Positions 1 to 64,000 of a stretch of DNA of 64,000 nucleotides are shown piece after piece. The position numbers and the translations under genes are program-made. The DNA comes from Rhodospirillales bacterium (lineage in GTDB: Bacteria > Pseudomonadota > Alphaproteobacteria > Rhodospirillales > Casp-alpha2), in the NCBI GenBank assembly GCA_021775095.1, contig JAJFII010000057.1, positions 1-64,000 on the forward strand. The letters run 5' to 3'. How positions within the stretch are numbered: the first letter of the stretch is position 1; each line of letters begins with the position of its first letter. A model generated the notes under the pieces. The model was not told the DNA's origin. It worked only from the letters and a program-made list of their open reading frames with translations, and ran no database searches.

Positions 1-625
1 CCCCATCGCGCGGGTATAGGCTAACACCAATGCTCGTCCCGGTTTTGATCAAACACCCATCCAGAATTATCGGTTCGCTAAATGCCTGGATAATTCGTTC
101 TGCAAAGTGGGTTACCCGTTCTTCCCTATCAAGACGGGTCAGAACGATGGCGAACTCATCTCCGCCCAGCCGGGCAACCGTGTCAGTCTCGCGTGTGGCT
201 TCGATTAACATTTTGGCGACATGCTTTAAAAGTTCATCGCCGACAGGATGTCCAAAAGTGTCGTTTACATCCTTGAAATGATCGAGATCAAACAGCAATA
301 AAGCGATCATTGTACCATCGCGTTTGGCCGCGTTGATAGCTTCATCAAAATTTCGTTGAAATTGGTTGCGATTGGCCACTCCCGTCAACGGGTCGATCAG
401 CGCTAGATTCTGGATCGTCTCCTGGTGCTTTTTCGCTTGTTTTAACGCCGCCTCTGCCTCTGCCCGGGCAACGGCCAGATCTTCCATCAATCGAATTGAG
501 TCAGCGGCGTTGGCTTCAACGCGTTGGTTAAAAGCGTCCAACTCAAAAACTGGAATTTTCAGCCGTTCAATTAATAACGCCGCAGATTCTTCGGGTCCAT
601 TTTCTGAAGAGGAATTTTCGGCCAT
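1..625 (-). CDS. GGDEF-domain diguanylate cyclase (3' part beyond window)
   Basis: The first 208 codons are present and the gene runs off the left edge. It begins ATG at 625. The first ~75 residues are Ala/Glu-rich and helical (probably a coiled coil, no membrane segment), followed by the GGDEF core opening with DPLTGVANRNQF. The active-site loop GGDEF lies at about residues 154-158, preceded five residues earlier by RETD, a complete RxxD inhibitory I-site. The SIGVSLYPRDG strand is also present. Family knowledge: such proteins make cyclic di-GMP from two GTP, and the I-site gives product inhibition. A cytoplasmic diguanylate cyclase is therefore likely; whether an EAL or other domain follows cannot be seen. 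Confidence 0.9.
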   Translation of the reverse strand, partial: MAENSSSENGPEESAALLIERLKIPVFELDAFNQRVEANAADSIRLMEDLAVARAEAEAALKQAKKHQETIQNLALIDPLTGVANRNQFQRNFDEAINAAKRDGTMIALLLFDLDHFKDVNDTFGHPVGDELLKHVAKMLIEATRETDTVARLGGDEFAIVLTRLDREERVTHFAERIIQAFSEPIILDGCLIKTGTSIGVSLYPRDG

Positions 626-1074
626 TTTTTTTACCGTTTTTAATCATATAGGGCTGCCCCCTATAAACAGTTTCCATATTTAGCGTTTATAAGCGGTTCG
701 TATAAATAACGTGTGACGATGATGTGAAAGGCAATGAATAGGGAGCGGTTTGACGCTTGGCGTGGTGGCGAATGCATTCATCATCTTCTCGCCGGCCCAG
801 GTTGGAGTTGTTGGCCATAGGGGTGAAACGACACGCCGCGAATAGGTGAACCAATCGCTGCTTTAACATCCTTTTTGCTCATGGCCTGTCTTCTTTATTA
901 CCAAAGTGATCGCGTCAATCACTCGCCATGGCCAACTTAGGGTCAGGACCCTAATTTAGAAGTCGTTTTTTCAGACCTATGGGTACAGGATCTAACCCGA
1001 CCCGTTGAAGACAGGGTACGGTGCCGGGAACACTTGCCTTAAACCCCCGTATCGGGTGATAAAAGGACCCCCAT
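626..1074. other. 449-bp gap without a convincing gene
   Basis: A 60-codon minus-strand frame (687-869) is present but has no recognisable family. The stretch holds the 18-bp palindrome at 937-954 and the likely promoter region of the diguanylate cyclase. Nothing else stands out. Confidence 0.5.
937..954. repeat. 18-bp inverted repeat TTAGGGTC-AG-GACCCTAA
   Basis: Two perfect 8-bp arms separated by AG, in intergenic DNA. A near copy (16 of the first 17 bases, opposite orientation) lies at 44341-44357, also intergenic. It could be a REP-like element or a remnant of a mobile-element end. No T-tract follows, so a terminator is less likely. Confidence 0.55.
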
Positions 1075-1359
1075 ATGCTTCATGCCCCTTACCCAGCACG
1101 GAGACGAGTTCCTGTTATGAGCAAAGAAACCAAATTTCTCTGTTACGTCTACGCCAAAGCAAAAAACGGACAGACTGTTATTGACGAAACCATTGAGTGT
1201 CGCTCGGAACTGGCAGCGGAAATGCGGGCTGAGAAAATCTGGCAAACGGGAAAGTGCCTGGGTGTCGACGCCCTAAGGGTCGCCGCCGATCCGGAACAAG
1301 GGGAGTATGATGAACCGGTTTTCCTGACCCGGTTGGGGACCGTACCAGATCACGATTGA
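1075..1359 (+). CDS. small hypothetical protein
   Basis: A 94-residue reading frame with no recognised family. From its internal Met at 1117 it reads MSKETKFLCYVYAKAKNG, a mixed charged/hydrophobic sequence without signal peptide or membrane segment. AAAAGGA sits seven bases before the ATG at 1075, while the ATG at 1117 has only a distant GGAG. Either start is possible; the first 14 residues (Arg-rich, low complexity) look less protein-like than the rest. It is isolated between the cyclase and the TRAP operon terminator. Coding status is moderately supported by composition only. Confidence 0.5.
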   Translation: MLHAPYPARRRVPVMSKETKFLCYVYAKAKNGQTVIDETIECRSELAAEMRAEKIWQTGKCLGVDALRVAADPEQGEYDEPVFLTRLGTVPDHD

Positions 1360-1447
1360 AGGGCCGAGGGAACAGACCAGCTCATAAGAGGGCAGGGAAA
1401 CAAGTGTCGCTGTTGCGTTGGAAAAAATATTCACAGAATACCTGCAA

Positions 1448-1480
1448 AGAAAAAACGGGGGCGCCTCCGCGGCGCCCCCG
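1448..1480 (-). terminator. rho-independent terminator of the first TRAP operon
   Basis: A GC-rich hairpin, GGGGGCGCC (1457-1465) and GGCGCCCCC (1471-1479) with loop TCCGC and an extra closing C-G pair. Read on the minus strand it is followed by a T-rich run (complement of 1448-1455). It lies just beyond the stop codon of the minus-strand dctP gene. Confidence 0.85.
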
Positions 1481-1491
1481 GGATCGCCTGA

Positions 1492-2535
1492 TCAGCTGTA
1501 GCGATAGGGGCGACCGGCCTTTTCCATGGTCGCGTTGTATTTCTTAAAGATTTCCACGACCTTTGCCTTGGTCTCGGACTCGGCGGCGATCTCATCCCAG
1601 AACTCGAGGGCGGCGGCCTCGACGGTTGCCCACTCCTCATCCGGAATGGTGGTTAATTTCATTTTAGGCCCCTCCGTACGCAGCTGGGCTTCACCCCCCC
1701 AGTACCACCATTGCCGGTAATAGTGCGAGCTGTCCATGGTCAGCTTGAGCAGTTCCTGCAGATGGGCGGGAAGTTCATTATAACGGTCCATATTGGCAAA
1801 GAACGAACCGGCCCAGGCACCGGAAATGTTATTGGTCAGGAAATAATTGGTCACATCGGCCCAGCCGACCGTGTAATCCTCGGTAATACCCGACCAGGCG
1901 ATCCCGTCGAGTTCTCCGGTTTGTACAGCCACTTCAATGTCTTCCCAGGGCAGAGTTACCGGCACGACACCAAACTGGCTCAGAAAACGGCCGGCCGTGG
2001 GGAAGGTAAAGACCCGTTTGCCTTCTAAATCAGCAAGACTGTTTATTGGGTCCTTTGTCGCAAAATGGCAAGGATCCCAGGCACCGGCCGACAGATGTTT
2101 GACCCCGACCTTCGAATATTCCTGATCCCAGATTTCATTGAGGCCGTATTGATTAAACAGCACAGGGACGTCCAGGGAATAGCGACTGGCGAACGGGAAA
2201 TAACCACCAAACACGGTCACTTCCGTCGGCGATGCCATGCTGTCATCGTCCGATTGAACCGCATCGATGGTACCGTTTTGCATGGCCCGGAACAATTCAC
2301 CGGTGGGCACCAATTGATCGGCAAAAAACAACTCGATTTCCATTTCATCCTTGGCGATTTTATTAAAGCTGTCGATGGCTGGTTTAATGACATGTTCGGC
2401 CAGGGCCGGGCCGGCGTAGGTTTGCATCCGCCATTTGATTTTCGACTGGGCGTGAACGGCAGGTGCGGCCAGGGTTGAGGCGCCGGCAATGCCGGCAGCG
2501 CCAGCTGTTGTTAAAAACTTCCGTCTCGTCGTCAT
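1492..2535 (-). CDS. dctP: TRAP transporter substrate-binding protein (DctP family), Tat-exported
   Basis: 347 residues, the usual size for DctP-type solute receptors. The N-terminus MTTRRKFLTTAG followed by a hydrophobic stretch and AVHAQS is a twin-arginine signal, so the protein is probably exported folded to the periplasm. The body shows the family pattern: an early strand KIKWRMQTYAGP, the ELFRAMQNGTIDAVQ segment, and RVFTFPTAGRFLSQFGVVPV around the substrate-binding Arg region. It is the last gene of a four-gene minus-strand operon with an amidohydrolase and the dctQ/dctM membrane subunits, 71 bp after dctM, and ends at a strong terminator. The ligand is not determined by sequence; operon context suggests an N-substituted amino acid or related amide. 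Confidence 0.93.
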   Translation of the reverse strand: MTTRRKFLTTAGAAGIAGASTLAAPAVHAQSKIKWRMQTYAGPALAEHVIKPAIDSFNKIAKDEMEIELFFADQLVPTGELFRAMQNGTIDAVQSDDDSMASPTEVTVFGGYFPFASRYSLDVPVLFNQYGLNEIWDQEYSKVGVKHLSAGAWDPCHFATKDPINSLADLEGKRVFTFPTAGRFLSQFGVVPVTLPWEDIEVAVQTGELDGIAWSGITEDYTVGWADVTNYFLTNNISGAWAGSFFANMDRYNELPAHLQELLKLTMDSSHYYRQWWYWGGEAQLRTEGPKMKLTTIPDEEWATVEAAALEFWDEIAAESETKAKVVEIFKKYNATMEKAGRPYRYS

Positions 2536-2606
2536 CTTACTCTCCTTTTTGGTTGGTTGATCCTACGGGTTGTTTTTTTAATTACCTGTGTTTCCCCCGT
2601 ACTTGG

Positions 2607-3929
2607 TTACTTCCCATAGACATAGTCGGGCAGCCACAGGGCAATTTCGGGAAACGCCATAATCAAAACAAGGGCCATAAGCATTACGCAAACGAAGGGA
2701 AATATTGAGCCATAAATATCACGTAAACTGATTTCCGGTGGTGCCATCGCCCGCATTAAAAACAGATTATAACCAAACGGTGGTGTCATATAGGCAATCT
2801 GTGTGGTGATTGTATAAAGAACCCCATACCAGACCAGATCAAACCCAAGGGCGTGGACAAGGGGAACGTAAAGCGGTGCGACGATGACCAGCATGGCGGT
2901 ATCGTCCAGAAAGGTACCCATGAGCAGAAACGACAACTGCATGAGAACCAGGATCATCCACGGATCGAGTCCCAGTTGATCTGTAAACAAATTATCAATG
3001 GCCCGGACCGCTCCGAGGCCGTCAAATACCGCGCCAAAACTCAGGGCCGCCAGGATAATCCACATAAACATACACGAGATCGCCAGGGTTTGCCGGACCG
3101 AAACCTCGAGCACGGCGCGGCTCATGCGGCCTTTCGCCATGGCGGCGACAAATGCCGTCATGGCACCAATGGCAGAGCTTTCCACCAGACTGGTCCAGCC
3201 ATTGACAAACGGCACCATCATGGCCGCAAAGATGACAATCGGCAACAACCCGGCCCGCAACAATCGAAGCTTTTCCGACAGGGGAATATTGCGTTCATCG
3301 TGTGGTAACGCCGGTCCCAGTTCTGGCTGCAGTCGGCAGCGAATGACAATGTACAAAATAAACATCGCGGCCATCATCAACCCGGGAAAGACTCCGGCAA
3401 GCCACAATTGACCCACGGGTTGACGGGCAATCATGGCATACAGCACCAAAACAACCGACGGGGGTACCAATATGCCGAGCGATGATCCCGCCTGGACGAC
3501 ACCGGTCACCATGCGTTTGTCATATCCGCGCCGTAACAGTTCGGGCAGGGCAATGGTCGCGCCAATGGCCATCCCGGCAACCGACAGGCCGTTCATAGCC
3601 GAGACGAGGACCATCAAACCGATGGTGCCAATGGCCAAACCGCCGCGGATCGGGCCCATCCAGACATGAAACATTTTATACAGGTCATCGGCAATCTTTG
3701 ATTCCGACAGGATATATCCCATGAAGATAAACATCGGTAAGGTGAGCAAGGGGTACCATTTCATCAGTTTCATGGCGGACGAGAAGGGAATATTAAAACC
3801 GCCGGTTCCCCAAAGGGCCATGGCGGCAATGGCGCCAACAGCACCGATCGCGCCAAAGACCCGTTGACCGGTCATCAGCATAAGCATCATCGATGAAAAC
3901 ATCAGGATGGCGATCACTTCATAGGACAT
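2607..3929 (-). CDS. dctM: TRAP transporter large permease (DctM)
   Basis: 440 residues from the ATG at 3929, rich in long hydrophobic segments (about 11-12 helices), the normal DctM size. Recognisable family stretches include FIFMGYILSES, GAMIGATIALPE-like helices and GSSLGILVPPSVVLVLYAMI, typical of the ion-transporter superfamily permease that drives uptake with a sodium gradient. A longer upstream frame exists, but the ATG at 3929 is chosen because it overlaps the dctQ stop by one base (TGATG), a standard coupling arrangement. It partners with the small subunit encoded just upstream and the DctP receptor downstream. Confidence 0.93.
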   Translation of the reverse strand: MSYEVIAILMFSSMMLMLMTGQRVFGAIGAVGAIAAMALWGTGGFNIPFSSAMKLMKWYPLLTLPMFIFMGYILSESKIADDLYKMFHVWMGPIRGGLAIGTIGLMVLVSAMNGLSVAGMAIGATIALPELLRRGYDKRMVTGVVQAGSSLGILVPPSVVLVLYAMIARQPVGQLWLAGVFPGLMMAAMFILYIVIRCRLQPELGPALPHDERNIPLSEKLRLLRAGLLPIVIFAAMMVPFVNGWTSLVESSAIGAMTAFVAAMAKGRMSRAVLEVSVRQTLAISCMFMWIILAALSFGAVFDGLGAVRAIDNLFTDQLGLDPWMILVLMQLSFLLMGTFLDDTAMLVIVAPLYVPLVHALGFDLVWYGVLYTITTQIAYMTPPFGYNLFLMRAMAPPEISLRDIYGSIFPFVCVMLMALVLIMAFPEIALWLPDYVYGK

Positions 3930-4435
3930 CAGAGTTTTACGCCCTTTATTTTTGCCACGTCCTTGATCAGTTCCGAGATCGATTGCAGGAGCATTAAAAA
4001 TATACCAACACACATGATCACTTTGACGGGCCACATATAGGGCCGCCAGGCGGTTGGGCTGCGTTCAAAATAGGTAAACGAATAGGTCGTGCTTTCGATG
4101 CCGCCGTACAACAGCACCCCCAGGTAGAAAATCAGGAAAAGCACGGTGAACGCATCGAAGGAAGCCTTTTTGCGGTCGGACCAATTGCCATAAAACAAAT
4201 CCATGCGGACGTTTGAACCCAACTGAATGGAGTAGGGTCCGCCCAAAATGTAATAGGCGACCAAGGCGAACTGGGCGATTTCCAGGGTCCACAGCGATGG
4301 CAGGAAAAACGTCTTGGAAATGGATGACCAAATGAGAATACCCACCATGACAAATATGCCGTACATTACGCAACGCCCGAGACGGTAATTCAGACCGTCG
4401 ATCACCCGCACATAGGTTTTAAAGAACCTTGGCAT
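3929..4435 (-). CDS. dctQ: TRAP transporter small permease (DctQ)
   Basis: 168 residues with four predicted membrane helices, the standard DctQ topology: CVMYGIFVMVGILIWSS, then IAQFALVAYYILGGPYSIQLGSNVRMDLFY, then FTVLFLIFYLGVLLYGG, then MWPVKVIMCVGIFLMLL. The segment around GSNVRMDLFY is the conserved family loop. The start at 4435 lies 17 bases inside the 3' end of the preceding amidohydrolase gene, indicating translational coupling. It forms the membrane complex with DctM. Confidence 0.92.
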   Translation of the reverse strand: MPRFFKTYVRVIDGLNYRLGRCVMYGIFVMVGILIWSSISKTFFLPSLWTLEIAQFALVAYYILGGPYSIQLGSNVRMDLFYGNWSDRKKASFDAFTVLFLIFYLGVLLYGGIESTTYSFTYFERSPTAWRPYMWPVKVIMCVGIFLMLLQSISELIKDVAKIKGVKL

Positions 4436-5222
4436 GCTGATGTCCTTGTTCGATGTCAATGCCCAAACGTTGTAAGGCCTGTTGCAACGCGCCGGCAAGT
4501 ATAGTGGCAATACGGTTTTGCTGGGGGGCGGATAGCAAAAGGTCATTTTTAATTTCGACCATGACATTTAGGAGATCGTTGTCCACCCCATGGTGTCTGA
4601 GAGTATGGGTAACACCGTCCTCCTGGGCGTAGGGTTGATTACGCCGCACCTGCAGTTGCAATCCACAACCCAAGGCGCTCAGCATTTCATCGGCCAGGCG
4701 GCGATCCCTGTCATGAATAATACCGATTTCAACGTCGCGAACCTGATTGGCAAAGACCGGAGCAAAACTGTGGATGGTGACAAGTGCCCGGATCTTAGGG
4801 GTGAGGAGCGTTGTCAAGCGGTCATGGAAAGGTCGGTAGTAGGTCTCAATCCGTTGTTTCTTATCATCGCTGCTGAGATTTTGATTTCCCGGGATGTCGT
4901 ACTGTTCGCTGCGCCGAGGAATGGCATCGGCCATCTCCGGTGACCGGTTGCAATCGTACATCAGGCGCGAAATGCGGCTGGCGATCAGGGTGGCGTCGAG
5001 GCGTTTGCTCATGGCTTCGGCAACGGCACGGGCACCCGGATCCCATGCGATGTGGCTATGCTGCATTTGCCTCGACAATCCCAGTCCCCGATAAATTGCC
5101 GGAATAAAATTTGACGCATGTTCACAGACCAGCAAAACCGGCGACAGACCGGTCTGGTTTATCAGCTCTACCGGATGAAGGTCCTGGTCAGCAGAAACCT
5201 GAGAATTTGACGTCTGTTTCAC
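4419..5222 (-). CDS. N-formylglutamate amidohydrolase (FGase) family protein
   Basis: 267 residues from a GTG start at 5222, chosen because an AGGGGG Shine-Dalgarno lies six bases upstream; in-frame extensions further upstream read low-quality sequence. PVLLVCEHASNFIP near residue 30, the SRLMYDCNRSP region, and the TIHSFAP and VEIGIIHDRD segments are typical of the FGase superfamily (metal-dependent deformylases and related amidohydrolases). Family knowledge: members hydrolyse N-formyl-L-glutamate or related N-acyl amino acids to the amino acid plus acid. It is the first gene of the TRAP operon, so the likely substrate is imported. Alternatives are an N-carbamoyl or other N-acyl amino acid hydrolase. 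Cytoplasmic. Confidence 0.85.
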   Translation of the reverse strand: MKQTSNSQVSADQDLHPVELINQTGLSPVLLVCEHASNFIPAIYRGLGLSRQMQHSHIAWDPGARAVAEAMSKRLDATLIASRISRLMYDCNRSPEMADAIPRRSEQYDIPGNQNLSSDDKKQRIETYYRPFHDRLTTLLTPKIRALVTIHSFAPVFANQVRDVEIGIIHDRDRRLADEMLSALGCGLQLQVRRNQPYAQEDGVTHTLRHHGVDNDLLNVMVEIKNDLLLSAPQQNRIATILAGALQQALQRLGIDIEQGHQHAKVL

Positions 5223-5228
5223 GAATTG

Positions 5229-5237
5229 CCCCCTCTC
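5229..5237 (-). promoter_or_regulatory. Shine-Dalgarno setting the GTG start of the FGase gene
   Basis: On the minus strand GAGAGGGGG is followed by a six-base spacer and GTG at 5222. No comparable site precedes any other in-frame start. Confidence 0.7.
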
Positions 5238-5305
5238 GGAATATTTCGTGAAACGGGCCCGGTCGTCAACAGTTAATTGAAAATTTTCCTTCACACCAGA
5301 TTGAT

Positions 5306-6211
5306 ATGTTGGTATACCCGTCAAATGGGAGAATGGTTTTGTCCGCAGACAGCGATACAATAGCAGAACGATTGCATAAATTTTTCGATGTTTTGACCCG
5401 TGCCGAACGCCAGCTCGCAGATTCAATCCTAGAAAACTATCCGGTCTCCGGCCTTGGTTCCATTACCACCGTTGCCGAAAATGCCGGTGTCTCAACACCC
5501 ACCGCCGCCCGTATGGTACAAAAACTGGGCTATAAGGGGTTTCCGGAATTTCAAGCCGAACTGCGGCGCGAATTGGAAGCCAAAATTTCCAATCCGATCG
5601 CCAAACATGAAAGCTGGGCAGAAAAAGCGCCTGATGGACATATCCTGAACCGCTTTACGGATGCGGTGGTCGGCAATATCAAGCAGTCCCTGGCACAAAT
5701 GGAAACGGAAACCTTTGATCAAACCTGTGAACTTTTAGCGGATCGGGAACGGGCGGTTTATATCGTTGGCGGACGCATTACACGCGCCCTTGCCGACTAC
5801 TTTTTCCTGCATATGCAAGTGATTCGACCGGGCGTGACCCACATTCAATCGAATTCCAATACCTGGCCGCATTATTTGCTCGACGTGAGTACTGCAGATG
5901 TATTAGTGATTTTTGATGTGCGCCGGTATGAGAACAGCACTTTGAAATTGGCGGAAATGGCCGCAGAACGCGGCGCAAAAATTATTCTGTTTACCGACCA
6001 GTGGCGTTCGCCGGTCAGTAAATTTGCTGACCACTGTTTCAGCAGTCGCATCGCCGTTCCATCTGCCTGGGATTCGTCGATTGCCATCATGCTGATCCTG
6101 GAAACGGTGATTGCCAGCGTTCAGGAAGGCATGTGGACCGATACCCGGTCACGGATGGAGGCCCTCGAAGAGATGTTTGATCGCACCCGGATGTTTCGTA
6201 AATTCACCTAA
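5306..6211 (+). CDS. MurR/RpiR family transcriptional regulator (HTH + SIS domains)
   Basis: The longest frame is 301 residues; the likeliest real start is TTG at 5339 (290 residues), because GGGAGA at 5327-5332 is correctly spaced for it while the ATGs at 5306 and 5333 have no usable site. The N-terminal ~75 residues are an HTH_6 domain (ERQLADSILENYP, then STPTAARMVQKLGYKGFPEFQAELR). A SIS domain follows (AVYIVGGRITRALADYFFLHMQ, then VLVIFDVRRYENSTL). Family knowledge: SIS domains bind phosphosugars or related effectors. It stands between two catabolic TRAP operons, divergent from one and convergent with the other, and is the obvious candidate regulator of both. Confidence 0.9.
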   Translation: MLVYPSNGRMVLSADSDTIAERLHKFFDVLTRAERQLADSILENYPVSGLGSITTVAENAGVSTPTAARMVQKLGYKGFPEFQAELRRELEAKISNPIAKHESWAEKAPDGHILNRFTDAVVGNIKQSLAQMETETFDQTCELLADRERAVYIVGGRITRALADYFFLHMQVIRPGVTHIQSNSNTWPHYLLDVSTADVLVIFDVRRYENSTLKLAEMAAERGAKIILFTDQWRSPVSKFADHCFSSRIAVPSAWDSSIAIMLILETVIASVQEGMWTDTRSRMEALEEMFDRTRMFRKFT

Positions 6212-6295
6212 ATAATGCGCCGGGCGCAGTCAAATCTCGCCATTGGGGGGACCGATCAAAAGGCTTTATTTAGCCCAGCCGAGGGCACCCCGGCG

Positions 6296-7726
6296 TTAAA
6301 TCATGCGACCCATACCTTTCGGTTTTGCCGGGTCAGGTTTTTCACATTTGAGAAATTTTCCGTGGCCTTCCGTGCCGCAATATTCTCCGTCTTTGACAAC
6401 ATATGTGCCCCGCGACAGGACGGTTGTTGGCCATCCCTGGACCTCGATTCCCTGGTACGGGGTATAGTCGACATTATGGTGCAAAATATCGTTTGTAATC
6501 TCAACGGTCCTGTGCGGATCCCAAATCGCAATGTCCGCATCTGCACCAACGGCTATGGTGCCCTTGCGTGGGTACAGTCCATAAATGCGAGCCGGATTGG
6601 CAGCCGTCAGTTCGACGAACCGGCGCAAATCAATGCGCCCTTTGACAACGCCTTCCGAAAACAACAGGGGCAGGCGTGTTTCGACGCCCGGAACGCCATT
6701 TGGAATCGATTTGAAGTCGGCTTTGGTGCCGCCAATTTTTTTCCCTTTTGGATCGTCAAAGCGGAACGGCGCATGGTCCGACGAAAACACCTGAAACGTA
6801 CCGTTCTCAATTCCCCGCCAGACGTCTTGCTGGCTCTCTTTGTCCCGGGGGGGCGGGCTGCATATGCATTTTGCTCCCTCAAAGTTATCCGCTTCCATGT
6901 CATCGGCAGTCAAAAACAAATACTGCGGGCAGGTTTCCGCATAAACCCGAAAACCGCGATTTTGCGCCCAGCGAATTTGTTCGATGGCCGCTTGCCCGGA
7001 AACGTGGACGATGAGAACCGGTACATCGACCAGCTCGGCCAGGGATATGGCGCGATGGGTGGCTTCACGTTCAACGATTTGCGGTCGCGACGCACCATGG
7101 AAATGGGGCGCCGTTTGGCCGGCCTGTTCCAGTTTATCTGTCAACCAGGCAATGCAGTCGGTATTCTCCGCATGGATCATCGCCATCGCACCATCGCGAC
7201 GGGCAACGGAAAGAACCTCCAATATCTCCCGGTCGTTGAGCTTCAGGGCATCGTAGGTCATGTAAATTTTGAAAGAGGTATACCCTTCTTCGATGAGCGC
7301 CGGTAATTCCTGGCCCAGAACCTGATCCGTTGTTTCGGTCACGATCAGATGAAAGGCATAGTCGACGACGGCCCGGCCTTCAGCTCTTGTGTGATAGTCA
7401 TTCACCGCATTGCGGATCGTGTCGCCTTTTTGCTGACAGGCGAAGGGTATAACCGTTGTGGTTCCGCCACAGGCTGCAGATCGGGTGCCGGTATGGAAAT
7501 CGTCGGCCATGACCGAACCATCGCCGGTTGGTTGATCCAAATGAAGGTGGGCGTCAACGCCGCCAGGCAAAACGATTTTACCCGTGGCATCAATTACTTC
7601 GTCGCCGTCGAGATTTTCTCCGAGCGCAACGATTTTACCATTGGTAATTCCGATATCGCAGGTAAAAACATCCGCTGCCGTGGCAATTTTTCCATTGCGT
7701 ATAACCATTTGGTGAACTGTCATCAT
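6296..7726 (-). CDS. hydA: dihydropyrimidinase / D-hydantoinase family cyclic amidohydrolase
   Basis: 476 residues, normal for the family. DAHLHLDQ gives the metal-binding H-x-H at about residues 60-62. FKIYMTYD provides the lysine (about 153) expected to be carboxylated and bridging the metals, with nearby Tyr. GGTTTVIPFACQ and SSDHAPF are further family signatures. Family knowledge: reversible hydrolysis of dihydropyrimidines or 5-substituted hydantoins to N-carbamoyl amino acids, cytoplasmic tetramer. It is the last gene of a six-gene minus-strand operon (dctP-dctQ-dctM-amidase-racemase-hydantoinase), 19 bp after the racemase. AAGGGAAA precedes two adjacent ATGs (7726, 7723). No dihydropyrimidine dehydrogenase is nearby, which favours hydantoin-like over uracil substrates. 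Confidence 0.92.
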   Translation of the reverse strand: MMTVHQMVIRNGKIATAADVFTCDIGITNGKIVALGENLDGDEVIDATGKIVLPGGVDAHLHLDQPTGDGSVMADDFHTGTRSAACGGTTTVIPFACQQKGDTIRNAVNDYHTRAEGRAVVDYAFHLIVTETTDQVLGQELPALIEEGYTSFKIYMTYDALKLNDREILEVLSVARRDGAMAMIHAENTDCIAWLTDKLEQAGQTAPHFHGASRPQIVEREATHRAISLAELVDVPVLIVHVSGQAAIEQIRWAQNRGFRVYAETCPQYLFLTADDMEADNFEGAKCICSPPPRDKESQQDVWRGIENGTFQVFSSDHAPFRFDDPKGKKIGGTKADFKSIPNGVPGVETRLPLLFSEGVVKGRIDLRRFVELTAANPARIYGLYPRKGTIAVGADADIAIWDPHRTVEITNDILHHNVDYTPYQGIEVQGWPTTVLSRGTYVVKDGEYCGTEGHGKFLKCEKPDPAKPKGMGRMI

Positions 7727-7745
7727 TTTCCCTTGCGATTAAGTG

Positions 7746-8492
7746 TTAACGGCCGTTTTCGATCAATCGAGTTAACGGCTCGGGTAATCCGGTCACGGGT
7801 TTCAGTGCCGGTTGGCGAAACGAACCGGCGATCGCCTTGCGGGGTTGCAGTGCAACCAGTCCCTCGGCAATTTTTATACTCGCTGCAACGCCCTCAACCA
7901 CGGGTACCGGAACCCGATCCCTGACTTTTGAGCCCAGGCCGGCTAGGGGAGCGCCGGCCAGTATTATGACTTCAGCACCATCTTCTTCTACCGCCCGACT
8001 GGCAAGTTCGACAAGCAGATCCTCATTTTCTTCCTGTACCAATCCGACGTCACCGACGTGGGCATCAAGCATCCGTATGCTTGCCAAGCGGCCGGCCATG
8101 CCGTGCCAGGCAATACATTCCCGGTACCAGGGTGCCAAACGAGAGGAAAATGAGACAACCGAAAAGGTGCGACCCAGGGGGCAGGCCATCAGAACCGAAG
8201 CCTCCGTCAGACCGACAACGGGGATCGCCATCAGTTCGCGAATGGCGCCGAGCCCCGGATCTCCGAATGCCGCAATAACCGCACCATCGAACTCGTTCTC
8301 ACGTTCGGCGAGGATTTCAAGTGCCGCCCGCCCCCCAATCAGCGCCTCTGCCCGGGTGGCAATATAAGGGACGCCGTATCTTGCGGTGACGATTTCGACG
8401 TCAGTCCCCTGCGCCGCCGCCGCGCGCGCAACGGCAGCAATTTTTTCGGTCACGCTTTCGGAGGTATTGGGATTGATGACCAGGAGTTTCAT
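7746..8492 (-). CDS. Asp/Glu/hydantoin racemase family protein lacking both expected catalytic cysteines
   Basis: 248 residues, the usual size of hydantoin racemases. MKLLVINPNTS at the N-terminus is the family hallmark. In characterised hydantoin and allantoin racemases two cysteines, near residues 76 and 181, act as acid/base: an ACF-x-DPG motif and a GCAGM motif. Here the corresponding stretches read AAFGDPG (Ala at 75) and LAGAPLAG (Gly at 180). The only cysteines are at about 104 and 126, outside those motifs. It lies between the amidase and hydantoinase genes. A classical two-base racemase mechanism is therefore doubtful; it may be a decarboxylase- or isomerase-like member, or a binding protein. 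Family assignment is firm, activity is not. Confidence 0.85.
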   Translation of the reverse strand: MKLLVINPNTSESVTEKIAAVARAAAAQGTDVEIVTARYGVPYIATRAEALIGGRAALEILAERENEFDGAVIAAFGDPGLGAIRELMAIPVVGLTEASVLMACPLGRTFSVVSFSSRLAPWYRECIAWHGMAGRLASIRMLDAHVGDVGLVQEENEDLLVELASRAVEEDGAEVIILAGAPLAGLGSKVRDRVPVPVVEGVAASIKIAEGLVALQPRKAIAGSFRQPALKPVTGLPEPLTRLIENGR

Positions 8493-8548
8493 TGTCAGTC
8501 CTTTGTTTTTTATTGCCAGTATGCCTTAGCGGTTCACTGCCCGTTCAA

Positions 8549-9964
8549 TTAATGGGTATATGCGAGCGTCGGCCAATCGGCGAGCCAGCTTTGATGGTGT
8601 TCGATTTGTTGCGCCAAACGCAGTAACAATTCGTCCTGACCAAAATCGCCGACGAACTGGATGCCAATGGGCATTCCCGTCGGGCTTCTTTGACCAGGCA
8701 CGGTGATCGCCGGATGGCCTGTGGCGTTGACCCACCCGGTATACACCGCCGATCCGCGGGGACCAACCGGTTGGCCGTCGATGGTTGGCGGAAAATCAAT
8801 GGACGTCGGCCAGGGCATGGCGGCGCAGGCCGGCGTCATAATTATGTCAACGGAACCAAATACCGCCGCCGCCTGATTCCGCAGCTCAGAAATTATTTCC
8901 GTTATTGCCAACAGGTGCGAAGCGCCATAGGGCTGGTCGGCCCAGCCAACGTACTTTGCCGATGCAAGGTCGCGCATTTTTGGTTGGCGTTTTAATAATA
9001 ACCCCAGGCTGATATTAGCAATGGCTGGCCAGCTCTCGTTGATCGCGTCTATGGAAAGGGGCAATTCTCCCGACTGGATCCGATGTCCCAGGGTCCCCAT
9101 TAGCTCTACCATTTGTCGAAAGCTGGACCGGATATCCGGGTCCAGGGGGGCCGCGCCAAACTGTTCAACGGCAATTATATGAAGCGGTTTGGGGGGGTCA
9201 AACAGCAGATCAAGACTGCGGGCAGCTGAGAACGGACGCGACCGGTGGTCACGTCTGTCAGATTGCGCCAATATATCAAATAACAGGGCCTGATCCCGAA
9301 CCGATCTGGTTAAGGGGCCAATCACCTCCATGTCGAGCAACAGTTGTGGCAGACCACCGCCCCTTGGTATGCGCCCGAGAGTCGTCTTCATTCCGACCAG
9401 ATTGTTATATGCCGCCGGGCGGCGGACTGAACCACCACCGTCGGTGCCAATGGACAGGGGTGCCAGACCCATGGCAACGGCGGCGGCGCTGCCGCCACTG
9501 GAGCCGCCCGGTGTGGTCGTCAGGTCCCAGGGATTGGCGGTAACACCAAACAGGGGATTGTCCGTAAAACCCTCGACGGTAAATTCTGGAACATTGGTTT
9601 TACCAACAAGGATGGCGCCGGCCTGGCGCAATTTTGCAACCGGTATTTCGTCAGTGTCGGCCCGGTTATTTTCATAAAGTTTGCTTCCCCAAGTGGTCGT
9701 CATTCCGCCTACCACCAAATTGTCCTTGATCAGAACCGGCACACCGTCAATGGCGCTCAGGGGCGTGCCGTCCCTATACCGTCTGGCGCTGGCCTGTGCG
9801 TCTTCCCTGGCACCGGCATTTAGGCAGATGACGGCGTTGAGCCGGTCGTTGAAATGCTCAATTCTGTCGAGATAATGTTCAACAACTTCAACCGCAGAAA
9901 CGGCTCCGGCGCGCAGCTGTTCGGCCAGCAAAAACCCATCGCGTTGCCATAGGTTCTTTGCCAT
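8549..9964 (-). CDS. amidase signature family enzyme
   Basis: 471 residues, typical for the family. The Ser-cisSer-Lys triad is visible: Lys about 80 (PVLIKDN), cis-Ser about 155 in PGGSSGGS, and nucleophile Ser about 179 in GTDGGGSVRRPA. Family knowledge: cytoplasmic hydrolysis of amide bonds, with substrates from acetamide-like compounds to N-carbamoyl and peptide amides. The start codon directly follows the dctM stop (no gap), so it is co-translated with the transporter. In this operon it could open the product of the hydantoinase (an N-carbamoyl amino acid) or an amide side chain of the imported compound. The substrate is not predictable from sequence. Confidence 0.92.
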   Translation of the reverse strand: MAKNLWQRDGFLLAEQLRAGAVSAVEVVEHYLDRIEHFNDRLNAVICLNAGAREDAQASARRYRDGTPLSAIDGVPVLIKDNLVVGGMTTTWGSKLYENNRADTDEIPVAKLRQAGAILVGKTNVPEFTVEGFTDNPLFGVTANPWDLTTTPGGSSGGSAAAVAMGLAPLSIGTDGGGSVRRPAAYNNLVGMKTTLGRIPRGGGLPQLLLDMEVIGPLTRSVRDQALLFDILAQSDRRDHRSRPFSAARSLDLLFDPPKPLHIIAVEQFGAAPLDPDIRSSFRQMVELMGTLGHRIQSGELPLSIDAINESWPAIANISLGLLLKRQPKMRDLASAKYVGWADQPYGASHLLAITEIISELRNQAAAVFGSVDIIMTPACAAMPWPTSIDFPPTIDGQPVGPRGSAVYTGWVNATGHPAITVPGQRSPTGMPIGIQFVGDFGQDELLLRLAQQIEHHQSWLADWPTLAYTH

Positions 9965-11263
9965 TTAAATGCCTGACGCCAGAAATAACGAAATGGACGG
10001 AAAAAAAGTTACCAAAAGGATCACAACGGCTTCGCAAAGGACAAAAGGTAGCGCCCATTTGGCCGCTGTTTCGAACGGCACATTCCCAATTCTGGCGGCC
10101 AGAAATAATCCAACCCCGACCGGTGGTGTTAAATGCGCCATGGATAGATTAACCGTCATGATGGCACCAAAATGAATCAGGTCGACGCCGGCACCAACCA
10201 GAGCCGGTTTGACCAGGGGGACCAAAAGATACATGGCGGCGATGGGCTCCAGAAATGCACCGGAAATGATCAACAATCCATTGATAATCAACAACATCAA
10301 ATTCGAATTGCCGCCAGACCATTCCGTAAGATTACCGGTTATTATTGCCGCCAACCCCTGGGTCTGCCAGATCCAGGCAAACACCGATGAACAGGCAATG
10401 ATCAAGACAATAACACCGATGGTTTTGCCGGCCTCAAACAGCAGATCGGGGTAATTATTCAGTCCGATTTTTTGATATATGAACTGGTCGACGAGAAAAA
10501 TATACACCACCGCCACCGCTGCGGCTTCCGTTGCCGTAAAAATGCCGGAATAAATCCCGCCGAGAATAATCACCGGCGCCATTAACCCCCAAAACGCGTC
10601 TTTCAGGGCGCCGAAAAAAGAACTCAAGGTGCGTTCAACGGCTTGACCACGATAGCCGTTACGTCTTGATATGAAATAAATACAGGTGCCCAGCACCACA
10701 AACATCAATAATCCCGGGCCGATGCCGGCAAAAAACAATTTCGGGATCGATTGTTCTGTAATGACACCATAAATAATCATGCCAATGCTCGGTGGTATGA
10801 CAACGCCGAAGGTGCAGCCGGCCGCAACAACGGCCACAGCGAAAGGCCTTGGGTATCCGACATTGGCCATCGCCGGAATTAAAAAACTAAGCGCTGCAAC
10901 CGTCGCGATGTTTGATCCAGACATCGAGCTGATAATGGCACCGGTCAAGAGGGTTGCGAGGGCCAGGCCGCCGGGCAATTGACCGAGCACAATTTGTGAT
11001 AGGTTAACAATTCGTTGTGACATGCCGGAACGGGTAATCATTGCACCGGCAATGATAAAAAGCGGTGTCGCGAGCAGTGGGAACTTGTCGAGGGAGCCGC
11101 CCAGAATGTAAGGCACAACGGTCAGTGGGGCCGCGTCCAGCACGACGATTGTGAACAAAGCAGCCAAACCGAGGGAGGCAAAAACCGGCATGTTGAGCAG
11201 CAACAAACCGATAAAAACGGTAAACCCGATTATGCTTGGATTACTCAGAGTTTCCATTGCCAA
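9965..11263 (-). CDS. dctM: TRAP transporter large permease (DctM), second system
   Basis: 432 residues, about 12 hydrophobic helices. Family stretches include FPLLATPLFIIAGAMI, GAIISSMSGSNIATVAALS and GCTFGVVIPPSIGMIIYGVI. It is distinct in sequence from the large permease at 2607-3929. It is preceded seven bases upstream by dctQ and followed immediately by the amidase. Together with dctQ (11271) and dctP (11930) it forms a complete second TRAP system feeding the amidase/hydantoinase enzymes. Met-1 (11263) and Met-3 are both possible starts. Confidence 0.93.
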   Translation of the reverse strand: MAMETLSNPSIIGFTVFIGLLLLNMPVFASLGLAALFTIVVLDAAPLTVVPYILGGSLDKFPLLATPLFIIAGAMITRSGMSQRIVNLSQIVLGQLPGGLALATLLTGAIISSMSGSNIATVAALSFLIPAMANVGYPRPFAVAVVAAGCTFGVVIPPSIGMIIYGVITEQSIPKLFFAGIGPGLLMFVVLGTCIYFISRRNGYRGQAVERTLSSFFGALKDAFWGLMAPVIILGGIYSGIFTATEAAAVAVVYIFLVDQFIYQKIGLNNYPDLLFEAGKTIGVIVLIIACSSVFAWIWQTQGLAAIITGNLTEWSGGNSNLMLLIINGLLIISGAFLEPIAAMYLLVPLVKPALVGAGVDLIHFGAIMTVNLSMAHLTPPVGVGLFLAARIGNVPFETAAKWALPFVLCEAVVILLVTFFPSISLFLASGI

Positions 11264-11270
11264 CCATCCC

Positions 11271-11822
11271 CTAGGTGTCTTGGTTTAGGGGTTCGACGGA
11301 CGGCAGTTCGGGTTTGAATGCGCCCAGGAAAAACCCCTGAATACAGCGAATGGCGCCAACCAGGAAGGCCAACATCATGCCGAAATTAATGGTCCAGACG
11401 GGAATTTCCGTCGTCGTGCTGATTTGACCGCTGTCAAAGGACTTGAGGGTTGAGACACCGGTCATAAACACCAGATAGGACATAAAAATAAGGACACCGG
11501 CAGCGACAAATATCTCGATGAACCGGCGCCCGCGGGGGCCAAAACGATTGACGATCAAGGGGATGCCACCGTGCTCGCCGGTTCGAAAGGCCGATGACGC
11601 GCCCAGCAGGGCCCCCCAGACAAATAAAAAGCGGGCCAGCTCCTCTGTAAAAGCGATGGAATAATGAAAAACAAATCGCGACAACACACCGGAAAAGATA
11701 AGGACCACAATCGCCAACAGAAAAACAACAACAATGGATTTTTCTAGGGTATCGAAACCCAAACTTAAAAACCGTAGGGCCGTGCTAATAGAATGGGGCG
11801 CTTTATGATTGGCCATCATCAT
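11271..11822 (-). CDS. dctQ: TRAP transporter small permease (DctQ), second system
   Basis: 183 residues with four membrane segments (IVVVFLLAIVVLIFSGVLSR, then FLFVWGALLGASSAF, then IFVAAGVLIFMSYLVFMTG, then FGMMLAFLVGAIRC) and the family motif around TEELARFLFVWGALLGAS. It is located between dctP (107 bp upstream) and dctM (7 bp downstream) on the minus strand. Three consecutive ATG codons make the exact start uncertain by two residues. Confidence 0.92.
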   Translation of the reverse strand: MMMANHKAPHSISTALRFLSLGFDTLEKSIVVVFLLAIVVLIFSGVLSRFVFHYSIAFTEELARFLFVWGALLGASSAFRTGEHGGIPLIVNRFGPRGRRFIEIFVAAGVLIFMSYLVFMTGVSTLKSFDSGQISTTTEIPVWTINFGMMLAFLVGAIRCIQGFFLGAFKPELPSVEPLNQDT

Positions 11823-11929
11823 ATTCTCTTAAAAAGGGGGTTGGTAAGCTGCCGATGCCTTGACCGATCTCCTTGTCGGGGAACAGCCAAAACATCGGGA
11901 GAAACCCTTACATCTTTATACCATTGAGG

Positions 11930-12922
11930 CTATTTGCTGAGTGCTTGGACTTCGCTTTCGACGCGGGAAACGAGGTCGGCCCCGACTTTGTTTTTAAATT
12001 CATCATAAACCGGCTTGGCAATGGTTTTAAACTGGTTCAACTCGCTGGCATTTGGGACGTAGATCTTTGACCCCGCCGCCGTCATTTTGGATAGATAGGT
12101 GCCGTTTTCCTCCAATGCCGTCGCCCGTTGCGCAACCATTCCCTCAACGGCAGCCTGTTTGATGATCGATTGGTCCGTATCGCTGAGCTGATCCAGCATT
12201 GATTTGTTGGCAATCATCCCGACGGATTCAAAGGAAAAGTTTATAATCGACGTGTAAGGAGCGACCTCGTAGAAACGTTTTGCATAAATCAGCGGTGTTG
12301 TTGCCACACCGCCATCTATGGCTCCCGATTGTAAGGACGAGAAAATTTCGGCAAAACTGATGGGTGTCGGCACGGCACCAACCTTGTTCCAGGTTTTGAC
12401 GAATATCGGATTTCCGGGAACACGGATTTTAACACCGTTTATGGCATCGGGAGTTTTGATCGGACCTGTTTTGGAATACAACTGAAAGAACCCGCCATCG
12501 CCCCATGCCAGCGCCTGCAGGCCGACTTTATTTAAGCTGTTTGACAGTTGAACACCGGTTGGGCCGTCCATCACTTTCATCGCGACTTCGGCGTTGGGAA
12601 ATATCCACGGCATGGCGGTAACCAAAAAGTCCTGGTTCAATTGTGACAGCCAAATGGTTGTTTTCATAATAATGTCGATGGCACCGGCCTGTGCCATTTC
12701 CAGTTCAACGCGGTCATTGCCGCTGGCCAGCACGCCGTTCGGATAAATCTCAACCTTGTGAGCGGTTTTCGCCTCAACAATTTCCTTGAACTTATTCGCT
12801 GCGACCAACCAGTTTGATGTTTCCGGGACCGTCGTACTGATCTTAATCGTTTTGGCCATCGCCGTACTGGCGAACGCGGCGACAACCAGTGACAAAAGTC
12901 CCATTCTAAATTTGCGCATCAT
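11930..12922 (-). CDS. dctP: TRAP transporter substrate-binding protein (DctP), Sec-exported
   Basis: 330 residues. A Sec signal peptide (basic MMRKFRMG, then LLSLVVAAFASTAMA, cleavage after AMA) targets it to the periplasm. The DctP fold is shown by IYPNGVLASGNDRVELEMAQAGAIDI and by IRVPGNPIFVKTWNKVGAVPTPISFAEIFSSLQSG-type segments; the conserved Arg of KIRVPG is the expected carboxylate contact. It is first in the operon dctP-dctQ-dctM-amidase-racemase-hydantoinase, so the ligand probably carries a carboxylate and a cyclic or acyclic amide. Unlike the other receptor (1492-2535) it has no twin-arginine signal. Confidence 0.93.
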   Translation of the reverse strand: MMRKFRMGLLSLVVAAFASTAMAKTIKISTTVPETSNWLVAANKFKEIVEAKTAHKVEIYPNGVLASGNDRVELEMAQAGAIDIIMKTTIWLSQLNQDFLVTAMPWIFPNAEVAMKVMDGPTGVQLSNSLNKVGLQALAWGDGGFFQLYSKTGPIKTPDAINGVKIRVPGNPIFVKTWNKVGAVPTPISFAEIFSSLQSGAIDGGVATTPLIYAKRFYEVAPYTSIINFSFESVGMIANKSMLDQLSDTDQSIIKQAAVEGMVAQRATALEENGTYLSKMTAAGSKIYVPNASELNQFKTIAKPVYDEFKNKVGADLVSRVESEVQALSK

Positions 12923-13383
12923 ATAGTTCCTTGTAACATGGGGAAGGGTTGTATGTTCCTCAGGAGAGGTGAAACGATAAAATATTTTTGAATAAAAAAC
13001 AATAAATTTTTAATAAAGAATTAATTACGTGTGTAACCAATTGAAAATATTGAATTATAATTTTAAATTTATAACAACCAGTTAGTTTTTTATCAACGGA
13101 AATCCAAAGTCCACGGGTTTTTGGGTTTGCAGAGGTTTTGGGAAATCAGATTTTCCAGTCGGCCTGGGCCGTTGTTCGGGATGCCGTTTTCCGGGGAAAT
13201 GGCCCGCCATCAGTCAGCGAGATCGTCACTTGTGATCGCTTCTACCGACTGATCCTGCGGCAGGATCGTCGATCACAGGCAAAAAAACCACTGGGGCAGG
13301 GAAATTCGGAAGTTTCGGTTCCTTGCGCGGTTAACCGAACGATCAGATTGAATACCCCGGGAAACCGAATTCAATAGCGACGA
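12923..13383. other. intergenic promoter region of the second TRAP/hydantoinase operon
   Basis: 461 bp without a convincing gene. About 12970-13095 is strikingly AT-rich compared with the window and lies just upstream of the minus-strand dctP start, as expected of a promoter and regulator-binding region. The remaining part is GC-normal and carries the nested inverted repeat at 13231-13277. A 79-codon plus-strand frame (13138-13377) has no recognisable family. Confidence 0.6.
13231..13277. repeat. nested inverted repeat
   Basis: Outer arms TGTGATCG (13231-13238) and CGATCACA (13270-13277) flank inner arms GATCCTGC (13251-13258) and GCAGGATC (13260-13267), which are separated by a single G. 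All arms are perfect. The inner pair is too close to form a normal hairpin loop, so a protein-binding site is as likely as an RNA structure. Confidence 0.55.
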
Positions 13384-13929
13384 TTACTTAAGTTCTTCGC
13401 CGCGATAGACGCCCCACACATCAACCCGGCGCAACCAGCCGTTTAAACCCCGGACTTCGACCTGGCACCAACTTGAGGAACCTTCACATTCGATGAGCTG
13501 ACCAATGACCCCGGGTTCGACCCTGGCTTTTGGATCACTGTCGCTGTCGGCCGATTTGCGGATGGTTCGTTCCGATCCAATGACCACAAAATTTCTTTTG
13601 CCGCTGAGCATGGACTGGTGGATCCAGCCCTGTGTGCCCTGCCAGTCCCGGACCTTTCGCCAGGTGCCGTATTCGGCGATGACCTCAGCCGGCAGGCCCT
13701 GGCGTTTGTAAACCCATTCAACGGGATATTGTACACCGGGACCGGCTCGCATGTTCACCTCATCGGCGCGAAAGGTCACAAAACGCGGCAGCGGCAGTCC
13801 GGAACCGCGGTTTTGCGCGAGCGCACTCAGGGTCGGCAGCATCAGACAGCCCGTCAAAAACAGGAACAGCCCCAGTAGTGGCGAAAGTCGATGGCGTTTC
13901 ATTAACCCGTTTCTTCCCGTAAAAACCAT
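13384..13929 (-). CDS. exported SH3-like domain protein
   Basis: Up to 181 residues; the likely start is the Met at 13902 (MKRHRLSPLLG), which directly precedes a signal peptide (LLGLFLFLTGCLMLPTLSALAQ). A Cys in the hydrophobic core (LTGC) could alternatively be a lipobox. Two bacterial SH3-like repeats follow: RADEVNMRAGPGVQYPVEWVY with GWIHQSML, and a second with ESSSWCQVEV-like spacing and GWLRRVDVWGV. Family knowledge: such periplasmic proteins often bind peptidoglycan or accompany envelope enzymes; no catalytic domain is present. It is read on the minus strand after the alpha/beta hydrolase. Confidence 0.82.
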   Translation of the reverse strand: MVFTGRNGLMKRHRLSPLLGLFLFLTGCLMLPTLSALAQNRGSGLPLPRFVTFRADEVNMRAGPGVQYPVEWVYKRQGLPAEVIAEYGTWRKVRDWQGTQGWIHQSMLSGKRNFVVIGSERTIRKSADSDSDPKARVEPGVIGQLIECEGSSSWCQVEVRGLNGWLRRVDVWGVYRGEELK

Positions 13930-13995
13930 TAGTTAAGTTCTCCGTCCTCAACAGAGGCACGACCACCCGTATAACGGATTTGAATTGACAGACCG

Positions 13996-15135
13996 TTAAC
14001 GGTTGAGGAACGGCAGCAAATAAGTTAACACCCGTTGCGGCTGCTCCTGTTGCACCCAGTGGCCGGCCCCGTCGATTAACTGACAGCCGCGCAAATCCAG
14101 GCAGGCCCGTTGTTGCATGTTTTCAAAGTCCCCCGGTTTTTGATAGACGCCCCAATCGCTCCGACCGGCCAAAAACAACGCGGGCTGATGAATCTGGCAA
14201 CCGGAAAACACCTTTAAATCAGCTGCATTCAAACCGCTGGTTACACAGCGATACCATTGCAATCCGCCCTGGAAACCGGTCTCTGCGTAGGCCTGGCTAT
14301 AGATCGCCAGTTCCCGGTCCGGTAGCCACTGATTGACGGAAATCTGCTGCGCATCAGGCATCTGCGGAGCGACCGTTTCCGCCATTCCCAGATCCCGATC
14401 CATAATATAATAGGTTGGCAGTTGGGCCAAATCATCGGCGGTCCAACCGGCCAACTTATGGGGAAGGTTTTCCGTCCAATCGGCACTTTTAAAATGGTAG
14501 TAGGCCCGCAGGAAGGCATGCAGGCCCTGGCGGGCGTTAACCATGTTGGCGTTGGCCTCGGGTTTGGAATAATACCATTGGTAATGTTTTCGCGGACGGG
14601 CAAGGCGTCCGAGGTCCTCGTGAATGTCGGTGCGCCCTGGAGAACCGGCGCCAAACAACACGGATTCTGAACCGGCAAAAGGGGCGCTCATCATCACCAC
14701 AGAGCGGAACACATCCGGGCGGATCAGTGCACAATAGGCCGCGACGGGGGAGCCAAAATCATGACCAATGACGCCGTGGACTTCTTTTATTCCCAAGCCG
14801 GCAATCAATCCGAGGATGTCCGTAACCAGATTTACGAACCGAAAGGCCGTAAGATCACCATGATAATTTGCATCCCAACCGGTGGTTTGCCCATAACCCC
14901 GCTGGTCCGGCGCGATCACGTGGTATCCGGCGTCGGCAAGGGGAAGCATAAGTTTTCGCCAACTGTAGGCCAGTTCAGGAAATCCATGCAGCAGGACGAC
15001 ACCGGGTTTACCGGTACCGTCATATCCCGATTCCAGGATATGCATATTTAGACCATTACCGTTTTCAACAAACCGCGACCTAATGCCCGTCGGCAAGGCC
15101 ATATCACTCAAGTGATCGTGCACTGGCTTCCCCAT
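13996..15135 (-). CDS. alpha/beta hydrolase, epoxide hydrolase-like
   Basis: 379 residues, somewhat longer than a typical single-domain hydrolase (about 290-330). LLHGFPE (HGxP oxyanion motif), GHDFGSPVA with an Asp nucleophile in the elbow, and a C-terminal IDGAGHWVQQEQP supplying the catalytic His match soluble epoxide hydrolases and haloalkane dehalogenase relatives. Asp rather than Ser at the nucleophile argues against an esterase. A lid region lies at about residues 170-270. Its ATG is divergent from the hydroxyacid dehydrogenase start by about 150 bp. Substrate unknown; fluoroacetate or haloalkane dehalogenase activity is a less likely alternative. Confidence 0.85.
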   Translation of the reverse strand: MGKPVHDHLSDMALPTGIRSRFVENGNGLNMHILESGYDGTGKPGVVLLHGFPELAYSWRKLMLPLADAGYHVIAPDQRGYGQTTGWDANYHGDLTAFRFVNLVTDILGLIAGLGIKEVHGVIGHDFGSPVAAYCALIRPDVFRSVVMMSAPFAGSESVLFGAGSPGRTDIHEDLGRLARPRKHYQWYYSKPEANANMVNARQGLHAFLRAYYHFKSADWTENLPHKLAGWTADDLAQLPTYYIMDRDLGMAETVAPQMPDAQQISVNQWLPDRELAIYSQAYAETGFQGGLQWYRCVTSGLNAADLKVFSGCQIHQPALFLAGRSDWGVYQKPGDFENMQQRACLDLRGCQLIDGAGHWVQQEQPQRVLTYLLPFLNR

Positions 15136-15287
15136 GTCATTTGTTCCTGGCCATTATAAAATGCCGTCTCCCGTGAAAACAGTTTTTCCTTCGGACCGTC
15201 AAATGCGGCCTAAATACAGCATACTGGACAAGCCCTGTCGGGGTTGCTATGGCCTGAGGATACGCGTGCAATTCGAAAGGTAAACGC

Positions 15288-16274
15288 ATGTCAAATGCAA
15301 AAACCCGTGTGGTAGTTACCCGTAAACTCCCGGACGCCATTGAAACCCGAATGATGGAGTTGTTTGATGTGGAACTGAACCTGGAAGATACGCCCTTTTC
15401 GAAAGCCCAAATGATAGAGGCCGTAAAAAAAGCCGATGTCCTGGTGCCGACACTTACCGACAAAATTGATGCCGGTATTCTCGCACGGTCAGGTAAAAAC
15501 TTGCGATTGATCGCAAATTACGGGGCCGGCGTCGATCATATAGATCTGGCCTCCGCCCGTCAGCGCGGCATCTCCGTCACCAACACACCGGACGTTCTGA
15601 CCGAGGATACGGCCGATATGACCATGGCCCTTATTCTCGCCGTTCCGCGTCGGTTATCGGAAGGTGAACGCAATTTGCGCGCTGGCAAGTGGACGGGATG
15701 GGCGCCGACCTGGATGCAGGGGCATCGAATTTATGGCAAACGCCTGGGCATAATCGGTATGGGACGGATCGGACAGGCCGTCGCACGCCGGGCCAAGGGA
15801 TTTGGGCTGTCGATCCATTACCACAATCGCAAACGTCTGCATAAAGATATAGAAAATGACCTGGAGGCAACCTACTGGGAAAGTCTCGATCAGATGTTGG
15901 CACGGATGGATTTTATATCCGTCAACTGTCCGCATACGCCGGCCACTTATCATCTGCTTTCTGCGCGGCGGCTTAAGTTGCTGCAACCCCATGCGGTTCT
16001 GGTCAATACGGCACGTGGTGAGGTGATTGATGAAAATGCGCTGACGCGCATGCTTGCCGCCGGGGATATTGCCGGTGCCGGGCTCGATGTTTTTGAAAAC
16101 GAACCGGCGGTAAACCCAAAATTGCTGGCCATGGAAAACGTTGTCCTGTTGCCGCATATGGGTTCGGCCACATTCGAGGGCAGGATTGACATGGGGGAGA
16201 AGGTTTTGGTTAATATTAAAACCTTCAGTGACGGTCATACACCGCCGGACCGGGTCTTGAGTGATAGTTTTTAA
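15288..16274 (+). CDS. D-isomer-specific 2-hydroxyacid dehydrogenase (glyoxylate/hydroxypyruvate reductase-like)
   Basis: 328 residues. The catalytic domain is split around a Rossmann fold. GMGRIGQAVARRAKGFG is the NAD(P)-binding glycine motif. The catalytic Arg lies in NTARGEVIDE, the Glu in DVFENEPAVN and the His in LLPHMGSAT. Family knowledge: reduction of glyoxylate or hydroxypyruvate-type 2-oxoacids, cytoplasmic. AAAGG lies 8-9 bases upstream of the ATG. It is followed 34 bp later by a nitroreductase on the same strand. Confidence 0.9.
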   Translation: MSNAKTRVVVTRKLPDAIETRMMELFDVELNLEDTPFSKAQMIEAVKKADVLVPTLTDKIDAGILARSGKNLRLIANYGAGVDHIDLASARQRGISVTNTPDVLTEDTADMTMALILAVPRRLSEGERNLRAGKWTGWAPTWMQGHRIYGKRLGIIGMGRIGQAVARRAKGFGLSIHYHNRKRLHKDIENDLEATYWESLDQMLARMDFISVNCPHTPATYHLLSARRLKLLQPHAVLVNTARGEVIDENALTRMLAAGDIAGAGLDVFENEPAVNPKLLAMENVVLLPHMGSATFEGRIDMGEKVLVNIKTFSDGHTPPDRVLSDSF

Positions 16275-16308
16275 AACGTTTTAAGGCGTTGATAAATGGG
16301 GAAACGGA

Positions 16309-17148
16309 ATGTCAAAGGACGATAAACCTGCGCACGGCCGTTACGGGGTGGATATCGACTTGCCTGCCGACATCCCTGACGCCATTGCAGCCCTGCTGGA
16401 TCGTCGGGTTATTCGAAAATACAGCTCGGCGGCAATCAGCGAAACCACCATGGCCCTGCTTTTGAGTGCGGCACAATCCGCACCGACCAAATCTAATCTG
16501 CAGCAATATTCGATTGTCGTCGTTCGCAATCCATCGGTTCGCAATCAAATCGCCGACCTGGTACCGTCCATGCCCTGGATGAAAACAGCGCCAGTCATTG
16601 TGGTTTTTTTGGGCGATGTCCGACGCATCCGCCGGCTGGCTGAAATGCGCGGCCATACCTATCAAAATAATAATGCCGACACCTTTATGAATGCCGCTGT
16701 TGACGCCGCCCTCGCGATGCAATGTTTCATTACCGCCGCCGATCACCTGGGGCTGGGGACCTGTCCCATCAGTTACGTGCGCAATCGAATTGACGATCTG
16801 GCAGAAATTCTGGCCCTGCCGGACGGCGTATTTCCCATTGCCGGTCTTTGTTTGGGTTATCCCGATGCCGCCGGATATCTATCCATGCGACTGCCGCAAA
16901 AAATTGTCGTCCATCGGGATCACTATGACGACAGCGAGCTCGAGGACGATATTGCGGATTATGACAATCGGGCGCACGATCGGTTCGCGTTGTCGCCGAC
17001 AAAACAACGCCATACCGATAAATATGGGGTGCTTGAAAAATGTACCTGGTCTGAGAACGCGGCGCGACAATTATCGCTGCCGGAACGGGCGGGTTTTGCT
17101 GATTTCCTCAAGCGCAAGGCAATTAACCTGGCCAGTGACGAACCCTGA
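16309..17148 (+). CDS. nitroreductase family flavoprotein
   Basis: 279 residues. RRVIRKYSSAAISETTMALLLSAAQSAPTKSNLQQYSIVVV is the nitroreductase N-terminus with FMN phosphate-binding Arg residues; the later GLGTCPISYVRN and AGLCLGYPDAAGY segments match NfsA/FRP-type members. Length exceeds the minimal family (~200) and fits the NfsA branch, whose extra C-terminal helices bind NADPH. Expected activity: NAD(P)H-dependent FMN reduction of nitroaromatics, quinones or other acceptors. GGGGAAACGG precedes the ATG. Probably co-transcribed with the hydroxyacid dehydrogenase. Confidence 0.88.
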   Translation: MSKDDKPAHGRYGVDIDLPADIPDAIAALLDRRVIRKYSSAAISETTMALLLSAAQSAPTKSNLQQYSIVVVRNPSVRNQIADLVPSMPWMKTAPVIVVFLGDVRRIRRLAEMRGHTYQNNNADTFMNAAVDAALAMQCFITAADHLGLGTCPISYVRNRIDDLAEILALPDGVFPIAGLCLGYPDAAGYLSMRLPQKIVVHRDHYDDSELEDDIADYDNRAHDRFALSPTKQRHTDKYGVLEKCTWSENAARQLSLPERAGFADFLKRKAINLASDEP

Positions 17149-17280
17149 GAAACAGAAATCGAGTGCCCCTTCGTCACGCGGGAAAAACCATCATCTGGCA
17201 ACGGGCGGTGGCGTGAGGCGGTGCCACGCCAAAACGGTGGGTCATCGGTCGGCCATTTGCAAAGCGGTTTTTCTATATTC

Positions 17281-18852
17281 TTATTCGGGATCCTTGACCG
17301 AATCCAAATCAACCAGGGGGAAGGAAATGGTAAATGTCGATCCTTTTCCGATGGTCGAAATGACGCCAATGGTACCGCCCATACCCTCAACCAGAGCCTT
17401 GGTAATGGCCAAGCCCAGGCCCGTGCCACCGGTCGCCCGGGTGTCCGTCGAATCGATTTGTGAAAACCGGTCGAAAATACGATCCAACGCATTTTGCGGA
17501 ATGCCAATTCCCGTATCAACAATGCTGACGTTTGCATAACCGGACAGCTCGAAGGCTTGCACAAGAATATCCGCATGGTCCTTTGAAAACTTGGCGGCAT
17601 TTGACAGCAGGTTGGACATGACCTGATCGAAGCGACGAGGTTCGACGCGTATTTCCAGGCGTTGCGAAATTTGTTGATATACAAACCGGGTGGCATATTC
17701 GGTGGCAAAGTTTTGATTGGTGTCTACGGACTTGTGGACAAGCGTGTTCAAGTCACATTCGACTAAATTAAAATCCATCTTACCGGCGACAATTTTTTCA
17801 TAATCCAATAAATCGTTTACCAGGGTAATCAACCGCTCACTATTGCGGATCGAGATATCCAACAGTGAGACGGCCTGATCGGGCATGGCCTTGGCAAAAC
17901 CACCGCGCAATAACCCCAAAGCACCATGTAAGGCGGTCAAAGGCGTCCGTAATTCATGGCTCATGGTCGCCTGAAATTCTGTTTTTGCCTGGCTCGCCTC
18001 TAAGGCAGCGTCTCTGGCGATCATCAAATGACGTTTGGCCAATTCGTTTTCCGTGGTATCGACGGTGTGGGCTATGAAGTAGACGGGTTCATTGTTCTGG
18101 TCCCTGACCAGCGATGCGGTGACCTCGCCATAAATGCGATGGCCGGATTTGTGTCGATAGGTGCGCTTATTGGTATAAGAGGTAATTTCGCCGTCCAGGA
18201 CCTGTTGGCGCAAATGTAAACTTTTGTCCAGGCTATGGGAATCTCCACTGGTCACCGACATCGGCGTATCGACCAGTTCATCGACAGAATAGCCCAAAAA
18301 GCCCGCCAAAGCCTGATTGACACGAATTCTTTTCCCGTCGAGGTTAATCAACGCCATACCAACCGGCGCGTTGTCGAAGGCGTGACGAAACAGCTCTTCA
18401 CTTTGTAACAGGGCGGCTTCGGTTTTTTTACGTTCGCTGATGTCAACGGCCAGGGACCCGATGGCGGAAATTCGCCCGGAAGCGGTACGGACCGGATATT
18501 TAAGCAGGATCCAGTCCCGACCGAGACCCTCATGGTGATGAACCTGAGCCTCAGTCTCTATGGTTTTACCGGTTTTCAGGACCTCTTTTTCGATGGCGGC
18601 AACATTTTGGATATCCACGGAATCGGGAAACAGTTGCTCCATTTTTTTCCCAATTAATTCCGCCCTGGGAATTCCTAACCAGTCTTCATAGCGTTTATTG
18701 ACGTAGATAAAACGCCCCTCAAAATCCTTCATATTTTGAAACAGTGGGGCGCTCTCAACCATGTCACGCAATGATGACTCCAAACCCGTCGTAGAATCTG
18801 TCCGGTTACGAGCGGTTTTGTCTGGTTTTTTCATCGGCGATGTTGCATTCAA
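17281..18852 (-). CDS. PAS-domain hybrid-free sensor histidine kinase
   Basis: 523 residues, no transmembrane segment, so a cytoplasmic sensor. Two PAS domains occupy roughly residues 30-150 and 155-275 (FIYVNKRYEDWLGIPRAELIG; then DNAPVGMALINLDGKRIRVNQALAGFLGYS). HisKA follows with phospho-accepting His in MSHELRTPLTALHGA, then HATPase_c with N box NLLSNAAKFS, G1 DTGIGIP, F box FDRFSQID and G2 GTGLGLAI. No receiver domain and no response regulator gene lies nearby. It starts two bases after the dsrE-like stop and is probably the last gene of the sulfur-related operon. The signal and partner are unknown. Confidence 0.9.
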   Translation of the reverse strand: MNATSPMKKPDKTARNRTDSTTGLESSLRDMVESAPLFQNMKDFEGRFIYVNKRYEDWLGIPRAELIGKKMEQLFPDSVDIQNVAAIEKEVLKTGKTIETEAQVHHHEGLGRDWILLKYPVRTASGRISAIGSLAVDISERKKTEAALLQSEELFRHAFDNAPVGMALINLDGKRIRVNQALAGFLGYSVDELVDTPMSVTSGDSHSLDKSLHLRQQVLDGEITSYTNKRTYRHKSGHRIYGEVTASLVRDQNNEPVYFIAHTVDTTENELAKRHLMIARDAALEASQAKTEFQATMSHELRTPLTALHGALGLLRGGFAKAMPDQAVSLLDISIRNSERLITLVNDLLDYEKIVAGKMDFNLVECDLNTLVHKSVDTNQNFATEYATRFVYQQISQRLEIRVEPRRFDQVMSNLLSNAAKFSKDHADILVQAFELSGYANVSIVDTGIGIPQNALDRIFDRFSQIDSTDTRATGGTGLGLAITKALVEGMGGTIGVISTIGKGSTFTISFPLVDLDSVKDPE

Positions 18853-18854
18853 AT

Positions 18855-19298
18855 TTAGATCGTAAGAATTGATCCGTGTTTAGAGGCATCATGTAAAAAA
18901 CTAACAACCCCGGCAATATCAAAGACTAAATCTTCGCGCAACGCCTGCACATCAAGATTTTTTGCCCGTAGGCCCATTTCACAAATCATACATTTTACAT
19001 TTAAAGCGATACAGGCGCTTAACAGTTCTTCAAAACCACCAATTCCCCTGTCCCTGTAAAACTGGTCCCGCTCGGCTCCGGTCCCCGGCTCATCCGACAG
19101 GGGCATCAATTGCCAGGCGGAGGGTTTATCGGCGTCAATCTTCAGTAGGGCCTGGCAGGCCCCCATGGTAAAAAACAAGGTTACCGGTTTACCAATGGCC
19201 GCCGCAGCTGCGGCCATCACCAGGGCATAATGCACTTTGTCAAAATGATGGTCATAAACGACAATCGAAAGTTTATCGGGTGAACTCTTATTGGCCAT
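18855..19298 (-). CDS. DsrE/DsrF-like family protein
   Basis: 147 residues from ATG 19298 (a longer frame starts at 19334). LSIVVYDHHFDKVHYALVMAAAAAAIGKPVTLFFTMGACQALLK is the DsrE-like fold with a repeated beta-alpha unit; the conserved pair of Cys in VKCMICEMGLR is in the position of the sulfurtransferase active Cys. Family knowledge: small cytoplasmic proteins in persulfide transfer or peroxiredoxin-like chemistry. It overlaps the 3' end of the ThiF/MoeB-like gene by 11 bp, so they are coupled, supporting a role in sulfur relay. Function otherwise unassigned. Confidence 0.8.
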   Translation of the reverse strand: MANKSSPDKLSIVVYDHHFDKVHYALVMAAAAAAIGKPVTLFFTMGACQALLKIDADKPSAWQLMPLSDEPGTGAERDQFYRDRGIGGFEELLSACIALNVKCMICEMGLRAKNLDVQALREDLVFDIAGVVSFLHDASKHGSILTI

Positions 19299-20094
19299 GG
19301 CCCGATAAATCCGTAATTGTAGGAGTGTCGCCACAGACCGGGCACCCCGGGTCGCGATTGACTTTTATTTTTCGAAACGTTGACCCCAAACCGTCGCAGA
19401 TAAGCAAGGACCCGGACAGGCTTTCACCTATTCCCATCAATTCCTTTAGAATTTCGGCGGCCTGCATGGACCCGATCATGCCACATAACGCACCCAGAAC
19501 GCCAGCTTGCGCACAGGACGGGACCTGTCCGTCCGGCGGCGGTTCTCGAAAAATACATCGGTAACAGGGGCCCGCAACACCAGAGTCGTCATGGACATGT
19601 GGTTTAAATGTGGCGACCTGACCGTCAAAGCGCAGAATGGCACCGGAGACCAAAGTTTTTTTGGCGAAAAAACAGGCGTCATTAACCAAAAACCGGGTCG
19701 AAAAGTTGTCGCTGCCATCGGCAATGACATCGTACTGCGAAATCAGCTCCAAGGCGTTTGTCATATCAAACCGGGTTCGATGGGGAACCAGTGTGACATC
19801 GGGGTTGATATCCTTAACACGGGCAGCGGCGCTGTCGACTTTTAACCGTCCAACGTCGCTGGTGTGGTGAATGATTTGCCGTTGCAAATTTGACAGATCA
19901 ACGACGTCATCATCAACGATGCCGATTGTCCCGACCCCCGCCGCCGCCAAGTAGAGAATCAAAGGCGAACCCAGCCCACCGGCGCCAATAACCAAAACCT
20001 TTGACTCCAAAAGTTTCTGTTGGCCGACGCCACCGACTTCACGCAGAAGGATGTGGCGGGCATATCGCTTGACCTGATCTTCGGTGAAGGCCAT
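19288..20094 (-). CDS. moeB: HesA/MoeB/ThiF family adenylyltransferase
   Basis: 268 residues, the MoeB size. GAGGLGSPLILYLAAAGVG is the nucleotide-binding glycine motif; DDDVVDLSNLQRQIIH with the following Arg and Lys is the E1-like adenylation site. Two CxxC pairs (CYRC and CPVC) form the structural zinc site. Family knowledge: adenylates the C-terminal glycine of MoaD or ThiS so that it can receive sulfur. The start overlaps the cysK stop (TAATG). It sits between cysK and a DsrE protein, which suggests sulfur-carrier activation; MoeB versus ThiF cannot be settled because no moaD or thiS lies nearby. Confidence 0.88.
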   Translation of the reverse strand: MAFTEDQVKRYARHILLREVGGVGQQKLLESKVLVIGAGGLGSPLILYLAAAGVGTIGIVDDDVVDLSNLQRQIIHHTSDVGRLKVDSAAARVKDINPDVTLVPHRTRFDMTNALELISQYDVIADGSDNFSTRFLVNDACFFAKKTLVSGAILRFDGQVATFKPHVHDDSGVAGPCYRCIFREPPPDGQVPSCAQAGVLGALCGMIGSMQAAEILKELMGIGESLSGSLLICDGLGSTFRKIKVNRDPGCPVCGDTPTITDLSGHGQ

Positions 20095-21059
20095 TACGCC
20101 ATACCGTCAAACAAAGCAGTAGACAGATACCGTTCTGCGAAGGAGGGCAAAATGGCGATGATATTTTTACCTGCCATTTCGGGCCGTTCGGCAATTTCCA
20201 AGGCTGCCGCCACGGCAGCGCCCGACGAGATACCGCAGGCAATGCCTTCCAGGCGGGCAACTTTCCGGGCCATGGCGAAAGCCGTTTCATTGCCGATTTT
20301 GAGGACTTCGTCAATCAAATCCTGATCCAGGTTATTGGGCACGAAGCCGGCGCCGATCCCTTGTATTTTATGGGGTCCGGGAGTGCCGCCAGACAGGATC
20401 GAACTGTCTTCGGGTTCGACCGCAACCACTTTGAAGGCCGGGTTATAGGATTTTAATACCGACCCACAACCGGTCAGCGTCCCGCCGGTTCCGACACCGC
20501 TGACCAGCACATCCGCCTGGCCACCGGAGTCGCGCCAGATTTCCTCAGCAGTTGTATTCCGGTGTATTTCCGGATTTGCCGGATTATCAAACTGCTGCAG
20601 GATAATCGCGCCAGAGATTGTTGCCGCCAGTTCGTTGGCCCGGTCGATAGCGCCGCGCATGCCCAACGTGGCCGGTGTCAATTCGATTTCCGCCCCTAAC
20701 AGGAGTAACATTTTGCGCCGTTCAACGGACATACTTTCCGGCATGGTCAAAATCAGGCGATAACCCTTGGCCGCACAAACAAAGGCCAAAGCGATCCCCG
20801 TGTTACCCGATGTCGGTTCGACCAAAGTCGCGCCCGCCTTAATCCGGCCGTCTTTTTCAGCGGCTTCGATCATCGCCATCCCGATCCGGTCCTTAACCGA
20901 ACCCAGCGGATTAAAAAATTCACATTTGGCGATGATCTGCCCGCCGACCCCCGCCGCGTCGGTTAACCGCGACAGGCGGATAAGCGGTGTGGCACCCACG
21001 GTGTCGATGATATTGTCGTATATGCGGCCGCGAAATTCGGCGTTCTTTTGCGCGTTCAT
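20094..21059 (-). CDS. cysK: cysteine synthase A (O-acetylserine sulfhydrylase)
   Basis: 321 residues, full length. The PLP lysine is in [11 protein letters not shown], the phosphate/asparagine loop in [12 protein letters not shown], and the glycine-rich PLP phosphate loop in [12 protein letters not shown]. Converts O-acetyl-L-serine and sulfide to cysteine, in the cytoplasm. It follows an Rrf2 regulator by 8 bp and overlaps the next gene by one base, forming an rrf2-cysK-moeB-dsrE operon. A CymR-like regulatory link with the upstream Rrf2 protein is plausible. Confidence 0.95.
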
Positions 21060-21067
21060 AGGTTTTC

Positions 21068-21523
21068 CTAAATGGTAAAATCGAGATTTTCGCGGCCTTC
21101 ACTGGCAATTCCTGCCATGTCGGCACGTGTACAAAGATCATCAATAGAGGTTGCGCCAAGGCGTTCCAGCGCAACTTCTTGCAGTTCATTCCACAGGGGA
21201 CGGACAACTTTCTGCCCCAAATCCGAACCTTCCGTATGATCGGTGTCCTTTTTGCCCGCCTCCATGGTGCGAACAACCCCGACAATATCCGCAACGGAAA
21301 TTCGGCGCCGTTCCTTGGCCAGCCGATAACCACCCTTGGGACCGCGGGTTCCGACCAGAATATTATGGCGCACCAACTGTTGCAAAGCCTGTTCCAGATA
21401 CCGTCTTGGGATCCCCTGGCGGCGCGTGATTTCTCGGCTTTGCACGGGTTCCGCGCCAGCGTGATAGGCGATATCCAGGACCGCTTCGATGGCGAACAAA
21501 ACCTTTTTTGACAGTCGTAACAT
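21068..21523 (-). CDS. Rrf2 family transcriptional regulator (CymR/IscR-like)
   Basis: 151 residues from ATG 21523, chosen because AGGAGG lies just upstream; longer frames to 21685 run through the dut gene region. [23 protein letters not shown] and the winged-helix [43 protein letters not shown] are hallmark Rrf2 sequence. Only one cysteine follows (about residue 137), so it lacks the three-Cys cluster ligand set of IscR. This fits a CymR-type sensor that responds to cysteine metabolism, and it directly precedes cysK. Regulation of the operon, itself included, is inferred. Confidence 0.9.
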
Positions 21524-21533
21524 GGTGCCTCCT

Positions 21534-21989
21534 TTATACGCCAACCCCGGTCGAGCCAAAACCGCCGCGTCCGCGCGCGGTTCTGTCCAGATCATCAACT
21601 TCGTTCCATTGGGCGACAACGTAGGGGGCAATGACCAATTGTGCGATCCGCATGCCGCGTTCAATAACCACCGGTTCAGTGCCATGATTAATCAAAATAA
21701 CACCCAGTTCGCCCCGGTAATCGGCATCAATGGTCCCCGGGGCATTCAAGCAGGTAAGGCCGTTAGTGATGGCAAGGCCAGAGCGCGGTCGGATCTGCGC
21801 TTCAAAACCCGGCGGTAAGGCGATCTGCAGTCCGGTGGGAATAATCCGCCGGGCACCGGGCGCCAAGCTGAGGGAACCCTCAATCGCAGCCAATAAATCG
21901 GCACCGGCACTGGCCGCCGTCGCATAGGCCGGCAAGGCCAGCCCTCGACTATGGGGTAAGCGGGAAATGGCGACGGTGACGGCATTCAT
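21534..21989 (-). CDS. dut: dUTP diphosphatase
   Basis: 151 residues, typical trimeric dUTPase. The family motifs are visible in order: [35 protein letters not shown] and a C-terminal [10 protein letters not shown] that closes over the active site. Hydrolyses dUTP to dUMP, preventing uracil incorporation. The ATG overlaps the coaBC stop by four bases (ATGA), as in other Rhodospirillales gene sets. Confidence 0.96.
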
Positions 21990-23194
21990 GGTTGCACCTG
22001 AAAATGCTTGACGATTCGATGTGCAAGAGTTTCTCCGACAGCATCTTTGCTCATTTCCGGCCAGGTTTCTGTCCCCAATTGAGTGATAAAATGGACCTGG
22101 TTGGTTGGACCGTCAAAGACGCCGGATGCGGTTGAAACGTCGTTGGCAAGGATCCAGTCGCAGTTTTTGCGTTGCCGTTTTGCCGTCGCGTTAACGATCA
22201 CATCATCGGTTTCGGCGGCAAATCCGACGACCAGTTGGGGTCTGCCGGCCCGGGCTTTAGCCAAAGTCGCCAGAATATCTGGATTCTCCGTCAAGGCCAG
22301 TCGCGGCGGTGCTCCGCCGGCGGTCTTTTTGATTTTCGAATTTTCCTGCTGATCCATGCGCCAGTCGGACACCGCCGCCGCACAAACCACGATGTCAACT
22401 GGCAACGCGGCTTCGCAGGCGGCCAACATTTCCCGTGCCGACTCGACGGCAACAACGCCGACACCACCCGGGTCCGGTTGTCGGGTCGGGCCCGATACCA
22501 AAGTTGTTGCGCAGCCCAGCGTGGCTAGGGCCCTGGCGATGGCATGGCCCTGTTTACCCGACGACCGATTGCCGATGAAGCGGACCGGATCGATGGCTTC
22601 AAAAGTCGGACCACTGGTAACCAGAGCGCGTTTTCCGGTGAGTGGCAAGTCGCCGGCAAAATAGCGCGCAAGGGTTTCAGCAATCTGCAGCGGTTCGCGC
22701 ATCCGCCCCATGCCAAATTCCCCACAGGCCATGGCCCCGTCGTCCGGCCCAATGATTTCGACGCCGCGCGCCCGCAGGGTCGCCAGGTTGGCTTGGGTTG
22801 CCGGATGGTCCCACATGCGATGGTTCATGGCCGGTGCAATGAGAACCGGTTTGTCACTGGCCAGGAGCGCCGTCGTTGCCAAATCGTCGGCCTGTCCGTT
22901 GGCCATCTTTGATATGATATTGGCGGTTGCCGGCGCCACCAAAATCACATCGGCTTCCCGCGACAATCGAATGTGTCCCATTTCGTTTTCGTCGGTCAAA
23001 GAAAACAAATCTTGATAGACTTTTTCCTCGCTCACCGACTGCAGGGCCAAAGCCGTCACAAACTGGGCACCTCCTGCGGTTAACAGGCAACGGACCTGAT
23101 TGCCCTGTTCGCGCAGCCGTCGGACCAGCTCGGGACATTTGTAGGCGGCAATACCACCGGTGACGATCAACAATATCCGTTTGCCTGCCAACAC
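21986..23194 (-). CDS. coaBC: bifunctional phosphopantothenoylcysteine decarboxylase / phosphopantothenate-cysteine ligase
   Basis: 402 residues. The N-terminal half is a flavodoxin-like CoaC domain with [17 protein letters not shown], the [13 protein letters not shown] loop and [14 protein letters not shown] containing the catalytic Asn/Met region. The C-terminal CoaB domain has [24 protein letters not shown] for CTP/phosphopantothenate binding. It catalyses the ligation of Cys to phosphopantothenate, then decarboxylation to 4'-phosphopantetheine in coenzyme A synthesis. Downstream of ubiE-ubiB and overlapping dut. Confidence 0.96.
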
Positions 23195-23285
23195 CCGTTA
23201 ATCCCTTACATTTCACGAAAAATTAGTGTTGATAAGTTAATAACCCGCCAGCGTCCACACAAGGCCTTATTTGTCGGCGGCTGCC

Positions 23286-24827
23286 CTAAAAAAACTTTAT
23301 GGCGACGACGAGAGATAACAAAAACAAAACAATGATCCAAAGGGACGGCAGGACCGGGCGGTGAGCGGATTCGCCTTGCAGCGCCCGAATTGTATCCGGG
23401 TGCAGTTTGAGCTGCCCGTCCGCCATTAATTGGGTTCCCTGTTCGATCCGATCGATCATCGTCGGCAACCGCTCGGCCACGTCAGACAGGTTTGACAGGG
23501 TATCACGAAGCCGCGCCTGCGGCCCCAGGTTTTCCATCATCCAGGATTCGATTAACGGCCGTGCAAGAAACCACATATTGGCCTCCGGGCACAATTTGCG
23601 CGCCGTCCCTTCAGCCACAAGCATGGTTTTCTGTAACAACAACAATTGCGGTTGTGCTTCCATTTCGAAGGTTTCGGTAATCTGAAATAATTGGCCGAGC
23701 AATCGGGCGATGGAAATTTCGTTCTGGGGTTTGTCGAGTATCGGTTCGGCAATCGAGCGACAGGCCTGGCTGAAAGCATCCAGGGACTTTGTTCGGGGAA
23801 TCCATCCGGCTTCGAAATGAATTTCTGCGGCGCGGCGGTAATTGCGGTTTAGGAAGGCAAGCAGCAACTCTCCCACAGCCCGGCGGGTTTTTAGCTCCAG
23901 CCGCCCCATAATACCAAAATCGACGGCGGCGATTTGTCCTGATTTCGTAACAAAGATATTACCGGGATGTACGTCGGCGTGAAAAAAGCCGTCACGAAAT
24001 ACCTGTCGGAAAGATGCCGCCGACGCCTTTTCCAGGATATCGAGAGGATCAAGTCCGGCTTCGATGATCGCGTCGCGGTCATCCAGGCCCCAACCGGTTA
24101 CCCAATCCGATGTCAGCACCCGCGCCGCCGTTAATCCCCAGTCGATTTCCGGAACCATAAAATCCGGATCCGTTGCAAAGTTATCCGCCAGCTCCGCACC
24201 CGCCGCAGCTTCAAACCGTAAATCCATTTCCATCTCAACCGTTTCGGCAATGGTTTCGATCATTTCAACCGGTTTAAGACGCCGTAAATCGGGGCGCGCC
24301 CGCTCAACCAGTTTAGCGACCCACCGGAACAGCCCCAGGTCCTTTCGAAAGGCCTGCTCTATGCCCGGGCGCAGGACCTTGACGGCGACGGTATTGCCGT
24401 CATGGGTTACCGCATAATGGACCTGTGCAATGGAAGCGGCGGCAATCGCGTCGTTATCGAACTGACGAAACAAATCATCAACCGGCTCGCCCAGCTCTTC
24501 CTCGATAATACGCCGTGCTTCGGTGCCGGGAAAGGCTGGCAGCCGGTCCTGCAGATCCGACAGGTCCTGTGCCAATTCTTCCCCCAACAGGTCCGATCGT
24601 GTGGACAGGGCCTGACCGAGCTTGATGAAGCTCGGGCCCGCCTCGTTGAGTGCTCGGGCCAGTCGCTGACCGGGGCGCCCGTCAACATTTCGCCGCGACA
24701 GCAGGCGGGCGACGGCCACATAAGCGGGCGCGACTTTCAGATATTCGAGGGCAAATAACGCGTCATGGCGGGCCAGAATTCGGGCAATCGCAAGGAATCG
24801 TCTGATGTGAATTAAGGCCTGATACAT
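23286..24827 (-). CDS. ubiB: ubiquinone biosynthesis regulatory kinase-like protein UbiB
   Basis: 513 residues. The KxGQ motif typical of the UbiB/ADCK family is in FIKLGQALSTRSD, the Ala-rich loop in AAASIAQVH, and the lysine in VAVKVLRPG; HADVHPGNIFV and AVDFGIMGR are the catalytic and metal loops. The C-terminus is a transmembrane hairpin (SLWIIVLFLLSLVVAIKFF). Family knowledge: membrane-associated ATPase needed for ubiquinone synthesis. Ten bases after ubiE on the same strand. Confidence 0.95.
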   Translation of the reverse strand: MYQALIHIRRFLAIARILARHDALFALEYLKVAPAYVAVARLLSRRNVDGRPGQRLARALNEAGPSFIKLGQALSTRSDLLGEELAQDLSDLQDRLPAFPGTEARRIIEEELGEPVDDLFRQFDNDAIAAASIAQVHYAVTHDGNTVAVKVLRPGIEQAFRKDLGLFRWVAKLVERARPDLRRLKPVEMIETIAETVEMEMDLRFEAAAGAELADNFATDPDFMVPEIDWGLTAARVLTSDWVTGWGLDDRDAIIEAGLDPLDILEKASAASFRQVFRDGFFHADVHPGNIFVTKSGQIAAVDFGIMGRLELKTRRAVGELLLAFLNRNYRRAAEIHFEAGWIPRTKSLDAFSQACRSIAEPILDKPQNEISIARLLGQLFQITETFEMEAQPQLLLLQKTMLVAEGTARKLCPEANMWFLARPLIESWMMENLGPQARLRDTLSNLSDVAERLPTMIDRIEQGTQLMADGQLKLHPDTIRALQGESAHRPVLPSLWIIVLFLLSLVVAIKFF

Positions 24828-24836
24828 GAGTTCCGC

Positions 24837-25595
24837 TTAAATCCGCCAGGCCGAATGGATGGCGGCGATGCCACCGGACAGGTTCTGGTGGGTGGCCCGG
24901 CTCAAGCCGGCATCGGAAATCATCTGCTGGAACCGATGCTGATCCGGAAATTGGCGAATGCTCTCGGCCAGATATAAATAGGCCTCCCGATCCTGAGCGA
25001 TTTTTCCACCGAGCCAAGGTAACACTTTGAAGCAATAGGTGTCGTAGGGTTTTTCCAGCAGGGGTAGGGCGATACGGGAAAATTCGAGGCATAAAAACCG
25101 GCCACCGGGTTTCAGAACCCGCCGTGCTTCGGCCAAGGCCCGGTCGATATGGGTAACGTTGCGGATACAAAACGCGATGGTGAAGGCGTCGACACTGCTA
25201 TCGGCAAGGGGTAAATGTTCGGCGTCACCGGCCATCCAGTTCAGACCCTTGAGAAATCCCCGGTTGATGGCCCGGTCACGCCCCCGGTTCACCATTTCCT
25301 CATTGATGTCACAAACGGTGACCCGGCGACCGCCCTTCTCGAGAAATCGAAAGGCGATATCGCCAGTGCCGCCGCCCACATCCAGCAGGCTCATGGTCGG
25401 CTGTGGCCGCAGGGTCTCGATCAGGCTATTTTTCCACAATCGATGAACTCCGAAACTCATGAGATCATTCATCACATCGTAATTTGACGCAACCCGGTCA
25501 AAGACTCCTTTAACCAGGGAGGCCTTTTCGCTGTCCAGCACGTTCTGGAAGCCGAAATGAGTTGTCTGTGGGCCACTTGTGTTTTTTACTGACAT
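24837..25595 (-). CDS. ubiE: ubiquinone/menaquinone biosynthesis C-methyltransferase
   Basis: 252 residues from ATG 25595 (MSVKNTSGPQTTHFGFQNV; a longer frame begins at 25625, but this start matches UbiE N-termini). SAM-binding motif I is LDVGGGTGDIAF, followed by VCDINEEM and the conserved FGxRNVT-type segment here CIRNVTHIDRALAEARRVLKPGGR. Methylates the C-2 carbon of the demethylubiquinone-type precursor. The divergent mutM starts about 85 bp away on the other strand. Confidence 0.95.
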   Translation of the reverse strand: MSVKNTSGPQTTHFGFQNVLDSEKASLVKGVFDRVASNYDVMNDLMSFGVHRLWKNSLIETLRPQPTMSLLDVGGGTGDIAFRFLEKGGRRVTVCDINEEMVNRGRDRAINRGFLKGLNWMAGDAEHLPLADSSVDAFTIAFCIRNVTHIDRALAEARRVLKPGGRFLCLEFSRIALPLLEKPYDTYCFKVLPWLGGKIAQDREAYLYLAESIRQFPDQHRFQQMISDAGLSRATHQNLSGGIAAIHSAWRI

Positions 25596-25680
25596 GGCGG
25601 GACCATAACCCATGACTAGGGTCAAAGCCCATTAAATATCATACCCCTTATATGAAATAAAAGCTGGAAAGCCCCCTTTA

Positions 25681-26511
25681 ATGCCAGAATTACCCGAAGT
25701 CGAAACGGTACGCCGAGGCTTGATGCCGGTCCTCGAAGGTCAACGGCTTGAGCGGGTGCAAATTCGCCGCGCCGATCTGCGGTTTCCCTTCCCCGATGGA
25801 TTTGGTCAACGGTTGACCGGGCGGACGGTAATCGCCGTAAAGCGGCGGGCGAAATTTTTGCTGATCGATCTGGATGATGGGACCGTATTAATTTCGCACC
25901 TTGGCATGTCGGGAAGTTATCGTATCTATGCCAAGGACCCGCCGGTTCTCGATAAACACGACCACGTGATCTTTGTCACAGCCGACGGGCAGGAGGTGCG
26001 ATACAATGATCCCAGACGCTTTGGTTTTATGGATTTGACGACGCACGATGAAATGCCCGACCATAAGTTGTTAAATAAAATCGGACCGGAACCGGTTTTC
26101 CCCGGATTGGACGGCCGCCAGCTGGCGGCGCGGCTGAAGCACCGGGCGACACCCATTAAGGCCGCCCTGCTGGACCAAAAAGTCATCGCGGGGATCGGTA
26201 ATATCTATGCCTGCGAAGCCCTTCACGACGCCGGGATTTCACCCAAACGCAAGGCGTCGTCGGTTCAGGGGAAACGGGCGGAACGACTGGCCCGCGCCAT
26301 AAAAGAGGTTTTGCTGCGCGCCATCGATGCCGGCGGGTCATCGCTTAAGGACCATCGCCAACCGTCGGGTGAGTTGGGGTATTTCCAGCATACCTTTCGG
26401 GTTTATGGCCGGACCGGTGCGGCCTGTTCCGTTTGTGGTCCCGAAGTCCGCATTAAACAACTCACTCAATCGGGACGTTCCACCTTCTTTTGTTCGCATT
26501 GTCAGAGATAA
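25681..26511 (+). CDS. mutM: formamidopyrimidine-DNA glycosylase
   Basis: 276 residues. It begins MPELPEVETVRRGL, with catalytic Pro-2 and Glu-3. Lys in RRAKFLL and Arg in NDPRRFGF contact DNA. The C-terminal zinc finger is CSVCGPEVRIKQ with a second pair FFCSHCQR. Removes 8-oxoguanine and formamidopyrimidine lesions and nicks the DNA. Divergent from ubiE. Confidence 0.97.
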   Translation: MPELPEVETVRRGLMPVLEGQRLERVQIRRADLRFPFPDGFGQRLTGRTVIAVKRRAKFLLIDLDDGTVLISHLGMSGSYRIYAKDPPVLDKHDHVIFVTADGQEVRYNDPRRFGFMDLTTHDEMPDHKLLNKIGPEPVFPGLDGRQLAARLKHRATPIKAALLDQKVIAGIGNIYACEALHDAGISPKRKASSVQGKRAERLARAIKEVLLRAIDAGGSSLKDHRQPSGELGYFQHTFRVYGRTGAACSVCGPEVRIKQLTQSGRSTFFCSHCQR

Positions 26512-26519
26512 AGGTTTAT

Positions 26520-26915
26520 ATGAAAGCCATGAAATGGTGCCGCTTCTCCCTGATTGCCCTGTGCCTATGCGGTTTGACTTTTACTATTCTGCCCGTCCAT
26601 GCCCAGACGCCGGTGTTTTTGAGCGTGATCGAAGATCTGCCGCTCATGCCTGGATTTGTTGAAGATTCCGACAGTGCCTTGAAATTTGAAACGGAAGCCG
26701 GCCGGATCGCCGAAATAACCGCCTCAGGAGCCGGTACAATAAGTGCTGTCATTGATTTTTACAGCCGGACCCTGCCTCAACTGGGCTGGCGGCTCGAGAC
26801 ACCAACCCGTTATCGACGGGAGGGGGAAATTCTGATCCTGGACGTTTTGCAATTGGACAGCAAGGGTGCCGGCGTTGAAGTGCACTTCCTGCTTTCACCG
26901 GCGACCGCAAAATAA
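26520..26915 (+). CDS. small exported protein of unknown function
   Basis: 131 residues from ATG 26520 (AAAGG five bases upstream; a 10-residue longer frame overlaps mutM). A Sec signal (MKWCRFSLIALCLCGLTFTILPVHAQ) is followed by a mature domain of about 105 residues: IEDLPLMPGFVEDSDSALKFETEAGRIAEITA, then TISAVIDFYSRTLPQLGWRLE and VLQLDSKGAGVEVHFLLSPA. The helix-then-strand organisation FYSRTLPQLGW resembles small periplasmic domains found next to mutM or rpsT in related genomes, but I do not recognise a named family. Probably co-transcribed with mutM. Confidence 0.75.
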   Translation: MKAMKWCRFSLIALCLCGLTFTILPVHAQTPVFLSVIEDLPLMPGFVEDSDSALKFETEAGRIAEITASGAGTISAVIDFYSRTLPQLGWRLETPTRYRREGEILILDVLQLDSKGAGVEVHFLLSPATAK

Positions 26916-27005
26916 CCGTCTCTCAACCCCTTATGGACCCTTGACGTGGTCTTGAACGGGCTTTATAAGCCAGCCCTTCAATGGAATAATAAAGGTTTGA
27001 AATTC

Positions 27006-27272
27006 ATGGCCAATCATTCTTCGGCTAAGAAACGTATTCGTCAAACAGAACGCCGCACGGAAGTAAACCGTCATCGTGTCAGCGCTATTCGCACCGGCCT
27101 GCGCAAGGTCGAAGAAGCGATTGCCGGTGGCGATAAGGGCGTTGCAGAAACAGCATTTCGCGCAGCCCAGCCACAACTGATGAGCGGTGTCAGCAAAGGC
27201 GTTATGCATGCCAATACGGTGTCGCGTAAATTGTCTCGTTTGTCCAAGCGTATTAAAGGCATGGCCGCTTAA
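27006..27272 (+). CDS. rpsT: 30S ribosomal protein S20
   Basis: 88 residues from ATG 27006 (a longer frame upstream lacks S20 sequence). [22 protein letters not shown] is the diagnostic S20 N-terminus; the remainder is Lys/Arg/Ala-rich helical and ends KRIKGMAA. Primary 16S rRNA-binding protein of the small subunit. It is followed by a clear terminator at 27303-27332. Confidence 0.96.
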
Positions 27273-27302
27273 TCTGCGGCGTGTTCTGTGTCCTGATCGA
27301 GG

Positions 27303-27332
27303 GCCGTGTGGTTCACTCCGCACGGCTTTTTT
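27303..27332 (+). terminator. rho-independent terminator after rpsT
   Basis: Stem GCCGTGTGG (27303-27311) with CCGCACGGC (27318-27326), loop TTCACT, one G-T wobble, followed by six T. Well placed 30 bp after the rpsT stop. Confidence 0.85.
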
Positions 27333-27995
27333 GCGTCTGTAATCGGCCAATCGAAACGCTTCGACGGACTCGGGATGGAAACGAAAGTCAAGAAGATTAT
27401 TTTACGTGTTCCCCTTTCGAACCTGTTGTCAGAAGACGATTCCATCCGTAGTATTCAGATCATCAGGACAGGCGCTGTAGAGTCGTATATAAGTATGAAA
27501 CCGCAGTGTCACTTGGACTATATTGTACTGATAGGGGTGAGTATTTAGATGCGCTGCAAAAAATACAGTAATAATATTATCGGCGAATTATAAATATAGT
27601 AATAAGTCAGGGAATGCCGGTAAGGCATTGTTAAGTAATTGGCCGTCCTCTCGCAGGTTTGCCACGGGTGTTGGATTTTGATTGGCGATGATTTTAAAGG
27701 TTAAGACGATTTCTCAAAAGGGGATTGATCCAGACAGTAGAGTTAATACCTGACCCTCCTGGCGGGTTTTGATTTTGCGCCGCAGATTGTTTTCTGCAGG
27801 GGAGATTGTTGTATGTTAGCAGGAACTGTTTCTTCCGGCGCGGGTTAAAGCGACGGGCGGAAACCTGTTTCAGGCAGCGTCGGAGATAATAAATGGTACC
27901 CGGCACCTGTCGGAAGAGATAAATGAATGTGGGCTGTCGGATGGTGATGGCGTGATGTATCGGGGCGAATAAATGAACCGCATTACGGATAAGGC
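27333..27995. other. 663-bp non-coding region upstream of dnaA
   Basis: No convincing gene. The middle part (about 27560-27760) is AT-rich. I found no match to the DnaA-box consensus TTATNCACA on either strand, so I do not call an origin. The last 120 bp contain three direct repeats of CGG-N5-ATAAATG (see the repeat entry). It must hold the dnaA promoter. Confidence 0.6.
27881..27975 (+). repeat. three direct repeats CGG-N5-ATAAATG before dnaA
   Basis: Copies start at 27881, 27911 and 27961; each matches CGG, five variable bases, ATAAATG. The starts are 30 and 50 bp apart, so all three would face the same side of the helix. The last copy ends 21 bp before the dnaA ATG at 27996. This suggests a cooperative binding site; the protein is unknown. 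Confidence 0.5.
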
Positions 27996-29429
27996 ATGGA
28001 GCTGATGACGGTACCTTCAGAAGAAACTGCGAACGGCGTTAACGTCAATGGAACAAATATGGACGAATTGAAATCTGAGTGGCAACGTGTTGCTGAAAAT
28101 TTACGGGGTTCGATTGGCGAAGCGGCATTCCAAAGCTGGATAAAACCGATTTCCGTGCGCGGTTTGCAAGATGGAATTGCACGGATATCCGTGCCGACCC
28201 GGTTTATGCGCGATTGGGTAAATGCCCATTATTGTGAGCGGATAACCGAGTTGTGGCAGGATGAGAATTCAGATGTTGAGAACGTCGATGTTGGGGTGTT
28301 CACCGATCGCGCTTTAAAAGCGACGGCCAAACCTGACGTGGCAACCGCTGTTGTCCAACCCCTAGCTGCCACCGATACCGTTTTGTCCAACCACGCCGCC
28401 CAGATTAGCGCCAGCCTCGACCGCAGGTATACCTTTGATCAGTTTGTTGTCGGCAAACCAAACGAGTTTGCCTATGCGGCGGCCCGCCGGGTCTCGGAAG
28501 CCGCCAAGTCGACACCTTTTAACCCGCTGTTTTTGTATGGCGGCGTGGGTTTGGGGAAAACCCATCTGATGCATGCCATTGCCTGGCATATTCGCGAGCA
28601 GGAGCCGACGCGCAACGTCATCTATTTGTCGGCGGAAAAGTTTATGTACAAATTTATCCGCGCCCTGCGTGAGCAAACCACTGTCGATTTTAAGGAACAG
28701 TTCCGTTCGGTCGACGTTTTGATGATCGATGATGTGCAGTTTATCGCCGGCAAGGAATCAACCCAGGAAGAATTTTTTCACACCTTTAATTCCCTAGTCG
28801 ACGAGGGCCGGCAAATCGTCATTTCAGCCGACAAATCGCCGTCCGATATTGAAGGCATGGAAGAACGCCTGGTTTCGCGCCTGAACTGCGGATTGGTTGC
28901 CGATATTCATGCCACCACCTACGAGTTGCGCCTCGGGATCCTGCAATCGAAGGCACAACGGGTTTCCGCCCAGATCCCGCCCAAGGTTCTTGAATTTCTG
29001 GCCCATAAAATCACCGCAAATGTACGGGAACTGGAAGGGGCGCTCAACCGGGTTGTCGCCCATTCCCAACTGGTCGGAAGGGACATTTCCCTGGAAGCGA
29101 CGCAGGACGTTCTGCATGACCTGTTGAGGGCCAATGATCGCCGGGTGACGATTGAGGAAATTCAAAAACAAGTGGCATCGCATTTTAACATTCGCATGGC
29201 TGATATGCATTCGGCTCGCCGCGCCCGTTCGGTGGCCCGACCGCGCCAGGTGGCGATGTATTTGGCCAAACAACTGACGTCGCGCTCGTTACCTGAAATT
29301 GGCCGTAAATTTGGCGGTCGTGACCACACCACGGTGATGCATGCGGTTCGCAAAGTCGATGAATTGCGTGAACATGACTCGAGTTTTGCGGAAGATGTTG
29401 AGCTGTTAAAACGCATGCTCGAGGGCTGA
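27996..29429 (+). CDS. dnaA: chromosomal replication initiator protein DnaA
   Basis: 477 residues. Domain I (about 25-105) has AFQSWIKPISVRGL-type sequence; a linker of about 40 residues follows. Domain III AAA+ carries Walker A GGVGLGKTH (about 182-190), Walker B VLMIDDVQFIAGKE and sensor region SRLNCGLV. Domain IV has the DNA-binding helix GRDHTTVMHAVRKVDEL. Initiates replication by binding DnaA boxes and melting the origin. Starts at 27996 and 28005 are both possible; AAGG precedes them. Upstream there is no obvious DnaA-box cluster, so this operon may lie apart from the origin. Confidence 0.97.
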   Translation: MELMTVPSEETANGVNVNGTNMDELKSEWQRVAENLRGSIGEAAFQSWIKPISVRGLQDGIARISVPTRFMRDWVNAHYCERITELWQDENSDVENVDVGVFTDRALKATAKPDVATAVVQPLAATDTVLSNHAAQISASLDRRYTFDQFVVGKPNEFAYAAARRVSEAAKSTPFNPLFLYGGVGLGKTHLMHAIAWHIREQEPTRNVIYLSAEKFMYKFIRALREQTTVDFKEQFRSVDVLMIDDVQFIAGKESTQEEFFHTFNSLVDEGRQIVISADKSPSDIEGMEERLVSRLNCGLVADIHATTYELRLGILQSKAQRVSAQIPPKVLEFLAHKITANVRELEGALNRVVAHSQLVGRDISLEATQDVLHDLLRANDRRVTIEEIQKQVASHFNIRMADMHSARRARSVARPRQVAMYLAKQLTSRSLPEIGRKFGGRDHTTVMHAVRKVDELREHDSSFAEDVELLKRMLEG

Positions 29430-29432
29430 ACC

Positions 29433-29465
29433 GGAACCGCACTGGCATTTGCTGGTGCCGGTTCC
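29433..29465 (+). terminator. possible terminator or attenuator hairpin after dnaA
   Basis: Stem GGAACCGCAC with GTGcCGGTTCC (one bulged C), 12-base loop, just after the dnaA stop. The following sequence (TGGAAAATAATTTTA) has only a weak T-run, so read-through into dnaN is likely. Confidence 0.5.
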
Positions 29466-29632
29466 TGGAAAATAATTTTACCCGTAAATAAATCGCAATA
29501 ATGCTTACGGAATCCAGGGGTTCTGGTATACTGACCTGCCGAAAAGGGGGGCCAATTCTGGCTTTGGAATTTGAATTCTTTTCAAGTTCCGATACTTCGG
29601 TAAAATGTATGCTAAGGGCTTGAAATTAAACC

Positions 29633-30748
29633 ATGAAAATTACTATTGAACGGGCCGAACTGCTTAAATCATTGGGCCACGTGCAGAGCGTTGTTGAGCG
29701 TCGCAACACAATTCCGATTCTGTCGAACGTTAAAATTGAGGCCGCCGATGGAAAATTAACCTTAAACGCCACGGATATGGACCTGGATATGGTCGATTCC
29801 GTTGCCGCCGACGTGCAATCGCCAGGCGCCACAACGGTCTCCGCCCACACCCTTTACGACATCGTTCGTAAACTGTCCGAGGGCTCACAAGTCGAGCTGA
29901 ACGCGTCCGGCGACGGCCAACTGCAGCTCAGTTCCGGTCGTTCCCGATTTACCCTGTCGTGTTTACCGACGGAGGAATTTCCGGTGTTGTCCGGCGGTGA
30001 GTTGCCGCACAATTTTTCAATCACCGCCGCCGAACTGAGAACCCTGATCGACCGCACAAAATTTGCCATATCGACGGAGGAAACCCGCTATTATCTGAAC
30101 GGTATTTATTTGCACAGGGCCGAACGGGACGGGGTTGCTGTGTTGCGTGCCGTGGCCACGGATGGCCATCGTCTGGCCAGTGTCGAAGGCCCCATGCCAG
30201 CGGGTGCCGATGATTTGCCCGGCGTTATCGTGCCGCGCAAAACCGTCACCGAGCTGCGCAAGTTGATCGATGAGTCCGGTGATGAAGTGAGGATTTCCCT
30301 GTCAGAAAGCAAAGTTCGGTTTGCCTTTGATAATGCCATTCTTACATCGAAGTTGATTGATGGCACTTTTCCCGATTACCAGCGGGTCATCCCGACCGGA
30401 AACGACAAGGATATGGAAGTGGATTGTCGTTTGTTTGCCAACGCGGTTGACCGGGTTTCGGCCATTTCCAGCGAGAAATCCCGTGCCATCAAATTATCCT
30501 TGAGCAGTGGTTTGTTGGCCCTGTCTGCGTCGAGCCCGGAGCATGGCAGCGCCGAAGAAGAAATCGAAGTTAAGTATCAGGGGGAGCCCGTCGACATTGG
30601 ATTTAATTCCGCTTATCTGCTCGACATTACCCGGCAAATAGAAGGTGAAATGGCGCAAGTGTCCCTGGCCGACGGCAATTCGCCAACCATCTTGCGCGAA
30701 GTCGACGATGCCAGCGCGATCTATGTTATTATGCCAATGCGCGTTTAG
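29633..30748 (+). CDS. dnaN: DNA polymerase III beta subunit (sliding clamp)
   Basis: 371 residues, three clamp domains. It starts MKITIERAELLKSLGHVQSVVERRNTIPILSNV and ends with YVIMPMRV, the typical clamp C-terminus. DGHRLASVEG and GTFPDYQRVIPT are conserved clamp segments. The ring dimer tethers polymerase III to DNA. Located 203 bp after dnaA and 32 bp before recF. Confidence 0.97.
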   Translation: MKITIERAELLKSLGHVQSVVERRNTIPILSNVKIEAADGKLTLNATDMDLDMVDSVAADVQSPGATTVSAHTLYDIVRKLSEGSQVELNASGDGQLQLSSGRSRFTLSCLPTEEFPVLSGGELPHNFSITAAELRTLIDRTKFAISTEETRYYLNGIYLHRAERDGVAVLRAVATDGHRLASVEGPMPAGADDLPGVIVPRKTVTELRKLIDESGDEVRISLSESKVRFAFDNAILTSKLIDGTFPDYQRVIPTGNDKDMEVDCRLFANAVDRVSAISSEKSRAIKLSLSSGLLALSASSPEHGSAEEEIEVKYQGEPVDIGFNSAYLLDITRQIEGEMAQVSLADGNSPTILREVDDASAIYVIMPMRV

Positions 30749-30750
30749 GC

Positions 30751-30765
30751 GGAGGAAATAAACTG
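30751..30765 (+). promoter_or_regulatory. strong Shine-Dalgarno before an in-frame CTG in the recF leader
   Basis: GGAGGA (30751-30756) lies six bases before CTG at 30763, which is in frame with recF (next starts TTG 30781 and ATG 30808). The spacing is ideal for CTG but not for the later codons. Confidence 0.5.
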
Positions 30766-30780
30766 CAGCAACGCTCCCCT

Positions 30781-31968
30781 TTGGCGACGCCCGACGATAG
30801 TAAAACCATGACATCCGCTGTTGGTGTGCCACGTCGATTTGCCATCGACAGATTGACCCTGACGAATTTTCGATCCTATCCAAGCCTGCGCGTTGAAACC
30901 GGCGGATGTCCTGTGGTTCTTACGGGCGCTAATGGCGCTGGCAAAACCAACATTTTGGAAGCGCTTTCCCTGTTGGTGCCGGGACGTGGGTTACGAGGCG
31001 CAAAAACCTCGGAAATGGCCCACAATCAGGGCGATGGCAGCTGGGCCGTCGCCGCCTCCATCGCCGCACCGGAAGGGAATGTCAATCTGGGGACGGGGTT
31101 TGTCTCTGCTGGCTCGGGCCGACGGGAACGTCGCGCCGTGCGGGTTGACGGGCAGACCGTTGCCAGCCAGGCGGAGTTATCGCGCCATATGGGGGCCCAT
31201 TGGATAACCCCGCAAATGGACCGGTTGTTCGCCGACGGTATATCGGCGCGACGCCGGTTTTTGGACCGACTGGTTTTCGCCTGGGATCCGGCCCACGCCG
31301 GCCGGGTGCAATCCTTCGAGCAGTCCATGCGCCAGCGCTTAAGGTTATTAAAGGACCATCCGCATCCGGACACCGGTTGGTTAAAATCCCTGGAAGACGG
31401 TATGGCTGAGCGCGGCATGGCCGTGGCCGCCGCCCGCCGGGAATTGATTGCCCGTCTGGCACCATCGGTGGCCGAAGGACTGGGGCCGTTCCCCGGCGGA
31501 TTATTGTCGCTTGACGGTGAAGTCGATGGTTGGCTCGATGACGGACCGGCCCTGGAAGCCGAAGACCGGTATCGCCAGCGCCTGGCCGACGACCGCAAAC
31601 GCGACCAAAGGAGCGGTCGGACCCATTCTGGTCCCCACCGTACCGATTTGATTGTTCGCCATGCCATCAAAGGCCAAGCGGCGGCGCTCTGTTCGACCGG
31701 CGAGCAAAAAGCCCTGCTCATCGCCATTGTTCTCGGCAATGCGTCTTTGCGGGGGCGTGAAGAGGGTCGGGTTCCGGTCCTACTGCTCGATGAAGTGGCG
31801 GCCCATCTGGACGGCCATCGGCGCGACGCCCTGTTCGAGCATTTACTGGCCCTAGGTGCCCAGGTTTGGTTGACCGGGACGGATGACCGGTTATTTGGGC
31901 CCTTGAAGCCCCACGCCCAAATATTTGAAATAGAAAACAATGGATTAAAACCCAATCCATCGAACTGA
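30781..31968 (+). CDS. recF: DNA replication and repair protein RecF
   Basis: 395 residues from TTG 30781. Walker A is in TGANGAGKTNILEALS, the signature motif near STGEQKALLIAIVL and Walker B in PVLLLDEVAAHLDGHRR, all standard for the SMC-like RecF. Loads RecA onto gapped DNA with RecOR. An upstream CTG at 30763 has a much better ribosome site (GGAGGA, six-base spacer), so the protein may be six residues longer; ATG 30808 would remove nine residues. Overlap with the gyrB leader is none: gyrB starts 31 bp later. Confidence 0.95.
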   Translation: MATPDDSKTMTSAVGVPRRFAIDRLTLTNFRSYPSLRVETGGCPVVLTGANGAGKTNILEALSLLVPGRGLRGAKTSEMAHNQGDGSWAVAASIAAPEGNVNLGTGFVSAGSGRRERRAVRVDGQTVASQAELSRHMGAHWITPQMDRLFADGISARRRFLDRLVFAWDPAHAGRVQSFEQSMRQRLRLLKDHPHPDTGWLKSLEDGMAERGMAVAAARRELIARLAPSVAEGLGPFPGGLLSLDGEVDGWLDDGPALEAEDRYRQRLADDRKRDQRSGRTHSGPHRTDLIVRHAIKGQAAALCSTGEQKALLIAIVLGNASLRGREEGRVPVLLLDEVAAHLDGHRRDALFEHLLALGAQVWLTGTDDRLFGPLKPHAQIFEIENNGLKPNPSN

Positions 31969-31986
31969 TTGACCCCCCGATTTTGA

Positions 31987-34476
<2,490 letters not shown>

Positions 34477-34496
34477 GGATTGGATTGATTGGTCAC

Positions 34497-35714
34497 TTAA
34501 ACCACCCCTCCCTCCCGCAACCCCTGGATCTCAGCCGCCGAGTAGCCGAGCCCGGCCAGCACGTCATCGGTGTTTTCACCAAGCTTGGGGGCAATTCCGA
34601 TTTGCACCGGGGTTTCGGAAAACTTCCACGGTGAGCCGTGGACTTTCAGGGTTTTGCCATATTCGGGATGTTCGATCTCGGTCACATATCCGTTGGCCAG
34701 CACATCCGGGTCGTTCGACGCCTCCAGCATAGAGTTGACCGGTGCCGCGACAATATCGGCGGCCCGCAGGATTTCCACCCAGCGGTCCCGATCGCCGCGG
34801 GCAAAACAGCCGTCGAGGGTCGTCAGCATGGATGCCCGCCGTTCTTCCGACGTGACGACAACACCCAGATCGGCAAACCCGGCATTTTGCAATTCTTTAT
34901 AAAACCCCAGCGCCGTCATCGCCGCTTGCCATTTGGTGCCATTGAGCTGGAAAACAAAAGGTTTGCCCTGGCCGTCAGAAAAATTGGCACTCATGCTCGG
35001 CCGGTCGGCGGTTCCGGCGATCCGTACCTGACCGGTGACGGGATTTTGATTGCGCCACATGTTGGTCGTCAGGGTCCAGCCCATGAGGCGGATCTGACCG
35101 CCGAGCAGGGAGGTCTCGACTTTCTGGCCGAGCCCGGTGGTCCGCAAACTATGCAGGGCCGCCAGAATGCCACCGAATGTCAGAATGGCACAGGTTTCAT
35201 CGGCGACGGAAACGATGCCGGTGCGCAGCGCTTGGCCGGGGGTCGAATAGGCCTCGGCAATGCCGCCCAGGGCCTGGCCCATGGCATCGGTTCCCGGCAG
35301 ATCGGCGTGCGGGCCATCGGGCCCGTAGCCGGATATGGACGCATAAATCAGCTGCGGGTTTATTTTTTTTAGATCGTCATAACCAAAGCCATTTTTTTCG
35401 GCGGCACCGGGTCGAAAATTCTGGCCAAAGACGTCGGCATCGGCGACCAGTTTGTGTAACACGGCAAGGCCACGGGGGTCCTTAAGGTTAAGGGTCAGGC
35501 TTTTCACACCGCGATTGTTGGTCTCAAAAAAACTACTGGGATATCCGGGATCCTGGCTTTGCGTCCGGTTGCTGTCGCCAGATCCCGGCACTTCAATTTT
35601 AATCACATGGGCACCGAGGTCGGCCATCAGGCTATAGGGCACGGTTCCCGCTTGCGCCGTCGAACACGAGATGACTTTTAAACCATCAAGCGGGCCCTTT
35701 GCTGATGTTATCAA
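34497..35714 (-). CDS. CaiB/BaiF (family III) CoA-transferase
   Basis: 405 residues, full length. The N-terminus GPLDGLKVISCSTAQAGTVPYSLMADLGAHVIKIEVPGSGD and the following NNRGVKSLTLNLKDPRG are unmistakable family III sequence; the catalytic Asp lies in GTDAMGQALGGIAE. Family knowledge: transfer of CoA between carboxylic acids such as succinyl-CoA and a substrate acid. It is 51 bp downstream of the PdxA-like gene on the minus strand and probably co-transcribed, so it may activate the product of that dehydrogenase. Confidence 0.92.
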   Translation of the reverse strand: MITSAKGPLDGLKVISCSTAQAGTVPYSLMADLGAHVIKIEVPGSGDSNRTQSQDPGYPSSFFETNNRGVKSLTLNLKDPRGLAVLHKLVADADVFGQNFRPGAAEKNGFGYDDLKKINPQLIYASISGYGPDGPHADLPGTDAMGQALGGIAEAYSTPGQALRTGIVSVADETCAILTFGGILAALHSLRTTGLGQKVETSLLGGQIRLMGWTLTTNMWRNQNPVTGQVRIAGTADRPSMSANFSDGQGKPFVFQLNGTKWQAAMTALGFYKELQNAGFADLGVVVTSEERRASMLTTLDGCFARGDRDRWVEILRAADIVAAPVNSMLEASNDPDVLANGYVTEIEHPEYGKTLKVHGSPWKFSETPVQIGIAPKLGENTDDVLAGLGYSAAEIQGLREGGVV

Positions 35715-35765
35715 TTATCCCTCCCTTATATTGTAAGGCTTAATTTTCAATGGGTTATACCGCGC

Positions 35766-36794
35766 TTACATCGGTGGCGGGGCTGAGTTTTGGGCGATGC
35801 GGTGGCTCAGGCCAAGCCGACATAAAACGTCGAAGGCCTTGCGCATGGCTCCCAAATTGGCGACCCCCTGGCCAGCGATATCAAAAGCCGTGCCGTGAGC
35901 CGGTGTGGCAACGGCGATCGGCAGGCCCGCAGCAATGGTCACACCGCGCTCAAACCCCATGAGTTTCATGGCGATCTGACCCTGGTCATGATACATGGTG
36001 ACGACCGCATCCAGCAGGCCGTCACGTCCCCGTAAAAAAACCGTGTCCGACGGCCACGGCCCATCGACATCGATCTGCAGCTCGCGGGCGCGTTTTACCG
36101 CCGGTGCCAGGATATCAATTTCCTCGGTGCCAAAATTACCAGCGTCGCCGGCATGGGGGTTGAGCGCGGCGACGCCAATCCGTGGCCGGTCAATGCCCGC
36201 CGCCCTTAAGGTATCGTTGGCCAGTTGCACAGCGGCGATGACTTTGTCCTGGTTGATATTGGCGACCACGTCTTTGAGGGCGATGTGGCTGGTCACCCGG
36301 GTGGTGATCAATTCATCCAACAAATTGATTTCAGAATGATAACCGGTGAACCCCAGATATTGCGCAATATAACGGTGTTCATCCTCGACCTCCATGCCAC
36401 CCAAATGCAAAGACGTTTTGTTAAAGGGACCGAACAAAATGCCGTCGACCAGACCCGCTGTTGTCATGTCGATGGCCCGGTCCAGGGTGCGCAGGCTTGA
36501 CCGGCCGCCGGCTTCACTGGTCTCGGCAATACGGACCTCGCCGGCGGCAATAGTCTGCATCGGTATCCAGGCAAAAGACCGGCCGTTCGAGTCGTCCGCC
36601 GGGCCTTCAGGATTGGCCTCATGCATTTGCCAGTCTGTGCCGGCCTGTTGCTGTCCGAGCTCAAAAACATGCCGGTCGCCAACCAAAATCACTTGGGCCA
36701 AATCAGATAAATCCGGTTCGGCAAGTAATTTGGCAACCAATTCGGGGCCAATACCGGCCGGTTCCCCATGGGTAATGGCAATGCGCGGTTTCAT
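35766..36794 (-). CDS. PdxA family 4-hydroxythreonine-4-phosphate dehydrogenase-like protein
   Basis: 342 residues from ATG 36794 (MKPRIAITHGEPAGIGPELVAKLL; longer frames lack family sequence). Metal/substrate residues are in LNPHAGDAG and TMYHDQGQIAMK. The family acts as an NAD-dependent oxidative decarboxylase of 4-hydroxythreonine-phosphate-like compounds. Several paralogues (PdxA2) act in catabolism of four-carbon acids or aromatic dihydrodiols. Its catabolic neighbourhood (CoA-transferase, GntR regulator, tct transporter) favours a PdxA2-type role over vitamin B6 synthesis. A GntR-like site sits 87 bp upstream of the start. Confidence 0.88.
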   Translation of the reverse strand: MKPRIAITHGEPAGIGPELVAKLLAEPDLSDLAQVILVGDRHVFELGQQQAGTDWQMHEANPEGPADDSNGRSFAWIPMQTIAAGEVRIAETSEAGGRSSLRTLDRAIDMTTAGLVDGILFGPFNKTSLHLGGMEVEDEHRYIAQYLGFTGYHSEINLLDELITTRVTSHIALKDVVANINQDKVIAAVQLANDTLRAAGIDRPRIGVAALNPHAGDAGNFGTEEIDILAPAVKRARELQIDVDGPWPSDTVFLRGRDGLLDAVVTMYHDQGQIAMKLMGFERGVTIAAGLPIAVATPAHGTAFDIAGQGVANLGAMRKAFDVLCRLGLSHRIAQNSAPPPM

Positions 36795-36880
36795 GTTCTT
36801 ATCCTGTCGGTAAACGCTGCGGAACAGCCCGTGAGTCCAATTACCGTAAAACCGTTCCGGCGGAAATAATAGTCCTAGAT

Positions 36881-36891
36881 TTGGCATACAA
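36881..36891. promoter_or_regulatory. GntR-type operator candidate, site 1
   Basis: TTGGCATACAA upstream of the PdxA-like gene. Its ten-base core TGGCATACAA recurs exactly, in reverse orientation, at 37937-37946 upstream of tctC. Compatible with a GntR/FadR-family half-palindrome. Confidence 0.5.
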
Positions 36892-37041
36892 TCTGACAAG
36901 AGGTCAACAAAATTAAACCGCCCTTTTGTTTTTAACGGCCAAAGATGTCGAAAATAATAGCAGTTACCAAAGAATTAATAGGGGGTTGCACCGTGACCCC
37001 GCAAATAGTCAGGTTTAATGTTTTCTAGCCTGAGCCGCAAA

Positions 37042-37056
37042 TTTTGCATGCCAAAA
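37042..37056. promoter_or_regulatory. GntR-type operator candidate, site 2
   Basis: TTTTG-CATGC-CAAAA, a 15-bp imperfect palindrome with perfect 5-bp arms. It lies about 52 bp upstream of the GntR regulator start at 37108, suiting autoregulation. Confidence 0.45.
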
Positions 37057-37107
37057 CAACCAATCCTGTAGTAGGGTAAACCGATAAACTGCAGTAGCGA
37101 GGCCGCT

Positions 37108-37896
37108 TTGAGTGACGAAGAAATGATGTCAGCGCCGGAATCGCCAGAATTCCAGGGGCCCCTGGAAGAGGTGATCGATGACCGCCAGGAAGATTTAAAG
37201 ACCGCCCGTCTGCCCTTGACCGGGCAGGTCGCGACGATCATTCGTGACATGATCATCCAGGATAAGCTTAAGCCGGGCGAAAGAATTCGCGAACGCCAGT
37301 TGTCGCAGGAATTAAAGGTATCGCGGACGCCACTGCGTGAAGCCCTGAAAATTCTTGAAGGAGAAAAACTGATTTCCCTGCTTCCCAACCGGGGCGCAGT
37401 TGTTGCCGATCCGGCACCCGACGAAGTTAAGGACCTGTTGCAGGTGCTGAGCGCCCTGGAAGCCCTGGGCGGGCGATTGGCCGCCGAAAAGGCCACGGAT
37501 GAAGAGATCTGTGAAATCCGGGCCCTGCATTTTGAGATGTTGGCCGCCTACAGCCGCAAGGACCGATTGGCCTATTTTAAACTCAACCAAAAGATCCACA
37601 AAGCGATCGTTGCCGCCAGTCGCAATCAGGCGTTGATTGACACCCACGCGCAGTTTAATGCCCGGGTCTATCGGGTACGGTATCGCTCAAACCAACGCAA
37701 TGCCATGTGGCATGAGGCGATCCGCCAACACGAAGATATTATCACCGCCCTCGAAGCCCGCGATGGCGATGTGTTGGCCAATCGATTATCCAGCCATCTG
37801 GGCAATACCTGGGAAAAGTTCCAGGCCGACGACTATGTCAGCCGTCCACGGACGGCACCGGATGGCACGACAGCCGGGGGCAGGCCGGAAAGCTAA
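37108..37896 (+). CDS. GntR family (FCD-type) transcriptional regulator
   Basis: 262 residues from TTG 37108, for which GAGG is well spaced; an ATG five codons later is the alternative. The winged helix-turn-helix is VATIIRDMIIQDKLKPGERIRERQLSQELKVSRTPLREALKILEGE; the FCD effector domain follows with VLSALEALGGRLAAEKATDEEI and metal-binding His in HEAIRQHEDIITALEARD. Effectors of FCD members are carboxylic acids. It sits between the PdxA/CoA-transferase genes and tctCBA, and the palindromes on either side point to it as their regulator. Confidence 0.92.
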   Translation: MSDEEMMSAPESPEFQGPLEEVIDDRQEDLKTARLPLTGQVATIIRDMIIQDKLKPGERIRERQLSQELKVSRTPLREALKILEGEKLISLLPNRGAVVADPAPDEVKDLLQVLSALEALGGRLAAEKATDEEICEIRALHFEMLAAYSRKDRLAYFKLNQKIHKAIVAASRNQALIDTHAQFNARVYRVRYRSNQRNAMWHEAIRQHEDIITALEARDGDVLANRLSSHLGNTWEKFQADDYVSRPRTAPDGTTAGGRPES

Positions 37897-37936
37897 TCGT
37901 CAGGCAGCGATGGAGATATCAAAAATCCACGGATTT

Positions 37937-37946
37937 TTGTATGCCA
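37937..37946. promoter_or_regulatory. GntR-type operator candidate, site 3
   Basis: TTGTATGCCA, the exact reverse complement of the core of site 1. Confidence 0.45.
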
Positions 37947-38121
37947 TGTTTACCAGGGGTGGATTTCGGTGCATCTAAATTGCCTGTAGGTTTTAAAACA
38001 AAAATGGATTATGCGAACTCAACCAGGGAGAACCTATTAAAACCTTGAAATAAAACGCTTTTTGAAAGGCCCGTGGGTGGTTGGCCAAGACCAAACAGGG
38101 CGAGAGAATGGTTTTTAAGTT

Positions 38122-38133
38122 TTGGTATACCAA
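38122..38133. promoter_or_regulatory. perfect 12-bp palindrome TTGGTATACCAA, GntR-type operator candidate, site 4
   Basis: Perfect dyad about 110 bp upstream of the tctC start. The TGGTATACCA core is like operators known for FCD-type GntR regulators. Confidence 0.65.
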
Positions 38134-38243
38134 TTTTGTTGACCCCACATCAATCTTGCGTCACTGTACCTGGAAAAGAAGGGTCAATCGGGGCCCCATC
38201 GAGACAACAACCGGCAATTTATCCAAACAGAGAGGAATCTACG

Positions 38244-39227
38244 ATGAAACTCAGCCCGACGCGTAAAAGCGTCCTTATGTTTACGGCCCTTACGTCCGGT
38301 CTTGGCTTGGCCGCCCTGACCACTGCCGTTAGCCAGGCCGCCGAAAAACCGGCCATCGAAGTTATCACCCACGCGGGTGCCGGCGGCGGCACGGACGTCA
38401 ATTCACGGATGATGATGCTGCGCGCTCGTCGTACCCTGAAACAGGATATGGTGGTCGTCAACAAACGGGGCGGTGGTGGCGCGGCTGCCATGAATTATTT
38501 CATGAGCCGACCGGCCGACGGCAATACGATTCTAACCTTTACGGTTGGCCACGCCATTACCATGGCGAAAGGCAAGACCAAACTGAAAATCGACGACATG
38601 GCACCGATCGCCCGAGGTACCAACGATCCGCAGATCCTGATGGTTAACTGTAAAACCAGTCCCTACAAAACACCGGAAGCCTTCGTTGCCGGTTTGAAAA
38701 AAGGCGACAAATTAAAGTTTGGCGGTACCCAGTCGGGAACCATCGATCATTTGACCGTTTATCTTTGGGCGAAACGCCTGGGTCTGCCCATGCCGACCTA
38801 TATTCCGTTCAAGGGCGGCGGCGAACTGGCAACCCAACTGGTCGCCGGATCGGTCGATGTGGGAACCCTCAATTTGTCTGAAGCCGCAGCTCCAGTTGAA
38901 GCCGGCGACATTTGCCCCTTGGTCATTCTGGCGGAAGCCGGCATGGCACCCATTCCAAAAGCAAAGACAGCGAAGGCTTTGGGCATTGATCTGGTTTTGT
39001 CGACGACCCGTGGTTTTGTGACCCATGCCGGGGTGTCGGAAGAACGGCGTGCGGAATTAGAAAAAGGGATATCAAAGGCCATGGAACATTCCATGTATCA
39101 GGCTTATCTCATGAACTCCGGACTGGATACGACGTCACCACAGGCTTCGGCGGCCTGGGGCAAACAGATCAAATCCATGGTTGATGAATTCGGCCCGGCC
39201 CTCAAAGATATGGGTCTGGTCAAATAA
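38244..39227 (+). CDS. tctC: tripartite tricarboxylate transporter substrate-binding protein (TctC)
   Basis: 327 residues from ATG 38244, with AGAGGA upstream; a longer frame back to 38073 runs through the operator region. A Sec signal (RKSVLMFTALTSGLGLAALTTAVSQA) precedes a mature TctC/Bug-type receptor beginning AEKPAIEVITHAGAGGGTDVNSRMM. KPADGNTIL-like ATPase-free uptake domains are evident (SRPADGNTILTFTVGHA, VDVGTLNLSEAA). Binds carboxylate ligands in the periplasm. It is first in tctC-tctB-tctA, followed by a terminator-like hairpin. Confidence 0.93.
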   Translation: MKLSPTRKSVLMFTALTSGLGLAALTTAVSQAAEKPAIEVITHAGAGGGTDVNSRMMMLRARRTLKQDMVVVNKRGGGGAAAMNYFMSRPADGNTILTFTVGHAITMAKGKTKLKIDDMAPIARGTNDPQILMVNCKTSPYKTPEAFVAGLKKGDKLKFGGTQSGTIDHLTVYLWAKRLGLPMPTYIPFKGGGELATQLVAGSVDVGTLNLSEAAAPVEAGDICPLVILAEAGMAPIPKAKTAKALGIDLVLSTTRGFVTHAGVSEERRAELEKGISKAMEHSMYQAYLMNSGLDTTSPQASAAWGKQIKSMVDEFGPALKDMGLVK

Positions 39228-39249
39228 ACCTCCTTTCCGTTTTGGGAGA

Positions 39250-39283
39250 CGGTGCTTCCTTCGGGAAGCACCGTTTGTTTTCG
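39250..39283 (+). terminator. hairpin with T-tract between tctC and tctB
   Basis: Perfect 10-bp stem CGGTGCTTCC (39250-39259) / GGAAGCACCG (39264-39273), TTCG tetraloop, then TTTGTTTTCG. It lies between the tctC stop and the tctB ATG (39286) and looks like an intrinsic terminator allowing partial read-through, so tctC would be made in excess of the membrane subunits. Confidence 0.8.
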
Positions 39284-39285
39284 TA

Positions 39286-39741
39286 ATGCACGTTTTTTTC
39301 GTACCGGGCCTCATTGCCGGTTTTTCCCTGATAGTCATTTGGGTAGCCCTGCAATTGGATGTGTCTCCGGCGATGATTGTCGGCGACAGTATGCAGCCCC
39401 GGGTTTTCCCCATCTTCCTGATGGTTATCAACCTGTTTTTGGCAGCACTTCTGGCCGTCCAATATAAAAAATCACCGCCCAAAAAGGTTTCCCGGGAATC
39501 GAAACAAACCTGGGCAACAATCGGGCTGTTTGTGATCTTTTATCCCCTGACGGTTTATCTCGATATGCTTATTGGAATTGCCGTGGTGATGTTCGCCATG
39601 TGCATGATCTGGGGCGAGCGGCGTTTTTATGTGGCCGGTGCGGTAGCACTTATTACACCCGCGTCGGTATTTTTATTGTTCGATCTGGTCCTCAGGGTTC
39701 GTTTTCCCCGCGGTCTGATAACCAACTGGTATTACGGTTAA
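39286..39741 (+). CDS. tctB: tripartite tricarboxylate transporter small membrane subunit (TctB)
   Basis: 151 residues from ATG 39286. Four hydrophobic segments fit TctB (HVFFVPGLIAGFSLIVIW; FPIFLMVINLFLAALLAV; TIGLFVIFYPLTVYLDMLIGIAVVMF; VAGAVALITPASVFLLFDLVL). The family phrase MQPRVFPIFLMV is present. No Shine-Dalgarno is visible; the start codon immediately follows the T-tract of the hairpin. A longer frame to 39181 would encode non-family sequence inside tctC. Works with TctA and TctC. Confidence 0.88.
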   Translation: MHVFFVPGLIAGFSLIVIWVALQLDVSPAMIVGDSMQPRVFPIFLMVINLFLAALLAVQYKKSPPKKVSRESKQTWATIGLFVIFYPLTVYLDMLIGIAVVMFAMCMIWGERRFYVAGAVALITPASVFLLFDLVLRVRFPRGLITNWYYG

Positions 39742-39752
39742 GGGGCAGCCAT

Positions 39753-41246
39753 ATGATCGAAGCTTTACAAGCCATGGGATCGGTGATGCTCGATCCCTAC
39801 CTGATTTTTCTGATTTTCGCGACGACGATTCTGGGCGTGATTATCGGCGTGCTGCCGGGCCTCGGCGCGACCACCGGTGCCGCCTTGCTGTTGCCCTTCA
39901 CCCTGACCATGGACCCGGTTCATGCCATTGCCGTGCTGGCGACCATTTATGTGTCGGCGACCTTCGCCGGCTCCATTACTGCGATCTTAATTAATACACC
40001 AGGCACGGCCGCCGCCGCGGCAACCACCTTCGATGGGTACCCACTGGCGCAGCGGGGCGAAGCCGGTCGGGCCCTGGGCATTGCCGTGGTCTCAAGCACC
40101 ATTGGAGGCATTTTTTCGGTCCTGGTTTTGTGCATCGCCGCACCCATGCTGGCTCGTGTTGCCTACGAATTTCGACCGCCCGAATATTTTGCCCTGACCC
40201 TGTTCGGCCTCTCCATGCTGGCGTCGATCAGCGCCGGCGGCACGGTGCGTAATCTGATTGGGGGCGCCTTTGGCGTGTGGCTGGCGACCATTGGTGCCGA
40301 ACCGACCACCGGGATCGAACGGTTTATGTTCGGCAATTACGAACTGTACGAGGGCCTGGGATTTGTTCCCGTATTCATCGGCCTGTTTGCCATTTCGGAA
40401 CTGCTTATTCAGTCGGAACGAATCAACCGGATCATCGAGACGATCAGCATGAAGGCGGTCAAATTACCGACTCGAGCGGACTATAAACGCATATGGAAGA
40501 CCGTGATGCGGTCCTGCGGGATCGGCACATTTATTGGCGTGTTGCCGGCCGAAGGCGCGACCGTCGCTTCGATGATCGGCTATTCGGAAGCCCGCCGTTG
40601 GTCCAAGAACAAAGACGAATTTGGTAAGGGGTCGATAGAAGGCATTGCCGGGGCCGAAGCCGCCAACAACGCGGCGACCGGGGGTGCCATGGTGCCGACC
40701 ATGGTCCTTGGTATTCCGGGCAGTGGCACGACGGCGGTTATTCTGGTGGGTTTGCTGGTGCACGGTTTGCGCCCCGGCCCCTATTTGTTTACGGAACAGG
40801 TTGACAAAGTTTATCAGATTTTTGGTGCCATGCTGTTGGCCAATGTGATGTTTTTGGTGATGGGTTTGTATGCGGCAAAACTGTTTGCCCGAATTTCCCT
40901 GGTACCCCTGCAGATCCTCTGGCCCATCGTTTTTTCCCTGGCGGTGATCGGTGCCTACGCCCTCAGTTCGTCGCTCCTCGATGTCTGGATTGTCCTGATA
41001 TTCGGCGTTATCGGTTTTCTGGCAAGGCGCAACGGGTTTGCCGTGGCCCCCATTGCCGTCGGTTTGATCCTGGGCGAGATGGTCGAGACGAATTTGCAAA
41101 ACTCCTTAAAAATGTTCGACGGTGAATGGTGGCAGATCCCGATGCAACCGTTGGCCGCCCTCTTCCTTGCGTTTGCATTTCTCGGATTGTTTGGCGCGCC
41201 CATTTCAAAATGGATTGCCCGTCGGCGTAAAGCGGGTAACGGATAG
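39753..41246 (+). CDS. tctA: tripartite tricarboxylate transporter large membrane subunit (TctA)
   Basis: 497 residues from ATG 39753 (AAGGGG upstream). About 11-12 membrane helices. GVLPGLGATTGAALLLPFTLTMDPVHAIA and ILINTPGTAAAAATTFDGYPLA are strongly conserved TctA motifs, together with GIPGSGTTAVILVGLLVHGLRPGP. Cation-driven carboxylate uptake with TctB and TctC. Twelve bases after tctB. Confidence 0.95.
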   Translation: MIEALQAMGSVMLDPYLIFLIFATTILGVIIGVLPGLGATTGAALLLPFTLTMDPVHAIAVLATIYVSATFAGSITAILINTPGTAAAAATTFDGYPLAQRGEAGRALGIAVVSSTIGGIFSVLVLCIAAPMLARVAYEFRPPEYFALTLFGLSMLASISAGGTVRNLIGGAFGVWLATIGAEPTTGIERFMFGNYELYEGLGFVPVFIGLFAISELLIQSERINRIIETISMKAVKLPTRADYKRIWKTVMRSCGIGTFIGVLPAEGATVASMIGYSEARRWSKNKDEFGKGSIEGIAGAEAANNAATGGAMVPTMVLGIPGSGTTAVILVGLLVHGLRPGPYLFTEQVDKVYQIFGAMLLANVMFLVMGLYAAKLFARISLVPLQILWPIVFSLAVIGAYALSSSLLDVWIVLIFGVIGFLARRNGFAVAPIAVGLILGEMVETNLQNSLKMFDGEWWQIPMQPLAALFLAFAFLGLFGAPISKWIARRRKAGNG

Positions 41247-41280
41247 ATTAACCCACAGGCGAAAGAAGGCCGAACCAGAT

Positions 41281-42795
41281 ATGCGTACTGTTTTTGTCCT
41301 CTTTGACAGTCTAAATCGCCGGGCTCTGTCGACCTATGGCGGTAGGTTGCCAACGCCTAACTTTGATCGCCTTGCCGAGCGCGCCGTGGTGTTCGAAAAT
41401 CATTACGTCGGATCCCTCCCCTGTATGCCGGCACGGCGTGATATCCATTCGGGTCGCCTTAATTTTCTGCACCGCAGTTGGGGGCCCTTGGAGCCATTTG
41501 ACGACAGCTTCACAAAGTTAATAGGCCAAGCCGGGATTTATAGCCACCTGGTCTCTGATCACTATCATTATTTTGAAGATGGCGGCGCCACATACCATAC
41601 CCGCTATGACACATGGGATTTTATTCGTGGCCAGGAATCCGACCCTTGGGTGGCCATGGTTAAACCGGCACTGGACCGGTTTCGCGAGCAGTACCATCCC
41701 CTGCAATATGAAGAAACCCGCGATGGCCACCGCCTGCAGGGGATGATTAACCGGTCACGCATCGTCGATGAGGCCGACTTTCCGTGCGTGAAATGTTTTG
41801 ATGCAACTCTGGACTTTTTAAACACCAACGGCGACACGGACAATTGGTTTGTGCAACTGGAAACCTTTGATCCCCACGAACCTTTCGCCGCGCCCGCGCG
41901 CTTCAGAGATCAACTGAAAACCGCCTATGAGGGACTTATTCTTGACTGGCCCAGATACCAGAATGTGGATGAATCCGACGCCGAAATTGACGAACTGAAA
42001 GCCAATTATGCGGCTCTGGTCGCCCTGTGCGATGATCAGTTGGGACGTCTTCTCGATGACTTTGACGCCAACGACCGATGGCAGGATACGGCGCTGGTTT
42101 TGACGACGGACCATGGATTGTTATTGTCCGAACACGACTGGTGGGCGAAGAACCGCATGCCGTGTTACAACGAAATTTCCCACATCCCGCTTTTTATTTA
42201 TCACCCGGAGCTAATATCCCGGGCGAGTCGGCGCGTTAATGCGTTGACCCAGGCGATTGATATCATGCCGACCCTGATGGAAATGTACGGCGTACCCATC
42301 GGCTCCGATGTTCGCGGAAACTCCCTGCTTGGGCTTGCGTCGGGGCGATCACAGGAGGTGCGGGACATTGCCATTTACGGAATTTTCGCCGGCGCGGTCA
42401 ATGCCACGGATGGCCGCTATAGTTATTTCAGGTACCCCGCCGATATGGAATCCCAGGACCTGTTTGAATATACGTTAATGCCCATGCATAACCGAAGTTT
42501 ATTCGAAACTAAGGAATTGCAGGCCGCTGAACTCCACCCGGGATTTAATTTTACCAAAGGGGTCCCCGTCCTAAAAGTTCCGGCCCTTGCCGACGCCAAA
42601 CGCTCGCCACGTCAGGGTGGATTTGCCGATACCCGCACGGTGCTCTTTGATCTGCGCAACGACCCGCACCAATTGACGCCGGTTTATGATCCAGAGGTCG
42701 AGCAAAGGTTATGCGACGCCATTTGCCGCGAAATGCAGGCTCACGACGCCCCGCAGGAGCTCTATCGGCGCTTTGGATTACCGGCGATGACGTGA
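41281..42795 (+). CDS. sulfatase (formylglycine-type arylsulfatase/phosphonate hydrolase family)
   Basis: 504 residues from ATG 41281. MRTVFVLFDSLNRRALSTYGG is the metal-binding N-terminal strand (Asp in the ligand set). LPCMPARRDIHSGRL contains C-x-P-x-R, the signal for conversion of Cys to formylglycine. TTDHGLLLSEHDWWAKN provides the second Asp-His metal pair. No signal peptide, so cytoplasmic hydrolysis of sulfate (or phosphonate) esters of an imported substrate. No maturation enzyme of the FGE or anSME type lies nearby. It is 34 bp downstream of tctA, so the transported compound may be sulfated. Confidence 0.9.
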   Translation: MRTVFVLFDSLNRRALSTYGGRLPTPNFDRLAERAVVFENHYVGSLPCMPARRDIHSGRLNFLHRSWGPLEPFDDSFTKLIGQAGIYSHLVSDHYHYFEDGGATYHTRYDTWDFIRGQESDPWVAMVKPALDRFREQYHPLQYEETRDGHRLQGMINRSRIVDEADFPCVKCFDATLDFLNTNGDTDNWFVQLETFDPHEPFAAPARFRDQLKTAYEGLILDWPRYQNVDESDAEIDELKANYAALVALCDDQLGRLLDDFDANDRWQDTALVLTTDHGLLLSEHDWWAKNRMPCYNEISHIPLFIYHPELISRASRRVNALTQAIDIMPTLMEMYGVPIGSDVRGNSLLGLASGRSQEVRDIAIYGIFAGAVNATDGRYSYFRYPADMESQDLFEYTLMPMHNRSLFETKELQAAELHPGFNFTKGVPVLKVPALADAKRSPRQGGFADTRTVLFDLRNDPHQLTPVYDPEVEQRLCDAICREMQAHDAPQELYRRFGLPAMT

Positions 42796-42863
42796 ACAAT
42801 CCCGTTCCTGTAAAGCCGGCGTCAGACCGCTAATTTGATCACAAAAAATATGGAAACCGCTAG

Positions 42864-43970
42864 ATGAAAATAACCAAAGTTGAAGCGCGTCGCCTGAGTG
42901 GCAACACATCGGACACCTACCATGCGGAGATCATTATTGTCGACGTATCCACCGATGCGCAAATCACCGGCGTTGGTTTTGCCATGGCGGCGCCAGGTAT
43001 GGGAGCGTTGTTTAAACGCCTGATCGAGCACTTGCTGGCGCCACAGATTATTGACGGAGACCCGCAACTGACTACGGATCTGTGGCAGAAAATGCATCAG
43101 CAGGCCATACCGAGACGGGGTGGCGACGGGTTCGTGCGGATTTGTATTGCCGCCATCGACATGGCGCTGTGGGATATCAAGGGCAAGGCGGCGGGAGTGC
43201 CCATAGCAAGTTTGCTGGGTGGCTACCGCGAGCTGGTTCCGACCTACGCCAATTGCGCCCACCATCTGCCGGCGGATAAACTGGCGGAGCGGGCGGCGGC
43301 TTATGTGGCGGCCGGTCATCGCGCCCTGAAAATTCGCGGGACCCGCAGTTTTGTGACACCCGCCGAAGCTACGGAACGGGTCCGCCTGGTTCGTGAAGCC
43401 ATTGGACCTGACGTGCGTTTGATGGTCGATGTGAACGGAAGTTGGGACGTCGACACGGCCATTCAACAACTAAAAATCTGGCAACCCTACGACGTTTATT
43501 GGCTGGAGGAACCGGTACCGCCGGAGGACATTCCCGGGTACGCCCGGGTTCGGGCCCGGTCCGGCCAGACCTACATTGTCGGTGGCGAACAGCATGCCGG
43601 TTTGCTTGAGTTCCGGACACTCATTGAGCAGGGCCATGTGGATATGGTGCAGCCCAACGTTATGATTACTGGCGGCATAACCGACTGGCTCAGGATCCAC
43701 GCCTTTGCAACGGCCAAGGGAGTTCCCGTCTCGCCCTGGAATTTACAACCCGTTCACATTCACCTGGCCGCCGGATTGGCAAACGTCAAATGGATCGAAT
43801 ATTTTATGGCCGATAATGCCCTGCTGGAATTCCAAACCAAATTGATCACGGGCCCGGCGACCCGCGAAGTGGTGGCCGACGATGGTATTTATTTGCGGGC
43901 ACCGGATCAGCCGGGCCTCGGTCTGGCCATCGACCCGGAGATTGCCGAGCGCGCATTGGTGCGCGATTGA
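42864..43970 (+). CDS. mandelate racemase/muconate lactonizing enzyme family protein
   Basis: 368 residues. The MR_MLE fold shows metal ligands Asp in LMVDVNGSWD, Glu in YWLEEPVPPED and Glu in VGGEQHAG. At the first acid/base site the motif is K-I-R (ALKIRG) where most acid-sugar dehydratases have K-x-K. The usual Asp and His of the opposite-side pair appear to be replaced (QPNVMITGG and SPWNLQPVH). Family: abstracts a proton alpha to a carboxylate, giving dehydration or epimerisation. Possibly follows the sulfatase in sugar-acid catabolism. Substrate unassigned. Confidence 0.88.
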   Translation: MKITKVEARRLSGNTSDTYHAEIIIVDVSTDAQITGVGFAMAAPGMGALFKRLIEHLLAPQIIDGDPQLTTDLWQKMHQQAIPRRGGDGFVRICIAAIDMALWDIKGKAAGVPIASLLGGYRELVPTYANCAHHLPADKLAERAAAYVAAGHRALKIRGTRSFVTPAEATERVRLVREAIGPDVRLMVDVNGSWDVDTAIQQLKIWQPYDVYWLEEPVPPEDIPGYARVRARSGQTYIVGGEQHAGLLEFRTLIEQGHVDMVQPNVMITGGITDWLRIHAFATAKGVPVSPWNLQPVHIHLAAGLANVKWIEYFMADNALLEFQTKLITGPATREVVADDGIYLRAPDQPGLGLAIDPEIAERALVRD

Positions 43971-44364
43971 ACGCACCAGGACGGGAAAAATGATGCGGTT
44001 TCAACCGCCACCGAACCGCTGATCCGGTAGCCGCAAAGCGAAAACCCAATAAAGCCTGGTTAAGGGCGGAACCCGAATGACAGGCGGATAAACCACTTGC
44101 TTGATCGATAACGCCCGATGCCAAAACTCCCTGCGGCCGGTACGTCACGGTTCAATCCGTCGTCACAGCGTCTTATCAGGGCACGGGGCCATGGATTGAA
44201 GGACCCCATAGGCGATGGCCCCGCACATAACGGCCGATGGCGGGATCAACCAATACATAAAAAGACATGTCTTAATCTGTACATGGGATTGCCGTCATCG
44301 AGGCAATAGTAGTATCGATAACCTGATAATATCCATAACATAGGATCCTGACCCTAACTACAGA
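43971..44364. other. 394-bp intergenic region with LacI-like half sites
   Basis: Lies between two genes ending toward each other. It contains ATCGATAAC at 44104-44112 and TATCGATAAC at 44313-44322, both resembling half of the palindrome at 45809, and the repeat TAGGATCCTGACCCTAA at 44341. No gene recognised. Confidence 0.5.
44341..44357. repeat. copy of the 937-954 palindrome sequence
   Basis: TAGGATCCTGACCCTAA matches the reverse complement of the first 17 bases at 937-954 in 16 positions. Unlike the first copy it is not a perfect palindrome. Confidence 0.4.
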
Positions 44365-45396
44365 TTATGAAAAGGCAATTTGCGTTTTCATGGCCTGGCT
44401 GCGGTCGTTTGCGGTCTCGAAGGCGATCAGGGCATCGGTTAAGGGCAGGGTATGGCTGATCAGCGGTTTCACTTCAATCAATCCCTTTTGCATCAGCTCG
44501 ACGGCAAAGGCAAATTCTTCGTGGAACCGGAAGGAGCCGCGCAAGTCCAGTTCCTTGGCGGTTAACATGATCATCGGGACTTCCATGTCGCCGCCGATGC
44601 CGAGCTGCATGATCACGCCGCGCGGCCGCAGGGCGGCCATGCCGGCGACCAAAGCCGGGGCCGAGCCGGAACATTCGAAATGCACATCGAAATACCCCTT
44701 GTCGGCGCTGTAATCTGCCAGTCCCTGGGGCTGGTCGGCCATATTAACGACTTTGTCGGCACCAACTTTGCGGGCAAAATCCAAGGCATTTGTCGCCAGA
44801 TCGGTGACTACGATCTCGGCGGCACCGGCCCGTCGGGCGGCTTGAATACAGAGCGCGCCAATCGGTCCGGAACCGGTGATCAGGACCTTTTTACCGAGAA
44901 TTTCGCCGGCCCGCCGGGTGGCGTGTAAGGCCACCGACAGAGGTTCCGCCATGGCCGCTTCACCGGCACTTAAACCCTCCGCGTTGACACACTGGACGGC
45001 ATCAACAACAAGCTGCTCGCTGAACGCGCCCTGAATGTGCGGATAGGGCATGGCCGAGCCGTAAAAGCGCATGTTCAGGCAATGATTGCGCAATCCTTCC
45101 TGGCAATATTTGCAATCACCGCAGGGCCTCGACGGTAAGACCGAGACCAGTTCACCGATCCGAATGCCGGTCACACCGGCTCCCAGTTCGGCCACATGAC
45201 CGGAAACTTCGTGACCGAGGATCATTGGTTGTTTTAATTTTACCGGGCCAAACCCGCCATGGTTATAATAGTGCAGGTCCGACCCGCAAATGCCGCCGAT
45301 CGCCATTTGCAGCAGGACTTCACCAGGCCCCGGTTTGACATTTTCGAGTTCATCAATTCTCAGATCCTTGGCTTGATGGGCGACGATTGCACGCAT
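44365..45396 (-). CDS. idnD: zinc-dependent alcohol dehydrogenase, L-idonate 5-dehydrogenase type
   Basis: 343 residues. GGICGSDLHYYNHGG has the catalytic zinc Cys; the structural zinc site is CGDCKYCQEGLRNHC; the Rossmann glycine motif is VLITGSGPIGALCIQAA. The sequence HEVSGHVAELGAGVTGI and the preceding region match L-idonate 5-dehydrogenases of Alphaproteobacteria. Oxidises L-idonate to 5-ketogluconate with NAD(P). Divergently transcribed from the SDR gene at 45904, sharing a 507-bp promoter region with the tandem repeat and palindrome. Confidence 0.88.
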   Translation of the reverse strand: MRAIVAHQAKDLRIDELENVKPGPGEVLLQMAIGGICGSDLHYYNHGGFGPVKLKQPMILGHEVSGHVAELGAGVTGIRIGELVSVLPSRPCGDCKYCQEGLRNHCLNMRFYGSAMPYPHIQGAFSEQLVVDAVQCVNAEGLSAGEAAMAEPLSVALHATRRAGEILGKKVLITGSGPIGALCIQAARRAGAAEIVVTDLATNALDFARKVGADKVVNMADQPQGLADYSADKGYFDVHFECSGSAPALVAGMAALRPRGVIMQLGIGGDMEVPMIMLTAKELDLRGSFRFHEEFAFAVELMQKGLIEVKPLISHTLPLTDALIAFETANDRSQAMKTQIAFS

Positions 45397-45489
45397 TTCC
45401 TGATCTCCTACAAAACAGCTGTCAACAGATTTTGCCCGCCAAACGGGGCCTTCGTCATATCAATTAGCAATTTACCCAGGGCCCTCAGT

Positions 45490-45549
45490 GGCCGGCAACG
45501 AGGCCGGCAACGAGGCCGCCAACGAGGCCGCCAACGAAGTCGCCAACGT
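45490..45549. repeat. 12-bp tandem repeat, five units
   Basis: Units GGCCGGCAACGA (45490, 45502), GGCCGCCAACGA (45514, 45526) and a degenerate AGTCGCCAACGT (45538); a weak sixth follows. The 12-bp length suits slippage changes in copy number. It lies upstream of the dehydrogenase start. Confidence 0.8.
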
Positions 45550-45808
45550 GTGAGGCAACACGACCCTATGGAACCGCATAACCCGTGCGCCGAGGACGGG
45601 GTGTCCACCACAGGTGTCCAAGGCAGCGGCTCCAATTGACCATTTTCCCGGGCCGCAAGCAACGCTTGTGCGTCGATAGGTGAAGCCCGGCAAAGGGTGA
45701 TGATCCTCGTTTCGGTCCCGAACGCCGTTGTCCCAGGCCGGATAGGTCTCGACGTTTCGGCTCCGGTTGTCCGTCACTGGGGTTTGACTCGCCCCGGGGG
45801 AAGGCTTA

Positions 45809-45824
45809 ATGTTATCGATAACAT
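45809..45824. promoter_or_regulatory. perfect 16-bp palindrome ATGTTATCGATAACAT, LacI-type operator
   Basis: Lies 80 bp upstream of the SDR start. Its CpG-centred dyad resembles operators of LacI-family sugar-acid regulators such as GntR/IdnR. The LacI regulator at 47702 is the obvious binder. Confidence 0.75.
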
Positions 45825-45903
45825 CATTGCACCCTATGGGGTTCCATGTCCAGTGTCGAGCGCATATTTTTTCATCGATTAAGCCTTCAGGAGCGATTAA
45901 ATC

Positions 45904-46677
45904 GTGACCCACTCAAACTCATTATTTGATCTAACAGGGAAGACCGCCCTGATAACCGGATCCTCCCAGGGGATCGGTTATGCCCTGGCTAAGGGATTGG
46001 CCAGCGCCGGTGCCGGGGTTGTCATCAATGGCAGAAATCGCGACAAAATAGATCGTGCCGCCGAAGCGCTGCAGGCGGACGGCGCAAACGTCCATAAATT
46101 GGCCTTCGATGCGACCGATCACGGTGCCGCCCAATCGGCGGTTGATCAGTTTGAAGCGGCCACCGGCTCCATCGATATTTTGATCAATAACGCCGGCATG
46201 CAGCATCGCACCCCGCTCGAAGACTTCGACCCGGAAATGTTTGAAAAACTTCTCAACACCAACATTTCAACGGTCTTTAATGTGGGTCAAGCCGTCGCCA
46301 AACATATGATTGGTCGCAAACAGGGCAAGATCATCAATATTGCCTCGGTCCAGACCTCCCTGGCCCGCCCCGGTATCGCTCCCTACACGGCGACCAAAGG
46401 GGCGGTCGGTAACTTAACCAAAGGCATGGCCACCGACTGGGCCAAGTATGGATTGCAGGTCAACGCCATTGCCCCCGGGTATTTTGATACGCCCCTGAAC
46501 GCCGCCCTGGTTGCCGACCCAACGTTTACCGAATGGCTTGAAAATCGGACACCCGCCGGGCGTTGGGGACGGGTCGAAGAGCTGGTCGGTGCGGCGATTT
46601 ATCTCAGCTCGCAAGCCTCGAGTTTTGTTAATGGCCACATTTTGTATGTGGACGGTGGCATAACGGCGTCGCTTTAA
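45904..46677 (+). CDS. idnO: SDR family oxidoreductase, gluconate 5-dehydrogenase type
   Basis: 257 residues. The cofactor loop is ALITGSSQGIGYALAKGLASAG; NNAGMQHRTPLEDF and the catalytic S-Y-K triad (ASVQTSLARPGIAPYTATKGAV) are standard classical SDR. It resembles gluconate 5-dehydrogenases, which reduce 5-ketogluconate to D-gluconate. Together with the idonate dehydrogenase this gives the idonate to gluconate route. A LacI-type palindrome lies upstream. Confidence 0.88.
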   Translation: MTHSNSLFDLTGKTALITGSSQGIGYALAKGLASAGAGVVINGRNRDKIDRAAEALQADGANVHKLAFDATDHGAAQSAVDQFEAATGSIDILINNAGMQHRTPLEDFDPEMFEKLLNTNISTVFNVGQAVAKHMIGRKQGKIINIASVQTSLARPGIAPYTATKGAVGNLTKGMATDWAKYGLQVNAIAPGYFDTPLNAALVADPTFTEWLENRTPAGRWGRVEELVGAAIYLSSQASSFVNGHILYVDGGITASL

Positions 46678-46763
46678 GCCGATTGCCAACGGACATTGGT
46701 GACCGCCCCCAAGACAAAGAATCAGTAAGCTGCCGACGCCGCCAACTCAAAAAAGAGAACCAA

Positions 46764-47654
46764 ATGACAAATAAAATTGCTTTGATCGGTGCCGGAGTTA
46801 TGGGGGGCGCCATTGGTGCCCGCCTGCTGGCGACGGGAAACGACCTTTATGTCTTTGATCCGGATCCGGCCAGGGTCGCGGCGCTTACCGCCGACGGTGC
46901 CCATGCCCCATCGACGGCGGCGGCAGCGGCGTCAAACGCCGACTATATCATCCTCAGTCTGAACGTCGCGGCCATTGTCCGCGCTGCCGTATTCGGTGAA
47001 AACGGTGTTGCCTCCGGTGCCAAACCAGGGGCCCTGATCATTGATATGTCTTCCATTGATCCGGAATCAACGAAGGCCTTGGCCACCGACGCCCGGGAAA
47101 AAGGCCTGCGCTGGCTCGATTGCCCGCTGTCTGGCGGTGCCCCCAAGGTTCGGGACGGTGCCCTGGCAGTGATGGCCGGTGGCGACAGGTCTGATTTTGA
47201 GGAGTCAAAATATGTCATGGACCACCTCTGTGCCAATTATACCCTGATGGGTGAGAACGGTGCCGGCCAAACCACCAAATTGATCAACCAGGTTCTCTGC
47301 GCCGTGAATTTTGTCGCCGTTGCGGAAGCCACCCAACTGGCTCTCGATGCCGGGGTTGATGCGACAAAAATTCCAGAAGCGATAAAAGGCGGCCGGGCCG
47401 ATAGTGCCATATTGCAGGAATATATGGCAAAAATGGCGGCCAAGGATTACACCCCAACCGGCCGTCTCGACAATATGGTCAAGGATTTGAATGCGGCCCA
47501 GGACCTGTCGCGCCAGACCGGCACGGCGATGCCGCTGACCGCCGTTTGTGCAGAAATTCACCGTCTGTTGACGTCGGCTGGTCTGGGTGGTGCCGACAGC
47601 GCCGCCCTCATGAAATTCTTTGAAGGCCCAAGTACCAATGGTATGCCAGATTAG
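46764..47654 (+). CDS. NAD(P)-dependent oxidoreductase, beta-hydroxyacid dehydrogenase family
   Basis: 296 residues from ATG 46764. The cofactor loop is IALIGAGVMGGAIGARLL; the family signature DCPLSGGAPKVRDGALAVMAGG and the catalytic Lys in GAGQTTKLINQVLC match 3-hydroxyisobutyrate or 2-hydroxy-3-oxopropionate reductase relatives. Expected to reduce tartronate semialdehyde- or similar beta-hydroxyacids, in keeping with sugar-acid catabolism. About 86 bp after the SDR gene and 47 bp before the LacI regulator. Confidence 0.88.
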   Translation: MTNKIALIGAGVMGGAIGARLLATGNDLYVFDPDPARVAALTADGAHAPSTAAAAASNADYIILSLNVAAIVRAAVFGENGVASGAKPGALIIDMSSIDPESTKALATDAREKGLRWLDCPLSGGAPKVRDGALAVMAGGDRSDFEESKYVMDHLCANYTLMGENGAGQTTKLINQVLCAVNFVAVAEATQLALDAGVDATKIPEAIKGGRADSAILQEYMAKMAAKDYTPTGRLDNMVKDLNAAQDLSRQTGTAMPLTAVCAEIHRLLTSAGLGGADSAALMKFFEGPSTNGMPD

Positions 47655-47701
47655 CAAAACCAACGGTGCAGCCATTCGACAACCCATAGACATTCCGTGT
47701 A

Positions 47702-48730
47702 ATGGCAACTAAACCCGGCCCGGCAAAAATGTCTGATGTTGCCGAACGTGTCGGCGTGTCGACCATGACCGTGTCGCGCGCCTTAAAAGTCGGGACCTCA
47801 GTCAGTGAGGAAACCCGCCGGCAGATACGTCAGGCCGCCGATGATCTTGGATATGTCCTCAACAGCGCCGCCGCAGGCCTGTCGTCACAACGTACCGGCT
47901 TTGTCGCCGTTATCATCCCTTCCGTCAATAATGCCAACTTCGCCGATACCTTGCGCGGCCTGACTGAAAAACTCCACGGCTCGCGCTTGCAGATCCTGCT
48001 CGGATATACGGATTACGACATCAATCGGGAAGAACAGATCATTGAACAATTCCTGTCCCGTCAACCAGAAGCCATTGTTGTCACCGGTGGGTCCCACACG
48101 GACCGGGCGCGCCAGCTGCTGACGCAGGCTGGTGTGCCGGTCGTTGAAATGTGGGACCTGCCGACACCGGCCATCGATCAGGTCGTCGGGTTTTCCAACG
48201 CCCGGGCGTCAACCCTCATGGTCGAACACCTGTTTCAGCAGGGTTATCGAAAAATTGGTTTCATCGGCGGTGATACGGAACGCGACACCCGTGGTCTCGA
48301 CCGCCGCCGGGGATTTATCACCGCAACCAAAAAGCTGGGCCTGCAATATCACCGTCTGGTGGCGTCCGGGCATCCGCCGGTGACCATGCGCGAAGGGGCC
48401 GTGGCCATGCAGATCCTGCTGACCCAATGGTCCGATACGGAAGCGGTGATGTGTGTCTCCGATCTGTCGGCCTTTGGTGCCATGACTGAATGTCTGAGAT
48501 CTGGACTCCGGGTTCCCGGCGACATGGCGATCGCCGGATTTGGCGATTATGACGTGGCTGAATATGCGGTTCCGTCGATTACCACCATTGACGTCGGCGC
48601 GCAAATGATCGGCGAACAGGTGGCCGGAATCATCCTGCGTGAACTTGCTATTATCGACGATAATTCAGGGCAATCGGTCATCAAAACCGAACCGAAATTG
48701 ATCGTTCGGGAAAGTACCAAACGGCTCTGA
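47702..48730 (+). CDS. LacI family transcriptional regulator
   Basis: 342 residues. The N-terminal HTH is MSDVAERVGVSTMTVSRALKVGTSVSEETRRQIRQAADDLGYVLN, then the hinge NSAAAGLSSQRTG; the effector domain is periplasmic-binding-like (IGFIGGDTERDTRGLDRRRGF, AIAGFGDYDVAEYAVPSITT). It most resembles GntR/IdnR-like gluconate regulators. It probably binds the 45809 palindrome and controls idnD and the SDR operon. Confidence 0.93.
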   Translation: MATKPGPAKMSDVAERVGVSTMTVSRALKVGTSVSEETRRQIRQAADDLGYVLNSAAAGLSSQRTGFVAVIIPSVNNANFADTLRGLTEKLHGSRLQILLGYTDYDINREEQIIEQFLSRQPEAIVVTGGSHTDRARQLLTQAGVPVVEMWDLPTPAIDQVVGFSNARASTLMVEHLFQQGYRKIGFIGGDTERDTRGLDRRRGFITATKKLGLQYHRLVASGHPPVTMREGAVAMQILLTQWSDTEAVMCVSDLSAFGAMTECLRSGLRVPGDMAIAGFGDYDVAEYAVPSITTIDVGAQMIGEQVAGIILRELAIIDDNSGQSVIKTEPKLIVRESTKRL

Positions 48731-48830
48731 ACGCCGATCCCGCAGCCGCCCCGTCCCTGCCGAGGTTTTACACGGGGTTTGGAATGCCGGTGTATCGTCA
48801 AAAAAATCAGTGAATTCCACGGATGATCGA

Positions 48831-50126
48831 TTACCTGTCACGGGCCAGTCGCAAACCGGAAAATTGCCATTTTTGATGGGGATAAAAAAAGTTGCGGTAG
48901 CTGGCCCGAATGTGATCGGCCGGGGTGACACAGGATCCGCCGCGCAGGACATATTGGCCGGACATAAATTTACCATTGTATTCGGCCACAACGCCCTCCA
49001 TGGATTTAAATCCGGGATAGGCCATATAGGGGCTGGAGGTCCATTCCCAGACGTCGCCAAACATTTGATTTAATCCGTCGCCCTTGTCGCCACCGCCAGC
49101 CGCCGGCAGGGGGCGGTATAAGGCACAGTCGGCAAAATGCCCGTTTGTGTCAACACCTTGAGCAGCGACTTCCCATTCAAATTCTGTCGGCAAACGATGG
49201 CCTGCCCACCGGGCATAGGCGTCGGCTTCAAAGAAACTGATGTGGCATACGGGGGCGGTTTTATTTACCGGCTGAAATCCGTGCAGCGACATGGTCCACC
49301 ACTGGCCGTCGCGCATTTCCCAATAGGCGGGAGCCTGCCATTGGTCTTTTTGCACCAGGGCCCAACCGTCTGAAAGCCAATGCAGGGGATTTGTATATCC
49401 CCCGTCTTGCATGAAAGTGATCCATTGACCGACGCTGACCGGATGGGACGCCAGGGCGAAGTCCTGCAGCAAAGTTTGGTGCCGGGGGGTTTCACAATCA
49501 AAGGCAAAACGGCTCCCCTGGTAACCGACTTTGTGAATGCCGCCGGTAAAATTAACCCAGGCGGGACCGCTTGGCGTTGCGCCCGAATAGGGGAGGGGTA
49601 CGGGTGGCCGATAGGCCGGGTTCAGGGGGTTTTGGGCAAACAGGTGCAACAAATCGGTAAGCAGCAATTCCTGATGCTGTTGTTCGTGGTTCAGCCCCAG
49701 TTCGACTAAATCCATGACGCGATGCGAAACCTCTGATCGATCCAGCAATTGCACGAGATGGCTGTCGACGTGGGCGCGATAGTCCCGCACCCGATCCAGA
49801 CTCGGGCGGGTTAACAGGCCCCGGTTGGGACGGGCGTGGCGGGGACCAAGCGCCTCATAATAAGAATTGAACAGGAAATGAAAGGTTTCATCGAAGGGTT
49901 TATAACCGCCCTGATGCCGGTTAAGAATAACCGCTTCAAAAAACCAACTGGTATGCGCCAGATGCCACTTTGCCGGGCTTGCATCGGGCATGGATTGCAC
50001 CGTGGCGTCGGCGTCGGATAAACCATGGGTCAGGACAAGGCTGTTGTTGCGCACTTCCTTAAATCGCTGAAGCAGGTTTTTACTGTCCTGACGGGATGCC
50101 TGTGCGGGGTGGATTTCGGCGTTCAT
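48831..50126 (-). CDS. egtB: ergothioneine biosynthesis protein EgtB
   Basis: 431 residues. The N-terminal DinB-like domain supplies iron ligands KWHLAHTSWFFE and ELGLNHEQQHQELLL; the C-terminal FGE-sulfatase-like domain has GHRLPTEFEWEVAAQG, FGDVWEWTSS and YVLRGGSCVTPADHIRASYRNF. Family: non-haem iron enzyme joining hercynine to a thiol donor with sulfoxidation. It follows egtD by 20 bp. No egtC, egtA or egtE is present here, as in other Proteobacteria that skip them. Confidence 0.94.
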   Translation of the reverse strand: MNAEIHPAQASRQDSKNLLQRFKEVRNNSLVLTHGLSDADATVQSMPDASPAKWHLAHTSWFFEAVILNRHQGGYKPFDETFHFLFNSYYEALGPRHARPNRGLLTRPSLDRVRDYRAHVDSHLVQLLDRSEVSHRVMDLVELGLNHEQQHQELLLTDLLHLFAQNPLNPAYRPPVPLPYSGATPSGPAWVNFTGGIHKVGYQGSRFAFDCETPRHQTLLQDFALASHPVSVGQWITFMQDGGYTNPLHWLSDGWALVQKDQWQAPAYWEMRDGQWWTMSLHGFQPVNKTAPVCHISFFEADAYARWAGHRLPTEFEWEVAAQGVDTNGHFADCALYRPLPAAGGGDKGDGLNQMFGDVWEWTSSPYMAYPGFKSMEGVVAEYNGKFMSGQYVLRGGSCVTPADHIRASYRNFFYPHQKWQFSGLRLARDR

Positions 50127-50146
50127 TTAGGCGCTCCTTCCCGGCT

Positions 50147-51115
50147 TCAATCCGCCGCCAAATAATGCACGGAAAAAAGCTGATCCGCATCTGTCCAGAC
50201 CTTAACGGGCGTAAAACCGCTGTTCAGTGCCAGTTCTTGAAAACCCCCAATGGTATATTTGTAGGAGTTTTCCGTGTGAATGGATTCGCCCGCTTCGAAG
50301 GAAAAACACCGGCCTGAAATGGTCACGTCCTGTCGGCAGGTGCTGACCAAATGCATTTCAATCCGGCTCTCGGTTTCATTGAAAAAGGCCCGGTGATCAA
50401 ACTGCGTCAGGTCAAAATTTGCAGCCAGCTTGCGGTTGCACCGGTGCAGCAGGTTTTTGTTAAAATCAGCCGTCACGCCTTTTTTGTCGTCATAAGCGGC
50501 GTTGAGAATGGCCGTCTCCTTGACCAGGTCAACGCCGATTAAAAAACCGCCGCCGTTCAGTTTGTTTTTTACCCGGCGTAAAAACCCGGTCGCGTCCTCG
50601 GGGGTAAAATTACCAATCGTCGAGCCCGGGTAAAACCCCACGTATTGCCCGTCGGTTATGGGCGGTAATTCAAAATCCGAGGTGTAGTCGGCGCAAATCG
50701 CCGCCACGGTAACGGCCGGGAACCGCCGCGCAAAATCCGCCGCCGATAAGGCCAGGTGGTCACGGGAAATATCGATGGGCACATATACAAGCGGCTTATC
50801 CAGGGCGTCCATCAAAATCCGAACCTTAATGCTCGACCCACTGCCAAACTCAACAAGGTGACACTGGCTTCCCGCCAGGGCCGCCATTTCCCCCTTATGG
50901 CGCTCCAATATTCCCAGTTCGGTTCGTGTTGGATAATATTCCTCCAGTTGACAAATCGCTTCGAACAACTGGGACCCGGCTTCGTCGTAAAAAAACTTGC
51001 TGGCAATGAATTTTTGCGGCTGCGAGAGACCTTTTAAAATGGCACTCAAAAAATCCTGATCGTCCGGCTCGAAATCATGGAAACTGTTGGCGGTTTCGGC
51101 TTGTGAACGGGGCAT
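50147..51115 (-). CDS. egtD: L-histidine N(alpha)-methyltransferase EgtD
   Basis: 322 residues from ATG 51115; a TTG at 51157 would add 14 residues with no family resemblance. FFYDEAGSQLFEAICQLEEYYPTRTELGIL and VEFGSGSSIKVRILMDA are diagnostic SAM-binding sequence of EgtD; the GFYPGSTIGNF segment is also conserved. Trimethylates histidine to hercynine, the first step of ergothioneine synthesis. A 15-bp palindrome at 51260-51274 lies upstream. Confidence 0.94.
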   Translation of the reverse strand: MPRSQAETANSFHDFEPDDQDFLSAILKGLSQPQKFIASKFFYDEAGSQLFEAICQLEEYYPTRTELGILERHKGEMAALAGSQCHLVEFGSGSSIKVRILMDALDKPLVYVPIDISRDHLALSAADFARRFPAVTVAAICADYTSDFELPPITDGQYVGFYPGSTIGNFTPEDATGFLRRVKNKLNGGGFLIGVDLVKETAILNAAYDDKKGVTADFNKNLLHRCNRKLAANFDLTQFDHRAFFNETESRIEMHLVSTCRQDVTISGRCFSFEAGESIHTENSYKYTIGGFQELALNSGFTPVKVWTDADQLFSVHYLAAD

Positions 51116-51448
51116 CGATAGGCTTTCTGTGTTGTGACCCTGGGTCAGGGACGTCAAATCAAAAGATCATTCCGGCGACCCGGGTACGACCGTTGAGATA
51201 CTGACTATAACGGACTAATAAAGAAACAAATATGACTTATATTGTCAAATTCCTGTGCAAAATTGTCACAATTTACAAAATCGATGACCATGGATTGGGA
51301 TGATGTCCGTTATTTTCCCGCTCCGTCGCGGTGCGATTGTTTGTCCGGGCGCCGGGCGGTTGTGTGATGACGGTCGTCGGTGAGGATGGGGTGGAAACCG
51401 CCCGCCTGTGGCTTTTAATAATAATTAAACCGCAGAGGCGTGTCCGTC
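51116..51448. other. 333-bp region between egtD and an aminotransferase gene
   Basis: Holds the likely egtD promoter, the palindromes at 51135-51147 and 51260-51274, and an AT-rich part (about 51200-51280). No gene recognised. Confidence 0.5.
51260..51274. promoter_or_regulatory. 15-bp palindrome upstream of egtD
   Basis: AAATTGT-C-ACAATTT, perfect arms around one C, about 145 bp upstream of the egtD start. Candidate operator for the ergothioneine operon. A second ATTGTCA lies about 20 bp to its left. Confidence 0.5.
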
Positions 51449-52723
51449 TTAACCGCACAGTTTTTTAACGCAGGCCAATTCAACGCAAGCGCATAAAACG
51501 TTCATGGCGTGTTCAATGTCGTTGACCGAAGGCAAGGTCGGGGCAATACGAATGTTGCGATCCCTGGGGTCCCGGGCATAGGGAAAGGTGACGCCGGCGG
51601 CAGTCATTTTAACGCCCGCTTCGGCGGCCAACCGGACCACCTCCTTGGCGCAGCCGTCGACCACGTCGAGACTGACAAAATACCCGCCTTGCGGTTTGCT
51701 CCAGGTGGCAATGCCTTTGCCGTCCAGTTTTTCTGTCAAAATCCTGTCAACCGTCGCGAATTTTGGCGCGATGATTTCAGCGTGTTTATCCATATGGGCA
51801 CGGACCCCGTTCATATCACCAAAAAACTTAAGGTGGCGGATCTGGTTTATTTTGTCGGGGCCGATGGTCGCATAGGAAATTTTTTCTGCAGCGTCTTTGA
51901 TATTGGTCACCGATCCGCCCATCACCGCAATGCCGGAACCGGCAAAGCTGATTTTTGAGGTCGAGCCGATCAACAGGGGCCGGTTTGCCGTTCCCGCCGC
52001 TTTGCAGGTGCTGAGAATATCTTTGACCACTGCCGGGCCCTGGCCCAGGTGGTGATAGGCGTAGGCGTTGTCCCAAATGATCCGAAAATCCCTGGCCGCC
52101 GTCGCCATGGTCGCCAGCCGGTCGACAACCTCATCAGCATAAGTGGCACCCGTCGGATTGGAATATTTCGGCACACACCATATACCCTTAATGGTCGCGT
52201 CCTTGGCAACGTAGTCTTCGACCTGATCCATATGGGGCCCGTTGTCGTTCATTTCAATCGGGATCATTTCGATACCCAGACGTTCACAGATGGCAAAATG
52301 CCGATCATAACCGGGTGCCGGGCACAAAAATTTAATCCCGCCCTGGGCACTCCAGGGGCCGTCGCCGTCGGGCATACCAAACAACATGCCACCGACCAAA
52401 ATGTCATACATCAGGGTCAGGCTGGCATTGCCGCCAATAATCACTTCATCGACAGTTACTCCCAAAAACTCGGCGAACAGGACCTTTGCCTCCTTGGTCC
52501 CGGTGCCCAATCCGTAATTGCGATAATCTGTGCCGTCGTCGGCAAAACAATCTTCACGGTCAATTGCCGCCAACAGGCCATCGGCCAGATCAAGCTGTTC
52601 CGACGAGGGTTTGCCGCGGGTCATATCAATTTGGATATTCCGCAATGTCAGGGTTTTGTACTGCGCGTCCAGTTGGGGCAGGGCCTGGGTCAGGGTCTCG
52701 GTCGATTGTTCCGTGTAGCTCAT
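51449..52723 (-). CDS. class I/II aminotransferase (aspartate aminotransferase type Ib-like)
   Basis: 424 residues. The internal PLP lysine is in IGSTSKISFAGSG; Asn and Tyr contacts in PKYSNPTGATY and IIWDNAYAYHH. The N-terminal RNIQIDMTRGKPSSEQLDLADGLL is diagnostic of the family that includes the distinct bacterial aspartate aminotransferases. Amino donor or acceptor cannot be named. It is on the minus strand, upstream of the ergothioneine genes and separated from them by about 330 bp. Confidence 0.87.
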   Translation of the reverse strand: MSYTEQSTETLTQALPQLDAQYKTLTLRNIQIDMTRGKPSSEQLDLADGLLAAIDREDCFADDGTDYRNYGLGTGTKEAKVLFAEFLGVTVDEVIIGGNASLTLMYDILVGGMLFGMPDGDGPWSAQGGIKFLCPAPGYDRHFAICERLGIEMIPIEMNDNGPHMDQVEDYVAKDATIKGIWCVPKYSNPTGATYADEVVDRLATMATAARDFRIIWDNAYAYHHLGQGPAVVKDILSTCKAAGTANRPLLIGSTSKISFAGSGIAVMGGSVTNIKDAAEKISYATIGPDKINQIRHLKFFGDMNGVRAHMDKHAEIIAPKFATVDRILTEKLDGKGIATWSKPQGGYFVSLDVVDGCAKEVVRLAAEAGVKMTAAGVTFPYARDPRDRNIRIAPTLPSVNDIEHAMNVLCACVELACVKKLCG

Positions 52724-52865
52724 GAAATATTCCCGTTGGCGATCAAGTTTTGATGGCCGCGAGATTAAGTGGAAACCGGGTAAACGGCAAGCAAGGGCTC
52801 CTTTCCCGCCGATAAATAATGCGGTTTATTAACCCAATGCTAACGGCCTAATTCCATAAAGGGAT

Positions 52866-54767
52866 ATGAACAAAAGCTACAGGCCCGTACGACCCGGATA
52901 TTCGTCTGCTGTGCTCTCCGTTTTGAAATGGACGGCGACCGTTGGTGTCTGGGGATTTATCGCCGTCCTGTTGATGTCCGGCTGGTTTTTTCTGACCCTG
53001 CCCAACATAGACGCGGCCCTTGACGCGACCCGGCGGCCAACCATTACCCTGCTGTCAGCCGATGGTTCCGTATTGGCCGCCAAGGGAGATTTATACGGCC
53101 TGCCGGTGCAACTGACGGAAGTTCCCGACGCCCTGCCAAAGGCCATCCTGGCAACCGAGGACCGGCGATTTTACAGTCATTTTGGATTGGATGTGATCGG
53201 ACTTCTGCGCGCTGCCTGGCGCAATGTAAGGGCCGGCAGAATTGTTCAGGGGGGCTCAACCATCACCCAACAGGTGGCTAAAAACCTGTTCCTGACGCCG
53301 GAACGCTCCATCAAACGTAAGGTCCAGGAGGTCATGTTAGCCCTCTGGCTGGAGTACCGGTTCTCCAAAGATCAGATTCTGACGATTTATCTCAACCGGG
53401 TATACCTGGGTGCCGGCACCTATGGCGTCGATGCAGCGGCGCGCAAATATTTTGGCCGATCCGTGACAACCCTATCGACCTACCAAAGCGCCCTGATCGC
53501 CGGCCTGCTCAAGGCACCCAGTCGGTATAATCCCCACGCCAGTAAAAACCGCAGCCGCGAGCGAACCCAGCAGGTCCTGCAAAATATGGTGGCGGCCGGT
53601 TATTTGACCGATGACCAAGCCAGCGCCGCCGTGAAAAAACCAGGCCGAACCCTGCAGGCCGCCAGCAAACGGCTGGGTCGGCATTTTGTTGACTGGGTCA
53701 TGGCGCAACTGACCAGTTACGTGTCCGCCGGCGACCGTGATCTGACAATTATTACGACCCTCGATGCCAAGTTGCAATTTCAGGCCGAAAAACAAGTCCG
53801 TCAGGCGCTTGCGAAGAACCGTAAAAAACTGAAGGTTACGCAAGCCGCGGCCCTGGTGATGAGCCCGTCTGGTGCCGTACTGGCGATGGTCGGCGGTGAT
53901 AATTACGGGGCCAGCCAGTTCAATCGGACCACGCAAGCCCTGCGCCAGCCCGGGTCGACCTTTAAACCGTTTGTCTTTGTTGCAGGTCTGGCGGCCGGAC
54001 TGACGCCGGAATCCCGGGTGAGTGACGCCCCCATCGATGTCGCCGGCTGGAAACCACAGAACTTCAAACGGACTTTTGCCGGGGAAATGACCCTAACCGA
54101 CGCCATGGCGAATTCCGTAAATACTGTTGCCGTTCGTGTCGCCGAAAAAGCCGGCGTCAAGCGGCTCATCAATACGCTCAGGCGGTTTGGTATCACGTCG
54201 GAAATGCAGGCAGACCTCGGCCTGGCACTGGGTGCATCTGAAGTGACGATGATGGAACTGACGGCCGCCTATGCGTCTTTTGCCAATGGCGGTTTTGGCG
54301 TTTGGCCCTATGCCATCCGCGAGGTTCGTGACGGTCAGGACCAGGTGCTCTACAAGCGCCAAGGCGGTGGTCCGGGCCGTATTGAAAGTGCGGCAAAAGT
54401 TTCCGCCATAAATGCCATGCTCAGCCAGGTCCTCAAACGGGGTACCGGTAAAAACGCCCGCATCGACCGACCGGCAGCGGGAAAGTCCGGCACGACCCAG
54501 AACTACCGGGATGCCTGGTTTGTTGGTTATACGACGGACCGGGTTGCCAGTGTGTGGCTCGGCAATGATGACGGCGCGTCCATGAACAGGGTGACCGGCG
54601 GTGGCCTGCCGGCCCGCATGTGGCGGGATTTAATGATATCGGCACACGGCGGAATTTCCAAAAAGGACCTGCCCACATCGGACAATCCCAGGCACCAATC
54701 CAAACCGCTGGCCAAGGTCGAAAAGGGTCTGTGGCAAAAACTGACAAATATATTCGGCGGAGACTGA
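52866..54767 (+). CDS. class A penicillin-binding protein (PBP1A family)
   Basis: 633 residues. A short cytoplasmic tail and one membrane anchor (VLKWTATVGVWGFIAVLLMSGWFFLTLP) precede the transglycosylase domain, with catalytic Glu in ATEDRRFYSH and GGSTITQQVAKN and RKVQEVMLALWLE. The transpeptidase motifs are SxxK in PGSTFKPFVF, SxN in NSVNTVAVR, and KSG in AGKSGTTQNYRDAWF. Polymerises and cross-links peptidoglycan in the inner membrane. It lies on the plus strand, divergent from the aminotransferase. Confidence 0.93.
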   Translation: MNKSYRPVRPGYSSAVLSVLKWTATVGVWGFIAVLLMSGWFFLTLPNIDAALDATRRPTITLLSADGSVLAAKGDLYGLPVQLTEVPDALPKAILATEDRRFYSHFGLDVIGLLRAAWRNVRAGRIVQGGSTITQQVAKNLFLTPERSIKRKVQEVMLALWLEYRFSKDQILTIYLNRVYLGAGTYGVDAAARKYFGRSVTTLSTYQSALIAGLLKAPSRYNPHASKNRSRERTQQVLQNMVAAGYLTDDQASAAVKKPGRTLQAASKRLGRHFVDWVMAQLTSYVSAGDRDLTIITTLDAKLQFQAEKQVRQALAKNRKKLKVTQAAALVMSPSGAVLAMVGGDNYGASQFNRTTQALRQPGSTFKPFVFVAGLAAGLTPESRVSDAPIDVAGWKPQNFKRTFAGEMTLTDAMANSVNTVAVRVAEKAGVKRLINTLRRFGITSEMQADLGLALGASEVTMMELTAAYASFANGGFGVWPYAIREVRDGQDQVLYKRQGGGPGRIESAAKVSAINAMLSQVLKRGTGKNARIDRPAAGKSGTTQNYRDAWFVGYTTDRVASVWLGNDDGASMNRVTGGGLPARMWRDLMISAHGGISKKDLPTSDNPRHQSKPLAKVEKGLWQKLTNIFGGD

Positions 54768-55030
54768 CCGGCTGCTGAAAACCATAGAATTTGCCCATCG
54801 ACGGATCAGGACCGCCGTTTTAGCGGTTACCAGCCATGGTCTAAATGGGCCTTGCCCTGGGCCCCCGGAACATCGGCGACAAAATGCCGGACCCGCATTA
54901 ATCTTGCGGCATCGAACCGCGGCTTTAGGGCGCCATCGTCAATTGACCCCAAAGCAGGTGACATTGTTCGCCGCACCCGGCTTTGGCGGCTCGATCGCCC
55001 TTGAAAAGGTTTTGCTGTAGCGGGTGGGTG

Positions 55031-56482
55031 TCATGCATCGCCATTTCGCATGCGGGCGATGGTATTGGTTGTCGATAATCCGTCGACCAGCCGGGCCCGA
55101 ACGATCATGCCTCCTGCCGCCTTGACGGCGGCGGCACCGACAATTTCGTTCTCCTGATAGTCCGCCCCTTTGACTAACACATTGGGTTTTATCAGTTCGA
55201 TCAATCGTAACGGCGTATCGTCACCAAACAGCACCACCGCATCGACCATCTTAAGCGACGACAAAAGGCTCGCCCGATCCATTTCGTTGTTCAGCGGTCG
55301 GTCCTGACCTTTTAGTTTGCGAACCGACGCGTCGGTATTAACCGCAACAATTAACCGGTCACAGGCATCACGGGCCTGTTGCAATAAAGATCGATGGCCA
55401 TTGTGCAGAATGTCAAAACAGCCGTTGGTGAAACCAACGCGCAACCCGGCGTTTTGCCACTCGGTTACCTGCACCATAATGTTTTCGTCGTCGAACACGG
55501 GATGGGCGGCCAACGAGGTAATGAGTTCCTGAATCAAAACGGTCGCCGTGCCGGCCTTGGCGACCACCAGGCCGGCGGCGGCGTTGGCGAGTTTGGCCGC
55601 ATCATGGAGGTTTCCCTGCGCCGCCAGGCTCAAGGCCATGGCGGCACAGACCGTGTCGCCGGCACCGGAAACGTCGAATACGGCCCGTGCTTCCGCCGGC
55701 AGATGCCATGCCGGTGCTCCCCTTTGGATCAACGACATGCCATCGTTACTGCGGGTTGCCAGGATTCCTTCAATACCGGTTTGTTCCATCAACCGAGCCG
55801 CCGCATCAACAACTTCCGTGTCGGTATGGGTCGGCATTCCCGACGCCAGTTCCAGTTCCCGCCGATTTGGTGTCACCAAAGTTGCCCCGGCGTAACAGCT
55901 GTAATCCTTGCCTTTTGGATCAACGATGATCGGTTTTTTCTGGGAGCGGGCAAGGTTTATCAATTTCGCGAGGACCGCATCGGACAAAACGCCCTTGCCA
56001 TAATCGGACACCATCAAGGCACCGCATTCGGCCAGTTCCTCTGCGGCAATTTCCAGCAGGATCTGGGCTGCCTCATGGGACAGAATTTCGGTGGTTTCTT
56101 TGTCGGCCCTTAACATTTGTTGATTGCCAGATACAAATCGACTTTTTTGGGTGGTCAGCCGCTGTGGTTCGACGATCAGGTGACTATCCAACCCGGCCAC
56201 GTCCGTTAAAAGATCTTCCACTTCCTGGCCAGCCGGGTCTTCACCGATCACCGAGATCAGACTGACATTACCGCCGAGGCTGGAAATATTGCGGGCCACA
56301 TTGCCGGCACCGCCAAGCATGGTGCGCTCATCATCAATCCGCAAAATGGGAATGGGTGCCTCCGGCGAAATGCGCTCAACCTCGCCGGTGATGAACCGGT
56401 CCAGCATCACATCGCCGATGCACAATACCCGTCCTTCCGGCAATTTTTGAATCAGTGATTCCAAGGAAACAGAATTTGTCAT
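55031..56482 (-). CDS. hldE: bifunctional heptose 7-phosphate kinase / heptose 1-phosphate adenylyltransferase
   Basis: 483 residues. The N-terminal PfkB kinase domain has the catalytic loop FDVSGAGDTVCAAMALSLA; the C-terminal nucleotidyltransferase domain has GFTNGCFDILHNGHRSLL with the H-x-x-H-type motif. Makes ADP-heptose precursor from D-sedoheptulose-derived phosphate for lipopolysaccharide core. The ATG overlaps the gmhA stop by four bases. Confidence 0.94.
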   Translation of the reverse strand: MTNSVSLESLIQKLPEGRVLCIGDVMLDRFITGEVERISPEAPIPILRIDDERTMLGGAGNVARNISSLGGNVSLISVIGEDPAGQEVEDLLTDVAGLDSHLIVEPQRLTTQKSRFVSGNQQMLRADKETTEILSHEAAQILLEIAAEELAECGALMVSDYGKGVLSDAVLAKLINLARSQKKPIIVDPKGKDYSCYAGATLVTPNRRELELASGMPTHTDTEVVDAAARLMEQTGIEGILATRSNDGMSLIQRGAPAWHLPAEARAVFDVSGAGDTVCAAMALSLAAQGNLHDAAKLANAAAGLVVAKAGTATVLIQELITSLAAHPVFDDENIMVQVTEWQNAGLRVGFTNGCFDILHNGHRSLLQQARDACDRLIVAVNTDASVRKLKGQDRPLNNEMDRASLLSSLKMVDAVVLFGDDTPLRLIELIKPNVLVKGADYQENEIVGAAAVKAAGGMIVRARLVDGLSTTNTIARMRNGDA

Positions 56483-57057
56483 ACCAGGCCTAAATTTCGT
56501 TCAAGGCCGTCACACAGCAAATGACCGATCAGAATATGCATTTCCTGGATGCGGGCGGTGGTATTTGACGGGACGACCAGATAGGGAGACGCCAGCCCGT
56601 TCATGCGTCCGCCCCCTTTGCCGCCAAATCCTGCCGCAGTCATATTCATATCGCGGGCGGTCTGCAGGCCGCGAATGACATTTTCTGAATTTCCCGACGT
56701 GGAAATGCCAATGGCAACATCCCCGGATTTGCCCAGGGCTGCGACCTGACGGGCAAAAATGTTTTCGAAACCCATGTCGTTGCCACCGGCGGTTATGGCA
56801 GAGGTGTCGGTACTCAGGGAGATGGCGGCAATGGGGGCGCGGTCTGCCTTGTAACGGATGGTCAATTCGGTCGCCAGGTGTTGGCTGTCCGAGGCACTGC
56901 CGCCGTTGCCGAAAAACAGAATTTTTCCGCCACTGCGGATGCTCTGCACACAGTCGTCGATCAGCTTTTCGTAAGGGTCCATCAGGGCCAGACGGGTCGC
57001 CGCTAAAACCTCCTGGTGTTCGTCAAAATTTGAATTGAATAGGTTTTTCAGTTCCAT
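56479..57057 (-). CDS. gmhA: phosphoheptose isomerase (sedoheptulose 7-phosphate isomerase)
   Basis: 192 residues, SIS fold. GNGGSASDSQHLATELTIRYK and SISTDTSAITAGGND-type loops (ISLSTDTSAITAGGNDMGFE) match GmhA; the metal-site His is in EMHILIGHLLCDGLE. Converts sedoheptulose 7-phosphate to D-glycero-D-manno-heptose 7-phosphate for ADP-heptose. Coupled to hldE. Confidence 0.94.
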   Translation of the reverse strand: MELKNLFNSNFDEHQEVLAATRLALMDPYEKLIDDCVQSIRSGGKILFFGNGGSASDSQHLATELTIRYKADRAPIAAISLSTDTSAITAGGNDMGFENIFARQVAALGKSGDVAIGISTSGNSENVIRGLQTARDMNMTAAGFGGKGGGRMNGLASPYLVVPSNTTARIQEMHILIGHLLCDGLERNLGLV

Positions 57058-57076
57058 GGTGTTCCGTAAGATTTGT

Positions 57077-59224
57077 TTAGAGGGTTATCGGTTTGCCCAG
57101 TTGCAGGCTCTCCAACGCGGCGATGGTCGCCGTGCTCGTTTCAATGAGTTGCGCTTCGTCCAGGGCCGGCACAGCGCCGGATGTAACCGCCGCCACAAAG
57201 GCCGTCAGGGATGCGGTAAATCCCTTGTCGGCGGACCCCCGTTCTGAAAGGCGTTTGCCACCGCCGGTAATCTCCAGACGTTTGAAGTCGTCGATCAAGC
57301 CATTTTGGCCGCCGGCAAAAATTTCATAGCGTTCTTTCCCGGCCGCCAAATCGCCCTGCGCCGTATAGAGGATCGTCGCCAGGGAGCCGTCGGTGAAACG
57401 CAGGGTTACCGTCACATCGTCGCCCAGCGACCCCACGCCGCCGGCTGCGTGACTGTGAACGGTTGTCAGCCGGCTGTCCGCCAGAAACCGGGCAAAGTCA
57501 ATGAAATGGCAAACTTCACCCAACAGGCGCCCGCCGCCCTGATCGGCGGATTGCACCCAATGATCACCGGCAACGGCACCGGCATTGATCCGGAAATTCA
57601 TCATTTTGGGACCGGGGTGCATTAAAAAGTGATTTTTGAGTTTGATCGCCATGCGGGCAAACCGCCGATTGAAGCCCACTTGAAAAAATGCCTGATCCTG
57701 ATTGTTTCGCGCGGTAATCACCTGGTTGATGCCGGCCAAGTCAAGGGCCAGGGGTTTTTCCACCAATACACATTTGCCGGCGGCCAGGGCCTGGGCGGTC
57801 AACGGGGCATGGCTGTCATGGCGGGTGGCAATCAGAACCGCATTGATCTCGGGCGTTTCAAAAAGCCGCTCGGGATCGGTACAGGCCTGGAGAAAACCAA
57901 AAGTTTCTTTGCCGTGATCGGCCGTCGCGCCGCGTTGCGTGGCTAGGGTATGCAATGTAACATTCGGCAATTTTTTCAGTTGCGGTAACAAAACGGATTT
58001 GGCGAAATTGCCGGCCCCGATAACACCGAGAACACAGTTGCCGGGTTTGACAGATGGAATTAGAAAGGACGGTTTAGGCGGCTCGGGGAGCGACGGATAG
58101 GTTAAAACCACACCGAGGTGGGGTTCAGTCCCGGAGGTGATCATTTTATAGGCATCTTCCGCCGCCGTCAGTTGCAGACGATGGGATATCAGCGGCGTCA
58201 CCCGCAGCCGAATGTCGCGGTTCGATGCCATGAGCCGCACACATTCAGCCAGGTTTTCGGTTTCTGTCCATCGGACCCAGCCCTCCGGATATTTGACGTT
58301 ACGCCCTTCGTAGTCCGGATCATAACGGCCCGGCCCATAGGAGCGTGAGATGATGATGTTGAGTTCTTTTTTCATAAATTCGGCGTAGGGAAACTCGGTT
58401 CCGGTCATTCCCACCATGACGACACGGGCCCGGTCACGGGTGATTGCAGCGGCCGTCAGGAACGGTTCGTTTGAAGACGTTGCAGCGGCAATCAACAATG
58501 AATCGCAACCGCGACCGTTGGTCATGTGAGAGACAATCTGGGTCACGTCGTCCTGTGCCAGGTCGACGATCATTTCTGCGCCCAGGTCTTTTGCCAGGCG
58601 CAGACGGGATCGGTCATAATCCAGGGCGATGACCCGGGCACCGGAGAGTTTTAACAACTGGCTTGCCATCTGGCCGACCAGCCCCAGGCCGAGGACACAA
58701 ACCACATCGCCGAGTTTTGGTTCGGCGTTGCGCACCGCATGCAGGGCGATAGCGCCCAAGGTGCCGAAGGCCGCTTCCTCATCGCTCACATCGTCGGGCA
58801 CGGCGGCCGCCAGATTGCGCGGCACGACGTTTAATTCCGCATGATTGGCTATTCCGGCACCGGCCATGGCGACCCGTTGTCCGACCCGGTACAGACCTTC
58901 CAATCCGTGGCCGACGGCGACAATCTCGCCGGCCGCCGAATAACCAAGCGGCAGGGGCTCGTCAAGCCGCGTCATGACCGTTTGAAAGGTTGACCTGAGG
59001 CCGTCTCGTTTGGTTTTTTCGATGACTTTTTTAACCAGGTCAGGCCGCGCCTTGGCCTTTCCCGCCAGGCTCTTTTTGGCGAACTCAACAACCATTCGTT
59101 CCGTGCCGGCAGAAATCAGCGAGGCATTGGTTTTGACTAGAAGATGGCCGGCCCGGACTTTTGGGTCCGGGACCTCCTTGAGCGCCAGTTTTCCGGTGCG
59201 TCGGCTTTGAATAACTTGCTTCAT
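57077..59224 (-). CDS. bi-domain oxidoreductase: zinc-type alcohol dehydrogenase fused to Gfo/Idh/MocA domain
   Basis: 715 residues from ATG 59224 (AAAAGG upstream); Met-1 of the longer frame at 59242 is less well placed. The N-terminal ~390 residues are an MDR-type dehydrogenase (MKQVIQSRRTGKLALKEVPDPK, VLGLGLVGQMASQLLKLSG), without the catalytic-zinc CGSD motif. The C-terminal half is a Gfo/Idh/MocA oxidoreductase (VIGAGNFAKSVLLPQLKKL; VLVEKPLALDLAGIN). Such fusions are found in surface polysaccharide clusters. Reaction unknown. Confidence 0.88.
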   Translation of the reverse strand: MKQVIQSRRTGKLALKEVPDPKVRAGHLLVKTNASLISAGTERMVVEFAKKSLAGKAKARPDLVKKVIEKTKRDGLRSTFQTVMTRLDEPLPLGYSAAGEIVAVGHGLEGLYRVGQRVAMAGAGIANHAELNVVPRNLAAAVPDDVSDEEAAFGTLGAIALHAVRNAEPKLGDVVCVLGLGLVGQMASQLLKLSGARVIALDYDRSRLRLAKDLGAEMIVDLAQDDVTQIVSHMTNGRGCDSLLIAAATSSNEPFLTAAAITRDRARVVMVGMTGTEFPYAEFMKKELNIIISRSYGPGRYDPDYEGRNVKYPEGWVRWTETENLAECVRLMASNRDIRLRVTPLISHRLQLTAAEDAYKMITSGTEPHLGVVLTYPSLPEPPKPSFLIPSVKPGNCVLGVIGAGNFAKSVLLPQLKKLPNVTLHTLATQRGATADHGKETFGFLQACTDPERLFETPEINAVLIATRHDSHAPLTAQALAAGKCVLVEKPLALDLAGINQVITARNNQDQAFFQVGFNRRFARMAIKLKNHFLMHPGPKMMNFRINAGAVAGDHWVQSADQGGGRLLGEVCHFIDFARFLADSRLTTVHSHAAGGVGSLGDDVTVTLRFTDGSLATILYTAQGDLAAGKERYEIFAGGQNGLIDDFKRLEITGGGKRLSERGSADKGFTASLTAFVAAVTSGAVPALDEAQLIETSTATIAALESLQLGKPITL

Positions 59225-59316
59225 AGGACCTTTTAGCCACATTTTGCGGGGGAATGCAAAGACAGGAAATCATTAAAAAACTTTGACTTGGCGATGGCGC
59301 ACGTTATGAAACTCCC

Positions 59317-61098
59317 ATGTGCGGAATTGCAGCCCTCTTTGCCTACCATTCTGACGCCGAACGCGTTGATCGCGATGAGCTGCAACGGATCAATGATCAG
59401 ATGCACAGGCGCGGTCCCGACGGTGCGGGGTTTTGGTATTCCGACGATGGGCGGGTCGGGCTTGCCCATCGCCGACTGGCGATTATTGACCTGACGGAAA
59501 CCGGTCACCAGCCGATGTCTCTGGTCACCCAGAAGCGCAGGTATCACATCACCTATAATGGCGAAATCTACAATTATCGCGCCCTGCTCAAGCAACTCGA
59601 GGAGCAGGGATACCGCTTTGTCACCCAATCCGATACGGAAGTTTTGCTGCGCCTGTATGAACGCGACGGATCAGACATGGTGCAACATCTGCGCGGCATG
59701 TTCGCGCTGGTGATTTGGGACTCGCGCGAGCGAACGCTGTTTTTGGCTCGCGACCCCTTTGGCATCAAACCGCTCTATTACGCCGATGATGGCCGAACCT
59801 TGCGCATGGCGTCGCAGGTTAAAGCCCTGCTGGCGGGTGAAAAAATTGACAAAGCGCCGGAACCGGCCGGTCATGTGGGGTTTTTTGTAACGGGAAGTGT
59901 GCCCGAACCCTATACCTTGTACCGGGCGATCAAAGCTTTACCCGCCGGCCACTGGATGCGGGTCGGGCAAAATGGTGACCGCCGGATTGAGCGGTATTTT
60001 GATCCCAAACGAGGCCTGGCCAAGCCACCAGACGGCGCGCCTCAGGAAATTTTGCGGGACGTTTTGTTAGACAGTGTACAGGACCATTTTACCGCCGATG
60101 TGCCGGTGGGTGTGTTTTTGTCGGCAGGGCTGGATTCAACGTCAATTGCCGGGCTTGCCGCCGAATGCAAAGGCCAGGGCATCCAATCCATTACTATGGG
60201 GTTTGACGAATTTAAGGGCCAGCCTCTGGATGAGGTGCCGCTGGCGGAAGAGGTGGCGCAGCTTTACCAAACGGATCACCAAACGCAACGCATTGGGCGC
60301 AAAGATTTTGACGCAGCCTTTGATGATATTCTCAACGTTATGGATCAACCCTCCATTGATGGCGTGAATACCTATTTTGTTGCCCGTGCCGCCGCCCAAC
60401 AGGGGCTAAAAGTCGCGCTCAGCGGGCTCGGCGGCGATGAATTGTTTGGCGGTTATGACACCTTTGCCCAGGTTCCCAAAATGGTCACGGCCCTGAGCCG
60501 AATACCGGCCGTCGGTGTTTTGGGTTCGGCCTTTCGGGTTTTGACAGCACCGTGGATTTCCCGTCTGATGTCGCCGAAAGCCGCAGGAGTGTTCGAATTT
60601 GGCCATCGTTATGGCGGCGCTTATCTATTGCGGCGGGGGCTGTATATGCCCTGGGAGTTGAACCGGATTATGGATTCGGACATGGCCCGTGCCGGTTTGC
60701 GCGATCTTGAGCCGGTCTTGCGATTGGACCAGTTGGTCGACGGTATCGCCGAGCCCGAACGGAAAGTCGCGCTGTTGGAAATCACTCAATATATGCGCAA
60801 CCAGTTGCTTCGGGATTCGGACTGGGCAGGCATGGCCCATTCCCTGGAAATCCGCGTCCCCCTGGTCGACCGGTTTGTCTTCGAAAAACTGGTGCCGACC
60901 GTCCTGCGATCCGGTGGGCCAAACAAAAAGAAGATGGCCTTAACCCCCAAAACGCCCCTGCCCGCAAGTGTGATGAACCGGCCAAAGACCGGTTTTGCCA
61001 TACCCGTTGATCGGTGGATGGAAGAACGCAGCGGCACAAAAGAGCGTGGTTTCAGAGGCTGGGCGCAAACCGTTTACAAGTCGGCAGTGGCAGGTTAG
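59317..61098 (+). CDS. asnB: asparagine synthetase (glutamine-hydrolysing) family, surface-polysaccharide type
   Basis: 593 residues. The N-terminal Cys-2 nucleophile is present in MCGIAALFAY and the glutaminase loop in HRGPDG-like RRGPDGAGFW; the synthetase domain has ATP loop FLSAGLDSTSIAGLA and GLGGDELFGGYDTF. Family members use glutamine to amidate carboxylates; paralogues of AsnB in polysaccharide clusters act on sugar carboxylates. Its place between polysaccharide genes favours that over bulk asparagine synthesis. Confidence 0.92.
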   Translation: MCGIAALFAYHSDAERVDRDELQRINDQMHRRGPDGAGFWYSDDGRVGLAHRRLAIIDLTETGHQPMSLVTQKRRYHITYNGEIYNYRALLKQLEEQGYRFVTQSDTEVLLRLYERDGSDMVQHLRGMFALVIWDSRERTLFLARDPFGIKPLYYADDGRTLRMASQVKALLAGEKIDKAPEPAGHVGFFVTGSVPEPYTLYRAIKALPAGHWMRVGQNGDRRIERYFDPKRGLAKPPDGAPQEILRDVLLDSVQDHFTADVPVGVFLSAGLDSTSIAGLAAECKGQGIQSITMGFDEFKGQPLDEVPLAEEVAQLYQTDHQTQRIGRKDFDAAFDDILNVMDQPSIDGVNTYFVARAAAQQGLKVALSGLGGDELFGGYDTFAQVPKMVTALSRIPAVGVLGSAFRVLTAPWISRLMSPKAAGVFEFGHRYGGAYLLRRGLYMPWELNRIMDSDMARAGLRDLEPVLRLDQLVDGIAEPERKVALLEITQYMRNQLLRDSDWAGMAHSLEIRVPLVDRFVFEKLVPTVLRSGGPNKKKMALTPKTPLPASVMNRPKTGFAIPVDRWMEERSGTKERGFRGWAQTVYKSAVAG

Positions 61099-61124
61099 GC
61101 GAATTACCTTCGAGCTAACCTGCC
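61089..61124 (+). terminator. inverted repeat at the asnB 3' end
   Basis: Perfect 10-bp arms GGCAGGTTAG (61089-61098, includes the asnB stop) and CTAACCTGCC (61115-61124), 16-base loop. Only a weak T-run follows. It may serve both convergent genes. Confidence 0.5.
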
Positions 61125-61164
61125 GGTTTATTCACGAACGGGTTTTAGGGCAGCATCCAATCCC

Positions 61165-62553
61165 TTAGGCGTCGACACGTGACAGGGCACCGTCTATGGC
61201 TGCGCAAATTTCATCGATCTCATTTTTTGACGATATGAGTGCTGGGCTCAGGCACAGGGTGTTGTTCATGCCCGGTATGGAGCGGTTGGTCATCCCGATA
61301 ATGACCGCAGCATTTGCCAGGCAATCACTGACAATCGACTGAGCAATGGCTTCGTCGACCGGCTGGCGACTGTCCCGATCCGTGACAAGCTCAAGGCCGC
61401 AGAACAGACCTTTGCCGCGCACATCACCAATGATCTCATATTTGGCTTTTAAGCCGTCCAGTTTTTCCAGCAAATATTCGCCCATGGCGGTGGTGTTCTC
61501 CAGGAGGTTTTCGTCCTCCAGAATGCGCATGTTTTCCAATGCTGCAGCGGGGCCAGCCGTGCATCCGCCAAAGGTTGATATATCACGGAAATAACTCATG
61601 GGGTCATCGGGATTGGCCTTAAATTCATTAAAGACATCCTCCGTTGTCACCGTGCAGGAAATGGCGGCATAACCCGATGCAACTCCTTTTGCCATGGTAA
61701 CCATGTCCGGCTGAACGCCATAGTGCTGATAACCAAACCAGGTTCCGGTCCGGCCCATGCCGCAGACCACTTCGTCAATAATCAACAAAACATTGTAGGT
61801 TTTGCATATTTCCTGGACCCGGTCCCAATAACCAAGCGGCGGTTCGATCACGCCGCCACCGGCGGTTATCGGCTCAAGAATCATCGCCCCAACCGTATCG
61901 GCACCTTCGCGTAAAATGACTTTTTCAATTTCGTTGGCTGCACGAACGCCGTAATCTTCAACGTCGCCCCACTGGGAATGGTATTCCAGACAATGGGGAA
62001 CTTCGACAAAACCCGGTGTGAACGGACCATATTGGCCGCGCCGCTCATCCTGACCACCGGATGACAGGGTGGTGATGGTGGTGCCATGGTAATCACGCTC
62101 GCGATACAGGATCTTATACTTTTTCCCCTCATATTTGTTGTGGGAAATCTGACGGACGATTTTGTAGGCCTTTTCGTTGGCTTCGGAACCGGAGTTGGAA
62201 TAATAAACGCGGCTTAACCCGGGCATTTTTGCGATCAGTTTTTCCGCAAAACGGGCCCCCGGAATGGTTCCGGCAGATCCGGCAAAATAGTTCATTTTGA
62301 CCAACTGATCGCGGACCGCATCGGCAATGGTGGCGCGGCCATAGCCGACGTTTACCGTCCAGACACCACCGGAAACCGCGTCTAAAAGTTCCCGGCCCGT
62401 CTGGTTCCATACGCGCATGCCTTTGCCCTCAACGATGATCAGGGGGTCCTGCGCTTCGAATTTTTTATGCTGTACCAAATGATGCCAGATGTGGGCCCGA
62501 TCACTTTCGATTACGTCATCCAGGTTGTTGGTTGCTTCAAATGATAAGTTCAT
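61165..62553 (-). CDS. class III aminotransferase, taurine-pyruvate aminotransferase type
   Basis: 462 residues. YYSNSGSEANEKAYKIVRQ, ERDYHGTTITTLSSGGQDER and IIDEVVCGMGRTGTWFGYQHY are class III motifs; the PLP Lys is in VTMAKGVASGY. The segments VGYGRATIADAV, EYHSQW and FAGSAGTIPGARFAEKLI are close to taurine-pyruvate aminotransferases, which deaminate taurine to sulfoacetaldehyde. Other omega-aminotransferases remain possible. The start has an inverted repeat (62612-62627) about 60 bp upstream. It has no sulfoacetaldehyde acetyltransferase neighbour. Confidence 0.85.
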   Translation of the reverse strand: MNLSFEATNNLDDVIESDRAHIWHHLVQHKKFEAQDPLIIVEGKGMRVWNQTGRELLDAVSGGVWTVNVGYGRATIADAVRDQLVKMNYFAGSAGTIPGARFAEKLIAKMPGLSRVYYSNSGSEANEKAYKIVRQISHNKYEGKKYKILYRERDYHGTTITTLSSGGQDERRGQYGPFTPGFVEVPHCLEYHSQWGDVEDYGVRAANEIEKVILREGADTVGAMILEPITAGGGVIEPPLGYWDRVQEICKTYNVLLIIDEVVCGMGRTGTWFGYQHYGVQPDMVTMAKGVASGYAAISCTVTTEDVFNEFKANPDDPMSYFRDISTFGGCTAGPAAALENMRILEDENLLENTTAMGEYLLEKLDGLKAKYEIIGDVRGKGLFCGLELVTDRDSRQPVDEAIAQSIVSDCLANAAVIIGMTNRSIPGMNNTLCLSPALISSKNEIDEICAAIDGALSRVDA

Positions 62554-62611
62554 CTCTATAATTCCGATGCTTCACGGTGTGAATAAGGTATACGGATCCA
62601 AGGGGTATCAC

Positions 62612-62627
62612 CGGTTTTTTAAAACCG
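62612..62627. repeat. inverted repeat CGGTTTT-TT-AAAACCG upstream of the aminotransferase
   Basis: Perfect 7-bp arms with a 2-base centre. A possible operator or a chance AT-palindrome. Confidence 0.3.
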
Positions 62628-62782
62628 TGCCGGCAGCGGTCCCTTGTTTCGTAAGGCACGCCTATGACAGCACCAGTACCGGTCTTACCGTTAGCACCAG
62701 AATGCCATATTAGACCGGTCCAGCTAAAAACCGCAGGAACCGGCCTGACCTCTTTTATCGGGCCGTAAACACCAGCCCTGTA

Positions 62783-63730
62783 TCAGGCGGTTAGATAGGC
62801 CCTGAAATAATCGATGGTTTTTTGCAGTCCCGTCTGCAACTGAACGGTCGGTTGCCAGTTTAGGTGTTTTACGGCCAGGGAAATATCCGGTTGACGCTGC
62901 AGCGGATCGTCCTGCGGCAACGGGGCATAGACCAATTGGGATTTTGCACCGGTAAGTTTAATGACCGTTTGCGCCAGATCTTTGATTGTAAATTCATTGG
63001 GATTGCCCAGATTGATCGGTCCTGAGACCTCGTCATCGGCGTCCATCATCCGCACGAAACCTTCCACCAGATCATCGACATAACAAAAGGAACGGGTTTG
63101 CAATCCGTCGCCATAAATCGTAATCGCCTCGCCGCGCAGGGCCTGCATGATAAAATTGGAAACCACCCGACCGTCATTGGGATGCATTCTCGGGCCATAC
63201 GTATTAAAAATTCGAACCACTCGGATGTTCAAATCGTGTTGGCGTTTGTAGTCAAAAAACAAAGTTTCGGCGCATCGTTTTCCTTCGTCGTAACAGGAAC
63301 GGGGGCCAATGGGGTTTACATTGCCGTTGTAGGATTCGGGTTGCGGGTGGACGATGGGGTCGCCATAGACTTCACTGGTCGACGCCTGGAAAATTTTCGC
63401 CCCCGTCCGTTTCGCCAGCCCCAACATGTTGATGGCACCGTGAACGCTGGTTTTTGTCGTTTGCACCGGGTCAAATTGGTAGTGAACAGGTGACGCCGGG
63501 CAGGCCAGATTGTAAATTTCATCGACTTCCACATACAGGGGAAAGGTCACGTCGTGGCGCATTAATTCGAAATGCGGGTTATCCAGTAACGGGACGATAT
63601 TATCCTTGGTTCCGGTAAAAAAATTATCGGCACAGATCACGTCGTGGCCTTCGCCGACCAGCCGATCACACAGGTGGGAGCCCAAAAATCCAGCCCCCCC
63701 GGTAACCAAAATTCGTTTTCTTGAATGCAT
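62783..63730 (-). CDS. UDP-glucuronate decarboxylase (UDP-xylose synthase)
   Basis: 315 residues. The NAD loop is [19 protein letters not shown]; the catalytic Y-x-x-x-K is in [57 protein letters not shown] is diagnostic of the UXS group. Converts UDP-glucuronate to UDP-xylose for polysaccharide synthesis. It is the last complete gene of the surface-polysaccharide group. Confidence 0.92.
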
Positions 63731-63831
63731 ATTCAGACGCGCGCCTCACCAAATGTGGATGGGGCGGAGCTTATCACCGCGTCGCAAAAGATACAAAACC
63801 TATGAACAGCCGATGATTGTCTGTCCGAAGG

Positions 63832-64000
63832 TTACGAAGCGCGGTTGGTGGGGCAGTAAGCGGCGCCAAGAATCGGTGTGCCCGGGGCCTGCTGGACCAG
63901 TATCGCACAGCCCATTCCCGCAGGTTCAGCTGGCCCCATGACGCGTACAGCCAGGGATGAGCCCGTCCAGTCGGCTATTTTGTGCAGTTTGGTGACGATG
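63832..64000 (-). CDS. partial open reading frame, 3' end only
   Basis: The last 55 codons of a frame that enters from beyond 64000; the stop is at 63832-63834. It reads IVTKLHKIADWTGSSLAVR, then GPAEPAGMGCAILVQQAPGTPI and ends CPTNRAS. Composition is protein-like, but I recognise no family. The distance to the UXS start is about 100 bp. Confidence 0.4.
   Translation of the reverse strand, partial: IVTKLHKIADWTGSSLAVRVMGPAEPAGMGCAILVQQAPGTPILGAAYCPTNRAS

Follow-up and report, generated by a model that had tools for sequence, protein, structure and literature searches.

A hydantoin racemase homolog without catalytic cysteines

The known enzymes of the hydantoin/allantoin racemase family hold the substrate between a pair of thiols and pass a proton from one to the other, and the locus described here raises the question of what a member of this family does when both thiols are gone. 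Within the window (the whole 64,000-nucleotide stretch of Rhodospirillales DNA that was analyzed), an open reading frame on the minus strand (7746..8492) runs from an ATG start to a stop and codes for 248 residues. In a Pfam profile search, the only family to reach E 0.001 was PF01177 (Asp/Glu/Hydantoin racemase), which matched residues 3-207, the full domain, above its gathering score (E = 1.1e-43; 149.9 bits against a cut-off of 31); the NCBIfam profile search assigned the protein to no family. The AlphaFold2 model (mean pLDDT 92.2, pTM 0.90) has the pseudo-symmetric two-domain racemase fold (Z 26.0 to 2eq5), and its top structural matches are the Klebsiella allantoin racemase entries 3qvk/3qvj (Z 34.2, rmsd 1.8, 243 aligned residues), followed by 5lg5, the allantoin racemase AllR (Z 34.0); lower scores were obtained for OpaE, maleate isomerase, and arylmalonate decarboxylase (AMDase). 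The nearest PDB sequences found by phmmer were Klebsiella allantoin racemase (3qvk/3qvl, 3qvj) and Pseudomonas fluorescens allantoin racemase (5lfd). By sequence and fold, the protein is a PF01177 member.

The preliminary description had proposed that both catalytic cysteines are replaced, by Ala75 and Gly180, and had called for an alignment with solved racemases. That alignment bears the proposal out. With phmmer, the match to 3qvk/3qvj is ungapped around both sites and places A75 and G180 on the catalytic positions: IAAFGDPG corresponds to IACFGDPG in 3qvj and IASFGDPG in 3qvk (serine at position 79), and LAGAPLA to LGCGGMA or LGSGGMA in the Klebsiella entries, of which 3qvk/3qvl carry serines at both sites. 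In the structural alignment (Z 34.2 to 3qvk), model residues 1..243 correspond to residues 4..247 of the 3qvk chain with a one-residue insertion near residue 59, so that Ala75 equals Cys79 and Gly180 equals Cys184 of the Klebsiella enzyme. The codons, read directly on the minus strand, are GCA for Ala75 (8268..8270) and GGC for Gly180 (7953..7955). An invariant aspartate, Asp78 (GAT, 8259..8261, minus strand), aligns with Glu78 of AllR and is a candidate base.

The proposal would have failed if Cys104 or Cys126 occupied the active site instead. Both columns vary among 35 close relatives (C 26, A 6, and one each of S, Y, and N at Cys104; C 25 at Cys126, the remainder being I, T, A, L, V, or M), and thus neither is an essential catalytic residue; no other cysteine column is common to more than 15 of the 35, and a replacement cysteine in the active site can be ruled out. 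With Ala75, Gly180, and no conserved substitute cysteine, the protein falls outside the two-cysteine definition of hydantoin/allantoin racemases (EC 5.1.99.x), and racemase names on this branch are therefore unsupported. It likewise has neither the AllR-type pattern (Gly75, Glu78, Cys180, here Ala75, Asp78, Gly180) nor that of AMDase (PF17645 plus a single Cys188), since it matches PF01177 only and has Gly180 at the Cys188 site. Having lost both cysteines, it cannot use the two-thiol mechanism, and, judged from these alignments, it does not carry out the textbook reaction of the two-cysteine racemases.

The rest of the protein resembles Klebsiella pneumoniae HpxA/KpAllR (3qvj, 3qvk, 3qvl) in fold (Z 34.2), length, and sequence (35% identity), and the two have in common the N-terminal NPNTS motif, the FGDPG loop, Asp78, and a pocket asparagine (Asn12 = Asn9). 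However, the view that the remaining motifs are normal holds only in part. Besides Ala75/Gly180 in place of Cys79/Cys184, the window protein has Ser114/Phe115 where KpAllR has Thr118/Thr119, both reported to hydrogen-bond the substrate (PMC12661438), and its residues Tyr43, Arg47, and Trp122, which are group specific, are absent from the Klebsiella protein.

The Ala/Gly subfamily

Homologs were gathered from GTDB genomes, the window's own genome, its relatives, class, and phylum, and plasmids, giving an alignment of 193 sequences, two PDB rows included. At the two sites, the residue pairs were CC (70), TS (55), AG (43), CG (11), VG (5), GC (3), SS (2, one of them the mutant 3qvk), and IG, MG, CS, and CE (one each), counts that are not population frequencies, since relatives were sampled by similarity to the window protein. 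A quick IQ-TREE phylogeny of 121 rows, with both trait columns masked, SH-aLRT support only, no inferred root, and some joins left open, separated the 60 CC, GC, TS, CS, and CE rows from every Gly180 row (support 99). The 61 rows on the Gly180 side (AG 43, CG 11, VG 5, MG 1, IG 1) all have glycine at the second site; the first is occupied by Cys, Ala, Val, Met, or Ile. The simplest reading of this pattern would be that the second cysteine was lost once and the first then more than once.

The window protein falls in a set of 24 rows that are all AG (support 98), nested within a less well supported AG group of 35 rows (86). This group, drawn from alpha-, beta-, and gammaproteobacteria and Arthrobacter, is Ala/Gly in all 35 sequences, which answers the earlier suggestion to look for further members with these residues. 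Ala75, Asp78, Gly180, Pro182, and Gly185 are invariant (35/35), and Tyr43 (34 of 34 covering rows), Arg47 (32/34), Trp122 (34/35), and Leu183 (34/35) nearly so. Tyr43 and Arg47, in the YIATR signature of the loop after strand 2 in the AlphaFold2 model (8352..8366, minus strand), are common to the AG and Cys75/Gly180 groups and missing from Cys/Cys proteins, whereas Trp122 (8127..8129, minus strand) and Pro182 are specific to the AG group, of which a GAPLxGL loop is also characteristic. Asp78 is not group specific, being present in 68 of 70 Cys/Cys proteins as well. The window protein carries the whole set (Ala75, Gly180, Asp78, Tyr43, Arg47, Trp122, and the GAPL loop, together with the gene neighbors described below) and is a member of a bacterial Ala/Gly subfamily that is both old and well conserved.

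Nine pairs of sequences, eight of them from the AG group, gave dN/dS values of 0.03-0.23 (NG86), indicating purifying selection. Clade-wide Ala/Gly conservation and low dN/dS together rule out a sequencing error or a decaying gene, and on the sequence evidence the Ala/Gly state is a hallmark of the whole subfamily rather than a flaw of one gene. In the Chthonobacter copy (L002, around 6001-6040), a stop in the N-terminal part breaks the matching frame, which suggests a pseudogene or else a frameshift introduced by sequencing. Literature searches returned no paper on a fully cysteine-free hydantoin racemase homolog, which is weak evidence of novelty given that subscription papers were thinly covered. 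A search of phages for homologs gave three distant matches only (best 32% identity) and no sign of a phage role.

Other branches of the alignment differ at the same two sites. The Cys/Gly sister group (L142, L144, L146, L147, L150, L153, L156, L157, L158) reads ACFGDPG ... GAGLAGL, often with a TGG loop, and is the mirror image of arylmalonate decarboxylase (Gly74/Cys188); HydA is rare in its flanks. A second sister group combines Val, Met, or Ile with Gly (L091, L145, L148, L149, L155, L159, L169), has D-T/S where D-P is usual after the first site, and is accompanied by a PuuE-like polysaccharide-deacetylase-family gene in four of seven fetched flanks. A distant PF01177 branch, mostly from Alphaproteobacteria, carries Thr at the first site and Ser at the second (DTMSD ... 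LGSTTM), and its members often lie side by side as pairs of paralogs (L042, L049-L052, L054-L057, L059, L061-L063, L065, L068, L069, L075).

Gene neighborhood

As stated in the preliminary description, the gene lies between an amidase and a hydantoinase gene, all on the minus strand. The next gene upstream codes for an amidase-signature enzyme (Pfam PF01425; 8549..9964), and the next downstream, after a gap of 19 bp, for a dihydropyrimidinase/D-hydantoinase (HydA; 6296..7726; 804.6 bits to NF009941, and above the cut-off of TIGR02033). Beyond the amidase, on the same strand, lie genes of a TRAP transporter: the large permease DctM (9965..11263, profile match), a DctQ-like small permease ORF (11271..11822), placed by its position and homologous to the annotated small permease of a Defluviimonas locus, and the solute-binding protein DctP (11930..12922, profile matches). 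On the other side, past HydA, the window has an RpiR-type regulator gene (5306-6211, plus strand) that converges with HydA. An N-formylglutamate-amidohydrolase-family gene (4419-5426), whose TTG start overlaps that regulator, and another set of TRAP transporter genes (1492-4567) are also found there.

This neighborhood recurs. Of 31 AG loci, 24 have HydA, 21 have an AMDase-like gene, 28 have one or the other, and 12 have an amidase; HydA was absent from seven loci, a few of them short contigs, and the AMDase-like gene was missing from the flank in ten. A HydA or AMDase-like neighbor was far more frequent at AG loci (28/31) than at Cys/Gly (1/9), Val/Gly (2/7), or Cys/Cys loci (4/23), the last count being somewhat lowered by shorter flanks (about 2-6 kb). 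The transporters at AG loci vary (TRAP, MFS, and ABC types), and GntR-type regulators are frequent. For the AMDase-like protein that recurs at these loci, profile searches gave a match to PF17645 (E 1e-18 to 1e-21) and a weak one to EutA (74.7-99 bits, under the cut-off of 318); its first site reads GTS and its second CTN, so that it keeps one cysteine, as in AMDase.

We considered whether the AG protein might form a hetero-pair with a close, cysteine-containing paralog and rejected this, because the usual racemase-like neighbor is the PF17645/EutA-like protein and not a Cys/Cys hydantoin racemase; tandem PF01177 partners were found in only a few loci. One such tandem (L140, 1489-2244 and 2248-2994) joins a cysteine-less member to a Gly/Cys member, and others (L127 and L168; L141) join a cysteine-less member to a second, divergent Ala/Gly member.

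The genome of the window has an intact AMDase-like protein on a separate contig (C33), 61% identical to a Paraburkholderia one, next to genes for an amidase, a TRAP transporter, a 2-keto-4-pentenoate-hydratase-like protein, and a GntR regulator. Since another locus (L177) holds an AG gene, HydA, and genes similar to this set all in one place, the window genome probably carries the same cassette split over two places. On the Klebsiella oxytoca plasmid pIron_OXY (L123), typed as mobilizable, an AG-type gene is found with HydA, an AMDase-like gene, an ABC transporter, and a GntR gene; as an enterobacterial plasmid of this kind carries the cassette, it may move between classes.

No carbamoylase was annotated within 8 kb in the seven annotated AG-bearing loci examined, so that a simple route from hydantoin to amino acid is less obvious and a step after ring opening is unaccounted for. 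Nor was such a family recognized among the recurrent neighbor clusters, only part of which were covered by Pfam annotation. The AG protein might catalyze a different class of reaction on a pathway intermediate, such as a decarboxylation, a lyase, or a hydrolytic step. AMDase and maleate isomerase did diverge from racemases within this superfamily, and AMDase (Gly74/Cys188; PMC4996985) combines one of the two cysteines with a changed reaction. However, AMDase needs Cys188 as its sole proton donor (PMC4996985), whereas the window protein, of PF01177 and not PF17645, has neither cysteine, and no specific residue set backs any named reaction. We consider this explanation very unlikely.

Pocket conservation and proposed function

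Conservation in the AG group is concentrated where a ligand would bind. With the active-site face taken as the loops at the C-terminal strand ends (loop boundaries assigned by hand from predicted secondary structure), 22 of its 68 positions had near-zero entropy (n = 34), compared with 12 of the 148 other positions (odds ratio 5.4, p = 1.4e-5). Together with purifying selection, this favors a pocket retained for a ligand, and probably a catalytic one, although the same conservation would also fit a protein that binds its ligand without catalysis. Such a non-catalytic homolog could bind a pathway metabolite or another enzyme, as a regulator, as a chaperone, or by carrying a labile ring-opened product. 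The dyad has lost its two acid/base residues, Gly180 extends across the whole 61-row branch, and in 21 of the 31 loci the chemistry could fall to the AMDase-like partner with its one cysteine. But the most invariant positions lie in the active-site-face loops and include the new ionizable residues Tyr43 and Arg47, and ten loci lack a flanking AMDase-like gene, even if the window genome has one elsewhere. On balance we regard a purely binding role as somewhat unlikely. The earlier suggestion of a changed reaction or a non-catalytic role is consistent with all our results, which cannot separate its two halves.

Loss of a cysteine does not in itself mean loss of racemase activity. AllR of P. fluorescens (5lfd, 5lg5; fold Z 34.0) also lacks the first cysteine (Gly75) and has an acidic residue at 78; according to work ascribed to Cendron et al. 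in 2016, it is reportedly an active racemase in which Glu78 stands in for the missing cysteine. The AG protein might then be a true hydantoin-type racemase or epimerase that carries out the HyuA/AllR reaction with non-cysteine bases swapped in, as could be expected of a gene that adjoins a hydantoinase in the window and is accompanied by HydA in 24 of 31 loci, and the C5-H of hydantoin is unusually acidic. Yet AllR retains Cys180 and has Glu78, whereas the window protein has Gly180 and Asp78, and no candidate for a second acid/base was identified on its Gly180 side. Furthermore, Thr119 of KpAllR, which is reported to hydrogen-bond the substrate (PMC12661438), is replaced by Phe115. Hydantoin/allantoin-type epimerases such as OpaE and NozR show that the subfamily has spread to other substrates, but OpaE depends on a cysteine dyad (Cys90/Cys199) that the window protein lacks, and serine at either position left 4.8% or at most 0.3% of its activity (PMC12661438). 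We find a racemase with swapped bases unlikely.

Over these three rivals we favor, with about even confidence, a thiol-free, one-sided reaction whose substrate is a compound of the cassette pathway with an acidic C-H. What the cassette takes up would be a small cyclic ureide or imide or a precursor of one; the dihydropyrimidinase-type hydrolase would open the ring, and the amidase and/or the single-cysteine AMDase/EutA-like protein would process the ring-opened products. The window protein would retain its ligand pocket and act without thiols on a C-H-acidic compound of the pathway; the likeliest acid/base is Asp78, and Tyr43 and Arg47 are putative ligand contacts. An aspartate at the position of Glu78 in AllR makes a base on one face plausible, and if no more than one face has a base, proton transfer would be one sided and not a classical two-thiol racemization, for example epimerization at a ring C-H that is acidic to begin with, or some other step of the enolate type. 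Counting against a base role for Asp78, aspartate is shorter than the glutamate of AllR, and its presence in nearly all Cys/Cys relatives means that its conservation may be structural.

More tentatively, and with somewhat less than even confidence, we propose that the AG group may be an undescribed subfamily that performs cofactor-free carbanion chemistry on the Asp/Glu racemase fold without a catalytic thiol and supplies the missing step of a widespread bacterial pathway for a natural cyclic ureide or imide. If the AG proteins are enzymes, carbanion chemistry in this fold needs no cysteine at all, and Cys/Cys, Gly/Cys, Cys/Gly, Val/Gly, and Ala/Gly form a natural series in which to test how a two-base racemase can become something different. 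The repeatedly found cassette of hydantoinase, AMDase-like protein, transporter, and GntR regulator bears on the old question of the natural role of bacterial D-hydantoinases. Public records name such proteins "aspartate/glutamate racemase family" or "Asp/Glu/hydantoin racemase", and a two-thiol label is unsafe for the whole branch.

The window's own genome has three further Ala/Gly homologs, L082, L083, and L084, on contigs C34, C13, and C69, respectively. In L083 and L084, Asp78 is absent from the aligned place (AFCHG and AFVPV), as would be expected if these two copies had another function or a non-catalytic one.
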